Origin: Minisyncoccota bacterium
GTDB taxonomy: Bacteria; Patescibacteriota; Minisyncoccia; Phycocordibacterales; Zambryskibacteraceae
DNA length: 37,372 bases
Reading direction: 5' to 3'
Assembly: GCA_020059045.1 (NCBI GenBank)
Contig: JAGVCW010000017.1
Span: 1-37,372 of the forward strand
Under the pieces are notes generated by a model, which had not been told where the DNA came from, searched no databases, and saw nothing but the letters and a program-made list of their open reading frames with translations. Of this stretch, positions 1 through 37,372 are shown in pieces. How positions within the stretch are numbered: position 1 is the stretch's first letter; each line of letters starts with the position of its first letter. Both the position numbers and the translations under genes were made by a program.

Positions 1-636
1 AATAGCGGGGATGACACCACCTGAAGAGTTTGTTTTGAGGAGTGAGGAGGTGATACTGGTGATCGCAAGAGATGTGGTGGTTGCAGAGGTGGTGGTGGAA
101 GTAGTAAAAATAGCTGTCGAGGGTGTAGTAGCACCAATGGTTGCATCATCAATAGTCCCACCATTAACAGACTTTGCAATAAACGCAGCAGGAACAGCCC
201 CTAAAATTTTTCTAGGGGTCATTTCCCCGTCCCAAGAAGCACTACCTGATGATCCACCAATTTCCACACCCAAATAAAGAGTTTGGTTAAAATTTACACT
301 TGTTAGTACTGTTGAGCTACCAAGCATCACACTAAAAAGTCCGTTGGAAACTGCCACTCTATCACCCAATGCACTACTTCTATCCTCAGTCCAAATTGCA
401 ACTCCACCCGTTGCGGCAGTATATAGAGCAAATCGCATATGATACGTTCCATCTGAAACCGCCACGTTTGATGAGTTTGTAAGCTTACCCTGATAATTAA
501 TCTGTTGATTAAAGTTTGTGGCAGCAAAGGAAGTTTGTACAAAAAACAAACTAGTCATATCAAAAAGGCCAGGCGTCGTAAGCAAAATTACCGCTGTCAA
601 AATTCCTGCTATTACTTTTTTTGAAAAGCTATACAT
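1..636 (-). CDS. Secreted fibre-like surface protein, N-terminal part (runs off window)
   Basis: Open from the ATG at 636 to the window edge, so only the first 212 residues are seen. It starts with a basic stretch and a hydrophobic segment (VIAGILTAVILL) ending near SFAA, which reads as a signal peptide. Residues about 45-160 have the pattern INYQGKL...DGTYHMRF..LYTA..GG..IWTE...LYLGVEIGG...MTPRKILGAVPAAF, known to me from large Patescibacteria surface proteins. A Thr/Ser-rich stretch follows (TTSTTTSATTTS), then LLKTNSSGGVIPAI, like repeats in phage tail-fibre-type adhesins. The start overlaps the stop of the upstream FN3 gene (629-636), so translation is probably coupled and this is the last gene of the surface operon. 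Adhesion or host contact is inference. Confidence 0.8.
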   Translation of the reverse strand, partial: MYSFSKKVIAGILTAVILLTTPGLFDMTSLFFVQTSFAATNFNQQINYQGKLTNSSNVAVSDGTYHMRFALYTAATGGVAIWTEDRSSALGDRVAVSNGLFSVMLGSSTVLTSVNFNQTLYLGVEIGGSSGSASWDGEMTPRKILGAVPAAFIAKSVNGGTIDDATIGATTPSTAIFTTSTTTSATTTSLAITSITSSLLKTNSSGGVIPAI

Positions 637-2215
637 TTATATTACTAACTCGCATTCTTCTCCTGTTTCTGTCGATAACCGATCTAAGAGACTTAAATAA
701 AATCAACGAAACTAAGATAATAAGAAGGATGTTTAAGCGATTCTTGTTTATGATTGTAAGCAGAGTTTGATATACATTATTTTCCTTTTCGAGTCCTACA
801 AGTGCTGTGGCTAATAGGTTCCCTAGGATCTGCTTCAATCCTTGATTTTTGTAATCAACAATAGAAATGTAGACGTTATAGATTCCTGATTCACCAAGTG
901 GACCAATTGTTGCGACATACTTAGTTTTTTCGTCATTTACTCTTAAGAGAAATGAGAAGGTCTTTTCTTTGTCACTTGGATGAGTAAGTGTAACGATAAT
1001 CGATTTTAGAAGTTCTGGAACTTTTTCATAATCAAGTGATACTGTCAGATTCTTCCCGCCATCGACTGTCACCTGTGACTTTCCTGAGAACGTTGTAATC
1101 CTTCTCCCGTCTTGTATGAAATCAAAATCAAGGAATGTAAGTGAATCAATGAGAGGGTGTGTGGTAGGAGACTTAGGCAGTTCATCGTAGATATTTCCAT
1201 CTGGCCCTACCACTTCTCCAGGGAGAAGAACCCTTGCTCTTGCGACTGACCCGGATGAGTACAAACCATTTCTGTCTCTTGCAAATATTGAGTAGTAGTA
1301 AGTCACTCCCACATTTACATCACTGTCTATAATCCCTTCTAGATCTCCTTCATATATAACCTGCCCATCACTCGGATTTGCGGGAAAGAAAACCGTGGAC
1401 CGAAGCAGACGAACTTCTTCAAAATCGGGATCTTTAGGATTTGTCCAGCTAAGTGCGATATCTGCTTGTCGAGCTTGTGCTTTAAAGTCTGTGGGGTTTG
1501 GTACAAACTCACCCATTGGTAATGTAGTGAATGTTAGATTGGAGAGAAAGGTTTTTGTACCGTATCCGTTTGTAACTTCTATACTATAGAAGTATTGTGT
1601 CCCCGGATCTAAACTTATAAGACTTGCCGAGTGAATTGAAGTGTATATTGTCCCTACACTTGTACCCAATTCGTAGTTGTTTGACTTACCCCACGCAAGG
1701 CTCGTTACTGCCGGTTGAGTTGTTTTCCAGGAAATAATTGCCCCAGTTTGAGAAGGAACGACTACCAAATCATATATAAGAGCTTGTGAATGTTGGCCAC
1801 TACCTCCACCTGCACTACTAGATGCTGCAAATGTTGTTGCATTTGCAGACGATGATTGGCTAGATTCATTTGAAGCGGCGTCAACCGCAGAAACAGTATA
1901 CGAGTACGTAGTGCTAGGACTAAGACCGGTATCAGAATGTGTTGAGAGACTTGTAGTTGTAAGAAATACACTGTCTCTATATATCTTATAACCCGTTACC
2001 GCAACATCATCTGTCGATACCGACCAAGAAAGATTGATTTGGGATGATGATACTGCTGTGGCCGAAAGCCCTGTAGGAACTGATGGTGCCGTTACATCTG
2101 ATGAAGTCACCGTAGCTCCAATTTCGAATTGATCTTCTATTGCATATGCATTTGTGAAAGAGCCGAAAACTAGGGTTGACACACATAACAGTGCAATAAA
2201 CTTATTGATAGTCAT
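629..2215 (-). CDS. Secreted fibronectin type III protein with C-terminal membrane anchor
   Basis: 528 residues. A signal peptide (KFIALLCVSTLVFGSFTNAYA) is followed by a clear FN3 domain at about 42-130 (APSVPTGLSATAVSSSQINLSWS...DDVAVTGYKIYRD...YSYTVSAVDAASNES). A second beta-sandwich resembling the N-terminal FN3-like domain of purple acid phosphatases lies at about 145-232 (AIISWKTTQPAVTSLAWG...YFYSIEVTN). A third FN3-like unit lies at about 240-325. Near the end is a hydrophobic helix (ILLIILVSLILF) and a basic tail (RNRRRMR), so the protein is likely anchored outside the membrane. No catalytic residues are recognised. It lies 5 bp after the WxL-like gene and overlaps the next gene by 8 bp. 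Confidence 0.85.
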   Translation of the reverse strand: MTINKFIALLCVSTLVFGSFTNAYAIEDQFEIGATVTSSDVTAPSVPTGLSATAVSSSQINLSWSVSTDDVAVTGYKIYRDSVFLTTTSLSTHSDTGLSPSTTYSYTVSAVDAASNESSQSSSANATTFAASSSAGGGSGQHSQALIYDLVVVPSQTGAIISWKTTQPAVTSLAWGKSNNYELGTSVGTIYTSIHSASLISLDPGTQYFYSIEVTNGYGTKTFLSNLTFTTLPMGEFVPNPTDFKAQARQADIALSWTNPKDPDFEEVRLLRSTVFFPANPSDGQVIYEGDLEGIIDSDVNVGVTYYYSIFARDRNGLYSSGSVARARVLLPGEVVGPDGNIYDELPKSPTTHPLIDSLTFLDFDFIQDGRRITTFSGKSQVTVDGGKNLTVSLDYEKVPELLKSIIVTLTHPSDKEKTFSFLLRVNDEKTKYVATIGPLGESGIYNVYISIVDYKNQGLKQILGNLLATALVGLEKENNVYQTLLTIINKNRLNILLIILVSLILFKSLRSVIDRNRRRMRVSNINV

Positions 2216-2220
2216 GAAAG

Positions 2221-2961
2221 TTATATTGCTACAGCTGTTACTGTAGTAGTTGCTGTGTAACTCCCTGCTCCCTGAGTATTAGAAGCGCCAGATTCTGCCC
2301 TAAACTTCAAGGTTGTGGCTGAACCACTTGGGTAGTTGTCACTTGTCTTAGTAGCAATTAGCTCGTTAGAGGTAGACAAGCCATTCCAACATGAATCAGT
2401 TGTATCTGTTAAGCCAGTATTACATACCGAACCGTTGTCCAAATATTTCTGTACTACGTCACTTCCCTCTGGAGTAAACCCGAATTCAGATGTGGCTGCA
2501 CCAACAGTAAACGAGAAATCCGGGTTTGCCCCCGCAGGCACGTAATCAGAGAAGAAATTTGCACCAGACACTAAAGCCGGAGAGCTTGTTGCTTTAATAT
2601 AAAGCTCGTAACCAGTAGGATTGTCAGTAGTAACAGTTACAGAAGTTGAGCCATTTGCCGTACCTCCTCCACTTGCAGAAATAGATGGTGAAAGAGTTAC
2701 ATCGGATACAGTACTAATGGCAAGATAAGTTGCATCCATTTGCTGGTATCCAGCATTAATTGTGTACGAGGTACTACTTGATGGACCAGTGGCAACTTCG
2801 CCAAAAGTACTCTCACCAACATAATTTGTTGAAGAACCGAATCCTCCACCAAAGTTTACTGAATCAATCTGAATCGAGTAATTAGAGCTAGTCATGCTTG
2901 TTGCGAAAACTCCTTCGAAAGAAACAAGAACAACGAGTAGTAGTAAAAATATTTTATTCAT
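2221..2961 (-). CDS. Secreted beta-rich surface protein, possibly WxL-like
   Basis: 246 residues with an N-terminal signal peptide (NKIFLLLLVVLVSFEGVFA). The rest is rich in Ser, Thr and Gly and beta-type. An early motif (SSNYSIQIDSVNFGGGFGSSTNYVGE) and SYTINAGYQQM occur in many Patescibacteria secreted proteins. The C-terminal half (VTVTTDNPTGYELYIKA...YTATTTVTAVAI) resembles the last strands of WxL cell-surface domains, though a classic pair of WxL motifs is not clear. The start codon overlaps the stop of the DUF916-like gene upstream (ATGA at 2958-2961). In Firmicutes, WxL and DUF916 proteins are encoded together, which supports but does not prove the assignment. Confidence 0.75.
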   Translation of the reverse strand: MNKIFLLLLVVLVSFEGVFATSMTSSNYSIQIDSVNFGGGFGSSTNYVGESTFGEVATGPSSSTSYTINAGYQQMDATYLAISTVSDVTLSPSISASGGGTANGSTSVTVTTDNPTGYELYIKATSSPALVSGANFFSDYVPAGANPDFSFTVGAATSEFGFTPEGSDVVQKYLDNGSVCNTGLTDTTDSCWNGLSTSNELIATKTSDNYPSGSATTLKFRAESGASNTQGAGSYTATTTVTAVAI

Positions 2962-3911
2962 ATTGTCTTTTTACTACGACCGAACCTTCTTTTGTTAACT
3001 AACAAGAACACCACAAACAATGCGATAAGAATTAAGACTAATCCTCGAGGTGAAAGAACAATAAACGTTAGCTCTCTACTGTCGACAAGATCATCATAAC
3101 CACGGTTAACTTCTATTTTTGCCTCATACCGACCAAAGAATCCATTTCCATCAATTGTTACATCTCTTGTTCTAATAGAACCAGGTAGAACAAACCACGG
3201 ATCAAGCACTACTGTCTCTACAGTTTGTCCGATCATATTGGTGAGTACTATGCCACCATATGCATTCAGATGAACGTTCCCAGTATTTTCAACACTAATT
3301 CTTAAAGGAATTTGAGAAGAGAAGAATAACTTTTTTTTATTCTTTGTTTCAAACCCTATAAGTTTCCCACTTTTTGTAACATCACCAGGAACAGTCACGA
3401 ACACCAATGTTGCAATCCTGCCTACCACTGTTGCACCGGTTTGTGCGCGATCACCTTGAACTATTTCTGCCCTCTTTTCTGTTGCACTTACAATTACACT
3501 TCCAAATCTTCCTCCTGGAGTAATATTTGCAGGGAGTGTAATACGAACAGGGATTTGTGCTCTATCACCATGTTCTAGAGTTAACTCAGCTTCAGACACA
3601 AAGAAATAATCAGAAAGTGTTGTGTTGCTCCTGTTTTCTCCCAGAAGCTTTACAGTCTCGGGAGAATTTTCACCGCTCACAAAATCTTCGAAGCCAATAG
3701 TATAGATTTGGGTACTTCCAGTTCTGTTTTCTACAGAAATGTTTATATCTAGGCTATTGCCGGGGAGAATCTCTCTTTCTATTTTGGCCGGGCCAACAAT
3801 AAACCTACCCTCAACGGGAACCCCTTGAAAATGCTCTACAGCATAAGAACTAGCAATAGCTGGAGAAACCAGGAACACAATTATTGTTGTTATGCTTAGA
3901 ACTTTTTTCAT
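2958..3911 (-). CDS. DUF916/WxL-interacting-like membrane protein
   Basis: 317 residues: signal peptide (KVLSITTIIVFLVSPAIASSYA), two Ig-like regions at about 35-150 and 185-275, a C-terminal membrane helix (GLVLILIALFVVFLLV) and a basic tail KRRFGRSKKTI. The first Ig region (ILPGNSLDINISVENRTGSTQIYTIGFEDF...ARITLPANITPGGRFGSVIV-like) matches the style of DUF916 proteins, which hold WxL proteins at the cell wall in Gram-positive bacteria. It is first in the four-gene operon and overlaps the next gene by 4 bp. Holding the following secreted proteins at the surface is inferred from gene order. Confidence 0.75.
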   Translation of the reverse strand: MKKVLSITTIIVFLVSPAIASSYAVEHFQGVPVEGRFIVGPAKIEREILPGNSLDINISVENRTGSTQIYTIGFEDFVSGENSPETVKLLGENRSNTTLSDYFFVSEAELTLEHGDRAQIPVRITLPANITPGGRFGSVIVSATEKRAEIVQGDRAQTGATVVGRIATLVFVTVPGDVTKSGKLIGFETKNKKKLFFSSQIPLRISVENTGNVHLNAYGGIVLTNMIGQTVETVVLDPWFVLPGSIRTRDVTIDGNGFFGRYEAKIEVNRGYDDLVDSRELTFIVLSPRGLVLILIALFVVFLLVNKRRFGRSKKTI

Positions 3912-3962
3912 TTACTTCTTACCTTCAATCTTCTTGCTAATAAATTTCGACCTTTTACTGGA

Positions 3963-4013
3963 CTTCTGCCCAGACCCATTTTTTTGATACTAAAAAATGG
4001 GTCTGGGCAGAAG
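3963..4013. terminator. Long perfect hairpin between surface operon and HTH gene
   Basis: CTTCTGCCCAGACCCA (3963-3978) is repeated inverted as TGGGTCTGGGCAGAAG (3998-4013). A/T pairs extend the stem to about 22 bp around a loop of roughly six bases. It begins exactly where the minus-strand HTH gene stops (4014). The T-run expected of an intrinsic terminator lies inside the stem rather than after it on the minus strand; on the plus strand CTAATTTTT follows. It could be a terminator, an RNA-stabilising hairpin or a small repeat element. Confidence 0.55.
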
Positions 4014-5030
4014 CTAATTTTTAATCGGCACTAATACATATAAGTAGTCATCACCTTGGGATTTTCTCCAGACAGGGGTAATGACACCGCTCGTTCGATC
4101 AGCGGGCTCAATGCTAACTTCGTCTGAAAATGAATCTCTAATTTTTGCAATCGCTGCTTCACGATCCATATCGTCCTCCGTAGGCAGAACAACCAGTCCT
4201 TCGGTAGGTCGAGCATATACATCTGACTTACTTATTTCGACTACCTCTATCTGCATTCCAGTCATAACCAAAATTCTTTTCCTCGTGTCAAGAAATGCGT
4301 CATTCAAAGTTTTGTACACTGCTAGACCAGATTTATCCAAAATAGTTTTCACACCAGAAAAAACACTCGCTTCATATTTAATTCCTCTGTTTACAAAAAT
4401 ATTTTCACTACTAATTTCAAATTTATTCCAAAGTGATTCGTATGCAAGACGAGAGTCTGGATTAACATCTAGTGCAAAATAAAATGCGCTAACTGCCACA
4501 AAAAGTGCAACTACTCCGGACACAAGACGAGGAAAATTCTTTGCTACATATACAACGTGGTCTTTCCTTCTCTCTCTAATGTCATCACTAATTATTTGTG
4601 GCTGAACACTACTTACAAAAGCTGAATCAATTTTTGTTTCTCCCACATCCAGTGAAATCGGTTTGAAAACATCTTCACTAATTTCTGCATGCTCCTCCTG
4701 CCCAATTGTGTTAAAGATAAAATGAGTTGCATCGCGAGGAGACTCTACAATCGAAACATAGTTACTTGCCGGAGCAGGAATTACCTCTGGCTGAATTCTA
4801 CTTACCTTGCGTCTGTATCTTTCTGACTTACCTTGAAGGCCATTGCCAGTAGAATTCTGGTGAGCAATTATCGAGTCATGTGACACATACCAAGATCTCC
4901 CAACCATTCGACAATCAAGTTTCCCACCTCGGCAAAGCTGTCCAATATAATCATTTGAATAGGCCGTTATTTTTGCAGCTCGTCCAGACGAGATGAAACG
5001 CTTACCCTCAAAATAAAGATCATTACCCAT
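4014..5030 (-). CDS. Membrane-anchored helix-turn-helix protein
   Basis: 338 residues. Residues about 10-55 form an HTH/excisionase-type fold (FISSGRAAKITAYSNDYIGQLCRGGKLDCRMVGRSWYVSHDSI), the kind that reads a site with a 'tyr-ser-x-asp-tyr-ile-gly-gln' recognition helix. A single hydrophobic helix follows at about 168-185 (LVSGVVALFVAVSAFYFALD). The rest (about 190-338) is predicted to lie outside the membrane and has no motif I know. Such HTH-plus-one-TM proteins are common in Parcubacteria. Sensing at the envelope with transcription control is inference. It is divergent from a small MerR-like gene across an AT-rich spacer. Confidence 0.8.
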   Translation of the reverse strand: MGNDLYFEGKRFISSGRAAKITAYSNDYIGQLCRGGKLDCRMVGRSWYVSHDSIIAHQNSTGNGLQGKSERYRRKVSRIQPEVIPAPASNYVSIVESPRDATHFIFNTIGQEEHAEISEDVFKPISLDVGETKIDSAFVSSVQPQIISDDIRERRKDHVVYVAKNFPRLVSGVVALFVAVSAFYFALDVNPDSRLAYESLWNKFEISSENIFVNRGIKYEASVFSGVKTILDKSGLAVYKTLNDAFLDTRKRILVMTGMQIEVVEISKSDVYARPTEGLVVLPTEDDMDREAAIAKIRDSFSDEVSIEPADRTSGVITPVWRKSQGDDYLYVLVPIKN

Positions 5031-5334
5031 TCCACTAATTATAGATTTTCAATTAAAAATTAGATACAAAAAAGTGGGGATAAATGATCATTACGTGAAG
5101 ATCATAAACTGCTCAATTTTGGCTCAAAAACTAGGTAATTTTGAATTGTAATTTCAAAAAAACAATTTCAACTACAAAATATATTAATCAAAATTATATC
5201 ACTAAAATATCATTAAAAATTTTAATTCCTATATTTTATATCTTAATAAACCTTAATAAATAGTACTTATGCTTATCCACATATTTAGTATTGTTTATTA
5301 AGCTTTATGTAGTAAAATTAATGATACAAATATT
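5031..5334. promoter_or_regulatory. Very AT-rich divergent spacer with repeated 9-mers and a DnaA-box-like site
   Basis: About 300 bases without a gene between two divergent HTH genes, clearly more AT-rich than its surroundings, with A/T tracts. CTTAATAAA occurs twice in tandem (5242-5250, 5252-5260) and once inverted (TTTATTAAG, 5294-5302). TTATCCACA at 5273-5281 is a perfect match to the DnaA-box consensus, and TGGGGATAA near 5075 differs from its complement by one base. The 9-mers may be operators for one of the two HTH proteins. No clear promoter boxes could be chosen in such AT-rich DNA. Confidence 0.5.
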
Positions 5335-5583
5335 ATGTCATTTAAGGAGCACGTAACTATAAAAGAGGCTGCATATATACTTGGAGTATCCCCACTCACT
5401 CTTAGAAATTGGGATAAGAATGGTAAGTTCCCTGCCCAAAGGCACCCTATGAACAACTACAGGGTCTACAAAATGGATAATTTGCTTAAGGTAATAGAGG
5501 ATATTGACTCAGGAACTGAAAAATCCAACATTAAGAATCGTATGAAGAAGCTTTCGGTTAAACATTTGGAAGATTCTCAATAG
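5335..5583 (+). CDS. Small MerR-type DNA-binding protein
   Basis: 82 residues. The N-terminal half is a winged HTH of the MerR/HTH_17 kind: VTIKEAAYILGVSPLTLRNWDKNGKFPAQRHPMNNYRVYKMDNLLKVI, with the recognition helix at about 20-30 and the wing residues NNYRVY. The C-terminus is a short charged helix (NIKNRMKKLSVKHLED). There is no effector domain, so it is closer to short regulators or excisionase-like factors than to full MerR sensors. It is divergent from the membrane HTH gene, with which it shares the AT-rich region that probably contains its operators. Confidence 0.8.
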   Translation: MSFKEHVTIKEAAYILGVSPLTLRNWDKNGKFPAQRHPMNNYRVYKMDNLLKVIEDIDSGTEKSNIKNRMKKLSVKHLEDSQ

Positions 5584-5728
5584 TAGTTTTACGAAGGTTT
5601 AAATTTTCTCTAAATTTAATGTTTCCTAGTATACCTATATTTTTCCTATCATCTCGGCTAGACGAGTATACTTGTGAAACGTAATTCTTGCCTAATTTAC
5701 TTATTATTTTGCTGTGAAACATTATGTA

Positions 5729-5756
5729 TTGACTAGCCTTTGGTTTGGCGTAACAT
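5729..5756 (+). promoter_or_regulatory. Sigma70-like promoter for the 5843 gene
   Basis: TTGACT (5729-5734), 16-bp spacer, TAACAT (5751-5756). The implied leader of about 80 nt carries a stem-loop, GTAGTGGC (5767-5774) with GCTACTAC (5780-5787), and then GGAGGT as the ribosome-binding site. Confidence 0.6.
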
Positions 5757-5842
5757 ACTTGATGGAGTAGTGGCATTCGGCTACTACCCTGCTCATTCAC
5801 AATCCATAGCCGATGGTTTGACCTAGGCAATTGGAGGTTACC

Positions 5843-6361
5843 ATGGATAATACAGCTGGTACGGCTCCGAGCGCATCTGCTACTGCGTCCGCACTCCTTC
5901 CTATTCTGCATAGTGGAATAATCGTAGTAAGGGTCTTATTTGTGCATCCTCACATCAAGGTGTACCTCTATGCTTTCCCGAGAGTAGGTGTTAAATGTGC
6001 TGTTGTAAAATATGAAAGCCGCCGGTGGATTAATAATACATCTCATATGGTTTTGAGAACTATTTCAATTGAAACGTTTGAACAGGAAATAGAACGCTGG
6101 TTAGAAGAATTTTCCCCACTTTGGTTACGACCTGAGGCAATGGTCGCTGTAGAAAATAATGCGATTGTCCCCATTACAAATCTGAGAGTCAGAGATCACT
6201 TAGTAAAGATTTTGGGCATGCTCGAGCGGAGTCTGGGTTCACCCTCTCGAGAAGATCTCAATTATACACCAGAAGGTGCTATGCTCCATCGGCTGGGAGG
6301 TCTTCTTCACAGTCAACAACTTGAGTTCAGCCATGTTAGGGATTCAATAAACCAATGGTAA
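5843..6361 (+). CDS. Orphan protein of unknown function
   Basis: 172 residues from the ATG at 5843. An upstream in-frame TTG at 5831 is less likely, because GGAGGT (5833-5838) sits 4 nt before the ATG and overlaps the TTG region. I do not recognise the family. The first 20 residues are Ala/Ser/Thr-rich and the middle is mixed alpha/beta (IKVYLYAFPRVGVKCAVVKYE). Then come an acidic-aromatic segment (FEQEIERWLEEFSPLWLRPEAMVAVE) and a helical C-terminus ending ESHVRDSINQW-like. No signal peptide or membrane helix is clear. It has its own promoter, leader hairpin and terminator (6375-6399), so it is a single-gene transcription unit. Confidence 0.65.
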   Translation: MDNTAGTAPSASATASALLPILHSGIIVVRVLFVHPHIKVYLYAFPRVGVKCAVVKYESRRWINNTSHMVLRTISIETFEQEIERWLEEFSPLWLRPEAMVAVENNAIVPITNLRVRDHLVKILGMLERSLGSPSREDLNYTPEGAMLHRLGGLLHSQQLEFSHVRDSINQW

Positions 6362-6374
6362 TGTGAAATACCGA

Positions 6375-6399
6375 GCGACACGAAAGTGTTCGCTTTTTT
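6375..6399 (+). terminator. Intrinsic terminator after the 5843 gene
   Basis: GCGACAC, loop GAAA, then GTGTTCGC (one bulged T) followed directly by TTTTTT. It lies 14 bp after the stop codon. A second small hairpin (ACCCC...GGGGT, about 6407-6424) follows without a T-run. Confidence 0.75.
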
Positions 6400-6506
6400 A
6401 TTTACTACCCCCTATTTAGGGGTGGATATAAATTAGTATATGTATCCAAATAGACACTTTTCTTTTCTATGATAGTATCTGCGGAGAAACCTACCGGGAG
6501 TAGATC

Positions 6507-6794
6507 ATGTTTTACGAAGTCACCATAGCTGAAATGCGCTCCACGATAATGGAGCGCTTCCCTTCTATAACTGCCAGGGAAAGCTTTTTGCCAGGTGATG
6601 AAGTTGCTCACTTACTTTGGATGGCAACACAGATAGAAAATATGATGAGTTGCAGTTTGAAGGATGCAACAAAAGCAGCACGCTGGATTGGCTGGATGCT
6701 TGGTAAGTGTGGAGATCTTGGTTTTTGGGATAATACTCACTCCCAATATCTAGCACGAGAAGATGTAAGATTAAAAAACGACCTTCCACGCTAG
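6507..6794 (+). CDS. Orphan small protein of unknown function
   Basis: 95 residues from an ATG with GGGAG six bases upstream. Family not recognised. It is mostly helical, with a conserved-looking core of Trp and Met (HLLWMATQIENMM...KAARWIGWMLGKCGDLGFW) and two Cys. It is too hydrophilic for a clear membrane helix. Like the preceding gene it sits alone between terminators. It converges with gatB, and the hairpin at 6806-6829 serves as a shared end. Confidence 0.6.
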   Translation: MFYEVTIAEMRSTIMERFPSITARESFLPGDEVAHLLWMATQIENMMSCSLKDATKAARWIGWMLGKCGDLGFWDNTHSQYLAREDVRLKNDLPR

Positions 6795-6805
6795 TCGAAT
6801 TCTTT

Positions 6806-6829
6806 GCCCATTTTCCTAGGGGCTTTTTT
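6806..6829 (+). terminator. Intrinsic terminator after the 6507 gene
   Basis: GCCC, loop of ten bases, GGGC, followed by TTTTTT. It is a short stem 11 bp after the stop codon and abuts the end of the convergent gatB gene. Confidence 0.55.
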
Positions 6830-6830
6830 G

Positions 6831-8267
6831 TTAAGAGATAATACTTTTTATTAAGTCTTTGAGCACTTCAGGATTTGCAGAACCTTTTGAAAGCTTCATC
6901 CCCTGTCCCACTAGAAATTGGAGTGCTGACTCTTTACCAGATTTAAAATCTGCAACAACGGTCGGATTTGTATTTATCACCTCGTTTGCAATTACTCTAA
7001 GATCTCCTTCGTCACTTTTTTGTAATAAATTATTTGTCAGAGCTAAAACCTGAGGATCTTTCTCGTCACTCGAGTACATCATTGCTAAAATATCTTTTGC
7101 TCCACGTGAGGATATACTCCCACCGAAAACCATACTCATAAGCGCTCCGAAGTTCTCGGACGGGATCTTGGGCTCGAGATCTACACTTTCAAAAGAAGTT
7201 TCACTGTCTTTCTTTACAAGACCAGCAAGGTCTGAAGTTATGTAGTTTGAAACAGTTTGTATCTTCTTTGCATCATTACCAAATATTGCCACAAAACTCT
7301 CAAAGTACTTCCCCCAATTTGGGTTTCTGACAAAGACTTCTGCATCTTCAGGTTTTATCAATACTTTCTCTATGAGTCTTTTCCTTTTATCCCAAGGCAG
7401 CTCTGGCAAATGGGTCTTAAGGTGCGAGGGTAGAAATGCCGGTATTTCAGAAATTTTAAGTTTGGGTAGATCTGGATCTGGGAAATATCTATAATCATGT
7501 GAGTCCTCCTTCACTCTCTGTGAGAAAGTTTCCTCCTTCGTTTCATTCCAACCACGAGTCTCTTGAGTGACTGCCTCCCCGTTTTCTAAAAGATCAATAT
7601 GGCGTTTTATCTCATATGCTATGGCTCGCTCGACAGCTCGAAAAGAATTGAGATTCTTAACCTCTACTTTGGTTCCAAGATCATTAGTTTTACTTACAGA
7701 AATGTTGGCTTCTACTCTCATCTCCCCCTTCTCCATGTTGGCTTCCCCTGCTTCTAGTGTCTGAAGTAAAAGCTGAAGTTCTTTTGCAAATTTGGACGCT
7801 TCTTCTGGGGTATGAATCACGGGCTCTGTCACAAGTTCCATTAGAGGTACACCTGCACGATTAAAGTCTACAAGTGAATAATTGTCCTTATGTGTAGAGC
7901 GAGCCGTATCTTCCTCTAAGTGTATTCGAGTTAAAGTGACACCATTCAGACTTCCACCCTTAACCAGAGGATATTTGTACTGACTTATCTGGTAACCCTT
8001 TGGGATGTCTGGGTAAAAGTAATTTTTCCTATCAAACTCCGTAAAATCAGATATTTCTCCACCAAGTGCTACACCCATTCGAAGTACATGCCTTACTGCT
8101 TCCTTGTTTATAACAGGCAGAGTGCCGGGGTAGCCCATACAAATTGGGCAGATATTTACATTGGGCATCTGCTCGTCCGGATCATTCTTAGAGTCACAGA
8201 ACATTTTTGTCTGTGTTGCGAGTTCTGCATGTATCTCAAGGCCAATCGTAGCCTTATATATATCCAT
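6831..8267 (-). CDS. gatB: Aspartyl/glutamyl-tRNA amidotransferase subunit B
   Basis: 478 residues, the usual GatB length. It is the kinase/amidotransferase subunit of GatCAB, which converts Glu-tRNA(Gln), and often Asp-tRNA(Asn), to the correct amide form. It has the family signatures GLEIHAEL (9-16), CPICMGYPGTLP (40-51), FDRKNYFYPDIPKGYQISQ and DFNRAGVPLMELVTEP. The C-terminal YqeY-like tail (about 330-478) ends FLVGQGMKLSKGSANPEVLKDLI, which binds tRNA. gatA and gatC are not in the window. It is the first gene of a minus-strand run of housekeeping genes but lies last in direction after obg. Confidence 0.98.
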   Translation of the reverse strand: MDIYKATIGLEIHAELATQTKMFCDSKNDPDEQMPNVNICPICMGYPGTLPVINKEAVRHVLRMGVALGGEISDFTEFDRKNYFYPDIPKGYQISQYKYPLVKGGSLNGVTLTRIHLEEDTARSTHKDNYSLVDFNRAGVPLMELVTEPVIHTPEEASKFAKELQLLLQTLEAGEANMEKGEMRVEANISVSKTNDLGTKVEVKNLNSFRAVERAIAYEIKRHIDLLENGEAVTQETRGWNETKEETFSQRVKEDSHDYRYFPDPDLPKLKISEIPAFLPSHLKTHLPELPWDKRKRLIEKVLIKPEDAEVFVRNPNWGKYFESFVAIFGNDAKKIQTVSNYITSDLAGLVKKDSETSFESVDLEPKIPSENFGALMSMVFGGSISSRGAKDILAMMYSSDEKDPQVLALTNNLLQKSDEGDLRVIANEVINTNPTVVADFKSGKESALQFLVGQGMKLSKGSANPEVLKDLIKSIIS

Positions 8268-8337
8268 AAAAGTATGATTATCTTAGCAAAGTTCTCTACA
8301 AATTGCCTCCATATATTTCCTGCCTTACGGGTCTAAA

Positions 8338-9300
8338 TTATCCTAAGTATTGAGAAAGTTTCGTACCCAAAATTCTTAAAGTTTCGTCATCAAGAATGGT
8401 TACAGTTAGAATCTCGGGATTTATTGCCTTAAGTTCTTTCTTTTTTTCCGCTAATTCACTTTCGGAAACGAGATCCGTCTTCGTAAGAATTATCACTTCT
8501 GGCTTTTCTTCTACCTCCTTACTGTGCTTCTTTAACTCAGCACGAACTGTCTTGTAAGTTGCCACTACATCCGCATTTTCTACTGACACACAGTGCAAGA
8601 CCATTTTTGTTCTCTTTATATGGCGAAGAAACTTGTGACCAAGTCCTTTTCCCTCCGCTGCCCCTTCAATAAGGCCAGGGATATCGGCAAGAACATATCC
8701 GTGGAAATCTCCTAGATTTGGTTCAAGTGTTGTAAATGGAAAAGCTCCAACTTTCGCATTAGCATTTGTAATAGCATTTAGAAGAGATGACTTACCTGCA
8801 TTTGGCAAACCGACAAATCCTGCGTCCACCACAAGCTCAAGTTCAATTAATAATTCAGTCTCTTCTCCGGGTTTACCGAACGTAAACTCTTTTGGGCTAG
8901 TGTTTGTAGACGCTTTAAAGTGTGCATTGCCAAGTCCCCCCTTGCCCCCAGAAAGTAATAAAATTCTTTCACCCTCTTCGTTTATATAAAATTTTTTGTC
9001 CGTTCTGGTATCTGTAACAACACTTCCAATGGGTAGAGAAATGGATATGTCTTCACCCGTTTTACCCGTTTTAGTATTACGCATACCATTTGCTCCATTT
9101 TCTGCAGCAAATTCCTTAAGATGCTTGTACTGTGAGAGAAGCCCTATGTCACGAACACCGATAGCATAGACATCTCCACCCTTGCCTCCGTTACCTCCCG
9201 AGGGGCCAGAAAACTCTTTTCCCTTCTCGTGTAGCCAAAGCACGACTCCGTCGCCACCCTTACCAGCTCTCACTCGAATTGTGATTTCATCAACAAACAT
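8338..9300 (-). CDS. obg: GTPase Obg/CgtA (ribosome assembly)
   Basis: 320 residues. The Gly-rich Obg fold covers about 1-158 (GKGGDGVV, GPSGGNGGKGGDV, GGKGGLGN). The G domain follows, with G1 GLPNAGKSS at 164-172, switch Thr near 190, G3 DIPGL at 206-210 and G4 TKTD at 273-276. The G4 motif has Thr where NKxD is usual, a known variation in some lineages. There is no OCT or other C-terminal extension, so the protein is shorter than the 430-residue Bacillus type. The role in 50S subunit maturation is from family knowledge. Confidence 0.97.
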   Translation of the reverse strand: MFVDEITIRVRAGKGGDGVVLWLHEKGKEFSGPSGGNGGKGGDVYAIGVRDIGLLSQYKHLKEFAAENGANGMRNTKTGKTGEDISISLPIGSVVTDTRTDKKFYINEEGERILLLSGGKGGLGNAHFKASTNTSPKEFTFGKPGEETELLIELELVVDAGFVGLPNAGKSSLLNAITNANAKVGAFPFTTLEPNLGDFHGYVLADIPGLIEGAAEGKGLGHKFLRHIKRTKMVLHCVSVENADVVATYKTVRAELKKHSKEVEEKPEVIILTKTDLVSESELAEKKKELKAINPEILTVTILDDETLRILGTKLSQYLG

Positions 9301-9341
9301 GATACGAATATTACGAAATTGATCGAATAATACAAAAATTA

Positions 9342-10229
9342 CTAATTCAGAGCTTTCAACGCAAGTTCTATGGCCGCTTCCTTGGTAGTTGCTACAACTG
9401 TAAACCGGCTATTGTGACAAAACTTCGCACCAGGCACTCCTGAGACATTCTCAAGTTCCGCATCCTTTTTACCAGCCCAGCTTTCTGGAAATAGTACTCT
9501 GTAATCAAAGGTATTACTATCCACCTTCACTGCTTTTGCACGCCAACGATCTTTGTCTGTAGACGGATACACCACCATAAGTATGTCCTTCTCTTTGCCT
9601 GCAAATTTGGCCCAGCTCATCTCTTCGTCAAGAACAAGTAATCGTTTGTCCTCAGTATTTGAGTAAATACTATTCAATTCTAAATCACTTTTTTGCAAGA
9701 GCCGCGTGTGGTCAACCTCTCTTTCTAGAAGGTTTTTTGCAAGACCTACGACCATTTTAAATGTCTCATCGATATCTGCCTCTCCCCTGGTCGCATCGGA
9801 AACAAATGAGTAGAAGTAATCCCCAATAGTGTATGCGCGAATATTTGGATAAGTATACTTTGCAATACCTATCCCGCTGTCATTTGCATCGATTGGCATC
9901 ACGAGTCTCTCCTCGATAGCGTTTGCCACTTCTTGTGAACCGGAAATGCTTTCACCATACTTCTTCCACACAAGTCCGAAGGATGCATAGGGTATAGAAT
10001 TACTCCTAATACCTGCTCCTCCGATCTGGTGGTGGTCAAATCTATTTCGCTCTGGGTCATAGACTCCACCCACATCAACCACATAGTCTCCTTTCTCTAT
10101 GAGAAGTTCATCTCTTGTGCGAACAATGCTTGTCCCCTTTTCACCAAGCATAAGTAGCAGTGTAGCTACAGCAAAAACATCATCTGCATGATATGACCCA
10201 TTGTGTGTAATAATTTTGATTTCGTTCAT
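9342..10229 (-). CDS. MYG1/UPF0160 family DHH-like metal hydrolase
   Basis: 295 residues. The N-terminal signature THNGSYHADDVFA (8-20) and later DVGGVYDPERNRFDHHQIGG carry the His and Asp residues that bind metal in this family. The C-terminal half has the typical WRAKAV, FPESWAGKKDAELENVSGVPGAKFCHNSRF region. Eukaryotic MYG1 is a 3'-5' RNA exonuclease, and the bacterial substrates are not established. It starts 76 bp downstream of the GH15 gene's stop codon, in the same direction. Its local partners do not suggest a pathway. Confidence 0.92.
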   Translation of the reverse strand: MNEIKIITHNGSYHADDVFAVATLLLMLGEKGTSIVRTRDELLIEKGDYVVDVGGVYDPERNRFDHHQIGGAGIRSNSIPYASFGLVWKKYGESISGSQEVANAIEERLVMPIDANDSGIGIAKYTYPNIRAYTIGDYFYSFVSDATRGEADIDETFKMVVGLAKNLLEREVDHTRLLQKSDLELNSIYSNTEDKRLLVLDEEMSWAKFAGKEKDILMVVYPSTDKDRWRAKAVKVDSNTFDYRVLFPESWAGKKDAELENVSGVPGAKFCHNSRFTVVATTKEAAIELALKALN

Positions 10230-10305
10230 ACAGTTTTAACACCCGACAATACTCTCGAGTATATACATACAAAATAATATAAGCTCGGCGGCATAGAAGC
10301 TTACA

Positions 10306-12291
10306 TTACTTAAGCGGATAACACACGGTACAAATACCTAGTTTTTCTAGTCTCTCAAGATAGTGTACGACAGTCAAGATGAATTCTGCGTGGCTCCAAG
10401 TTAGTGGTGCGACAGATAATTGCTCACCATTCATAGGATGCACCTGTTCAGAAAGTACTCCAGATGAAAGAGACCGTTTCACTACCCAATCCAGGCGACT
10501 TATAACATCCTGCAAATCTTTTTCATTTTTCGCCAATGATAAGTCGTACTGAATCACCCACATTGTAGTTATGAACCACGGGTTGCCAGGAACATCTCGG
10601 GTAACCTCATAATACAAATCTCCTTCATACCTCGCATATCCTCGAACTGCAGTTTCTATACGCAATCGATTTTCTATTACTGCACGAGCCTTTAACATTC
10701 TAGGATCTTCTGGAGACAGAACCCCAAATTTGTATACTCCATAGAAACTACTTATGTCTATTGTCTTATCTTTTTTCAAAACTTTTCCATCAAGCACAAG
10801 TAGTTTGTAGAAATATCCAACTTCTTCATCCCAGAGATACTCAAGTATCGCGTCTCTGATCTCGTTTGCCTCGCTTTCAAATTTATTTTTGTCTTCCACT
10901 TTACCCAAAATTGAAGCAAACTTTGAAGCAGCAATGAGCGCCCCGTATACGCTCGAAGCGGTGAATGTAGATATGCCATTCTTCTCCTCCCACAAATCAT
11001 AGCTTGCGTACGGTAGATCAGTTTTAAATCCCTCTCTATACTTAACCATGAAGTCAGCGGCGCTTTTTATAAACGAGTTGTACAAATTTTCAATAAACTC
11101 AAGATCACGAGTTTTCTCATAATGCTCCCAAAGACCAACGATAAGTAATGCTGTTTCATCTTCCTGAATCGCAAGCTGGCTTTTACCATTCTTGACCCAT
11201 GGATGCCATGAACTTCCAAATGATTTATCTGGTTGGTACTTATGAAGGAGATACCCATCACTAGTTATAACCTCGCTTGCAAATTGATAAAAGCGATGTG
11301 AAATATCGAAGTATCCTGTCCTATCTAAAGCACTGGCTACGAAAGCTCCATCTCTTGGCCAAACGTAAGCATAAGTATCTCTTCCATAACGGAAGTTATC
11401 CGAGTCACCAGAGGCAAGTATCCCACCGTTATTGTCTGAGTGGGTGCGAACTATGAGGAGAGACTTCTTGAAAAGATCGACAAGCTTTGTGTCTAATTTA
11501 TAGAAAGTGAAATTAAACTTGTTTACCCATGCGCGCCAGAAATTCTGAGTTGTTTCTGTAATATGACTTGGTGTCTTCGATAAAAGTAGATCCTGAAGAG
11601 TACGCGCCTCTCGAAAGGTTTCCGCAACTGTAATCCAGTACTCAAGTGATTGACTAGTATTACCTGGGATTTGCAGATAGAAACCAACTGTTGAGTCTAC
11701 GGAGCCGTGCTCGATTGGGTTCTTAGAAAGTTCTCCGTCTTCAGCATCTTTCCATGTCCCTTCTTTGCCTTCAATTTTAAATATACCGATACTATAATCG
11801 GTGAAACGCTTCTTCCCAATCTGGCCTCCTACAAGAAACACACGTCTACCTTTGTAGTGTACTACCGCTTCTACATCAGGGTTGAAATACGCAGTATCAG
11901 CATGACTTGTTTCAGATATCTGGAACTGCTGGTTAAAAAAAACTTTTATAACCCTTGCGCTAGAGCTTTTATTCGTTACTTTCAGATTTCTTAAAAGAAT
12001 ATTCTTCTCGTTATAAACTATATCGAGAAATGAGAGCTCCACACCGAGAGTCTCATTCGATGCGACGATGTTTGAAGCCATTGTCTCGTTTTGATAGTTT
12101 GTGGATACTTGCCAGCCCGGATCAGTAATCCAACTGAAAGTACTGTCAACCCATATACCTATTTTGTGGACATTGCCGGAGCCTATATGGTTCTCGAGAC
12201 CCGCGTATGGAAAATAGAAGTCACGTATTTGCCCAAACTTATCAAAACATAGAAGGATGTTTCCGTTCCCTAATACTAAAGATCTAGACAT
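10306..12291 (-). CDS. Glycoside hydrolase family 15 glucoamylase-like enzyme
   Basis: 661 residues with the two parts usual in bacterial GH15. An N-terminal beta-sandwich (about 1-270, starting LGNGNILLCFDKFGQIRDFYFP) is followed by an (alpha/alpha)6 catalytic barrel. Barrel motifs seen are YVWPRDGAFVASALDRTGY near 306-324, the acid-bearing YDLWEEKNG near 429-437 and LTWSHAEF near 629-636. The enzyme would release glucose from alpha-glucans or related sugars such as trehalose. It has no signal peptide, so it should act in the cytosol. It belongs with the GH57 and glycosyltransferase genes at 15678-18627, from which it is now separated by the DGR. Confidence 0.95.
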   Translation of the reverse strand: MSRSLVLGNGNILLCFDKFGQIRDFYFPYAGLENHIGSGNVHKIGIWVDSTFSWITDPGWQVSTNYQNETMASNIVASNETLGVELSFLDIVYNEKNILLRNLKVTNKSSSARVIKVFFNQQFQISETSHADTAYFNPDVEAVVHYKGRRVFLVGGQIGKKRFTDYSIGIFKIEGKEGTWKDAEDGELSKNPIEHGSVDSTVGFYLQIPGNTSQSLEYWITVAETFREARTLQDLLLSKTPSHITETTQNFWRAWVNKFNFTFYKLDTKLVDLFKKSLLIVRTHSDNNGGILASGDSDNFRYGRDTYAYVWPRDGAFVASALDRTGYFDISHRFYQFASEVITSDGYLLHKYQPDKSFGSSWHPWVKNGKSQLAIQEDETALLIVGLWEHYEKTRDLEFIENLYNSFIKSAADFMVKYREGFKTDLPYASYDLWEEKNGISTFTASSVYGALIAASKFASILGKVEDKNKFESEANEIRDAILEYLWDEEVGYFYKLLVLDGKVLKKDKTIDISSFYGVYKFGVLSPEDPRMLKARAVIENRLRIETAVRGYARYEGDLYYEVTRDVPGNPWFITTMWVIQYDLSLAKNEKDLQDVISRLDWVVKRSLSSGVLSEQVHPMNGEQLSVAPLTWSHAEFILTVVHYLERLEKLGICTVCYPLK

Positions 12292-12309
12292 ACAATAATT
12301 TTATCATGA

Positions 12310-13299
12310 TTATTTGTACTCACTAAATACTTTATTATTCAACTTGTGAGTATTGCCATGTGAGAGTAACCCCCTATATGATGATACTGTTTGTGCCTTT
12401 TGGTTATGTTTTATCCTTTTTATCATTCTTCGTTTTGTGGCTGGTCTTATAACTTTGTGATCAAAAAAGTGTATCCATCCCAAGAAATCTATTCCTGATG
12501 TGAATGTTTTCGTAAAAACTTTATTTGGGTGTAAATTCAGCTTTAACTTTTCTTCTAGAAATTTGTTTGCTATTTGAAGAGTACTAAAAAGATAATTTTT
12601 ATTATCAGACAGAAATACGAAATCATCAGCGTACCGTATATAAAATCTACATTTTAATTCGTGCTTAATAAACTGATCAAACTTGTTCATATATATATTT
12701 ACTAGAAGTTGTGAAGTAAGATTGCCCAGTGGTAAGCCTTTGCCTACTACCCCAGAATCAAAGCTCTTCACAACCACTTTTAGTAGTTGGAGCGTCTCAG
12801 CATCAATGTCATAAGTAGAAAGAATATTCAAAAGTATAGTATGGTCAATGCTTGCAAAAAACTTCTTAATATCGCACTTCAGAACCCAGCAAGTTCTAGT
12901 ATTGTTCTTGCTTACCTTCCAAAAGTTTTGCTTAAATCTACATATTGCCTTATGTGTCCCTTTACTCTGCCTACAGGAATAAGAGTCGTGAATGAACCTT
13001 GAATCGAAATACGGATAGAGAACTTTGTATATTGCATGATGTAATAGTCTATCTCTTACACTAGCCTTGTGTATGTTTCTGGGTTTTGGATCTGAAATAT
13101 TGAAAGCATGATATTTGCCATGCTTGTAATTCTTGTTCACCAAATCTGTGTAAAGATTTACGATATTATCCATTAGCCTTAATTGAAATAGCTGTACATC
13201 TTTTTTATTTCTTTTCCCTTTTAAAAACTCCTTCCACGCGTTAAGAAGATTTTCAATTGAAATGATAGAATCAAATGAAAGAAAAAATTGTTTAGACAT
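12310..13299 (-). CDS. DGR-type reverse transcriptase
   Basis: 329 residues, a compact RT with no maturase or endonuclease domain. Motifs in order: a YSCRQSKGTHKA palm start (about 105-116), CDIKKFFASIDH (about 140-151), GLPLGNLTSQLLVNIYMN (about 185-202), the catalytic FYIRYADDFVFLSD (about 219-232) and FLGW (about 285). The GLPLGNLTSQ form, where most RTs have QGxxxSP, is typical of diversity-generating retroelements. The start is supported by GGTGAA about 6 nt upstream. It ends 18 bp before the GH15 gene. With the TR at 13731, the VR at 14206 and Avd it forms a complete DGR, in which it would copy TR RNA with errors opposite adenines. Confidence 0.97.
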   Translation of the reverse strand: MSKQFFLSFDSIISIENLLNAWKEFLKGKRNKKDVQLFQLRLMDNIVNLYTDLVNKNYKHGKYHAFNISDPKPRNIHKASVRDRLLHHAIYKVLYPYFDSRFIHDSYSCRQSKGTHKAICRFKQNFWKVSKNNTRTCWVLKCDIKKFFASIDHTILLNILSTYDIDAETLQLLKVVVKSFDSGVVGKGLPLGNLTSQLLVNIYMNKFDQFIKHELKCRFYIRYADDFVFLSDNKNYLFSTLQIANKFLEEKLKLNLHPNKVFTKTFTSGIDFLGWIHFFDHKVIRPATKRRMIKRIKHNQKAQTVSSYRGLLSHGNTHKLNNKVFSEYK

Positions 13300-13711
13300 A
13301 TTATTTCACCATAAAAAATACTACTATGACGCCCCCCCCCCGCAACTTTTACCCCTACTTCAGAAAACCAAGGAATCATACCTACTTTGGTATAACTATT
13401 ATGGAGAACTACCAAAACTTCACCGATACTCACTTGGATTAAGAATTGATAACTTATTCGTGGAAATCATCGAGGGTATAGCAATTGCGAGCTTTTTGTC
13501 TCGAGAAGAGAAAAGACCTTGGGTAGCCTTCGCTATACGGAAAACAGATACTTTGAAAATACTCTTAATGATTTTATGGGAAACTAAATCTCTTGACGAC
13601 AAGAAATACATTGCGCTTTCATTTAAGACCACTGAAATTGGGAAAATGCTTGGTGGTTGGAGTGGACAGCTTTCAAAACAAAACTCCCCACCAAAAGGCA
13701 GGGAGAAATGA
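13262..13711 (+). CDS. avd: DGR accessory variability determinant (Avd), uncertain start
   Basis: 149 residues as drawn. From about residue 28 it reads as the Avd four-helix bundle of Patescibacteria DGRs: LLPLLQKTKESYLLWYNYYGELPKLHRYSLGLRIDNLFVEIIEGI, then LKILLMILWETKSLDDKKYIALSFKTTEIGKMLGGW. The basic tail (KGREK) is also typical. Avd binds RT and TR RNA and is needed for mutagenic homing in Bordetella phage. It lies on the strand opposite to RT and TR. The ATG at 13262 would overlap the RT start by 38 bp. A second ATG (13326) is followed by a C10 tract (13332-13341) and would be in frame only with one more, or two fewer, C. Confidence 0.85.
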   Translation: MIESNERKNCLDILFHHKKYYYDAPPPQLLPLLQKTKESYLLWYNYYGELPKLHRYSLGLRIDNLFVEIIEGIAIASFLSREEKRPWVAFAIRKTDTLKILLMILWETKSLDDKKYIALSFKTTEIGKMLGGWSGQLSKQNSPPKGREK

Positions 13712-13730
13712 AGAAGATTGCGAGGACGGG

Positions 13731-13850
13731 AAGACGAAACGGCCGACGGCATTCCAGAAGTTGTCAGAGTTGCCGTTGTTGCCGTTGAGCCAACGCTCGT
13801 CGTTGTCGTGTTCGACGTTGAAGACGTTGAGATTGCCATCCGAATCGGTG
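13731..13850 (-). repeat. DGR template repeat (TR)
   Basis: 120 bp matching the 3' end of the target gene (14206-14325) at a constant offset of 475. There are ten mismatches, at 13753, 13780, 13800, 13804, 13806, 13812, 13819, 13827, 13828 and 13845. At each, the TR has T on the plus strand, i.e. A on the coding (minus) strand. The replacements in the VR are seven G, two C and one T on the minus strand. The TR is rich in AAC/GAC codons (NLNVF, DNDERW, NGNNGNSDNFW), which place adenines at the first two codon positions. It starts 19 bp past the avd stop. Confidence 0.97.
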
Positions 13851-13946
13851 TGTGCAAAGTGCCTTCCAAGCCACCACCCCTTGAATACTCTTAGGGTTGA
13901 ATCGTATTCCGCATCGTAATGCAATAGCACTCTGCACCAAGTATCT

Positions 13947-14069
13947 TCATTTTTGAAGTTTCTGCATACACCACTCTATCTGAATCCTTGAACGCAGATA
14001 CTCTCGGCGTATGGATACTGGGTTCGGTAGCGGGAAACCGTAGTCGCCCACATATTCACCTACTACCAC
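13947..14069 (-). CDS. Possible 40-residue ORF or gene remnant between target and TR
   Basis: A short open frame with a GTG at 14069 reads VVGEYVGDYGFPLPNP..., ending WCMQKLQK. Its mix of residues (Gly-Asp-Tyr, several Arg, Trp-Cys-Met) looks protein-like rather than random. There is no good ribosome-binding site, and another frame continues downstream through the TR (13673-13930). It may be a remnant of a former second target gene from which the TR was derived. Function unknown. Confidence 0.25.
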   Translation of the reverse strand: MVVGEYVGDYGFPLPNPVSIRREYLRSRIQIEWCMQKLQK

Positions 14070-14083
14070 CTTCTATTCTATAC

Positions 14084-14117
14084 AAAAGGAAAGGGCCCAT
14101 CAAAAAGCGATGGGCCC
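14084..14117 (-). terminator. Intrinsic terminator downstream of the DGR target gene
   Basis: On the minus strand a 9-bp stem GGGCCCATC/GATGGGCCC (14109-14117 with 14093-14101), loop GCTTTTT, followed by TTTCCTTTTG. It is about 70 bp past the stop codon of the target gene and upstream of the TR. Confidence 0.75.
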
Positions 14118-14120
14118 CGA

Positions 14121-14170
14121 CCTGCCTTCGGCAGGAGGACTAAGTCCTTAGGGTCAAAGAAGACCCTAGG
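14121..14170 (-). other. Two stem-loops just downstream of the VR
   Basis: CCTGCC/GGCAGG with a 3-base loop (14121-14135) and CCTTAGGGTC/GACCCTAGG with a loop of about 6 bases (14147-14170). They lie 36-85 bp beyond the 3' end of the VR, outside the coding region. In the Bordetella phage DGR a hairpin directly after the VR is needed for target recognition; a similar role here is only a possibility. Confidence 0.5.
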
Positions 14171-14186
14171 AACAGAGTCCAGAGAA

Positions 14187-14822
14187 CTACTTGCTCGGAC
14201 GAACGAAGACGAAACGGCCGACGGCATCCCAGAAGTTGTCAGAGTTGCCGTTGTGGCCGTTGAGCCAACGCTCGCCGTAGCCGTGTCCGACGTCGAAGAC
14301 GCCGAGATTGCCATCCGAAGCGGTGATGGGTTCCATCCCGATGACGAGCCACTCGCCCTTCGGCTGGTCCGCATACTGCAAACGCAGTGCGGGTCCGACC
14401 TCAGCGGGGCAGAGCTCTAGACCCAAGCTCAATGCCTTGGCAATGATGTCTCGACGGTAGGCCCCGTCCTTGAAGCCGAGGTCCGCCACCGACACATTCA
14501 CGAGGTCCACGTTCATCTCCGTCTCACTCACCGTGAAGGCGGGATTGCCGAGGATATCGTTGCCCCAGTCGCCGATTTTCATCTTCGCCTGCTTGATGGC
14601 AGAGCGGAAGTCGTCGGCGGTCTTGAGGTTCGTGCCGAGCTTGACGGTCTTCCACACGGGGAAGTCAAGCTGTGGCTCAGGAATGGGTTCGGGCTTTGGG
14701 GCCTCCACCAGGACGAGCTCTCCTCGACGTAAACGAGCAGCACCCTCGATACCACCGAGAATGTTGAAGGTTGCCTCGATGGTTCCAAGATCGAGGCCTG
14801 CGTACTTCATTGTCGTGCTCAT
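14187..14822 (-). CDS. DGR target protein with variable C-type-lectin-like C-terminus
   Basis: 211 residues. The N-terminal motif LGTIEATFNILGGIEGAARLRRGELVLVE (about 12-40) is one I know from many Patescibacteria proteins of unknown function. A Pro-rich linker (APKPEPIPEPQ) follows, then a middle domain (about 55-150). The C-terminal part (GEWLVIGMEPITASDGNLGVF...GERWLNGHNGNSDNFWDAVGRFVFV) has the Trp/Gly/Asn pattern of the C-type-lectin fold used by DGR targets. There is no signal peptide or membrane helix. Start at ATG 14822 with GGAGG about 9 nt upstream. The gene is clearly richer in G+C than its neighbours. Ligand unknown; varied binding is inference. Confidence 0.93.
   Translation of the reverse strand: MSTTMKYAGLDLGTIEATFNILGGIEGAARLRRGELVLVEAPKPEPIPEPQLDFPVWKTVKLGTNLKTADDFRSAIKQAKMKIGDWGNDILGNPAFTVSETEMNVDLVNVSVADLGFKDGAYRRDIIAKALSLGLELCPAEVGPALRLQYADQPKGEWLVIGMEPITASDGNLGVFDVGHGYGERWLNGHNGNSDNFWDAVGRFVFVRPSK
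14206..14325 (-). repeat. DGR variable repeat (VR)
   Basis: The copy of the TR inside the target gene, covering about residues 166-206 of 211. Protein changes from TR to VR are D to A, N to G, N to D, E to G, D to G, N to Y, D to G, N to H and N to D. The invariant frame (ERWLNG.NGNSDNFW.AVGRFVF) remains. The end near 14206 is GC-rich with no TR-specific adenine (GGCCGTTTCGTCTT on the coding strand), as expected for the initiation of mutagenic homing site. Confidence 0.97.
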
Positions 14823-14835
14823 GGCATTTTCTCCT

Positions 14836-14894
14836 CCGACTGTTAGTCGGCATTGTTTCTCTACCTATTAGGCAGAGAGCCGTATGGATACGGC
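14836..14894 (-). promoter_or_regulatory. Structured 5' leader of the target gene: three hairpins
   Basis: Between promoter and start codon there are three successive stem-loops: GCCGTA/TACGGC (14879-14894), CTCT.CCTA/TAGG.AGAG (14859-14877) and CCGACT/AGTCGG (14836-14850). The last touches the GGAGG ribosome-binding site, so folding could limit or time translation. Confidence 0.55.
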
Positions 14895-14930
14895 AATTGG
14901 TCGGTATGCTACAAAAAGAACTACACCTAT

Positions 14931-14960
14931 ATTATACCATAGTTAATATTCAAAAGTCAA
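14931..14960 (-). promoter_or_regulatory. Sigma70-like promoter of the DGR target gene
   Basis: TTGACT (14960-14955), 18-bp spacer, perfect TATAAT (14936-14931). Start of transcription would be near 14924, giving a leader of about 100 nt. Confidence 0.8.
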
Positions 14961-15010
14961 TATCAAAAATATGGCTAGAAATAACCACTATTTGTGCACT
15001 ATAAAGTTAC

Positions 15011-15361
15011 TTAAGCTTTTATTACCTTCAACAAATCCTTCCTGTCTTTTGCGCGTCTTATTTTATTTGCTAGAGTAATGTTACCAAACACAAACTCTAT
15101 CCAATTTGCAAAGTGATTTTCGGGCTGCATAAGTCTATCTAGCTCATCGTCGTTCAAGACTTTTATCATTTCTCTAAGTTCTTCAATGTCTTTTGCAGAA
15201 CTCCCATCGGCAAAATAAAAATACTTGTCTGCCGATATACCTTGCTCCGAGCTTTGTATTCTATCCTCTTTAACATCTAGAACATTTACAACATCCCTCT
15301 CCTGCCCTCCTACAAGGCGAGAAAGCACAGAAGATTTGTTTTTACGTTTCTTGGCTAACAT
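15011..15361 (-). CDS. Small protein, DUF5752-like
   Basis: 116 residues. The N-terminus is basic (AKKRKNKSS). The C-terminal two thirds, YFYFADGSSAKDIEELREMIKVLNDDELDRLMQPENHFANWIEFVFGNITLANKIR, resembles DUF5752 proteins, where an F/Y-rich strand is followed by helices and an 'FANWI' motif. No function is established. It lies 33 bp downstream of the GIY-YIG cassette and after GH57, so it may belong to the alpha-glucan gene group. The family call is from memory of the motif and is only moderately sure. Confidence 0.6.
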   Translation of the reverse strand: MLAKKRKNKSSVLSRLVGGQERDVVNVLDVKEDRIQSSEQGISADKYFYFADGSSAKDIEELREMIKVLNDDELDRLMQPENHFANWIEFVFGNITLANKIRRAKDRKDLLKVIKA

Positions 15362-15391
15362 TATATTTAACTATTAATCTTTATAAGACTT

Positions 15392-15652
15392 TTAGCCCGT
15401 TAGAGATAGGAATCGTTTCAACCTATTTTTTAAATATCTTTTACCTGGACCAGACTTAAGATACTTTTCTCTAGCATATGCGTCTCCAGAATTTTTGCAT
15501 GCTTCATAATAAATTAACATAAATGGTCCGCGTCCTCTAGTTATGGATACTTTGTCAGTATTGTGCATATTGAAACGCTTCCGTAGATCGCTTGTACATC
15601 CAGTATACCATCTATGATCTTTGCTACTCTTTATAACGTAAGTATAAAACAT
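15392..15652 (-). CDS. Small GIY-YIG endonuclease
   Basis: 86 residues, a minimal single-domain GIY-YIG nuclease of the UvrC-N/UPF0213 type. It begins MFYTYVIKSSKDHRWYTGCTSDLRKRF, giving the paired Tyr/Gly strands and the conserved Arg. It continues RGRGPFMLIYYEACKNSGDAYAREKYLKSGPGKRYLKNRLKRF with the metal-binding Glu. No DNA-targeting domain is attached. It is carried in a cassette with inverted-repeat ends, as in homing-type elements. Spacing between AAGGA and the ATG is only two bases. Similar proteins are encoded at 23318 and 34086. Confidence 0.93.
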   Translation of the reverse strand: MFYTYVIKSSKDHRWYTGCTSDLRKRFNMHNTDKVSITRGRGPFMLIYYEACKNSGDAYAREKYLKSGPGKRYLKNRLKRFLSLTG

Positions 15653-15671
15653 ATCCTTATCTCTAACGGGC
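15395..15671 (-). mobile_element. GIY-YIG cassette 1 bounded by 14-bp inverted repeats
   Basis: 277 bp. GCCCGTTAGAGATA (15395-15408) is matched by its exact reverse complement at 15658-15671. The sole gene lies between, and its last codons (SLTG and stop) run into the left arm. The right arm is followed by AAGGA, usable as the ribosome-binding site of the nuclease. The element starts 7 bp after the GH57 stop codon. Two related elements lie at 34090-34367 and 36161-36278. Confidence 0.75.
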
Positions 15672-15677
15672 CTAGGG

Positions 15678-16916
15678 TCAAGCGAAAACTTTTTTTATTG
15701 GAACTTTGTGCTCATGTTTCTTCTCTGACTCTACCAATCTAACTTTCATATCTTTTAAAACATTCATAAAGGATATAAAGGCATCATAAGGGCTCTCATA
15801 TGGATTGAAATATTTATGCACATCGCCATCAGCAAACCATTTGGTACACATATAGTAGAAATGGTCAGATGTCTGCAACCTTCTCCAATCTTCAATGATA
15901 CTTTCATCTTGGCAGTTCTCTACCTTGGTTTCTAAGTCGTATATAGACTTGAGAGCATCTTCCTGCATTGCGTTTGACCTCCAAGCAGAAAGATCTCTTT
16001 CAATATCTGCCCATGAGGTATAGTGCGGTATATCAAGCTCAGCTACTGGGTTATATCTACTTACGACCTCCGATGGGGTGTGAAAGCGATTATCTTTATG
16101 TTTCAAAATCTCTCGCGGCAGAGCGGCAAGAAACTTAAATATTCCTGTGTCTTCCCACTGATGCTCACCGAATGTTTCATAATCCATAAAGAGGTTCACT
16201 GTCTCCCCTGCGCCATTTACTGCTCCAACCCATTGGCTAAACTTATCTGCAGTAAGTGGATACTCACTCCAATCTCTACTTCCAAATCTAAAAGCAATAT
16301 CGTCTGAGAGTTTATAATTCTTGAGAAGAAGCTTAATATTTTTTGTGCCCTTCGGCTTATATATAAAATTTGGGCTCCTCCAATCAAGTATGTGGTCAGC
16401 TCCTTCAGCTAGTATTCCTAAAAACCCCATGTCTTCGATAACTCGCGCAATTTCATTGCTATAAATTAATTCTGTGTTTCTAAAGACTTTCGGTGTCACA
16501 CCAAAGAGCTTCTCTATAAGTTCTCTGTGTTTCAATACTTGTTTTCTAAACTCATCTTGAGAGTAGAGAAACGAGAGTGAATGATAATAAGTCTCCGAAA
16601 GTAGCTCCACTTGACCAGTACCAACTAACTTTTGGAATGAGTCCAAAACGTCCTGCCCATAGTCTTCAAGTTGCTCGAGGAATACTCCTGACAGTGAGAA
16701 ACTAATTTTAAATTCAGGATGACGATTAAGCGCATCAAGTAAAACTGAATTTGCTGGAAGATAACACTTACTTGCCACCTTGCGCATGATCGCCTTGTTG
16801 TCGGTCTTGCCTTCAGTACTAGAAAAGTATTCCTTGTCCCTGCCTATATCAAATATCCTATAGCGTTTAATCCGCATCGGCTGATGCACTTGAAAATAAA
16901 AGCAGACACTAGGCAT
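15678..16916 (-). CDS. Glycoside hydrolase family 57 alpha-amylase-like enzyme
   Basis: 412 residues forming the (beta/alpha)7 barrel of GH57. Conserved regions are CFYFQVHQPMRIKRYR (5-20, His-Gln-Pro motif), LSLSGVFLEQL-like SFSLSGVFLEQLE, the nucleophile region FRNTELIY (Glu near 148) and the acid-bearing FMDYETFGEHQ (Asp near 244). The family cleaves alpha-1,4-glucans or transfers glucan chains, and which it does here cannot be told. No signal peptide, so cytosolic. It neighbours a GT4 glucan-synthase-like gene and, across the DGR, a GH15 gene. That suggests storage and use of a glycogen-like polymer. Confidence 0.94.
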   Translation of the reverse strand: MPSVCFYFQVHQPMRIKRYRIFDIGRDKEYFSSTEGKTDNKAIMRKVASKCYLPANSVLLDALNRHPEFKISFSLSGVFLEQLEDYGQDVLDSFQKLVGTGQVELLSETYYHSLSFLYSQDEFRKQVLKHRELIEKLFGVTPKVFRNTELIYSNEIARVIEDMGFLGILAEGADHILDWRSPNFIYKPKGTKNIKLLLKNYKLSDDIAFRFGSRDWSEYPLTADKFSQWVGAVNGAGETVNLFMDYETFGEHQWEDTGIFKFLAALPREILKHKDNRFHTPSEVVSRYNPVAELDIPHYTSWADIERDLSAWRSNAMQEDALKSIYDLETKVENCQDESIIEDWRRLQTSDHFYYMCTKWFADGDVHKYFNPYESPYDAFISFMNVLKDMKVRLVESEKKHEHKVPIKKVFA

Positions 16917-16922
16917 ACAAAT

Positions 16923-17387
16923 AGTCTGTAAAGTTATTAAAGTCTATAAAGTCCTTAAAGCTTGAGATTCTTCTAGTCAATTTAATTTAATTATGAATCC
17001 TGATAACATTTTTGAAATTTCTTCTACCATTTCATACAAACGTTTGAAATCTTTTTCTGAAATAAATTTTACTTCTTTTGCAATATATACCATTGATCTT
17101 ACTTCTGCACTTGATCCCTTTGCCATAAACAGATAGTGCTTAAGCTCTTTATCCCCTCTCCTCTCAAAACCTTCAGCAATATTATTCATTATCGAAACTG
17201 AAGCTCTTTGTAACTGGTCACGGAAACTCCAGTCCTTGCAATCTTTCAATATAGAGTATACATCCACTACCAAATTCTTCGACTTCTGCCAAACTAGTAT
17301 GTCTTCAAATCTTTCGATTTTCATCACCTTTATATTTATCGACCTTTTTGCTTGATATCTTCCCCGACTTTCCTGACTTTACAGACT
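16923..17387 (-). mobile_element. Four-helix-bundle gene flanked by inverted AAAGTC-type repeats
   Basis: AGTCTGTAAAGT at 16923-16934 is the exact reverse complement of ACTTTACAGACT at 17376-17387. Next to both lie further short units of the same kind (AAAGTC/GACTTT, spaced by 3-6 bases: 16940-16955 and 17366-17398). The four-helix-bundle gene is the only gene between them, so the unit looks like a cassette placed between GH57 and the GT4 gene. Exact ends are uncertain. Confidence 0.5.
16977..17324 (-). CDS. Four-helix bundle protein (S23/IVP family)
   Basis: 115 residues from the ATG at 17324; a GTG directly before it (17327) is also possible, with AAAGG just upstream. Signatures are FEDILVWQKSKNLVVDVYS (near 6-24) and the family hallmark DQLQRASVSIMNNIAEGFERR (near 37-57), then a helical tail. 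The family was named for proteins encoded in 23S rRNA intervening sequences. Function is not established, though binding to structured RNA has been suggested. Avd of DGRs is a distant relative, but this gene has the S23-type hallmark and a true Avd exists at 13262-13711. Confidence 0.9.
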   Translation of the reverse strand: MKIERFEDILVWQKSKNLVVDVYSILKDCKDWSFRDQLQRASVSIMNNIAEGFERRGDKELKHYLFMAKGSSAEVRSMVYIAKEVKFISEKDFKRLYEMVEEISKMLSGFIIKLN

Positions 17388-17403
17388 CTGTAGACTTTCC
17401 GAC

Positions 17404-18627
17404 TCATAACTCGTTATATAGAATTATACATTTCTCTGCGGCATTCTTCCAATTTACATTTTTTATCTGAGCACGAGAGTTCTCTCCAAGCGTCTTTTGT
17501 AAAGCTGGATGCTCTAAAACAGCAATTATTTTACTAGCCATTTCGTCCACATCCCAGAAATCAGCTTTAAGGGCATGGGTTAAAACCTCGCCAACACCTG
17601 CGTTCCGTGATATAAGCGTGGGTACATTCTGCATGGCAGCTTCAAGAGGCGTAATGCCAAACGGCTCTGAAACTGAGGGCATAACATATATATCGGAGGA
17701 TGCGTAAACACTATCCCGAAGCCCGTCTCTCAGAAATCCTGCAAATATAAACCTCTCACTCAATCCCTCTCTCGACACTTCCTCAAGCATACGTCCTTCC
17801 ATATCTCCACTACCTATAACCACAAAATATGCTTTCTTGTAATGCTCCAAAACTTTTTTTGCAGTTTTGACAAAGTAATCTGGTCCTTTCTGTAAAGTCA
17901 GACGGCCTACAAACAATATAATCTTGTTTCCCTCTTCTTTAAGTTTTTGTAAGTATACGGGAATACTATTTTTTTCTTTAAAATCATTTTCGTCAATTCC
18001 GTTGTGGATCACTCTTATTTTGCTCGCAGGTATATCATAATTACTTATAAGAAGGTCTTTTGTGAAATTCGAAACCGCGATAATCTTGTCCGCCTTTTCC
18101 ATTCCCTCTTGTTCGACATCATAGACAAACGGGTTTACTGATCCACTTCCTACTCGATCAAATTCTGTTGCGTGAACATGGACCACAAGAGGTTTGCCGG
18201 ACACTTTCTTTGCCTCAATACCTGCTAGAAATGATAGCCAGTCATGAGCATGAATTATGTCGAAATCTTCCTCAAGTGCAATCTCTCTTGCCAGTTCTGC
18301 ATATCTCAAAACTTCATCAAGAAGCGTATGCCCGTATTGACCACTTTTCCCTTTCGCTCGTGCATACTCGCTAGCCGTTAAGTATGGTGTAAGCCCAGTT
18401 TGTATTGGTTTAAGTTTTAAAGCGCCTAAGGTTGTGTCAGCGAAAATTATTTCGCAGTGAGAATCTTCTAGGGGAAACGATTTTGGTAGCACAAATGTAA
18501 CATCGACGCCTGCTGAAACAAGTGCGCGAGTTAAGCCCCAGCAAGCAACGCCAAGACCACCACTATTGTAGGGTGGGAATTCCCACCCAAACATAAGAAC
18601 TTTTTTATGTTCCATCTCCCAGATCAA
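17404..18627 (-). CDS. GT4-type glycosyltransferase, glycogen-synthase-like
   Basis: 407 residues with the GT-B fold. The N-terminal KVLMFGWEFPPYNSGGLGVACWGLTRALVSAGVDVTFVLP contains the Gly-Gly-Leu-Gly acceptor loop. The C-terminal domain has IILFVGRLTLQKGPDYFVKTA and the nucleotide-sugar EX7E motif in PSVSEPFGITPLEAAMQN (near 320-337). It probably makes alpha-glucan or a related sugar polymer; the acceptor cannot be told. A TTG start at 18627 is favoured because GGAG lies 7 nt upstream, while the ATG at 18615 has a GGGAG touching it. It precedes GH57 in the same direction. Confidence 0.93.
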   Translation of the reverse strand: MIWEMEHKKVLMFGWEFPPYNSGGLGVACWGLTRALVSAGVDVTFVLPKSFPLEDSHCEIIFADTTLGALKLKPIQTGLTPYLTASEYARAKGKSGQYGHTLLDEVLRYAELAREIALEEDFDIIHAHDWLSFLAGIEAKKVSGKPLVVHVHATEFDRVGSGSVNPFVYDVEQEGMEKADKIIAVSNFTKDLLISNYDIPASKIRVIHNGIDENDFKEKNSIPVYLQKLKEEGNKIILFVGRLTLQKGPDYFVKTAKKVLEHYKKAYFVVIGSGDMEGRMLEEVSREGLSERFIFAGFLRDGLRDSVYASSDIYVMPSVSEPFGITPLEAAMQNVPTLISRNAGVGEVLTHALKADFWDVDEMASKIIAVLEHPALQKTLGENSRAQIKNVNWKNAAEKCIILYNEL

Positions 18628-18711
18628 AGAAAAACTCCGCCAGGCACATGCCGTATTACTTCAATAAGTATACTACTAATTCCTCTATACTTCGTGGGGA
18701 AACGAACAGCT

Positions 18712-19347
18712 TTAAACTTTAGTCCGATACTTTCTATATAGAATAAAGGCGGCAAGTAGAACAATGCATGCAATAAGAACAAAATTCTCATATTGATTGA
18801 TCAATTCTGCGTAGTGGAGGTATAGATTTCCAAATTGGGAACCGATTAGTGCCAAAACAAGCACCCTTACCATAATTCCAAGTAGGCTTGAAACTACGTA
18901 CGTACGAAAAGGTATGCGCAGAACTCCAGCAAAAGCACTTATAACCACACTTGGAATAATAGGTATTGCCCTTGCAACAAAAATGAAAATCCCATCTTTT
19001 GGACCTTCTGCAAATTTCTTTTCAACATTTTCAACTTCCTGCCACTCTACTCCAAACCATTTTCCGTATCTAGTTATAAAAGGTCTGCCCAACCAATACG
19101 CAAGTCCGTATATAAAGAGTGAGCCAAGTGTCATGCCGACAGATGCAGGTATGAAAATTTTAAACACAAGCGCCCCCCAGAACTCGGACCCGAGTGTGTT
19201 TGTCAAAAAAAGAAAACCACTCATAAGCAACACCACAGAAGATGGTATAGGAGCTATAACTTCTTCTATTACTGACGCCAGAAATACGCCCAGTGCCCCA
19301 AGAGGAATAATGTGTATTTGGAGAAATGAAATAATTGCTTCAAACAT
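18712..19347 (-). CDS. DedA-family membrane protein (VTT domain)
   Basis: 211 residues with about five membrane segments. Family signs are EEVIAPIPSSVVLLMSGFLF (about 29-48) and FVARAIPIIPSVVISAFAGVLRIPFRTYV (about 122-150), the two re-entrant regions of DedA/VTT proteins with the conserved Arg and Gly. Some DedA proteins recycle undecaprenyl phosphate or move phospholipids, which would suit nearby surface-glycan genes, but the substrate here is unknown. It follows capA with a 3-bp gap, so they are co-transcribed. Confidence 0.92.
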   Translation of the reverse strand: MFEAIISFLQIHIIPLGALGVFLASVIEEVIAPIPSSVVLLMSGFLFLTNTLGSEFWGALVFKIFIPASVGMTLGSLFIYGLAYWLGRPFITRYGKWFGVEWQEVENVEKKFAEGPKDGIFIFVARAIPIIPSVVISAFAGVLRIPFRTYVVSSLLGIMVRVLVLALIGSQFGNLYLHYAELINQYENFVLIACIVLLAAFILYRKYRTKV

Positions 19348-19350
19348 GTA

Positions 19351-20355
19351 CTATAGTTTATCAAAGATATAAGGCTCGAACTTGTCAGTAAACTTGATCG
19401 GGATTGGAGTAACTGTTTTAATTTGATTTTTTTCTAAAATTACACTTAGCACCACACTTTGTCTTGTATCATGAGAAAAGTTTTGATCAAAGATAAAGTT
19501 ACCTAAGCTATATGCAATAAGACCTTCGTTATATTCCTCAATCTCTTGCACTACATGGGGATGATGCCCCACTACTATTTTCGCACCTGCATCAATAAAG
19601 GAACGTGCCAAGTCTTTTTGTGTCCAGTTCGCATTTGTTTTGTACTCCTCTCCCCAGTGTAAGGAGACTATCGTTACTTCACACAAATAATCTTTTGCAT
19701 TCTTTATATCAGCAATTATTTGCTCTTTGTTAAGTCTTGCCATTGCAGGTCCAGAGTGAACCGTGCCCCTACCCGCAGTAAACTCAGAATATCCAAGAAA
19801 ACAAAACACTTGACCTTTTTTCTCAAATCGCACATGGCTGTGTGCCTCATCATAATCCTTACCACCGCCTATTGTAGATATTCCTTGGGCTTCTAAATGC
19901 ATACGAGTATCTAGAAACGCATCATCTCCCCAATCAAAAGTGTGATTGTTTGCGATGGAAAGAACATCAAATCCAGCCCACTTAAGGCCTAGAATGACCC
20001 TAGGATCGGCTCGAAATGAGTAAATGCTACCCTGATCTACCCCTCGAGTAGAGATTGGTGTCTCGAGGTTCCCAAAAGCGATATCAGCTTCTTGAATTGT
20101 TTCGACCATTCGCGCGAAAGGAAAATTTGGATTGTCTTCACGATCAATAATTTTCCCAATTTGTCTTGAAAGCATTATGTCACCAACAAACACAAATTCT
20201 ACTGGGCTACTAAGAAAACTTGCAACGAAATTGTCTTCTCTTATAAAAAATACTAAGGCAATCATAACTACAACAAAAACCGGCCCAACAAATCTTTTAA
20301 ATTTCTTAAGTAGTTTGTTATGTGCTATTTTTATTTCTTTTTTCTTGTGCCCCAC
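19351..20355 (-). CDS. CapA/PgsA-like metallophosphatase, membrane-anchored
   Basis: 334 residues. A basic N-terminus and one signal-anchor helix (VGPVFVVVMIALVFFI) are followed by the PGA_cap fold: FVFVGDIMLSRQIG (about 53-66), FGNLETPIS, SIANNHTFDWG, VSLHWGEEY, AKIVVGHHPHVVQ and AYSLGNFIFDQ. These blocks hold the Asp, Asn and His metal ligands of calcineurin-like enzymes. Relatives act in poly-gamma-glutamate capsule production, while others have unknown substrates. It lies between secA and dedA in one transcription direction. Confidence 0.93.
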   Translation of the reverse strand: MGHKKKEIKIAHNKLLKKFKRFVGPVFVVVMIALVFFIREDNFVASFLSSPVEFVFVGDIMLSRQIGKIIDREDNPNFPFARMVETIQEADIAFGNLETPISTRGVDQGSIYSFRADPRVILGLKWAGFDVLSIANNHTFDWGDDAFLDTRMHLEAQGISTIGGGKDYDEAHSHVRFEKKGQVFCFLGYSEFTAGRGTVHSGPAMARLNKEQIIADIKNAKDYLCEVTIVSLHWGEEYKTNANWTQKDLARSFIDAGAKIVVGHHPHVVQEIEEYNEGLIAYSLGNFIFDQNFSHDTRQSVVLSVILEKNQIKTVTPIPIKFTDKFEPYIFDKL

Positions 20356-20395
20356 TTTTTATCCTTTCTTCTGTCCATAAAGTCTAGAAGTTTCG

Positions 20396-22921
20396 CTAGA
20401 TTTTCTTATGATGTGGTGCGTTGATTAAACCACATTGCTTATACTTGTAAGGCTTGCCTGTTTGAGGATTAATCGCGCCGCATGGACATGGATCATTTCT
20501 TCCTACACCTTCGCTCTTACCCGTACTTGGCACATGATTGCCTGTAATTCGAATGGCTGCTTCGTGTACTTCTTTAAGATTTCTTGTGTCGTCTTGTCTA
20601 ACCTCAACTCCGATGTTTGGCAATAAACGTATTATTTGATTTTCAACTCCCGCCTCCATTTCTTTGAATAATCTCAACCCTTCTCTCTTATATTCAACTA
20701 GAGGATCGCGTTGCCCGTATGCTCTCAAATTTACACTCCCACGTAGATAATCCATCATTTCTAGGTGCTCTACCCAGAATAGATCGATGGTTTGCAGTAC
20801 TACCATGCGTGCGACAGAGAGAAATCTTTCTTCGCCAAGCTCTTCCTTTTTCTTGTCTATCACATCACTTTCCTCCCGACCTGTAAGAATTTTGCCGAGA
20901 TACTCTGCTACAGCTTGCTTGTTACCCACAAGTATCATCCGTCGTGTTTCGTAAATAATCTTGCGCTGAAAGTTAAGAACGTCATCGTATTCAAGTACAT
21001 GTTTACGTGCATCAAAATGAAATCCCTCAATTCTCTCTTGAGCCTTCTCAAGAGCTCCTGTTACCATCCGATTTTCTATCGGCTCATCTTCTGCAATACC
21101 AAATCTGCCCATCATCTTTTTGATCGTGTCTGATGCAAACACTCGCATTAGATTGTCTTCAAGCGACACGAAGAATTGTGTCTCACCTGGGTCCCCTTGT
21201 CTTCCTGATCGTCCGCGAAGTTGGTTATCAATGCGCCTTGCTTCGTGTCTCTCTGTACCAAGAACAAAGAGTCCTCCGAGATTTTTCACCTCTTCATATT
21301 CTGCAAGCACTCCAGGATTCCCTCCAAGCTTAATATCAACTCCTCGGCCAGCCATGTTCGTTGCTATTGTTACAGCATTTTTCCTACCAGCTTGTGCGAC
21401 GATTTCTCCTTCTCTTTCATGATTTTTAGCATTGAGAATTTCGTGTCTGACACCCTCTTGAGTAAGATACTTCGAAAGCATTTCGTTCTTCTCTATTGAA
21501 ACAGTACCTACAAGGACTGGTTGTCCTTTCAGATTTCGCTCCTTTATATGACGAGCTATCGCCTGAAACTTGCCTGTTTCTGTTTGAAAAATAAGGTCAT
21601 TATGGTCATTCCTCGTGGCTTGTTTATTCGTAGGTATTACAACAGTACCCAATCCGTACACTCTGTAGAACTCTTCAGCAGAAGTTGCCGCCGTACCTGT
21701 CATACCAGCAAGTTTGTCATACATTCTGAAGTAGTTCTGGAATGTTATGGAAGCGTATGTTCTTGACTCTTTCTGCACCTCCACCCCTTCCTTCGCTTCA
21801 ATCGCCTGGTGGAGCCCCTCAGACCATCTACGGCCAGGCTGGAGTCTACCGGTGAATTCATCGACAATCACCACTTCACCCTCTCTGATTACATATTCTT
21901 TATCCAGGTGAAATAAAGCTTTTGCTCTTACGGAAGTCTCTAAATGGTGAACATATTTTATTCCTTTATCCGTGTATATATTATCAATACCCAGAAGCTT
22001 CTCGGCGTGGTCAATACCTTTGTCGGTAAGTGTTATTGCTTTAAGCTTTTCGTCTACTGTGTAGTCCTCATCTGGCACAAGCTTCATGGCAATCGCAGAA
22101 AATGTTCGGTATAGGCTCTCAGATTCGGTTGTTGGAGCAGATATTATAAGAGGAGTACGCGCTTCGTCTATAAGTATAGAGTCGATCTCGTCCACAATGG
22201 CGTAGTTGTATTCTCTTACACGCAATTTATCCTGTGTGTACTCTAGGTTGTCACGGAGATAATCAAATCCGAATTCGTTGTTTGTACCATATGTAATATT
22301 TGCGGCATATGCTTCAGTTCTTGTTACCGGCTTCAAAAAATCGCTAACAACATGGAAACTTCCTTTGGTATCCCGCTCTGTATCCTCATTGGTTAGTTGT
22401 TGGTCGTCGGTAGTTGGTTGTTGATCGTAAATAAACGAAGACTCATGGTTAATAACCGCAACTGATAAACCAAGAAAATTATAAATCTGACCCATCCAGA
22501 CAGCATCTCTGCGTGACAAGTAATCATTCACTGTCACCACATGAACTCCTTTTTCTTCAAGTGCGTTTAGGTAGGCTGGAAGTGTCGCAACAAGAGTCTT
22601 GCCTTCACCTGTTCTCATTTCTGAGATTTTACCCTCATGGAGAATTATTCCACCCATTAGCTGAACATCAAAGTGTCTCTGACCAAGAGTTCTTTTCGAA
22701 GCCTCGCGCACAAGTGCAAAAGCTTCGGGCAATACTTGGTCAAGAGTTTCCCCATTTTTAATTCTACTTTTAAAGTGTTCTGTCTTTTCTTTAAACTCTT
22801 CATCTTTTAGCAAAATCATTTCTTGCTCTAGCGAATTTATCTTTTCTACTATAGGTCGAATACGACCAAGCTCTCTTGACGTTTCGTCCCCGAATAACTT
22901 TTTTAGTGAGAAAAGACTCAT
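20396..22921 (-). CDS. secA: Preprotein translocase ATPase SecA
   Basis: 841 residues. Walker A is MRTGEGKTLVATLP (near 100-113) and the DEAD-like motif DEIDSILIDEARTPLIIS is near 240-257. Also present are the preprotein cross-linking domain, NMAGRGVDIKLGGN and RGRSGRQGDPG in helicase domain 2, and the wing and scaffold. A C-terminal zinc-type tail is GRNDPCPCGAINPQTGKPYKYKQCG. The tail has a longer loop than the usual CxCGSGKKYKxCC and only one terminal Cys. About 35 extra residues sit near 160-195, before REAYAANITYGTNNEFGFDY-like sequence, part of them encoded by a DNA repeat (22391-22427). It drives export of the many secreted proteins in the window. Confidence 0.98.
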   Translation of the reverse strand: MSLFSLKKLFGDETSRELGRIRPIVEKINSLEQEMILLKDEEFKEKTEHFKSRIKNGETLDQVLPEAFALVREASKRTLGQRHFDVQLMGGIILHEGKISEMRTGEGKTLVATLPAYLNALEEKGVHVVTVNDYLSRRDAVWMGQIYNFLGLSVAVINHESSFIYDQQPTTDDQQLTNEDTERDTKGSFHVVSDFLKPVTRTEAYAANITYGTNNEFGFDYLRDNLEYTQDKLRVREYNYAIVDEIDSILIDEARTPLIISAPTTESESLYRTFSAIAMKLVPDEDYTVDEKLKAITLTDKGIDHAEKLLGIDNIYTDKGIKYVHHLETSVRAKALFHLDKEYVIREGEVVIVDEFTGRLQPGRRWSEGLHQAIEAKEGVEVQKESRTYASITFQNYFRMYDKLAGMTGTAATSAEEFYRVYGLGTVVIPTNKQATRNDHNDLIFQTETGKFQAIARHIKERNLKGQPVLVGTVSIEKNEMLSKYLTQEGVRHEILNAKNHEREGEIVAQAGRKNAVTIATNMAGRGVDIKLGGNPGVLAEYEEVKNLGGLFVLGTERHEARRIDNQLRGRSGRQGDPGETQFFVSLEDNLMRVFASDTIKKMMGRFGIAEDEPIENRMVTGALEKAQERIEGFHFDARKHVLEYDDVLNFQRKIIYETRRMILVGNKQAVAEYLGKILTGREESDVIDKKKEELGEERFLSVARMVVLQTIDLFWVEHLEMMDYLRGSVNLRAYGQRDPLVEYKREGLRLFKEMEAGVENQIIRLLPNIGVEVRQDDTRNLKEVHEAAIRITGNHVPSTGKSEGVGRNDPCPCGAINPQTGKPYKYKQCGLINAPHHKKI
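22391..22427. repeat. Short degenerate repeat inside secA
   Basis: Plus-strand units GGTTAGTTGTT, GGTCGTCGGTAGTT and GGTTGTTGATCG follow each other and encode DQQPTTDDQQLTNED on the coding strand. Such 'QQPTTNNQQL' runs occur in other Parcubacteria proteins and look like an inserted repeat family. Confidence 0.6.
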
Positions 22922-23006
22922 ATATAGTAAGGCTCGAATTGTGGCCTAAATAAGCATAAATATGGCCAAATAAAGGGTTTGGACTACAATTTTAACACAA
23001 AAGAAA

Positions 23007-23035
23007 ACTCCGCGCTTCGTAGCGCGGAGTTTTTC
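23007..23035. terminator. Bidirectional intrinsic terminator
   Basis: 10-bp perfect stem ACTCCGCGCT/AGCGCGGAGT with loop TCGT. TTTTT follows on the plus strand; on the minus strand the stem is followed by TTCTTTTGT. On the minus strand it ends the 26-residue basic peptide gene. Confidence 0.8.
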
Positions 23036-23046
23036 TCTCAAACGAA

Positions 23047-23127
23047 TTAAGCTCTCTTTCGACGAGTAGCTTTCTTCTTTCGAGCAGGAGCCTTTTTCTT
23101 AGCTGCCTTTCTCTTTTTTGCTGCCAT
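23047..23127 (-). CDS. 26-residue highly basic histone-tail-like peptide
   Basis: ATG at 23127 to TAA at 23047, sequence beginning MAAKKRKAAKKKAPARKKKA and ending TRRKRA. More than half of the residues are Lys or Arg, and the rest are almost all Ala, Pro and Thr, like H1-type or AAKK-repeat nucleoid proteins that recur in Parcubacteria. It is followed 11 bp later by a strong terminator. Its leader holds an imperfect inverted repeat (GCGACT...AGTCGC, 23139-23170). No clear Shine-Dalgarno site is seen. DNA or RNA binding is inferred from composition only. Confidence 0.7.
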   Translation of the reverse strand: MAAKKRKAAKKKAPARKKKATRRKRA

Positions 23128-23303
23128 ATATTTTGGGAGCGACTACAGAGTGCGTACGCAGTGCAGTCGCGAGAATTTATTTTTCTAAAGTTCACTGAAT
23201 ATGTTGCTCGCGACGACACTCGCAAACAACAATTATTCGACCTGAAATAATTATCGTACAACTGAGCCACACATACAATATTTTTTTCATTTCATATGTG
23301 GAT

Positions 23304-23601
23304 AACCCCCCACCACTTTATGCATCAAGACTTGCTGAAATTCTCTTTATTAATTCTCTGTAACTATTTTTAAATTGTTTAAGTTTTCTTTCGCGATCAA
23401 AAGCATCAATTCTAGATTTATATGCTTCATAATAAATTAGATTAAATGGTCCTCTACTTTTTGTACTTTTTGATTTATTTGAATTATGTTCAGCAAGTCT
23501 TCTGCGAAGATCATTGGTACACCCTATGTACAACTTAGTATCTACACTGCTTCTAATCAAGTAAAGGTAATACATAAAAATGCATAAAGTGGTGGGGGGT
23601 T
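23304..23601 (-). mobile_element. GIY-YIG cassette 2 bounded by 22-bp perfect inverted repeats
   Basis: The left arm (23304-23325, starting AACCCCCCACCACTTT) is the exact reverse complement of the right arm (23580-23601). The 298-bp unit contains one gene, whose stop codon lies in the left arm. The ends differ in sequence from cassettes 1 and 3 but the plan is the same. TGTGGATAA, a DnaA-box match, touches the left end (23297-23305). Confidence 0.75.
23318..23575 (-). CDS. Small GIY-YIG endonuclease
   Basis: 85 residues from the ATG at 23575. The reading frame extends further upstream (to 23635), but that would encode the inverted-repeat arm, and all relatives start MYYxYxIxSS. Motifs: MYYLYLIRSSVDTKLYIGCTNDLRRRLAEHN with the two Tyr/Gly strands and conserved Arg, then GPFNLIYYEAYKSRIDAFDRERKLKQFK with the Glu. 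Single domain, no DNA-binding extension, no good ribosome-binding site. Its C-terminus (SLDA) is encoded within the left arm. Confidence 0.9.
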   Translation of the reverse strand: MYYLYLIRSSVDTKLYIGCTNDLRRRLAEHNSNKSKSTKSRGPFNLIYYEAYKSRIDAFDRERKLKQFKNSYRELIKRISASLDA

Positions 23602-23742
23602 TGCATCCAATCGCGGAGAGTGGGGCTAGCTCCAAAACAAATGTCTATTTGTGAGTGCGTCCACTCTCCACGGCTGAGCACAAACTACATTTAATATATC
23701 CTTTTTGTAAAAGTTCGCAATACTTAACACAATACAGAATTT

Positions 23743-23770
23743 GTAATAAAAATACTGCCTTAATGGCAGT
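23743..23770 (-). terminator. Intrinsic terminator after the 24060 gene
   Basis: On the minus strand, ACTGCC/GGCAGT with a 5-base loop (23754-23770) is followed by ATTTTTATTAC. It lies 15 bp past the stop codon at 23785. Confidence 0.75.
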
Positions 23771-23784
23771 GTATCACTTGCAAC

Positions 23785-24060
23785 TTATGGGGCTCTCAAT
23801 TTTTGGAGTAGATCATACAGAGATTTTTCCGACAATCTAAATTTTCTTACAAGCTCAATTGTAAGGTCAACCTTTGCAGTATACGGATCAATTGCTAGCC
23901 CCTCTGTTGTCAAATACAGAGCAACTCCATCATTATCTCGAGCCAATACGTATCTTTCTAACAAATCTTTGGATTCCGGAGCACCAAGAAGATCCTTCAA
24001 TGCATTCAATGCTGCACCCTCTCTCATATCTCTTTGTTTACGGGTCAACACTTCTTCCAT
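23785..24060 (-). CDS. Orphan small protein, paralogue of the 24193 gene
   Basis: 91 residues, not recognised. It resembles the neighbouring 105-residue protein in layout: EEVLTRKQRDMRE... against SRILTKAQRERAVN... at the start, a central strand pair (VALYLTTEGLAID against LVLTSVGLVIK), and ends LYDLLQKLRAP against LLALREELTAP. It is probably soluble and alpha/beta. It has its own promoter (24096-24123), a GGGGG-type ribosome-binding site and a terminator. Together the two genes look like an old tandem duplication. Confidence 0.65.
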   Translation of the reverse strand: MEEVLTRKQRDMREGAALNALKDLLGAPESKDLLERYVLARDNDGVALYLTTEGLAIDPYTAKVDLTIELVRKFRLSEKSLYDLLQKLRAP

Positions 24061-24095
24061 TAGTCCCCCTGTGTTTAAGTTGTACTTCTTTACTC

Positions 24096-24123
24096 AAACT
24101 ACCACATGCTTATTAAAAGTCAA
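24096..24123 (-). promoter_or_regulatory. Promoter of the 24060 gene, within a duplicated 27-bp segment
   Basis: TTGACT (24123-24118), 16-bp spacer, TAGTTT (24101-24096). 24099-24125 is identical in all 27 bases to 24553-24579, upstream of the paralogue, including the spacer. That suggests recent duplication or a shared operator. Confidence 0.55.
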
Positions 24124-24192
24124 TACATTCAAAAATTGTTAATTTTAATTAAAAAATGCCACTACTACACAAAGTGCGAGCGACACATGACT

Positions 24193-24510
24193 CTATGGAG
24201 CAGTTAATTCTTCGCGAAGTGCTAGCAAATTTTCTTTTGTCATTTGAAACTTCACCACAAGATGCAAAGCTGGATTAACTTGGTTTCTCTCCGGACGAGA
24301 TAGGTAGAAGTCAGTACTAGGTTCATCCTTCTTAATTACTAGCCCTACAGAAGTAAGCACAAGTTTCTCGTAACCGTAAGAACCTAATTCCACCTCCTCA
24401 ACCAAGTCTTTCCTTTGATCTGAACTTACAATAACTTTCAACAGATCCAGTATTTCCTTGCTTTCATTTACAGCACGCTCTCTTTGAGCTTTCGTCAGGA
24501 TTCGACTCAT
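24193..24510 (-). CDS. Orphan small protein, paralogue of the 23785 gene
   Basis: 105 residues, family not recognised. It starts MSRILTKAQRERAVNESKEILDLLKVIVSS, then an acidic helix, a strand pair (YEKLVLTSVGLVIKKDE), and a C-terminal part (NPALHLVVKFQMTKENLLALREELTAP). AAGGAG lies seven bases before the ATG. Weak but consistent similarity over the whole length to the 91-residue neighbour. No membrane segment. No clear terminator was found between it and the neighbour's promoter. Confidence 0.65.
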   Translation of the reverse strand: MSRILTKAQRERAVNESKEILDLLKVIVSSDQRKDLVEEVELGSYGYEKLVLTSVGLVIKKDEPSTDFYLSRPERNQVNPALHLVVKFQMTKENLLALREELTAP

Positions 24511-24549
24511 CTTGATCTCCTTGGCAGTATAGGTTACTTTTCTACTAAA

Positions 24550-24577
24550 AAGCTACCACATGCTTATTAAAAGTCAA
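24550..24577 (-). promoter_or_regulatory. Promoter of the 24510 gene
   Basis: TTGACT (24577-24572), 16-bp spacer, TAGCTT (24555-24550). It shares the identical 27-bp segment described for the paralogue. Confidence 0.55.
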
Positions 24578-24629
24578 TATTGTTCATTATTCGTCATTCT
24601 TCATTCTTTATTCGCCTAGTGTTCCTCCA

Positions 24630-24740
24630 TAAACGCAAATCCCGCCTTGTGGCGGGGCTTACGCAGACATTCGTTTTGTTTTGAAAGCAAGCACTAGCTT
24701 ACTCACTACTCTATTATAGCATATCTGTTTTAAAATGCAA
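24630..24740 (-). ncRNA. Candidate small RNA or attenuated leader
   Basis: Within the 395-bp gene-free stretch 24511-24905. On the minus strand TTGCAT (24740-24735), 16-bp spacer and perfect TATAAT (24718-24713) form a strong promoter. About 50-65 nt downstream is a CCCGCC/GGCGGG hairpin (24641-24656) followed by ATTTGCGTTT. No gene of useful length lies between (only M-S-A and M-E-E-H mini-frames). It may be a short RNA of about 75 nt, or a leader of the 24510 gene. The rest of the stretch holds simple repeats: TTCATT/CATTCTTCATTC (24583-24612) and AACTTAGTACT units (24858-24892). Confidence 0.4.
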
Positions 24741-24905
24741 GCTAAATACCGTAAAAAGTCGATTACTTCGAATGAAAGCCTTAAATTATGGCTCTAAATA
24801 TGAGGAAGTACCAACTCTAAGTGTGAAAGTTCTTAATGTGAAAGTTGGATTCGTATTCAACTTAGTACTCTGAACTTAGTACTTAGTACTTCTATGCTCT
24901 GCGCC

Positions 24906-27080
24906 TTAGAAATTCTGCCCTTCTTTAATTTGTTTTATGTAAGGTTCAAGTTCTGCAGTATGCTCTGGCTTTCGTTCTATAAACGACTCGAGTGTCTCTA
25001 TTGAGCTCTGCCTTTCTCCCATTCGAAGTAGTGAGACTGCAAGACTTATGTTTGTCTGAAGTTCATCATTTCCAGCTTGAATTCTCCTGGTGAAAATATC
25101 TACAAGTACTGAATATTGGCCGACATCTACTAGAGCCCCCACTAACCTATCATCAAAGAGAACCATATTAGGTGGTAGGGATGCTAGTATTTCTGCCGCA
25201 AGTGCATCTTCCTTATTGTAGAGTAGCGCCACAGCATACAATAGCTTTGCATCACTATAAGATGGTTCGAGATCCCAAGCTTCCTTGAATGTAGCTTTCG
25301 CACTCACAAAGTCTCTAGCTGAAAGTTGGGTTGAGCCTATCTCAAATAGTATTGATTGCTTGCGAGGAGAGAGCTCATGAGCTTTCTCAAGCGCCACAAG
25401 TGCACCAGGGTAGTCACCGATATTTCTAAGGAAAATTCCATAGAAAGCATGGTACCGCATGTCATTAGGAGTTTCTTCCAACTGCTTTTGAAGCTCAGCA
25501 AGTGTGAGAGCTACATACTCCTCTTTAATTGTAGCTGATACACCGGGAGATGCGAACACCGCTGCCGTGTTTGCTAGCTGCTCACGAATCTCTGATCTAC
25601 CAAGTGGCCCGTATGATAAAGATTTTTTATACAAAGCGAGCGTGTTTTCTTTCGGTGCGCCCTCTCTCAATGTTTGGAGAGTGTCAATAAGAGTAGAGCC
25701 AGCAAATATTGGACGGAGGTTAAAGAAGTAGAGAGACAGTGCGATACCTATAACCACAAGTGAAGCTAGAACATTCTGACCCACCTCCTTAGACATAAAG
25801 CTCGGCCATTTTATATCTCTACCTTCACCCGAGTGAATCCATGCAATTGCTGTGACAAAGAGTAAGTAGCTCACAAGGTTATCGAACACAAATATGTTTT
25901 GGAAAAAATATGCAGACACGAGCCCCGTGAAAATACTTTTTTCCAAAAATGAAAACCTCTTATTCGGATCTTTCCATAAGTAATAGAGAACAAACAGAAA
26001 TATTGAAAGATAAGCTAGAAGCCCTGGGATTCCACCCGCTACAAGCCAATCAAGAGGAGTGGAGTGTGCACGGTCGAACCACTGCTCTTGTGCATACATT
26101 TTAGGATTATAATCTGAGTTGAATATATAGTTGAAATTCTCCTGTCCCCAGCCAAATATTGGGTTCTCAAGCGCTCCTTTCACCGCCATTGGCCAGATAT
26201 AGTACCTACCCTGAGATTTCAATTCTAGGGGCGATATAGAGGCAAAACGAGATAGAACATGGCTATCCTTCACAAACGCCGTATTTCTTATCGCTACAAA
26301 CCCTGCAATAAGAACGAGAAGTGAAACAAGTACTACGGCAGACATTTTCTTAAGTTTCTTGTCCTCACGGTTAAAAAGAGTGAGAAGCATTGTTACAATT
26401 ATTCCTCCTATAAGACCAAGTATTGCCCCTCTCGTCGCTGTCTCGTACAAAATAACTAGTTGTAATATAAGTACTGGTATATAGATCCACAACATATTTT
26501 TCTTGGCGCCAGATCTTACGAAAAGCAAAACTGTAAAAAATATGGAAAACATAATAAAGACTGCCAGATATGTGGCGTTCCCAAGTGTTCCATCCACACG
26601 CACTCCTCCTTGGTTGATTGTAATCTTCCCAGCGAGTTGAAATAAACTGTATATGCACATAATTACACTCACACCAACCCATGTTCCTAGAAACCAGTTC
26701 CAAATCTTTTTTGTTTCAAACACAGAAGACAAAACCACGAAATACAGAAACAAGTGTATTAGTGAAAGTAGACCTTCCATACGCTCAAAATTACTCCAAA
26801 AGCTTTTTGATGGATTCTCGCCTAGCATGTCTGCTATAGCTACTATCACAAGAAAGATCGCGAAGGATCCTAACACCCAAGAAAATTTTGGGCGATAGCT
26901 AGGATTCTTAAGTGCAAGTACTACCCAACAAGCAAAGACAATCTCAATTAAAATTCTAAAGAAGAAGTTTTTGCCCGTGATAAATGGGAAAAGCATTGAA
27001 GGGGTAACGACGAACACCACAAACGGGAGTAGAAAAAGACCTCCAATCACACTATATCTTAGTACTTTATTTGTTTGCAT
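24906..27080 (-). CDS. O-antigen ligase/polymerase-like membrane protein with C-terminal TPRs
   Basis: 724 residues. Residues about 1-450 hold around eleven membrane helices with the Wzy_C-type periplasmic loop region. GWGQENFNYIFNSDYNP followed by WFDRAHSTPLDWLVAGGIPGLLAY is the conserved Arg-Ala-His region of O-antigen ligases. Residues about 500-720 form TPR-like repeats (YHAFYGIFLRNIGDYPGALVALEKAHELSP, then further units). Such proteins polymerise or attach lipid-linked glycans, or glycosylate pilins. The last helix and the TPRs would lie outside. Close to a flippase gene, which fits a surface-polysaccharide pathway; the exact product cannot be told. Confidence 0.92.
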   Translation of the reverse strand: MQTNKVLRYSVIGGLFLLPFVVFVVTPSMLFPFITGKNFFFRILIEIVFACWVVLALKNPSYRPKFSWVLGSFAIFLVIVAIADMLGENPSKSFWSNFERMEGLLSLIHLFLYFVVLSSVFETKKIWNWFLGTWVGVSVIMCIYSLFQLAGKITINQGGVRVDGTLGNATYLAVFIMFSIFFTVLLFVRSGAKKNMLWIYIPVLILQLVILYETATRGAILGLIGGIIVTMLLTLFNREDKKLKKMSAVVLVSLLVLIAGFVAIRNTAFVKDSHVLSRFASISPLELKSQGRYYIWPMAVKGALENPIFGWGQENFNYIFNSDYNPKMYAQEQWFDRAHSTPLDWLVAGGIPGLLAYLSIFLFVLYYLWKDPNKRFSFLEKSIFTGLVSAYFFQNIFVFDNLVSYLLFVTAIAWIHSGEGRDIKWPSFMSKEVGQNVLASLVVIGIALSLYFFNLRPIFAGSTLIDTLQTLREGAPKENTLALYKKSLSYGPLGRSEIREQLANTAAVFASPGVSATIKEEYVALTLAELQKQLEETPNDMRYHAFYGIFLRNIGDYPGALVALEKAHELSPRKQSILFEIGSTQLSARDFVSAKATFKEAWDLEPSYSDAKLLYAVALLYNKEDALAAEILASLPPNMVLFDDRLVGALVDVGQYSVLVDIFTRRIQAGNDELQTNISLAVSLLRMGERQSSIETLESFIERKPEHTAELEPYIKQIKEGQNF

Positions 27081-27134
27081 GATAAGGAAAACTATATCAC
27101 AACCAAAATATTATTAGCATTATTTTCTCGTCTA

Positions 27135-27164
27135 TTGACTTACTACACATCTACGATGTATAAT
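27135..27164 (+). promoter_or_regulatory. Sigma70-like promoter of the 27206 gene
   Basis: TTGACT (27135-27140), 18-bp spacer, perfect TATAAT (27159-27164), 41 bp before the GTG start. Confidence 0.8.
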
Positions 27165-27205
27165 ACTTGAAGAGCACATTTCCATAACCTAAACCAGGAG
27201 ATACG

Positions 27206-27949
27206 GTGCATAAGACGGCTTTGGAGAGACTCCCAATCACAGATGAGAGTGGGAAAGTCTCATGGTATAAAAGATGGAAGAGAGCACTTAGAATGAGCAA
27301 ACTCATTCGTATGCATATGATTGCGTCATCCATCTGTTGTATTGCTGTACTCGGCTCAAGTTTCTACAATGACTTATTATCCATTGTATTTACTACATCA
27401 AACCCACTGCCCCACTGGCACAAATCACTTGTCTTTTTCTGGGTAGCCTGTGGAAGTTGGACAGGTTTTTCTGCATCCTTCTACTTTTCGGGCAGAACAG
27501 TCAAACAAATTAACAAGGAGATATCAAAAGATGTGGGTTTTGCCGCACCAATACTTGAGAGCCTTATCCCACAAATAGATGCGTTTAACCAAAAAGTTGC
27601 TGAAGTTTCTCGGGTGGCTTCAACATTGGTATCCTTACAAAGTGCCGATGTTCGAAAGGACACTCCTGAGTTTACTAAGGCAATCGAGAGAAAGATTGCT
27701 GAACTCAAAGCCGATCGTGCAATACTTGTGAAAAGACTTGATCTTGCAAACAAGCTCTGGGGTATTAACGAAGGAGTATTTGATGGTCTTGCCGATATTC
27801 TATCTATTGGTGACAAGAATACCATCGACATAGCTGACGAGGCAGTTGCAGATAATGTCCGTAAGCTCTCGGCAAGCATCGAGGTTGAGGCAATGGTTGC
27901 AGGAGTAGAACCCATTGATCGCACCCGCAAACGGTTGGGGGAAAAATAG
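27206..27949 (+). CDS. Orphan membrane protein of unknown function
   Basis: 247 residues from a GTG start with AGGAG five bases upstream. The N-terminal 40 residues are basic. Two hydrophobic helices follow at about 40-57 (MIASSICCIAVLGSSFYN) and 73-94 (SLVFFWVACGSWTGFSASFYFSG). The rest (about 97-247) is a charged helical domain with heptad-like stretches (VAEVSRVASTLVSLQSADV, KAIERKIAELKADRAILVKRLDLANKLWG), probably a coiled coil. No family recognised. It has its own promoter and terminator and so stands apart from the neighbouring glycan genes. Confidence 0.7.
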   Translation: MHKTALERLPITDESGKVSWYKRWKRALRMSKLIRMHMIASSICCIAVLGSSFYNDLLSIVFTTSNPLPHWHKSLVFFWVACGSWTGFSASFYFSGRTVKQINKEISKDVGFAAPILESLIPQIDAFNQKVAEVSRVASTLVSLQSADVRKDTPEFTKAIERKIAELKADRAILVKRLDLANKLWGINEGVFDGLADILSIGDKNTIDIADEAVADNVRKLSASIEVEAMVAGVEPIDRTRKRLGEK

Positions 27950-27962
27950 TTTGAGTCACCGC

Positions 27963-27990
27963 TCCAGGAAGTAACATCCTGGATTTTTTT
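27963..27990 (+). terminator. Intrinsic terminator after the 27206 gene
   Basis: TCCAGGA/TCCTGGA stem with a 6-7 base loop followed by TTTTTTT, 14 bp past the stop codon. Confidence 0.85.
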
Positions 27991-28043
27991 ATGACATTCG
28001 TGTCTTACTAGCAAATTGGGGTTTAATCAATTAGTATAATTTC

Positions 28044-29315
28044 ATGAGGCTTTTCCGCAACAAAACTTACAATCTACTTCGATCTAGCGAACGCTTTACT
28101 AAAACTGACATGGTATACCTCACCAAGGGAGGCTTTTGGCTCACTCTCGCACACGGTGTTGCAATGTTTGCTGGTTTTTTCATGTCTATTGCCTTTGCAA
28201 ACCTTTTCCCCAAGGAATCCTTCGGTAACTATAAATTCATACTCTCTGTTGTAGCAATTTTGGGTGCATTTTCTTTGACAGGGTTAAGCACGTCGGTAAT
28301 CCAATCTGTTGCACGAGGTTTTGACAGTTCACTGCGTCGTGGGTTTCGACTTAACTTGAAATGGAGTGTTGGAATTTTTCTAGGAGGGCTTTTTCTTGGA
28401 GCATACTACTACCTGAACGATAATTTAATTTTATCTTTCTCTTTTCTTCTAGCAGGAATACTCACTCCGATCACCACAGGTGCGAATCTCTATAGCTCGT
28501 ATCTACTCGGTAAAAAAGATTTTAGAAGGAATTCCCTCTTTAGCACTATTCGCAATATTGTGCCCGCCGCTGCCATTATCTTCGCACTTTTTTTGACAGA
28601 GAATTTGCCCATTATTATTGGGGTATATTTTCTGGCAGGAACCTTGGTTTCACTTTTTATATATCGCATGACCTTACGGGCATATCCTACTGCCGACAAA
28701 GCGGAGGATCCTGAGCTTTTATCTTACAGTGGGCACTTAAGTGCAATGGATGTTATAGGGAGAGTTGCAAGTTTTTTGGACAAAATCCTTATATTCCACT
28801 ACCTTGGCGCAGTACCTCTTGCAATATACGCATTCGCAATAGCACCGATTGAGCAGCTCCAAGGTGGGAAAAAGATTTTGAGCACACTCATTCAGCCGAA
28901 AATAAATGAAAGATCATTTGAGGAACTTCAGAAATCTGCACCACGTAAGGCAATATTACTTACAATATACGCTCTTCTTCTAGCGGGTGTATACGTTCTT
29001 CTTGCGCCATACTTTTATAAATTATTTTACCCTGAGTACCTTGATTCTGTTTTTTATTCCCAAATTTATTCTCTAACCTTGCTTGCCGTTTCTGGAACCG
29101 TTTTCAACGAAGCTCTGATTGCGCATAAAAAGAAGAAGGAGCTCTACATTTACCGCACCATTATCCCTGTTGTTCAAGTAATACTGTTTTTTATACTCCT
29201 TCCAATTTACGGACTTATGGGTCTCATTATCACCCACATAGTTGTTAGATGCTTAAGCACTGTTATTGGTTATTATTTTGTTCGATTCCCTTTTAAAACT
29301 GCTTCCTCAAGCTGA
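28044..29315 (+). CDS. Polysaccharide flippase (Wzx/MATE-like)
   Basis: 423 residues with about twelve membrane helices. The start, FTKTDMVYLTKGGFWLTLAHGVAMFAGFFMSIAFANLFPKESFGNYKFILSVVAIL, is typical of the oligosaccharide flippase family (polysacc_synt), and so is DVIGRVASFLDKILIFHYLGAVPLAIYAFAIAPIEQL in the second half. It would move lipid-linked sugar units across the membrane for the polymerase encoded at 24906. It overlaps the convergent 591-residue gene by 43 bp at the 3' ends. Confidence 0.92.
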   Translation: MRLFRNKTYNLLRSSERFTKTDMVYLTKGGFWLTLAHGVAMFAGFFMSIAFANLFPKESFGNYKFILSVVAILGAFSLTGLSTSVIQSVARGFDSSLRRGFRLNLKWSVGIFLGGLFLGAYYYLNDNLILSFSFLLAGILTPITTGANLYSSYLLGKKDFRRNSLFSTIRNIVPAAAIIFALFLTENLPIIIGVYFLAGTLVSLFIYRMTLRAYPTADKAEDPELLSYSGHLSAMDVIGRVASFLDKILIFHYLGAVPLAIYAFAIAPIEQLQGGKKILSTLIQPKINERSFEELQKSAPRKAILLTIYALLLAGVYVLLAPYFYKLFYPEYLDSVFYSQIYSLTLLAVSGTVFNEALIAHKKKKELYIYRTIIPVVQVILFFILLPIYGLMGLIITHIVVRCLSTVIGYYFVRFPFKTASSS

Positions 29316-31048
29316 TCTACCACCCAAGCACTCCCATTTCTATATGGATCACCAAAGTATCTAGCAAGTAGATCACTAAGTGTCGTATTTGGTATTGATC
29401 TCACACTATTTATACGTTCAATAAGCTCCTGAGGGTTTTCCGCAAAAAAAGGATGCTCATCTCCATACTCTTTTAGACTAAAGCAATCTCCCCATTTTGG
29501 TGTATCAAAAAGTATGGGTACTCTAGACTGAAGCAAGGCTTCAAGTACCGCAGTACTATGAGATCCCACTGTAACTTCACAATCTTTCACAGCGTCCTCA
29601 ATACGTCCTCTAACAATCTTTATGTTTTTATCTTCTAAAATACTTGACTCATTCTTCTGTAACCATTCTTCAAACCCATCTCTATATGGTCTAAACTTGA
29701 TAGTAAAATCAATGTCCTCATTTTTCATAAGTTCCTTAAGATATGGCAAAACTTCTTGCGGTACGGCAAGTTGTTCAGAAATAAAAAGTACTTTAATAGG
29801 TCCTGTGGAAGTACCAACAGGTTTTTTACTTTCAATCTTGTCCTCAAGTGGTCGCATTAGACCTGAAACATACAACTGTTCACTTCTATATGCCTTGCTA
29901 TGCTTAGCATAATACTCTTTCCACCACTCGCTCCACATTCCATATTTATCAACTGACAATATTTTCTCACCAGTAAACCCAGGCAAGAAATCATAGACAA
30001 TATAATCTTTAGGGGCAGCCCCGTGGAGAATACCTACAGTTCTAATATTATTTATCTTTGATCCGATAACTGCTTGGAAATTCCGTTCAAGTGCTGTAGT
30101 AACATATGTGGCCTTAACACCAATTACTCGGAGAATCCCTTGCATTATTCTAACCCCCCACACATCATCATATATATTTCGCAGTGGTTCCAAGGCAAGT
30201 AGAAGCTTGAAACGCTCTTCGGGGTTAGTTTCACTTGCAAATAAATGCGCTCCAAATTCCTTTCTAACCTTCCTTCGACTTCCTGAAACAAAACTCAAAA
30301 ACTTACCTACAAAGGCAACTGCTTCAGAATATATAACTGGTCTTTTTCTAACAAGAGCGTGACTAAGAACAGTCTTCCATGACTCGAGACTTCGGACAAA
30401 TTCTACAAAAGGAAGCTTTCTTGCACGAAGTTCCTCGTATAAATATTTCATCCTGAAATCGTAATCTTTCCCTTTCTCAAACTTATCTCCTATGAAAACC
30501 ATGATCCTGTTTTTCTTCAGCATTAGAACAGGGAGACAAACAACCGTTAACATTATTTGGACTAGAATGCCAAAAGGAAGGAAGGATGGACTCTTAAATC
30601 CTTTTTTTCTTACTATATGTACTGTGCGTCCATAAGCTTCCAAATAGCGCGAAAACAGAGTCTTGTACTGCGGCTCAAACAGATATACATTCTTAAAATT
30701 TTTCAGATATTCCAGGAGCTTTCTATATTTTGTATAAGGTAAAGTAAAATAAAAAAATAGACTGTTGTAATAAATCCACCAAAGCTCGAAGCCTTTGTAT
30801 AAAAAAAGTTTTGAAACCCTCTTTCCATTCGGAAGCTCGAGTCCAGATATCTCTTCTGCAAGAGAACTTGCCTCGTAAATTGTTTCTGATTCCAAATAAT
30901 CTTCTACGTTTACACAGCTTGACCCGTATTTTTCTATTGCCGACATTAGTTCTTCAGGAGCGACAACTACATTAAACTGACTCCACCATTTCCGTGTCTT
31001 TTGAGGCAAATCTTTTGTCGTAATTACTAGTATTGAGTCTTTTTGCAC
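29273..31048 (-). CDS. Putative surface-polysaccharide transferase (GT-B-like)
   Basis: 591 residues, family not certain. The C-terminal half looks like the nucleotide-sugar domain of capsule transferases. IKVLFISEQLAVPQEVLPYLKELMKNEDIDFTIKFRP is followed by DAVKDCEVTVGSHSTAVLEALLQSRVPILFDTPKWG, similar to CDP-glycerol glycerophosphotransferases and sialyl- or KDO-type capsule enzymes. A hydrophobic helix lies near 165-182 (FGILVQIMLTVVCLPVLML). The N-terminal part has no known motif. It is next to the flippase and upstream of the sugar-nucleotide operon, which includes a KdsB-like enzyme, so an acidic sugar donor is plausible but unproven. Confidence 0.75.
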   Translation of the reverse strand: MQKDSILVITTKDLPQKTRKWWSQFNVVVAPEELMSAIEKYGSSCVNVEDYLESETIYEASSLAEEISGLELPNGKRVSKLFLYKGFELWWIYYNSLFFYFTLPYTKYRKLLEYLKNFKNVYLFEPQYKTLFSRYLEAYGRTVHIVRKKGFKSPSFLPFGILVQIMLTVVCLPVLMLKKNRIMVFIGDKFEKGKDYDFRMKYLYEELRARKLPFVEFVRSLESWKTVLSHALVRKRPVIYSEAVAFVGKFLSFVSGSRRKVRKEFGAHLFASETNPEERFKLLLALEPLRNIYDDVWGVRIMQGILRVIGVKATYVTTALERNFQAVIGSKINNIRTVGILHGAAPKDYIVYDFLPGFTGEKILSVDKYGMWSEWWKEYYAKHSKAYRSEQLYVSGLMRPLEDKIESKKPVGTSTGPIKVLFISEQLAVPQEVLPYLKELMKNEDIDFTIKFRPYRDGFEEWLQKNESSILEDKNIKIVRGRIEDAVKDCEVTVGSHSTAVLEALLQSRVPILFDTPKWGDCFSLKEYGDEHPFFAENPQELIERINSVRSIPNTTLSDLLARYFGDPYRNGSAWVVDQLEEAVLKGNRTK

Positions 31049-31095
31049 TCTGGTGGAACCATGTTATCACGAACTAAAAATTAAAAACATATAAG

Positions 31096-31127
31096 AAAAA
31101 GGCCAGCCACATGTGTCGTGACTGGCC
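31096..31127 (-). terminator. Intrinsic terminator after the 31578 gene
   Basis: On the minus strand GGCCAGTCAC pairs with GTGGCTGGCC (one bulge, loop about 7), followed by TTTTTCTTAT. About 14 bp past the stop codon. Confidence 0.85.
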
Positions 31128-31140
31128 CAAAGCTGAGGAC

Positions 31141-31578
31141 TTACGCGTCCGGATCGACTGCCTTTGGCCGATGATGAATGTAATAGACGCTCACAAAGTG
31201 ATCCCAGCCATACAGAGGCTGGTTGTCGAGGTTTGAAAGGTACCACCTCACGAGCTCTGGCGTAGCACAGTCTGGAGTCGCACCAATTATCGCCTCCTGC
31301 TTGAGTCCGCGGAGTTCCCCGAAGTACGCGAAGTCGCGTCTGACCGTAGTCCCATCATCGGGATAGAGCTCCGGCTGAATGCCCAACTCTCGATTCCCTG
31401 CTTGCTTGATGAAGCGAACCGGGATATCTGTATCAAGTGGAATGTAACGAGGGTCATTTGGGTTACTGCGGTCCCCACTGCGAAACACTACTTGGATTGT
31501 ACCTTCCTGAAAAGCCTGTATGGTACATGGTTTCATCCAAAGACCCGTATCAGTTTGAACGCTGCAGCGATTGAGCAT
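31141..31578 (-). CDS. Orphan protein of unknown function, G+C-rich
   Basis: 145 residues, not recognised. It begins MLNRCSVQTDTGLWMKPCTIQ and appears beta-rich, with an acidic/proline middle (DRSNPNDPRYIPLDTDIPVRF). The C-terminal region has aromatic residues (ELVRWYLSNLDNQPLYGWDHFVSVYYIHHRP). Three Cys are present; there is no signal peptide. AGGAGG lies seven bases upstream of the ATG. Its G+C content is visibly higher than that of the flanking genes, as for the DGR target. Together with its own consensus promoter and terminator this suggests an independently acquired unit. Confidence 0.7.
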   Translation of the reverse strand: MLNRCSVQTDTGLWMKPCTIQAFQEGTIQVVFRSGDRSNPNDPRYIPLDTDIPVRFIKQAGNRELGIQPELYPDDGTTVRRDFAYFGELRGLKQEAIIGATPDCATPELVRWYLSNLDNQPLYGWDHFVSVYYIHHRPKAVDPDA

Positions 31579-31625
31579 TTCCGCATCCTCCTATGGAGAA
31601 CTGTAAGTGGAACTAACCAACTTGT

Positions 31626-31654
31626 ATTATAGCAAATTATTCTTTGCTTGTCAA
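31626..31654 (-). promoter_or_regulatory. Perfect-consensus sigma70-like promoter of the 31578 gene
   Basis: TTGACA (31654-31649), 17-bp spacer, TATAAT (31631-31626): both boxes and the spacing match the consensus exactly. The leader is about 40 nt. Confidence 0.88.
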
Positions 31655-31660
31655 ATTTGC

Positions 31661-32383
31661 CTATACTAGGCCTCTAGCTGCAACCTCATCTATAAACCAC
31701 TTTATTTTGCTAGTTTCTGACACAATTAATTGTGCTGGATACCTTTCCAAATCCTTTTCTCCTTTTAATACCTCCCTTAGTGCCTTTGCCTTCTCTTTTC
31801 CATAAACCAAGAAAGTTATAATTTTTGCTTGGTTGATTAGTGGTGCTGTCATCGTAATACGATAAGCGTTTTTATCCTCCAAATAAACTGCTCTGACTTG
31901 GGGAACTCTATCTTTCAAGACTTTTGTGTGAGGAAAGAGTGATGCAGTATGTCCATCATTCCCTAACCCCAATAAAACAAGATCAAAGTGAACCAGTTCA
32001 TTTTTAAAAAAATTTAATATCCGTTCATTATATTCTTCGGCTACTCTGTCTGGAGGAAGGGAAGTGTTTACATAAAAAATTTGTGAATCGTGTATATTTA
32101 GAGAATCGAACAATATTTTTCTTATCATTGAGCCGTTATTGTCGGGGTCGCCGCTAGGAACGTAACGCTCATCGGCAAAGAAAAAAAATATCTTGCTCCA
32201 ATCAACTTTCTTGCGGTACTCCTCTGATGCAAGTAGCTCGTAGAATGGCAAAGGAGAGTTGCCACCAGAAAGAACTACGGAGCACTCGTCCTTTTGTGCA
32301 ATAACGTCATTTACAGTTTGAACAAAATAATCAGCTAAATTTTTGATTACCTCGTCAACAGTTTTGTAAATATGTAGTGACAA
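31661..32383 (-). CDS. pgl: 6-phosphogluconolactonase-like sugar phosphate enzyme
   Basis: 240 residues of the NagB/DevB fold. Motifs: CSVVLSGGNSPLPFYELLA (about 34-52), IFFFFADERYVPSGDPDNNGSMIRKILF (about 64-91) and LVLLGLGNDGHTASLFPHT (about 133-151). The last motif carries the catalytic His-region of 6-phosphogluconolactonase. The pentose phosphate pathway role is from the family. Because it closes an operon of sugar-nucleotide genes, hydrolysis or isomerisation of another sugar phosphate is also possible. Confidence 0.88.
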   Translation of the reverse strand: MSLHIYKTVDEVIKNLADYFVQTVNDVIAQKDECSVVLSGGNSPLPFYELLASEEYRKKVDWSKIFFFFADERYVPSGDPDNNGSMIRKILFDSLNIHDSQIFYVNTSLPPDRVAEEYNERILNFFKNELVHFDLVLLGLGNDGHTASLFPHTKVLKDRVPQVRAVYLEDKNAYRITMTAPLINQAKIITFLVYGKEKAKALREVLKGEKDLERYPAQLIVSETSKIKWFIDEVAARGLV

Positions 32384-32391
32384 TATATCTA

Positions 32392-33321
32392 CTATCTTAG
32401 ATCACTATAATCATCTGGCAGATGCTTAATGTGTTCATTGTAGCCTTCAGGGTTAATATCTCGATGGGTTTCAGATATAAGATCAAGTAGTCCTTGGCCC
32501 ATATCTATTGAAATATTCGATACTAACTTTTGTGCTACGCCAGGCTGGAAACTATATCCAGTAATATGATAATGCTCACGATTATCCAGATTTAGAAAAT
32601 CAATTTTAATATCAGAGTTAAGTATTTCTTTGATCATAACAAGAAGATCTCGTGACTTCATGGTCTGATGGCCAGTAATAAGAATGTGCTTGTTTGCAAA
32701 TTGTGATTCAAGAATTTGAACACTTAGTTTTGCTGCATCTTTTATGTGTATATATTCTCTAACCTCTTCACCACTTCCTGGATAAGAAATCTTCTTATCT
32801 TTCAAGGCTTCGTGAATATATTTATTTACACTACTTAGATGAGTCGAGCGTGCAGGACCATAGAGTGAACCGTAACGGAGGATTGTAAATGGTAAGCCAA
32901 ATCGACGTTGATACGCTTCAGTAAACTTCTCACTTGCTAGCTTGCTTTCACTATAAAAAGCACCGAAGCGACTATATACATAGACAGAACTTGCGTATAC
33001 AAAGCGTTTAACTTTCGCCTTGCGAGCAGCTTCTAAAACATATGTGTTACCTAAAATGTTTACTTTAGTAACGTTTATTGGATCATCTTTAGCAAGATTT
33101 ATGTCTGCAACTGCCGCAAAGTTATATACTACATCACAACCTTTGACCGCGGCTTCCACTGCTGCTTGATCAGTGATATCGCCAATGATTTCCTTTTGGC
33201 TTGGCTTCAAATACTTTGATTTATACAAATCAAAAATAATAACCTTGTGGCCTGCATGGCTAAGTGCATCCGCAACATAACTTCCAAGATAACCTGAACC
33301 ACCAAAGACGATAATTTTCAT
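32392..33321 (-). CDS. NAD-dependent sugar epimerase/dehydratase (extended SDR)
   Basis: 309 residues. Rossmann motif GGSGYLGS at 8-15 and Asp-type NAD-binding strand (IIFDLYKSK). Also DVVYNFAAVADI, then VYASSVYVYSRFGAFYSESKLASEKF with the catalytic Ser and YxxxK-type residues (YSESK), and LRYGSLYGPAR for substrate binding. It is typical of UDP-sugar epimerases or dehydratases. The exact sugar cannot be told. It is 8 bp upstream of the pgl-like gene and downstream of the KdsB-like gene. Confidence 0.92.
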   Translation of the reverse strand: MKIIVFGGSGYLGSYVADALSHAGHKVIIFDLYKSKYLKPSQKEIIGDITDQAAVEAAVKGCDVVYNFAAVADINLAKDDPINVTKVNILGNTYVLEAARKAKVKRFVYASSVYVYSRFGAFYSESKLASEKFTEAYQRRFGLPFTILRYGSLYGPARSTHLSSVNKYIHEALKDKKISYPGSGEEVREYIHIKDAAKLSVQILESQFANKHILITGHQTMKSRDLLVMIKEILNSDIKIDFLNLDNREHYHITGYSFQPGVAQKLVSNISIDMGQGLLDLISETHRDINPEGYNEHIKHLPDDYSDLR

Positions 33322-33339
33322 TCAGTTTATTTATAAGAT

Positions 33340-34089
33340 TTAAGCGTATGTTTTATATAATGGGTCGTGCTTCATGAGTTCTACTACTCTAACAAGATCT
33401 TCCTTTGTGTCCACATTAAATGTTTGTTGTGTAGTTTCTACAACCTTTACCTTACGCCCATGTTCCAAAAAACGCAAAAGGTCTACCGACTCAATAGTTT
33501 CAAGAGGGCTCATCCCCCACTCTGTAAAGTCTTTTAAGCTTTGCTTACGAAGCGGGTATACACACACCATTTTGTAGTAATCAATGGGTTCTTTGGACTT
33601 AGCTTTTGATGGGATTGTCTCCCTTGAGTAAAAAAGTGCGTCACCCTTAAGATCTCTCACCACCTTAACACGATTGCGATCCTCTACTTCAGATTGATCT
33701 ATAATTTTAGCTACAAGGGTCCCACATGCGTATGACTCATCCTCCTGCATTGGTTTAGTAATTGCTTCTATCATCTCTGGGTAGATCATTGGTTCATCAC
33801 CTTGAACATTGACAACAATGTCTGCATTAATAGTTTCATTTGCTTCAGCAAGACGATCCATTGCCATAACATGATCGGGCCTAGTCATTATTGCCTTACC
33901 ACCCAACTTTTCTATGACATCAAAAATCTCTTTGTCAGGTGTAGCAACCCAAACCTCATCCAAAATTTTACACATTTTTGTACGTAGCCAAACATGTTCG
34001 ATCATAGGCCTGCCTAAAATATCAAAAAGAGGTTTACCGGCAAACCTTGATGACCCCATTCGAGCTGGAATAATGGCTACAGTTTTCAT
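33340..34089 (-). CDS. kdsB: CMP-KDO synthetase-like cytidylyltransferase
   Basis: 249 residues, the usual KdsB length. Motifs: AIIPARMGSSRFAGKPLFDILGRPMIEHVWLRT (about 5-37), VWVATPDKEIFDVIEKLGGKAIMT and IVVNVQGDEPMIYPEMIEAI, all conserved in KdsB. The usual HxSGTDR segment reads HVMAMDRLAE, so the substrate may be a KDO-like or other acidic sugar. It would activate the sugar as a CMP derivative for surface glycans. Its ATG overlaps the stop of GIY-YIG cassette 3 (ATGA, 34086-34089), and its original upstream partner was probably the SDR gene. Confidence 0.85.
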   Translation of the reverse strand: MKTVAIIPARMGSSRFAGKPLFDILGRPMIEHVWLRTKMCKILDEVWVATPDKEIFDVIEKLGGKAIMTRPDHVMAMDRLAEANETINADIVVNVQGDEPMIYPEMIEAITKPMQEDESYACGTLVAKIIDQSEVEDRNRVKVVRDLKGDALFYSRETIPSKAKSKEPIDYYKMVCVYPLRKQSLKDFTEWGMSPLETIESVDLLRFLEHGRKVKVVETTQQTFNVDTKEDLVRVVELMKHDPLYKTYA

Positions 34090-34346
34090 CCCGTACGAGA
34101 TAGGAAACGCTTTAGACGTGACTTAATGTAACGTTTGCCTTTCCCTGTTTTAAGATATAGTTCACGAGCTTTTGCATCTCCCTCATCTTGACATGCTTCG
34201 TAATAAATACGATCGTAAGGACCTCGACCCCTAGTATACCCCGATAAATTCTCACTGTGTTGTCTAAAGCGTTTTCGTAGATCAGATGTATACCCAGTAT
34301 ATAATCTATTCGATTTTCTACTTTGTAAAACGTAAGTGTAATACAT
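34086..34346 (-). CDS. Small GIY-YIG endonuclease
   Basis: 86 residues from the ATG at 34346. A longer frame from 34385 would read through the inverted-repeat arm, which relatives do not have. Motifs: MYYTYVLQSRKSNRLYTGYTSDLRKRFRQHSEN, GRGPYDRIYYEACQDEGDAKARELYLKTGKGKRYIKSRLKRFLSRTG. It is close in sequence to the 15392 nuclease, ending FLSRTG against FLSLTG where the arm is translated. Single nuclease domain. It sits inside the sugar operon in the same direction, so it is probably read from the operon promoter. Confidence 0.92.
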   Translation of the reverse strand: MYYTYVLQSRKSNRLYTGYTSDLRKRFRQHSENLSGYTRGRGPYDRIYYEACQDEGDAKARELYLKTGKGKRYIKSRLKRFLSRTG

Positions 34347-34367
34347 TATAGCATAATCTCGTACGGG
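34090..34367 (-). mobile_element. GIY-YIG cassette 3 bounded by 12-bp inverted repeats
   Basis: 278 bp, one base longer than cassette 1. CCCGTACGAGAT (34090-34101) and its exact complement ATCTCGTACGGG (34356-34367). Compared with cassette 1, TA has become AC in one arm and the matching change is present in the other arm. It lies exactly between the SDR stop codon (34369, one base away) and the KdsB-like start codon (34089, directly touching). Confidence 0.78.
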
Positions 34368-34368
34368 A

Positions 34369-35121
34369 CTAGAATTGTCCGCCATTTACGTCAACAGTCG
34401 CACCTACCATATAGTTTGAAGCATCTGAACATAAAAATAGAATAACTTCAGCTTGTTGCTCTGGCTTTGCAATGTAGCCAAGAGGAATCTTTTCATTCAA
34501 TTGCTTTTCAATATCATCGTTAATGAGTGACCGGAGCATTGGTGTCATAGTTTGAGATGGGGCGACAACGTTTACATTAATACCAAATCTGGCAACCTCT
34601 GCTCCCAACTGTCGAGTGAAACCGATAATGCCAGATTTAGCATAAGCATAATGTAGCCCTGATGTCATACCGCGGAAACGGCCAGCGATAGAAGAAATAT
34701 TAACAACTTTGCCATACTTTCTTTTTTTCATTTCTGCTATTGCATACTTACAACAAAGAAATGTTGCTAGTCCATTGTTACGATTGATCATTTCCCAATC
34801 CTTTAAACTAATCTCATCAATTTTGCCTCCCGCACTTACTCCAGCGCTGTTTATCAAAATATCTACTTGCCCAAATTTCTTTATTGTTTCTTCAACCATT
34901 TTCTTGACTTCTTCTTCCTCCCCCAGATCGACTTGAATAGACAAAACCCGGGCCCCAGATGGATCAATATCTGCCGCAACTCTATCCACTTTTTCGTCAC
35001 GACCAGCTATCACAACCGATGCCCCCCGTTTAAAAAGTAGTTCAGCACAAGCTTTACCAATGCCCGATCCTCCTCCAGTCACTATGGCTACTTTGCCAGA
35101 AAATGTTTGTGGTTGTTCCAT
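34369..35121 (-). CDS. Short-chain dehydrogenase/reductase, FabG-like
   Basis: 250 residues, a classical SDR. TGGGSGIGKA (about 16-25), DILINSAGVSAGG with the NAG-type motif, catalytic Ser in VNISSIAGRF, and YAYAKSGIIGFTR with the YxxxK pair. NAD(P)-dependent oxidation or reduction of a hydroxyl group; in this operon the substrate is likely a sugar or polyol. It lies one base after the dehydrogenase start region (35123), so the two are closely coupled, and one base before cassette 3. Confidence 0.92.
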   Translation of the reverse strand: MEQPQTFSGKVAIVTGGGSGIGKACAELLFKRGASVVIAGRDEKVDRVAADIDPSGARVLSIQVDLGEEEEVKKMVEETIKKFGQVDILINSAGVSAGGKIDEISLKDWEMINRNNGLATFLCCKYAIAEMKKRKYGKVVNISSIAGRFRGMTSGLHYAYAKSGIIGFTRQLGAEVARFGINVNVVAPSQTMTPMLRSLINDDIEKQLNEKIPLGYIAKPEQQAEVILFLCSDASNYMVGATVDVNGGQF

Positions 35122-35122
35122 A

Positions 35123-36160
35123 TTATTCCTGTTCAGGTATCAAAATAACTTTAAGGCCTTGGCGATTAAAACCAAGTTCGAATCCTTCACGCCATTTTTC
35201 AAGTGGTAATACATTAGAAATCATTTTTTTTACATTGATCTTTCCATCCGCAATGAGACTAATGCACTCTTTCCACATTTGGTGAGTGTGGCTGAAACTT
35301 CCTTGTAGCCGAACGTTCTTTCTTACCAAAGTATCAAGGCTAGTATTTGTAGTTTTCATAAACCAGCCAACTTTGGTAATTTGGCCACCTGGACGGACCA
35401 TCTCTAATGCCTGGTCTATAGTTTTTGCTGAACCTCCCACAGTGTCTACAACTAGTGGAGCGCCGTTTTGGTTTGTTAAATCTAGAATTTCTTTCACAGG
35501 GTCCTTCTCTGCGTCAATCAAGTAGTCTGCTCCCAATTCTTTGCCAATTTTCATTCGAGCCTCGTCTATCGGCAATCCAACCAGTGCCACCTTTGCACCT
35601 CTTAGTTTTGCCATCTGTAGACAAAGAAGACCAATCGCTCCCACTCCAATAATCACAGTTAATTCACCTTCTTTGGGATCACTATTTACAAGCATTGTGT
35701 TGTAGCTGACACAAGTGGGCTCAATCATTGCACCTTCTTCGAAGCTAACATTGTCTGGAAGGATGTGTATATACTTGAGTGGCACACTCATAAAGGGTGC
35801 GAATGCTCCATTCATGCCCCCACTGATATTTTTCCTTTTTTTACAGAGATTGTAGTTACCCGCGTCACAAACCTGACATTCACCACAAACAAAATCAACA
35901 GTTTCTGCAGTAACTCGATCACCAACCTTAAAGCGGGTTTCACTTGCTGGTAATTCAATAATAGTTCCTGAATACTCGTGGCCTGGTATAAAGGGAACTT
36001 TTTTTGCATCAAGCTCCTCACGAAAATGTTCAAGATCACGTCCACAGATACCAACGGCTTCAACACGTAAAATTGCATGCGTGTCATCAAGCCTCGGTCT
36101 TGGAACTTCTTGGAACTCCAAAGTTTCAGGCTTTGTATCGTATCGGACTAGAGCTTTCAT
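35123..36160 (-). CDS. Zinc-dependent medium-chain alcohol/polyol dehydrogenase
   Basis: 345 residues. Catalytic-zinc motif GICGRDLEHF (about 37-46), GHEYSGTI (about 60-67), and the structural-zinc loop CGECQVCDAGNYNLCKKR with four Cys (about 91-108). The Rossmann part has VIIGVGAIGLLCLQMAKLRGAKVALVG. The family includes sorbitol and threonine dehydrogenases. Next to a sugar phosphate isomerase and an SDR, oxidation of a sugar alcohol or sugar is most likely. The start codon touches the ORF-less inverted-repeat element (36161). Confidence 0.93.
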   Translation of the reverse strand: MKALVRYDTKPETLEFQEVPRPRLDDTHAILRVEAVGICGRDLEHFREELDAKKVPFIPGHEYSGTIIELPASETRFKVGDRVTAETVDFVCGECQVCDAGNYNLCKKRKNISGGMNGAFAPFMSVPLKYIHILPDNVSFEEGAMIEPTCVSYNTMLVNSDPKEGELTVIIGVGAIGLLCLQMAKLRGAKVALVGLPIDEARMKIGKELGADYLIDAEKDPVKEILDLTNQNGAPLVVDTVGGSAKTIDQALEMVRPGGQITKVGWFMKTTNTSLDTLVRKNVRLQGSFSHTHQMWKECISLIADGKINVKKMISNVLPLEKWREGFELGFNRQGLKVILIPEQE

Positions 36161-36278
36161 TCCGTTAGAGATAAGGAATCTTTAGATTCCTGTTTTTGAT
36201 TAACTGATAAATCTTTACTTAGATCGGATAATAAAAATGCACATTTCATTATTTTACACCACAACCATCTCTAACGGA
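36161..36278 (-). mobile_element. ORF-less 118-bp relative of the GIY-YIG cassettes (MITE-like)
   Basis: TCCGTTAGAGAT (36161-36172) and its exact complement (36267-36278), differing by one outer base from the arms of cassette 1. The first 20 bases also match the inner part of cassette 1 (GAGATAAGGAATC). The 94-bp interior has a hairpin AGGAATC/GATTCCT (about 36174-36191) but no gene. It lies two bases after the stop of the 36281 gene and directly against the start of the 36160 gene: the same position as cassette 3. It is likely a deletion form of such a cassette. Confidence 0.7.
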
Positions 36279-36280
36279 AC

Positions 36281-37276
36281 TCATAATGTTTTTAAGTAAT
36301 TTATGCTAGTTTCTAACTCTGTGATTTCTGAAATGACAATCTCTTCAGCGGCCGCCCCAGCTTCCCATTTCGTATTCCAGGAGTCGTCCTTTGTTTTTAT
36401 TATTTGATTTTGGAGTAGTTCCGAAAATGCTTTTGATTCAGTGTTGAGACGAGGAAGAATCTCATCCCAGAAATCTGGTTCGAGCCAAGCTATATTTCGT
36501 GCTTCTTGTGCCCCAAGTTCGACTGCCATTTTAGCATTGGCAGAGTTTTTAGCAAGAAAAGATAGAATTTCTTTAAAATTTACACTACCTTCTCCAATTG
36601 GACAACGCACCAGCTTGAAACCGTTGTCACTTTCAAATATTTTATAATCCTTAAGATGTATATTGAGAATATAAGGAGCAACCTTGCTTGCAAAAGAAAC
36701 TGGCTCTTCGCAAACAGAGAAAGCATTTCCTATATCAAAATTAACTCCGACAACATCACTTCCCACGACTTCAATAATTTGAACCAGATCACTAGAGTCA
36801 ACGTCTTGATGATTCTCTATTGCTATTTTTATTCCTTCACTTCGCAATACTCCCGCCAAATCTTTGAGTACAGAAATACAATTATTGATATGCTCAGCCC
36901 ATGATATGCCAAGTTTTTTTCGTGCACAACCCAAAATGTCACTAGTTTTTATTCGAATTATGGGTGAGCCGAACTGCTTTGCAATTGGGATTAGAGTTCT
37001 AATTTGTTCTACATCAAGAGCAGCTTCTGCGTCTATAAGAAAAAACATACTTCGCTCAGAAAGTAGTTCCTTGAGTTTTTTAAGTCGCTCTGGGTTTAAA
37101 TCAGGAACAAAACGCATTATTGGAGCTTCTATTCCACCGAATCCATGTCTATAAGAAAAGTCAACAAACTCTTCAATCGTCCAAGGATTTGGATTTTTTC
37201 TTTCTGTATTCTTCCCAGTTGAGCCCATTGAATACCCAAAAGCAGATGTACTTAGTGCAATATTTTTTATATCCAT
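36281..37276 (-). CDS. Sugar phosphate isomerase/epimerase (TIM barrel, AP endonuclease 2 family)
   Basis: 331 residues. It has the xylose-isomerase-like TIM barrel pattern: IALSTSAFGYSMGS at the first strand, FGGIEAPIM (strand 2, with Glu), SPIIRIKTSD, IKIAIENHQDVDSS (about 150-163, metal-binding Glu), VGVNFDIGNAF (Asp) and ILNIHLKDYK (His), ending KMAVELGAQE (Glu). These are the usual metal ligands. The product is probably the substrate of the following dehydrogenase. It is the first gene of the sugar operon within the window. Confidence 0.88.
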   Translation of the reverse strand: MDIKNIALSTSAFGYSMGSTGKNTERKNPNPWTIEEFVDFSYRHGFGGIEAPIMRFVPDLNPERLKKLKELLSERSMFFLIDAEAALDVEQIRTLIPIAKQFGSPIIRIKTSDILGCARKKLGISWAEHINNCISVLKDLAGVLRSEGIKIAIENHQDVDSSDLVQIIEVVGSDVVGVNFDIGNAFSVCEEPVSFASKVAPYILNIHLKDYKIFESDNGFKLVRCPIGEGSVNFKEILSFLAKNSANAKMAVELGAQEARNIAWLEPDFWDEILPRLNTESKAFSELLQNQIIKTKDDSWNTKWEAGAAAEEIVISEITELETSINYLKTL

Positions 37277-37372
37277 CCCGTTAGAAGCAGGCCCCGATAG
37301 AAATTTTACATTCGAGTGAATGCTTACTTCTATCTTTTCTGCTGTTTAAGTTTGTCATTTGATAATACTTAA
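37277..37372. repeat. Probable end of another family A element at the window edge
   Basis: CCCGTTAGA begins directly at the start codon of the 37276 gene, the same contact as seen at 34089 and 36160, but the match ends after nine bases (then AGCAGG). Inside, GATAGAA (37306-37312) and TTCTATC (37331-37337) are inverted copies. The other arm, if any, lies beyond the window. Confidence 0.4.

Follow-up and report, generated by a model that had tools for sequence, protein, structure and literature searches.

The diversity-generating retroelement (DGR) of Bordetella phage BPP-1 (mtd-avd-TR-brt) mutagenizes adenines and carries avd upstream of TR in a single avd-TR-brt operon, whose TR and brt are set apart by a structured spacer. 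When this element was reconstituted in E. coli, inactivation of avd left homing at ~1e-9, demonstrating that Avd is required, and the same 2026 reconstitution paper terms natural DGR regulation an open frontier (PMC12875486). DGRs are common in Patescibacteria, where they fall into DGR clade 2, and clades 2 and 3 show lower-than-average activity (Roux et al. 2021, PMC8144416). The main text of that study never uses the word Avd, nor was any repeat at avd encountered in it.

Contingency loci of Neisseria, Haemophilus and Campylobacter begin their coding region with a poly-G/C run of at least 7 or with tetranucleotide repeats, have units that are not multiples of three and occur in all phases. 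These loci mostly control surface antigens or methyltransferases. Homopolymers in MSH6 and MSH3, genes that set the mutation rate, are presented as a mutability switch (PMC11250277), where the rate concerned is genome-wide and the setting is tumours.

Here, we describe a DGR from a Minisyncoccota bacterium in which the start of avd straddles a simple-sequence repeat, and a survey of the corresponding junction across the phylum Patescibacteria. We put at roughly 80% the reading that in the Patescibacteria-type DGR avd is a contingency (phase-variable) gene, in which slippage toggles Avd and hence hypermutation. The locus shares its four parts and adenine mutagenesis with BPP-1; it differs from BPP-1 in that avd sits in reverse orientation between TR and RT, the repeat lies across the start of avd, and a terminator-like hairpin lies directly after TR. 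It differs from the contingency loci in that the gene under control belongs to a targeted mutator and the phases are seen between species, and from the MSH6/MSH3 switches in being a site-specific retroelement of bacteria. The DGR and its TR/VR pattern are known in kind, and what is unusual is the repeat with which avd begins. A literature search for a DGR with phase variation, slippage or a repeat switch, with most subscription journals lying outside the search, found no such report.

Results

A complete DGR with adenine-specific changes

The window, a stretch of 37,372 nucleotides (contig JAGVCW010000017.1, assembly GCA_020059045.1), contains a genuine, complete DGR whose features are collected in Table 1. 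The original prediction of RT, TR, VR and an Avd-like gene with strictly adenine-specific changes was borne out: the RT motif 4 (GxxxSQ) is of the DGR type, the coordinates of TR and VR agree with those proposed, and VR ends 16 nt ahead of the stop codon of the target gene. Matches of the RT to the NCBIfam models for group II and retron RTs stay below cut-off. TR and VR are 92% identical, and all ten differences fall at the 30 TR adenines of the minus strand (chance p=2.6e-7, where about one in a million had been estimated), altering the nine target residues that had been predicted. The 902-kb genome holds a single TR and a single VR, and a search across it for a second VR found none.

Table 1. 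Features of the DGR (positions in the window)
Feature	Position	Strand	Description
DGR reverse transcriptase	12310..13299	-	329 aa; GLPLGNLTSQ, YADD; RVT_1 E=8.5e-25
avd reading frame as assembled	13262..13711	+	NF033474, bAvd; conserved domain 13355-13687 (profile match)
Probable avd start codon ATG	13326..13328	+	nearest ATG 5' of repeat, phase 2
C10 tract (poly-G on RT/TR strand)	13332..13341		proposed slippage switch, avd 5' end
Hairpin (9-bp stem) + T-run	13681..13706	-	directly 3' of TR, overlaps avd 3' end
TR	13731..13850	-	120 nt, 30 A; TR/VR sequence comparison
7-bp stem, candidate post-homing-site stem-loop	14149..14168	-	~37 nt downstream of VR
Target gene	14187..14822	-	211 aa; N-terminal module (GTIEA..LGG..GA) + variable C-terminal domain
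VR	14206..14325	-	120 nt; TR/VR comparison

The Avd-like gene was confirmed by two families, each below its cut-off (NCBIfam Avd NF033474, E=1.2e-13, 51 bits against a cut-off of 80; Pfam bAvd, E=1.5e-8, 35.5 bits against 40), and lies on the plus strand, where it diverges from RT; RT, TR and target are all on the other strand. A divergent RT of the same kind adjoins avd in nearly all relatives. As a DGR the element is ordinary for Patescibacteria: the Patescibacteria/CPR elements of clade 2 likewise possess RT, TR, VR and targets without recognisable domains (PMC8144416). A viral origin was rejected, as viral contigs hold no RT relative, phages give no Avd match, and phage RTs show <40% identity. 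The original prediction had overlooked the C10 tract between RT and avd, the orientation of avd, and the hairpin with its T-run immediately after TR.

Putative RNA structures and the target protein

The hairpin behind TR has a predicted fold of -15.9 kcal/mol, and stems of at least 6 bp are present in 104 of the 105 loci sharing such a TR 3' end, in 82 distinct stem sequences; hairpin and T-run probably form the 3' terminus of the TR transcript. Downstream of VR, stems of at least 7 bp were detected in 27/178 loci as against 4/178 shuffles, a weak signal, and the stem in the window is a candidate counterpart of the stem-loop found after the homing site of known DGRs. Comparison with Rfam yielded no credible RNA family.

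Homologues of the target were found in 30 of the 99 genomes searched. The variable domain had been described as lectin-like, and the top Foldseek matches of an AlphaFold model of the target (mean pLDDT 80) are indeed C-type-lectin domains (TM-score 0.46 by target), but all of them fall short of significance (best E=0.12, prob 0.66) and Pfam, NCBIfam and PDB sequence searches gave no match; the model hints only weakly at a lectin-like fold.

A simple-sequence repeat at the start of avd

Among 263 non-redundant avd junctions from across the phylum, 221 (84%) carry a repeat at the avd 5' end. In 199 of these 221 the repeat is poly-C, with lengths of C6-C14, and in the remaining 22 it is built of other units (17 di-, 4 tetra- and 1 pentanucleotide), including CA, CT, CAAC, GTCA and AGGAC; units of 3, 6 or 9 were not found among the 221. 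C/G runs of at least 7 occur in 94 of 105 junctions, whereas the rest of the same loci, 336 kb, holds only two, one of which is the junction of a second avd. The mono-, di- and tetranucleotide repeats detected likewise all lie at the junction; just three repeats are located elsewhere, and these have 7-mer units. On a tree of 189 RTs, poly-C and other units replace one another at least 10 times, repeat and no repeat interchange 9 times, and in-frame and out-of-frame states 41 times. A role of poly-C as a sequence-specific element, such as a G-quadruplex or a protein site, was rejected because other repeat units take its place. N gaps occur in or beside the tract three times, one inside the C run, in a sample of one genome per species.

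The repeat sits between the divergent RT and avd genes, in most cases no more than about 60 nt from where RT begins, and the avd reading frame overlaps the RT 5' end in many loci. An ATG for RT behind the repeat is missing in ~25 loci, where RT may also be subject to the repeat or the start codons may not be understood.

Repeat-bearing junctions are mostly out of frame

An in-frame open upstream ATG is present in 66/221 junctions with a repeat (30%) and in 37/42 without one (88%; Fisher p=1.2e-12), and within the clade in 64/214 and 16/20, respectively (p=1.6e-5), although these p-values overstate independence because the loci are related. Of the four exceptions within the clade, L136, L199 and L295 have a repeat that is short or interrupted, and in L254 the junction seems to be missing. 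In 99 of 104 loci the frame set by the closest ATG 5' of the repeat stays open into the repeat, against 56 +/- 5 in shuffles (maximum 68), and in RT leaders, which are not RT-coding, such an open ATG is found in 33/67 loci versus 17 +/- 3 in shuffles. A comparison of frames for openness between repeat and avd gave too weak a signal to be of use (104/104 versus 95/104 and 98/104).

Measured from the nearest ATG, all three phases occur (55, 94 and 68 loci), a comparison between species only, in which some metagenome homopolymer lengths may be off by one and create artificial frame scatter; the in-frame share, 55/217, is below one third. All three phases are also seen with di-, tetra- and pentanucleotide repeats, and frames scatter at C9 or shorter runs too. 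The out-of-frame repeat loci retain an intact avd in 136 of 137 cases, and 93% of their TR/VR differences fall at A, as do 2939/3118 among the relatives, under scoring unbiased toward adenine.

In the window, ATG 13326, just 5' of the C10 run, is probably the avd start codon; it is out of frame with avd and would be in frame at C8 or C11. Because avd is out of frame with this nearest upstream ATG, the genotype that was assembled may carry the DGR in its off state. ATG 13262, which lies inside the RT gene on the opposite strand, offers an alternative start in frame with avd, and the switch state in the window is uncertain because this codon would yield avd without any switch. The original prediction read the locus as one of ongoing or recent homing: the TR/VR pattern is evidence of past homing, but with avd out of frame the element is possibly off. 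A profile search of the window's genome (G000) found no MutS_V, which was not over cut-off in 30/31 genomes and was found in 11/14 controls.

Discussion

In the mechanism we propose, translation of avd would start at an ATG 5' of the simple-sequence repeat, C10 in the window. Slipped-strand mispairing in replication would add or remove units, never multiples of three, and shift the avd frame. With avd in frame, Avd would be made and the RT-Avd complex would copy TR RNA into mutated cDNA that replaces VR; with avd out of frame, retrohoming would stop and the current target variant would be retained. Cells would thus flip randomly between diversifying and holding the target. We infer the rates of slippage, the absence of Avd from out-of-frame loci and the advantage to the cell, and that homing would be lost without Avd in Patescibacteria DGRs is suggested by analogy with BPP-1 (PMC12875486).

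The repeat could alternatively be a spacer in a divergent RT/avd promoter, where gain or loss of units would tune how strongly RT, avd or both are transcribed, not the frame. Its position between divergent genes, close to the RT start, is as such a spacer would require, and promoter repeats exist in other bacteria, but the upstream ATGs open into the repeat far above chance, repeat-free junctions are in frame, and no unit of 3 exists among the 221; where avd overlaps the RT 5' end there is moreover little room for a promoter, and we regard this explanation as improbable. Programmed slippage of RNA polymerase or ribosome on the tract would give a constant low level of Avd at any length, and hence a dosage rather than a heritable state. 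Poly-C favours such slippage, and the excess of one out-of-frame phase (94 versus 68 and 55) might reflect a preferred register. The units that replace poly-C are, however, poor slippery sites and classic replication-slippage repeats, and all three phases occur, while a leak would be compatible with phase variation, which makes programmed slippage very improbable.

That the DGR is an ordinary constitutive one, with poly-C incidental, avd read from ATG 13262 or a non-ATG codon, and frame scatter arising from assembly errors, is very improbable, and at the level of the clade is already contradicted. ATG 13262 is in frame in the window and homopolymers are prone to sequencing error, yet assembly error cannot place a repeat at one spot in 84% of junctions or exchange its unit for another, frames scatter even at C9 or less, and in relatives the stretch read from the position of ATG 13262 is usually closed by stops.

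Extended to the phylum, the contingency-gene reading is that targeted hypermutation is itself governed by a hypermutable switch, slippage in avd deciding cell by cell, as a second-order bet-hedging selected as a repeat while its sequence is repeatedly replaced; we consider this broader statement likely. If true, it would supply a concrete phylum-wide mechanism, a heritable, reversible and stochastic switch on a mutator, and random off-switching could explain the below-average activity of Patescibacteria DGRs (PMC8144416) despite fresh TR/VR pairs. It would also mean that gene callers overlook avd or cut it short in most such genomes.

The retroelement of the window and its genes

The original prediction placed a diversity-generating retroelement (DGR) with adenine-specific changes in the window, and the same pair of template repeat (TR) and variable repeat (VR) was found again independently. 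The two repeats differ at 10 positions, and all 10 fall on TR adenines (30 A in 120 nt; chance = 2.6e-7). As proposed, the reverse transcriptase (RT) is of DGR type, with an RVT_1 match, the GLPLGNLTSQ motif and YADD, and NCBIfam Avd and Pfam bAvd both hit the Avd-like ORF, each under its curated cut-off. This accessory gene, avd, points away from RT and towards TR. A search of the whole genome (0.9 Mb, 30 contigs including the window, 97% complete) found one TR and one VR. The neighbouring genes, which we take by eye to be GatB, Obg and SecA among others, and named RT relatives from Moranbacteria, Yanofskybacteria, Jorgensenbacteria and Paceibacterota together place the window in the Patescibacteria. 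The DGR as such is ordinary for its phylum. The region containing TR resembles the target at the protein level beyond the limits of TR (67% over residues 155-207), so that TR seems to lie within a decayed copy of the 3' end of the target gene.

Features of the DGR locus and of other loci discussed (window coordinates unless a genome and contig are named)
Feature	Coordinates	Strand	Remark
RT	12310-13299	-	
ATG in avd frame	13262		within RT gene
ATG before tract	13326-13328		
C10 tract	13332-13341		between RT and avd
avd		+	
TR	13731-13850	-	
Region resembling target	13727-13882		
VR	14206-14325	-	3' end of target
Target gene	14187-14822	-	211 aa
1-kb block with target gene	14001-15000		
Lone four-helix-like ORF	16977-17327	-	
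G8 run, same genome	G000:C27:4303-4310		L331 1501-1508
Target homologue L004	G009:C4:96766-97347		
Target homologue L006	G011:C20		

A repeat at the junction between RT and avd

The C10 tract is the sole C/G run of its length in the genome; one other run of at least eight exists, a G8 on a different contig. An ATG precedes the tract by six bases; its frame begins ATG ACG, continues with the C run and joins avd with 8 or 11 C only, which puts the assembled C10 out of frame. No ATG, GTG or TTG occurs from the tract to the beginning of the conserved avd domain. The on/off state of the window is uncertain, because one upstream ATG, the sole one in the avd frame, lies within the RT gene on the opposite strand.

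Avd searches at family, order, class and phylum level, with region fetches and named genomes, gave 263 non-redundant junctions. The layout, with RT divergent from avd and TR behind avd, is almost constant among relatives. By thresholds that we set (at least 6 C, or at least 12 repeated bases for other units), 221 of these 263 junctions, from loci related to each other, carry a simple-sequence repeat immediately 5' of the avd domain. The repeat is poly-C in 199, with a length of 6-14 and a mode of 9-10 (homopolymer lengths in assemblies are possibly off by one at places), and CT/AG/GA, CA, CAAC/AACC, CAAT, GTCA or AGGAC in 22; units of 3, 6 or 9 were found in none of the 221 by a search admitting units up to 9. 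Outside the junction, 336 kb from 105 order-level loci hold two C/G runs of at least 7, one of which is a further avd junction. One junction (L171) has a perfect inverted pair of homopolymers, C9 and immediately after it G9.

A FastTree phylogeny of the RTs from 189 loci shows at least 10 interchanges between poly-C and other units, at least 9 changes of repeat presence, and at least 41 interchanges between the in-frame and out-of-frame states. One close cluster (avd identity 82-91% for the pairs listed) contains C9 (L031), AACC x10 (L029), CAAC x12 (L146), GTCA x8 (L027), CAAT x7 (L265, assigned through its near-identical junction) and two loci without a repeat (L144, L145). Judged by such comparisons, the junction repeat is conserved as a repeat and not as a particular sequence.

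The predicted start of avd translation

As read from the junction sequences with a nearest-ATG rule of our own, the start of avd translation is 5' of the repeat. From the nearest upstream ATG, the frame runs into the repeat without a stop in 99 of 104 loci, versus 56 +/- 5 in dinucleotide shuffles; the RT leader, restricted to its stretch not coding for RT, has such an open ATG in 33 of 67 loci, versus 17 +/- 3. Whereas an in-frame ATG is available in 66 of 221 junctions with a repeat, the ATG is in frame in 37 of 42 repeat-less junctions overall (Fisher p=1.2e-12) and in 16 of 20 within the clade (clade only, p=1.6e-5). Three of the four in-clade exceptions (L136, L199, L295) have short or interrupted repeats under our threshold, and the fourth (L254) has seemingly lost its junction. 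In L201-L206, a repeat-less sister group whose RTs are more distant, the ATG is cleanly in frame, for example M-S-D-F-D-I-P.

A proposed frame switch

We propose that slippage alters the repeat length and would thereby shift avd in or out of frame; Avd would be produced in the first state and not in the second, and RT-Avd would copy TR RNA with Avd present and be unable to do so without it. Such length switching, we infer, would take place within a population. The need for Avd is carried over by analogy to the Patescibacteria clade from the Bordetella phage DGR, BPP-1, in which avd inactivation lowered the repair frequency to ~1e-9 upon reconstitution in E. coli (PMC12875486). About 25 loci, many of one genus, lack an RT ATG in the interval from repeat to domain, and there the RT frame passes through poly-G, so that RT may be frame-switched too, or may use an unusual start. 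The RT frame runs through poly-G as ..WGGAFKRLAHTYDDIIS.. in L017, L036, L038-L040, L042, L043 and L048, mostly of one genus of the window's family.

The out-of-frame copies of avd are no dead relics. Of 137 such loci with a repeat, 136 have an intact avd, and 123 retain TR/VR pairs with 93% of differences at A (unbiased scoring), a pattern that fits a reversible state better than decay. MutS (PF00488) had no match in the window's genome, and scored above cut-off in 1 of 31 genomes and in 11 of 14 controls; upon loss of mismatch repair, tracts of this kind are expected to be unstable.

Among the papers covered by literature searches, none was found to connect DGRs to repeats or to phase variation at avd. 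As a DGR with a conserved, replaceable slippage repeat in its helper gene, the element is apparently a variant not yet described, and the repeat on avd merits direct test.

The probable TR RNA 3' end and the target

Immediately behind TR stands a hairpin followed by T residues, extending into the 3' end of the avd gene, which is on the opposite strand. Among the 178 loci that have a TR/VR pair, 105 share this type of 3' end; a stem of at least 6 bp is present in 104 of the 105, in 82 different stem sequences. BPP-1 has a long structured spacer, whereas the window's clade has the hairpin and T residues directly behind TR; the hairpin may act as a terminator and at the same time as the site to which RT-Avd binds.

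The lectin-like domain assigned earlier to the target remains putative. Searches of Pfam, NCBIfam and PDB sequences gave no match, and the best Foldseek matches of the AlphaFold model (mean pLDDT 80) are C-type-lectin domains, none of them significant; from the model, the C-type-lectin reading is plausible. Targets of the Patescibacteria-confined DGR clade, whose activity is lower than average, are without recognisable domains (Roux et al. 2021; PMC8144416). The 1-kb block with the target gene is 54% G+C, versus ~39% in the rest of the window. Two close homologues (66%; L004 and L006) lie in genomes where Avd searches gave no match, and are possibly former or trans-acting targets.

Further candidate loci

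The G8 run elsewhere in the genome is a candidate for a second contingency locus; it lies in the segment, similar to a signal peptide, with which a secreted, adhesin-like ORF of 368 aa begins. Several genomes of the order (G038, G040, G046, G069, G070, G076, G078, G084) contain many poly-C/G runs of at least 8, which suggests that Patescibacteria may hold more contingency loci. Within the window, one further ORF, standing alone, is by eye presumably a 23S-rRNA-intervening-sequence-like four-helix protein, the fold of Avd.

Follow-up and report, generated by a model that had tools for sequence, protein, structure and literature searches.

A run of ten cytosines stands at the start of avd in a DGR of a Minisyncoccota bacterium (contig JAGVCW010000017.1), and as assembled it leaves an upstream ATG one base out of frame with the Avd core. 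Does the tract vary in length and so switch the gene, or did the assembly miscount a fixed homopolymer? The first-pass annotation of this stretch of DNA, 37,372 nucleotides in all and referred to below as the window, had posed both possibilities. To answer the question we compared the window with avd loci from other Patescibacteria.

Layout of the DGR locus and identity of Avd

The window belongs to a genome of 901,670 bases (96.8% complete) and contains a DGR reverse transcriptase gene (RT, 12310–13299, minus strand; RVT_1 E = 8.5e-25), a template repeat (TR, 13730–13850, minus strand) and a variable repeat (VR, 14205–14325, minus strand). The VR lies at the 3′ end of the gene for the target (variable) protein (14187–14822, minus strand), which had no match in Pfam or NCBIfam. 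The RT adjoins the TR/VR pair and all 10 mismatches between the repeats fall at template adenines, so that both hallmarks of a DGR are present, and the latter indicates that this DGR has worked in its lineage. The avd gene occupies the plus strand in the interval from RT to TR, and a TR-to-RT transcript would run antisense through it. Only 18 bases lie between its stop codon (ending at 13711) and TR (13730), which bears out the close spacing reported in the first-pass annotation. The same annotation treated the divergent orientation of avd as an oddity, and in this it was mistaken: an RT was found near 270 of the 279 avd loci that we collected, and it is divergent and upstream in all 270. The idea that a divergent avd is peculiar to the window genome can thus be rejected.

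The Avd core reading frame (13331–13711, plus strand) encodes a protein that matches both available models with significant E-values, bAvd (PF22296; E = 1.5e-8, 35.5 bits) and NF033474 DivGenRetAVD (E = 7.7e-14, 51.9 bits), and stays under the curated cut-offs of 40 and 80, respectively, so that family membership cannot be assigned by score. A profile search of PDB sequences gave no match. The predicted structure, however, is a confident four-helix bundle (pLDDT 91.2) that matches the chains of BPP-1 Avd (4DWL) with TM scores of 0.74–0.80 on query length, as well as chains of the DGR RNP structures 8UB7 and 8UB8; its top structural match is the 23S IVP-like protein 2GSC, which has the same fold. 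The fold expected of Avd is therefore present in the model, and based on position, model matches and predicted fold taken together we call this protein a divergent Avd.

The C10 tract lies at 13332–13341 (plus strand), exactly where the first-pass annotation had placed it, in the start region of avd. It is the only run of eight or more C in the window; three start positions were counted for such runs, against 0.36 expected, and all come from it. The ATG at 13326–13328, the proposed start codon, misses the frame of the Avd core by one base, and translation from it as assembled yields MTPPPRNFYPYF... followed by a stop. Inspection of the reading frame confirmed the earlier reading that 11 or 8 C would join this ATG to the core, as would 14. 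Below, loci are referred to as ON or OFF depending on whether the ATG-open frame is in frame with the core.

A short repeat precedes the Avd core in most sampled loci

Avd loci were gathered by an Avd search in 61 related genomes, an RT search of genome contigs (58 loci), and an Avd profile run against 383 genomes of the class and 379 of the phylum. From the class search we took most of the full-length matches listed, and from the phylum search only the better-scoring part; unlisted and weaker profile matches were left out, so distant Avds are under-sampled. Removal of 33 duplicates and six partial or low-scoring sequences reduced 318 matches to 279 distinct Patescibacteria Avd loci (the duplicates L001, L002, L004 and L010 were removed in an early locus comparison). 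Tracts were counted in the 274 readable loci, excluding two cut by a contig end and three with N at the tract, and ATG alone was accepted as a start codon. Viral contigs scanned with the RT yielded no relative.

A short repeat is found just before the conserved Avd core, at the same place as the C10 of the window, in 204 of the 274 readable loci, and 70 lack one. Runs of 7 to 14 C account for 172 loci, mostly C9 (62), C10 (46) and C11 (27). Dinucleotide repeats of CT, CA or GA occupy the avd start in 28 loci, tetranucleotide repeats (CAAC, AACC, CAAT) in three and a pentanucleotide repeat in one (AGGAC, 37 nt; L292, G736:C9), the repeats of these longer units spanning 9–47 nt. Repeats with units of three or six bases were searched for at the avd starts of all 274 readable loci, and none was found. 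Since only non-triplet units are present, the pattern points at the reading frame, and the locus shows one property of a phase-variable gene, a non-triplet repeat placed to alter the reading frame. Outside the tracts, runs of at least seven C or G are rare (three in 671,131 bases of 155 tract-bearing loci). The window genome has one other C/G run of eight or more, a G8 (G000:C27:4303-4310; L092 1501–1508) inside the apparent signal peptide of a surface-type protein, which is in frame as assembled; possibly this is another slippage-prone gene. At L122 (G263:C22) the tract consists of nine C followed by nine G.

The location of the repeat could also have to do with the other strand. Since the TR-to-RT transcript passes antisense through avd, a G-rich or purine repeat in that RNA, or in the spacer of the RT promoter, might tune RT expression or RNA folding; in BPP-1, the RNA of the TR-RT spacer is folded and serves to recruit RT-Avd (PMC12875486). 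Distances do not support such a role. Over 167 C runs, the tract end is 42 nt from the core Tyr with a MAD of 2 nt, whereas its distance to the RT start, 28 nt, has a MAD of 10 nt and ranges from −191 to 1153. Moreover, loci without a repeat keep both the divergent layout and an in-frame avd ATG, and the absence of 3- and 6-base units is best explained by a role in the reading frame. On the strength of the distance test we reject an RT/TR-side role, which we regard as very unlikely. At one locus, L063, the RT is about 1.2 kb from avd, and a C14 tract is at the usual avd place.

All three phases occur and phase is lost quickly

In 169 of the 204 tract-bearing loci a single ATG-open frame leads into the repeat. 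Among the first 155 loci there were 134 such cases, whereas 200 dinucleotide shuffles of the sequence upstream averaged 67.5 and never exceeded 86. Relative to the core, the ATG frame of the 169 loci is in frame in 35, one base short in 60 and two bases short in 74. Thus, 134 of 169 loci are OFF, and even with ambiguous loci included at most 58 of 204 are in frame. The in-frame share is under the neutral one third (chi-square over three phases, p = 1e-3). Selection for OFF, or some other cause, is needed to explain this deficit; that OFF loci exceed the two thirds expected under neutrality fits a costly mutator that is kept mostly silent, although counts of consensus sequences cannot prove it. 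Loci without a repeat are different: 69 of 70 have an in-frame ATG (Fisher p = 2e-32 relative to 35 of 169), and in the sole exception, L078, a stop codon directly precedes the core. Starts that are out of frame with the core are therefore nearly confined to loci with an intervening repeat. Translation from the open ATG often yields a recurring N-terminal peptide, MSQLNFHKN or a variant of it, whatever the frame of the core. Conservation of this stretch may be shared with RT, because part of it lies opposite the RT start.

To see how these properties are inherited, we built a tree from the 274 Avd cores and compared counts of changes with those for shuffled labels. Repeat presence requires 26 changes (shuffled mean 62.5) and unit type 14 (30.2), and such low counts imply that both are inherited. 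Phase requires 73 changes, equal to the shuffled expectation (75.3, range 66–83), which means that a given phase does not persist for as long as species take to diverge. The same can be seen in close relatives. L184 and L186, with cores 95% identical, carry CT repeats of 17 and 13 nt and are OFF and ON, respectively; L003 and L005 (89% identical) have C9 and (AACC)10, and the related L104 and L106 are repeat-less and in frame. Tract length also differs within the pairs L172/L179, L101/L123 and L057/L062. Variation in length from one close relative to another, a further property of phase-variable genes, is therefore present.

A near-random phase across species is what one would expect if DNA length did not matter, that is, if RNA polymerase or the ribosome slipped on the tract in a programmed manner and supplied low, constant Avd whatever the length encoded. 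C runs are +1 frameshift sites, and OFF loci bear A-directed mutations (see below), both of which speak for such slippage. It does not readily account for the CT, CA, GA, AACC, CAAC, CAAT and AGGAC repeats that occupy the same place, as none of these units is known to be a polymerase or ribosome slippage site. Programmed slippage would also favour one phase, whereas both out-of-frame phases are common, and it leaves unexplained why starts without a repeat are almost invariably in frame. We consider this explanation unlikely, if the most serious of the alternatives.

The start of avd in the window

The window itself is an ambiguous locus, because ATGs are present in two frames: the one at 13326 and an in-frame ATG at 13262–13264 (plus strand). 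As noted in the first-pass annotation, the latter overlaps the RT start: it lies antisense within the first RT codons, the RT starting at 13299 on the opposite strand. It is unlikely to be the true start. In L051, whose Avd is about 71–72% identical to that of the window, an ATG is found at the place equivalent to 13326, directly before a C7 tract that is in a different phase, and no in-frame avd start is present at this locus. In addition, the residues encoded from 13262 to the tract are unmatched in most relatives, with alignments beginning mostly at query residues 14–25. For these reasons, which rest on sequence comparison alone, we prefer 13326 as the avd start. A start at 13262 is rejected on account of its position antisense to the RT start and of the minority of tract-bearing relatives with any in-frame ATG; if it were used nevertheless, Avd in the window would have a longer N-terminus and the locus would be ON. 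A fixed C10 combined with a conserved start at 13262, the pattern against which relatives were to be compared, is absent, L051 being a case in point.

Tract length within single assemblies

Homopolymers are error-prone, and some contigs and N gaps do end at the tract, so a miscount of a fixed homopolymer has to be weighed. The repeat, however, comes from many independent assemblies, always at one place, and includes di-, tetra- and pentanucleotide units. Miscounts of a fixed in-frame tract would, moreover, leave most loci in frame, which the large majority of single-frame loci are not. Assembly miscount alone is rejected because of the non-homopolymer repeats, and we hold it to be extremely unlikely. 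Of the two possibilities raised at the outset, a variable tract is strongly favoured by the prevalence of the repeat among relatives and by the occurrence of all three phases.

Some assemblies bear on variation within populations. In G244 two contigs meet at the tract, one with C10 (OFF) and the other with C12 (ON), and their overlap is otherwise identical (116 and 12 bases on its two sides). This is suggestive of a length difference within the population, but it is a single case, located at contig ends with low k-mer coverage (1.84) and without reads. The two contigs of G140 that end at the tract (C23 and C17), one with C11 and the other with at least seven G and then an altered base, are suggestive but give no clean length difference. 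N runs coincide with the tract in L148, L164, L174 and L188 (4 of 15 N runs in 198 loci), and contig ends or N runs at the tract recur in L055, G140, G179 and G076. One contig of G179 breaks off within a (TC)10 repeat. In G076, RT and avd are on separate contigs, the former beginning shortly ahead of RT and the latter shortly past the expected tract position. Searches of contig ends in G195 and G014 revealed no second copy of the tract. Recurrent breaks are expected if lengths are mixed, although assembly difficulty alone could also cause them. In G143, contigs L149 (end of G143:C3) and L124 (G143:C8) share identical sequence from the RT side up to the tract and continue into avd sequences that differ, reflecting either a duplicated RT or recombination at the tract.

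Avd is retained at OFF loci

If avd were decaying, the C runs could be neutral debris, and stops in the core of 12 of the 134 OFF loci might be taken as signs of this. The core is nonetheless open in the other 122, and dN/dS is 0.04–0.11 in 15 of 15 close Avd pairs, OFF–OFF pairs included. Judging from these ratios, Avd is under purifying selection, which contradicts decay, as does the retention of the repeat across the phylum sample; we find decay scarcely tenable. TR/VR pairs were identified by BLAST at 222 of the 279 loci (29 loci were too short), and VR mismatches are A-biased at 105 of 111 OFF, 28 of 29 ON and 47 of 48 repeat-less loci with a pair. Activity at the OFF loci therefore either dates from the recent past or persists in part of the population. 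A search for MutS gave no match in the window genome, whereas 11 of 14 control genomes were matched, and the incompleteness of the genome leaves some doubt. Slippage should be frequent on account of this absence.

A model of phase-variable mutagenesis

The repeat, its conserved place, the three phases, the quick loss of phase, the in-frame starts of loci without a repeat and the selection on Avd are observed. The explanation that we put forward with considerable confidence, in the absence of reads and switching rates, is slipped-strand phase variation of avd and hence of DGR mutagenesis. Slipped-strand mispairing in replication is the presumed cause of changes in the length of C10, and because the unit is not a multiple of three, each change would move the start codon into or out of the Avd frame. 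With 8, 11 or 14 C a full Avd of about 128 residues would be made. With the assembled C10, translation from 13326 would end early, presumably with loss of the Avd protein. Without Avd, OFF cells would not mutate VR and would keep the current variant, whereas in ON cells VR of the target protein would mutate, the switch being heritable and reversible if expression changes as inferred. The putative benefit is that a minority mutates while the majority holds its protein fixed. Avd is needed for DGR retrohoming in BPP-1 (PMC12875486), and it is for this reason that a slip would switch hypermutation of the VR-bearing protein. This is also a weak point of the model, since the necessity of Avd was shown in a phage system and is extended to Patescibacteria by analogy.

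More broadly, and with somewhat less assurance, we think it likely that DGR mutagenesis across Patescibacteria is a heritable stochastic switch that is mostly OFF, the avd repeat being kept phylum-wide and refilled with different units, so that a small ON minority hypermutates the binding protein and the OFF majority preserves the working version. If true, this would be a contingency locus controlling a mutator. Little is understood of how DGRs are kept in check, and a binding protein that was hypermutated without pause would lose its good variants; with a slippage switch on Avd, lineages could diversify at some times and preserve what they have at others. A practical consequence is that, with the assembled frame usually broken at the repeat, many Patescibacteria avd genes will be missed by gene callers or given a wrong start.

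Relation to known DGRs and contingency loci

The locus resembles the BPP-1 DGR (avd-TR-brt) in having an RT, a TR, a VR with adenine-directed changes and a four-helix Avd. The arrangement differs: avd, TR and brt form one operon in BPP-1 (PMC12875486), whereas in the window avd diverges from RT, lies antisense to the TR-RT transcript and has a frame-shifting repeat at its start. In the survey of Roux et al. 2021 (PMC8144416), the cellular DGRs of DGR clade 2 are restricted to Patescibacteria. DGRs of the window type are probably the same group. The main text of that survey does not mention accessory, avd, frameshift, phase variation or homopolymer. Nor did our searches of open-licence papers turn up a report that connects avd or DGR control with a simple repeat or with phase variation; a mention in an earlier survey is not excluded. 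The locus also resembles the contingency loci of Haemophilus, Neisseria and Campylobacter, which likewise have non-triplet frame-shifting repeats and show all phases among relatives. Known contingency loci mostly switch surface structures or methylases, while the product switched here belongs to a machinery for hypermutation. An Avd slippage switch would thus join contingency loci with targeted hypermutation, two classic strategies. Both ingredients are known; their combination, a contingency repeat that governs a hypermutator and is kept across the phylum sample, appears to be new.
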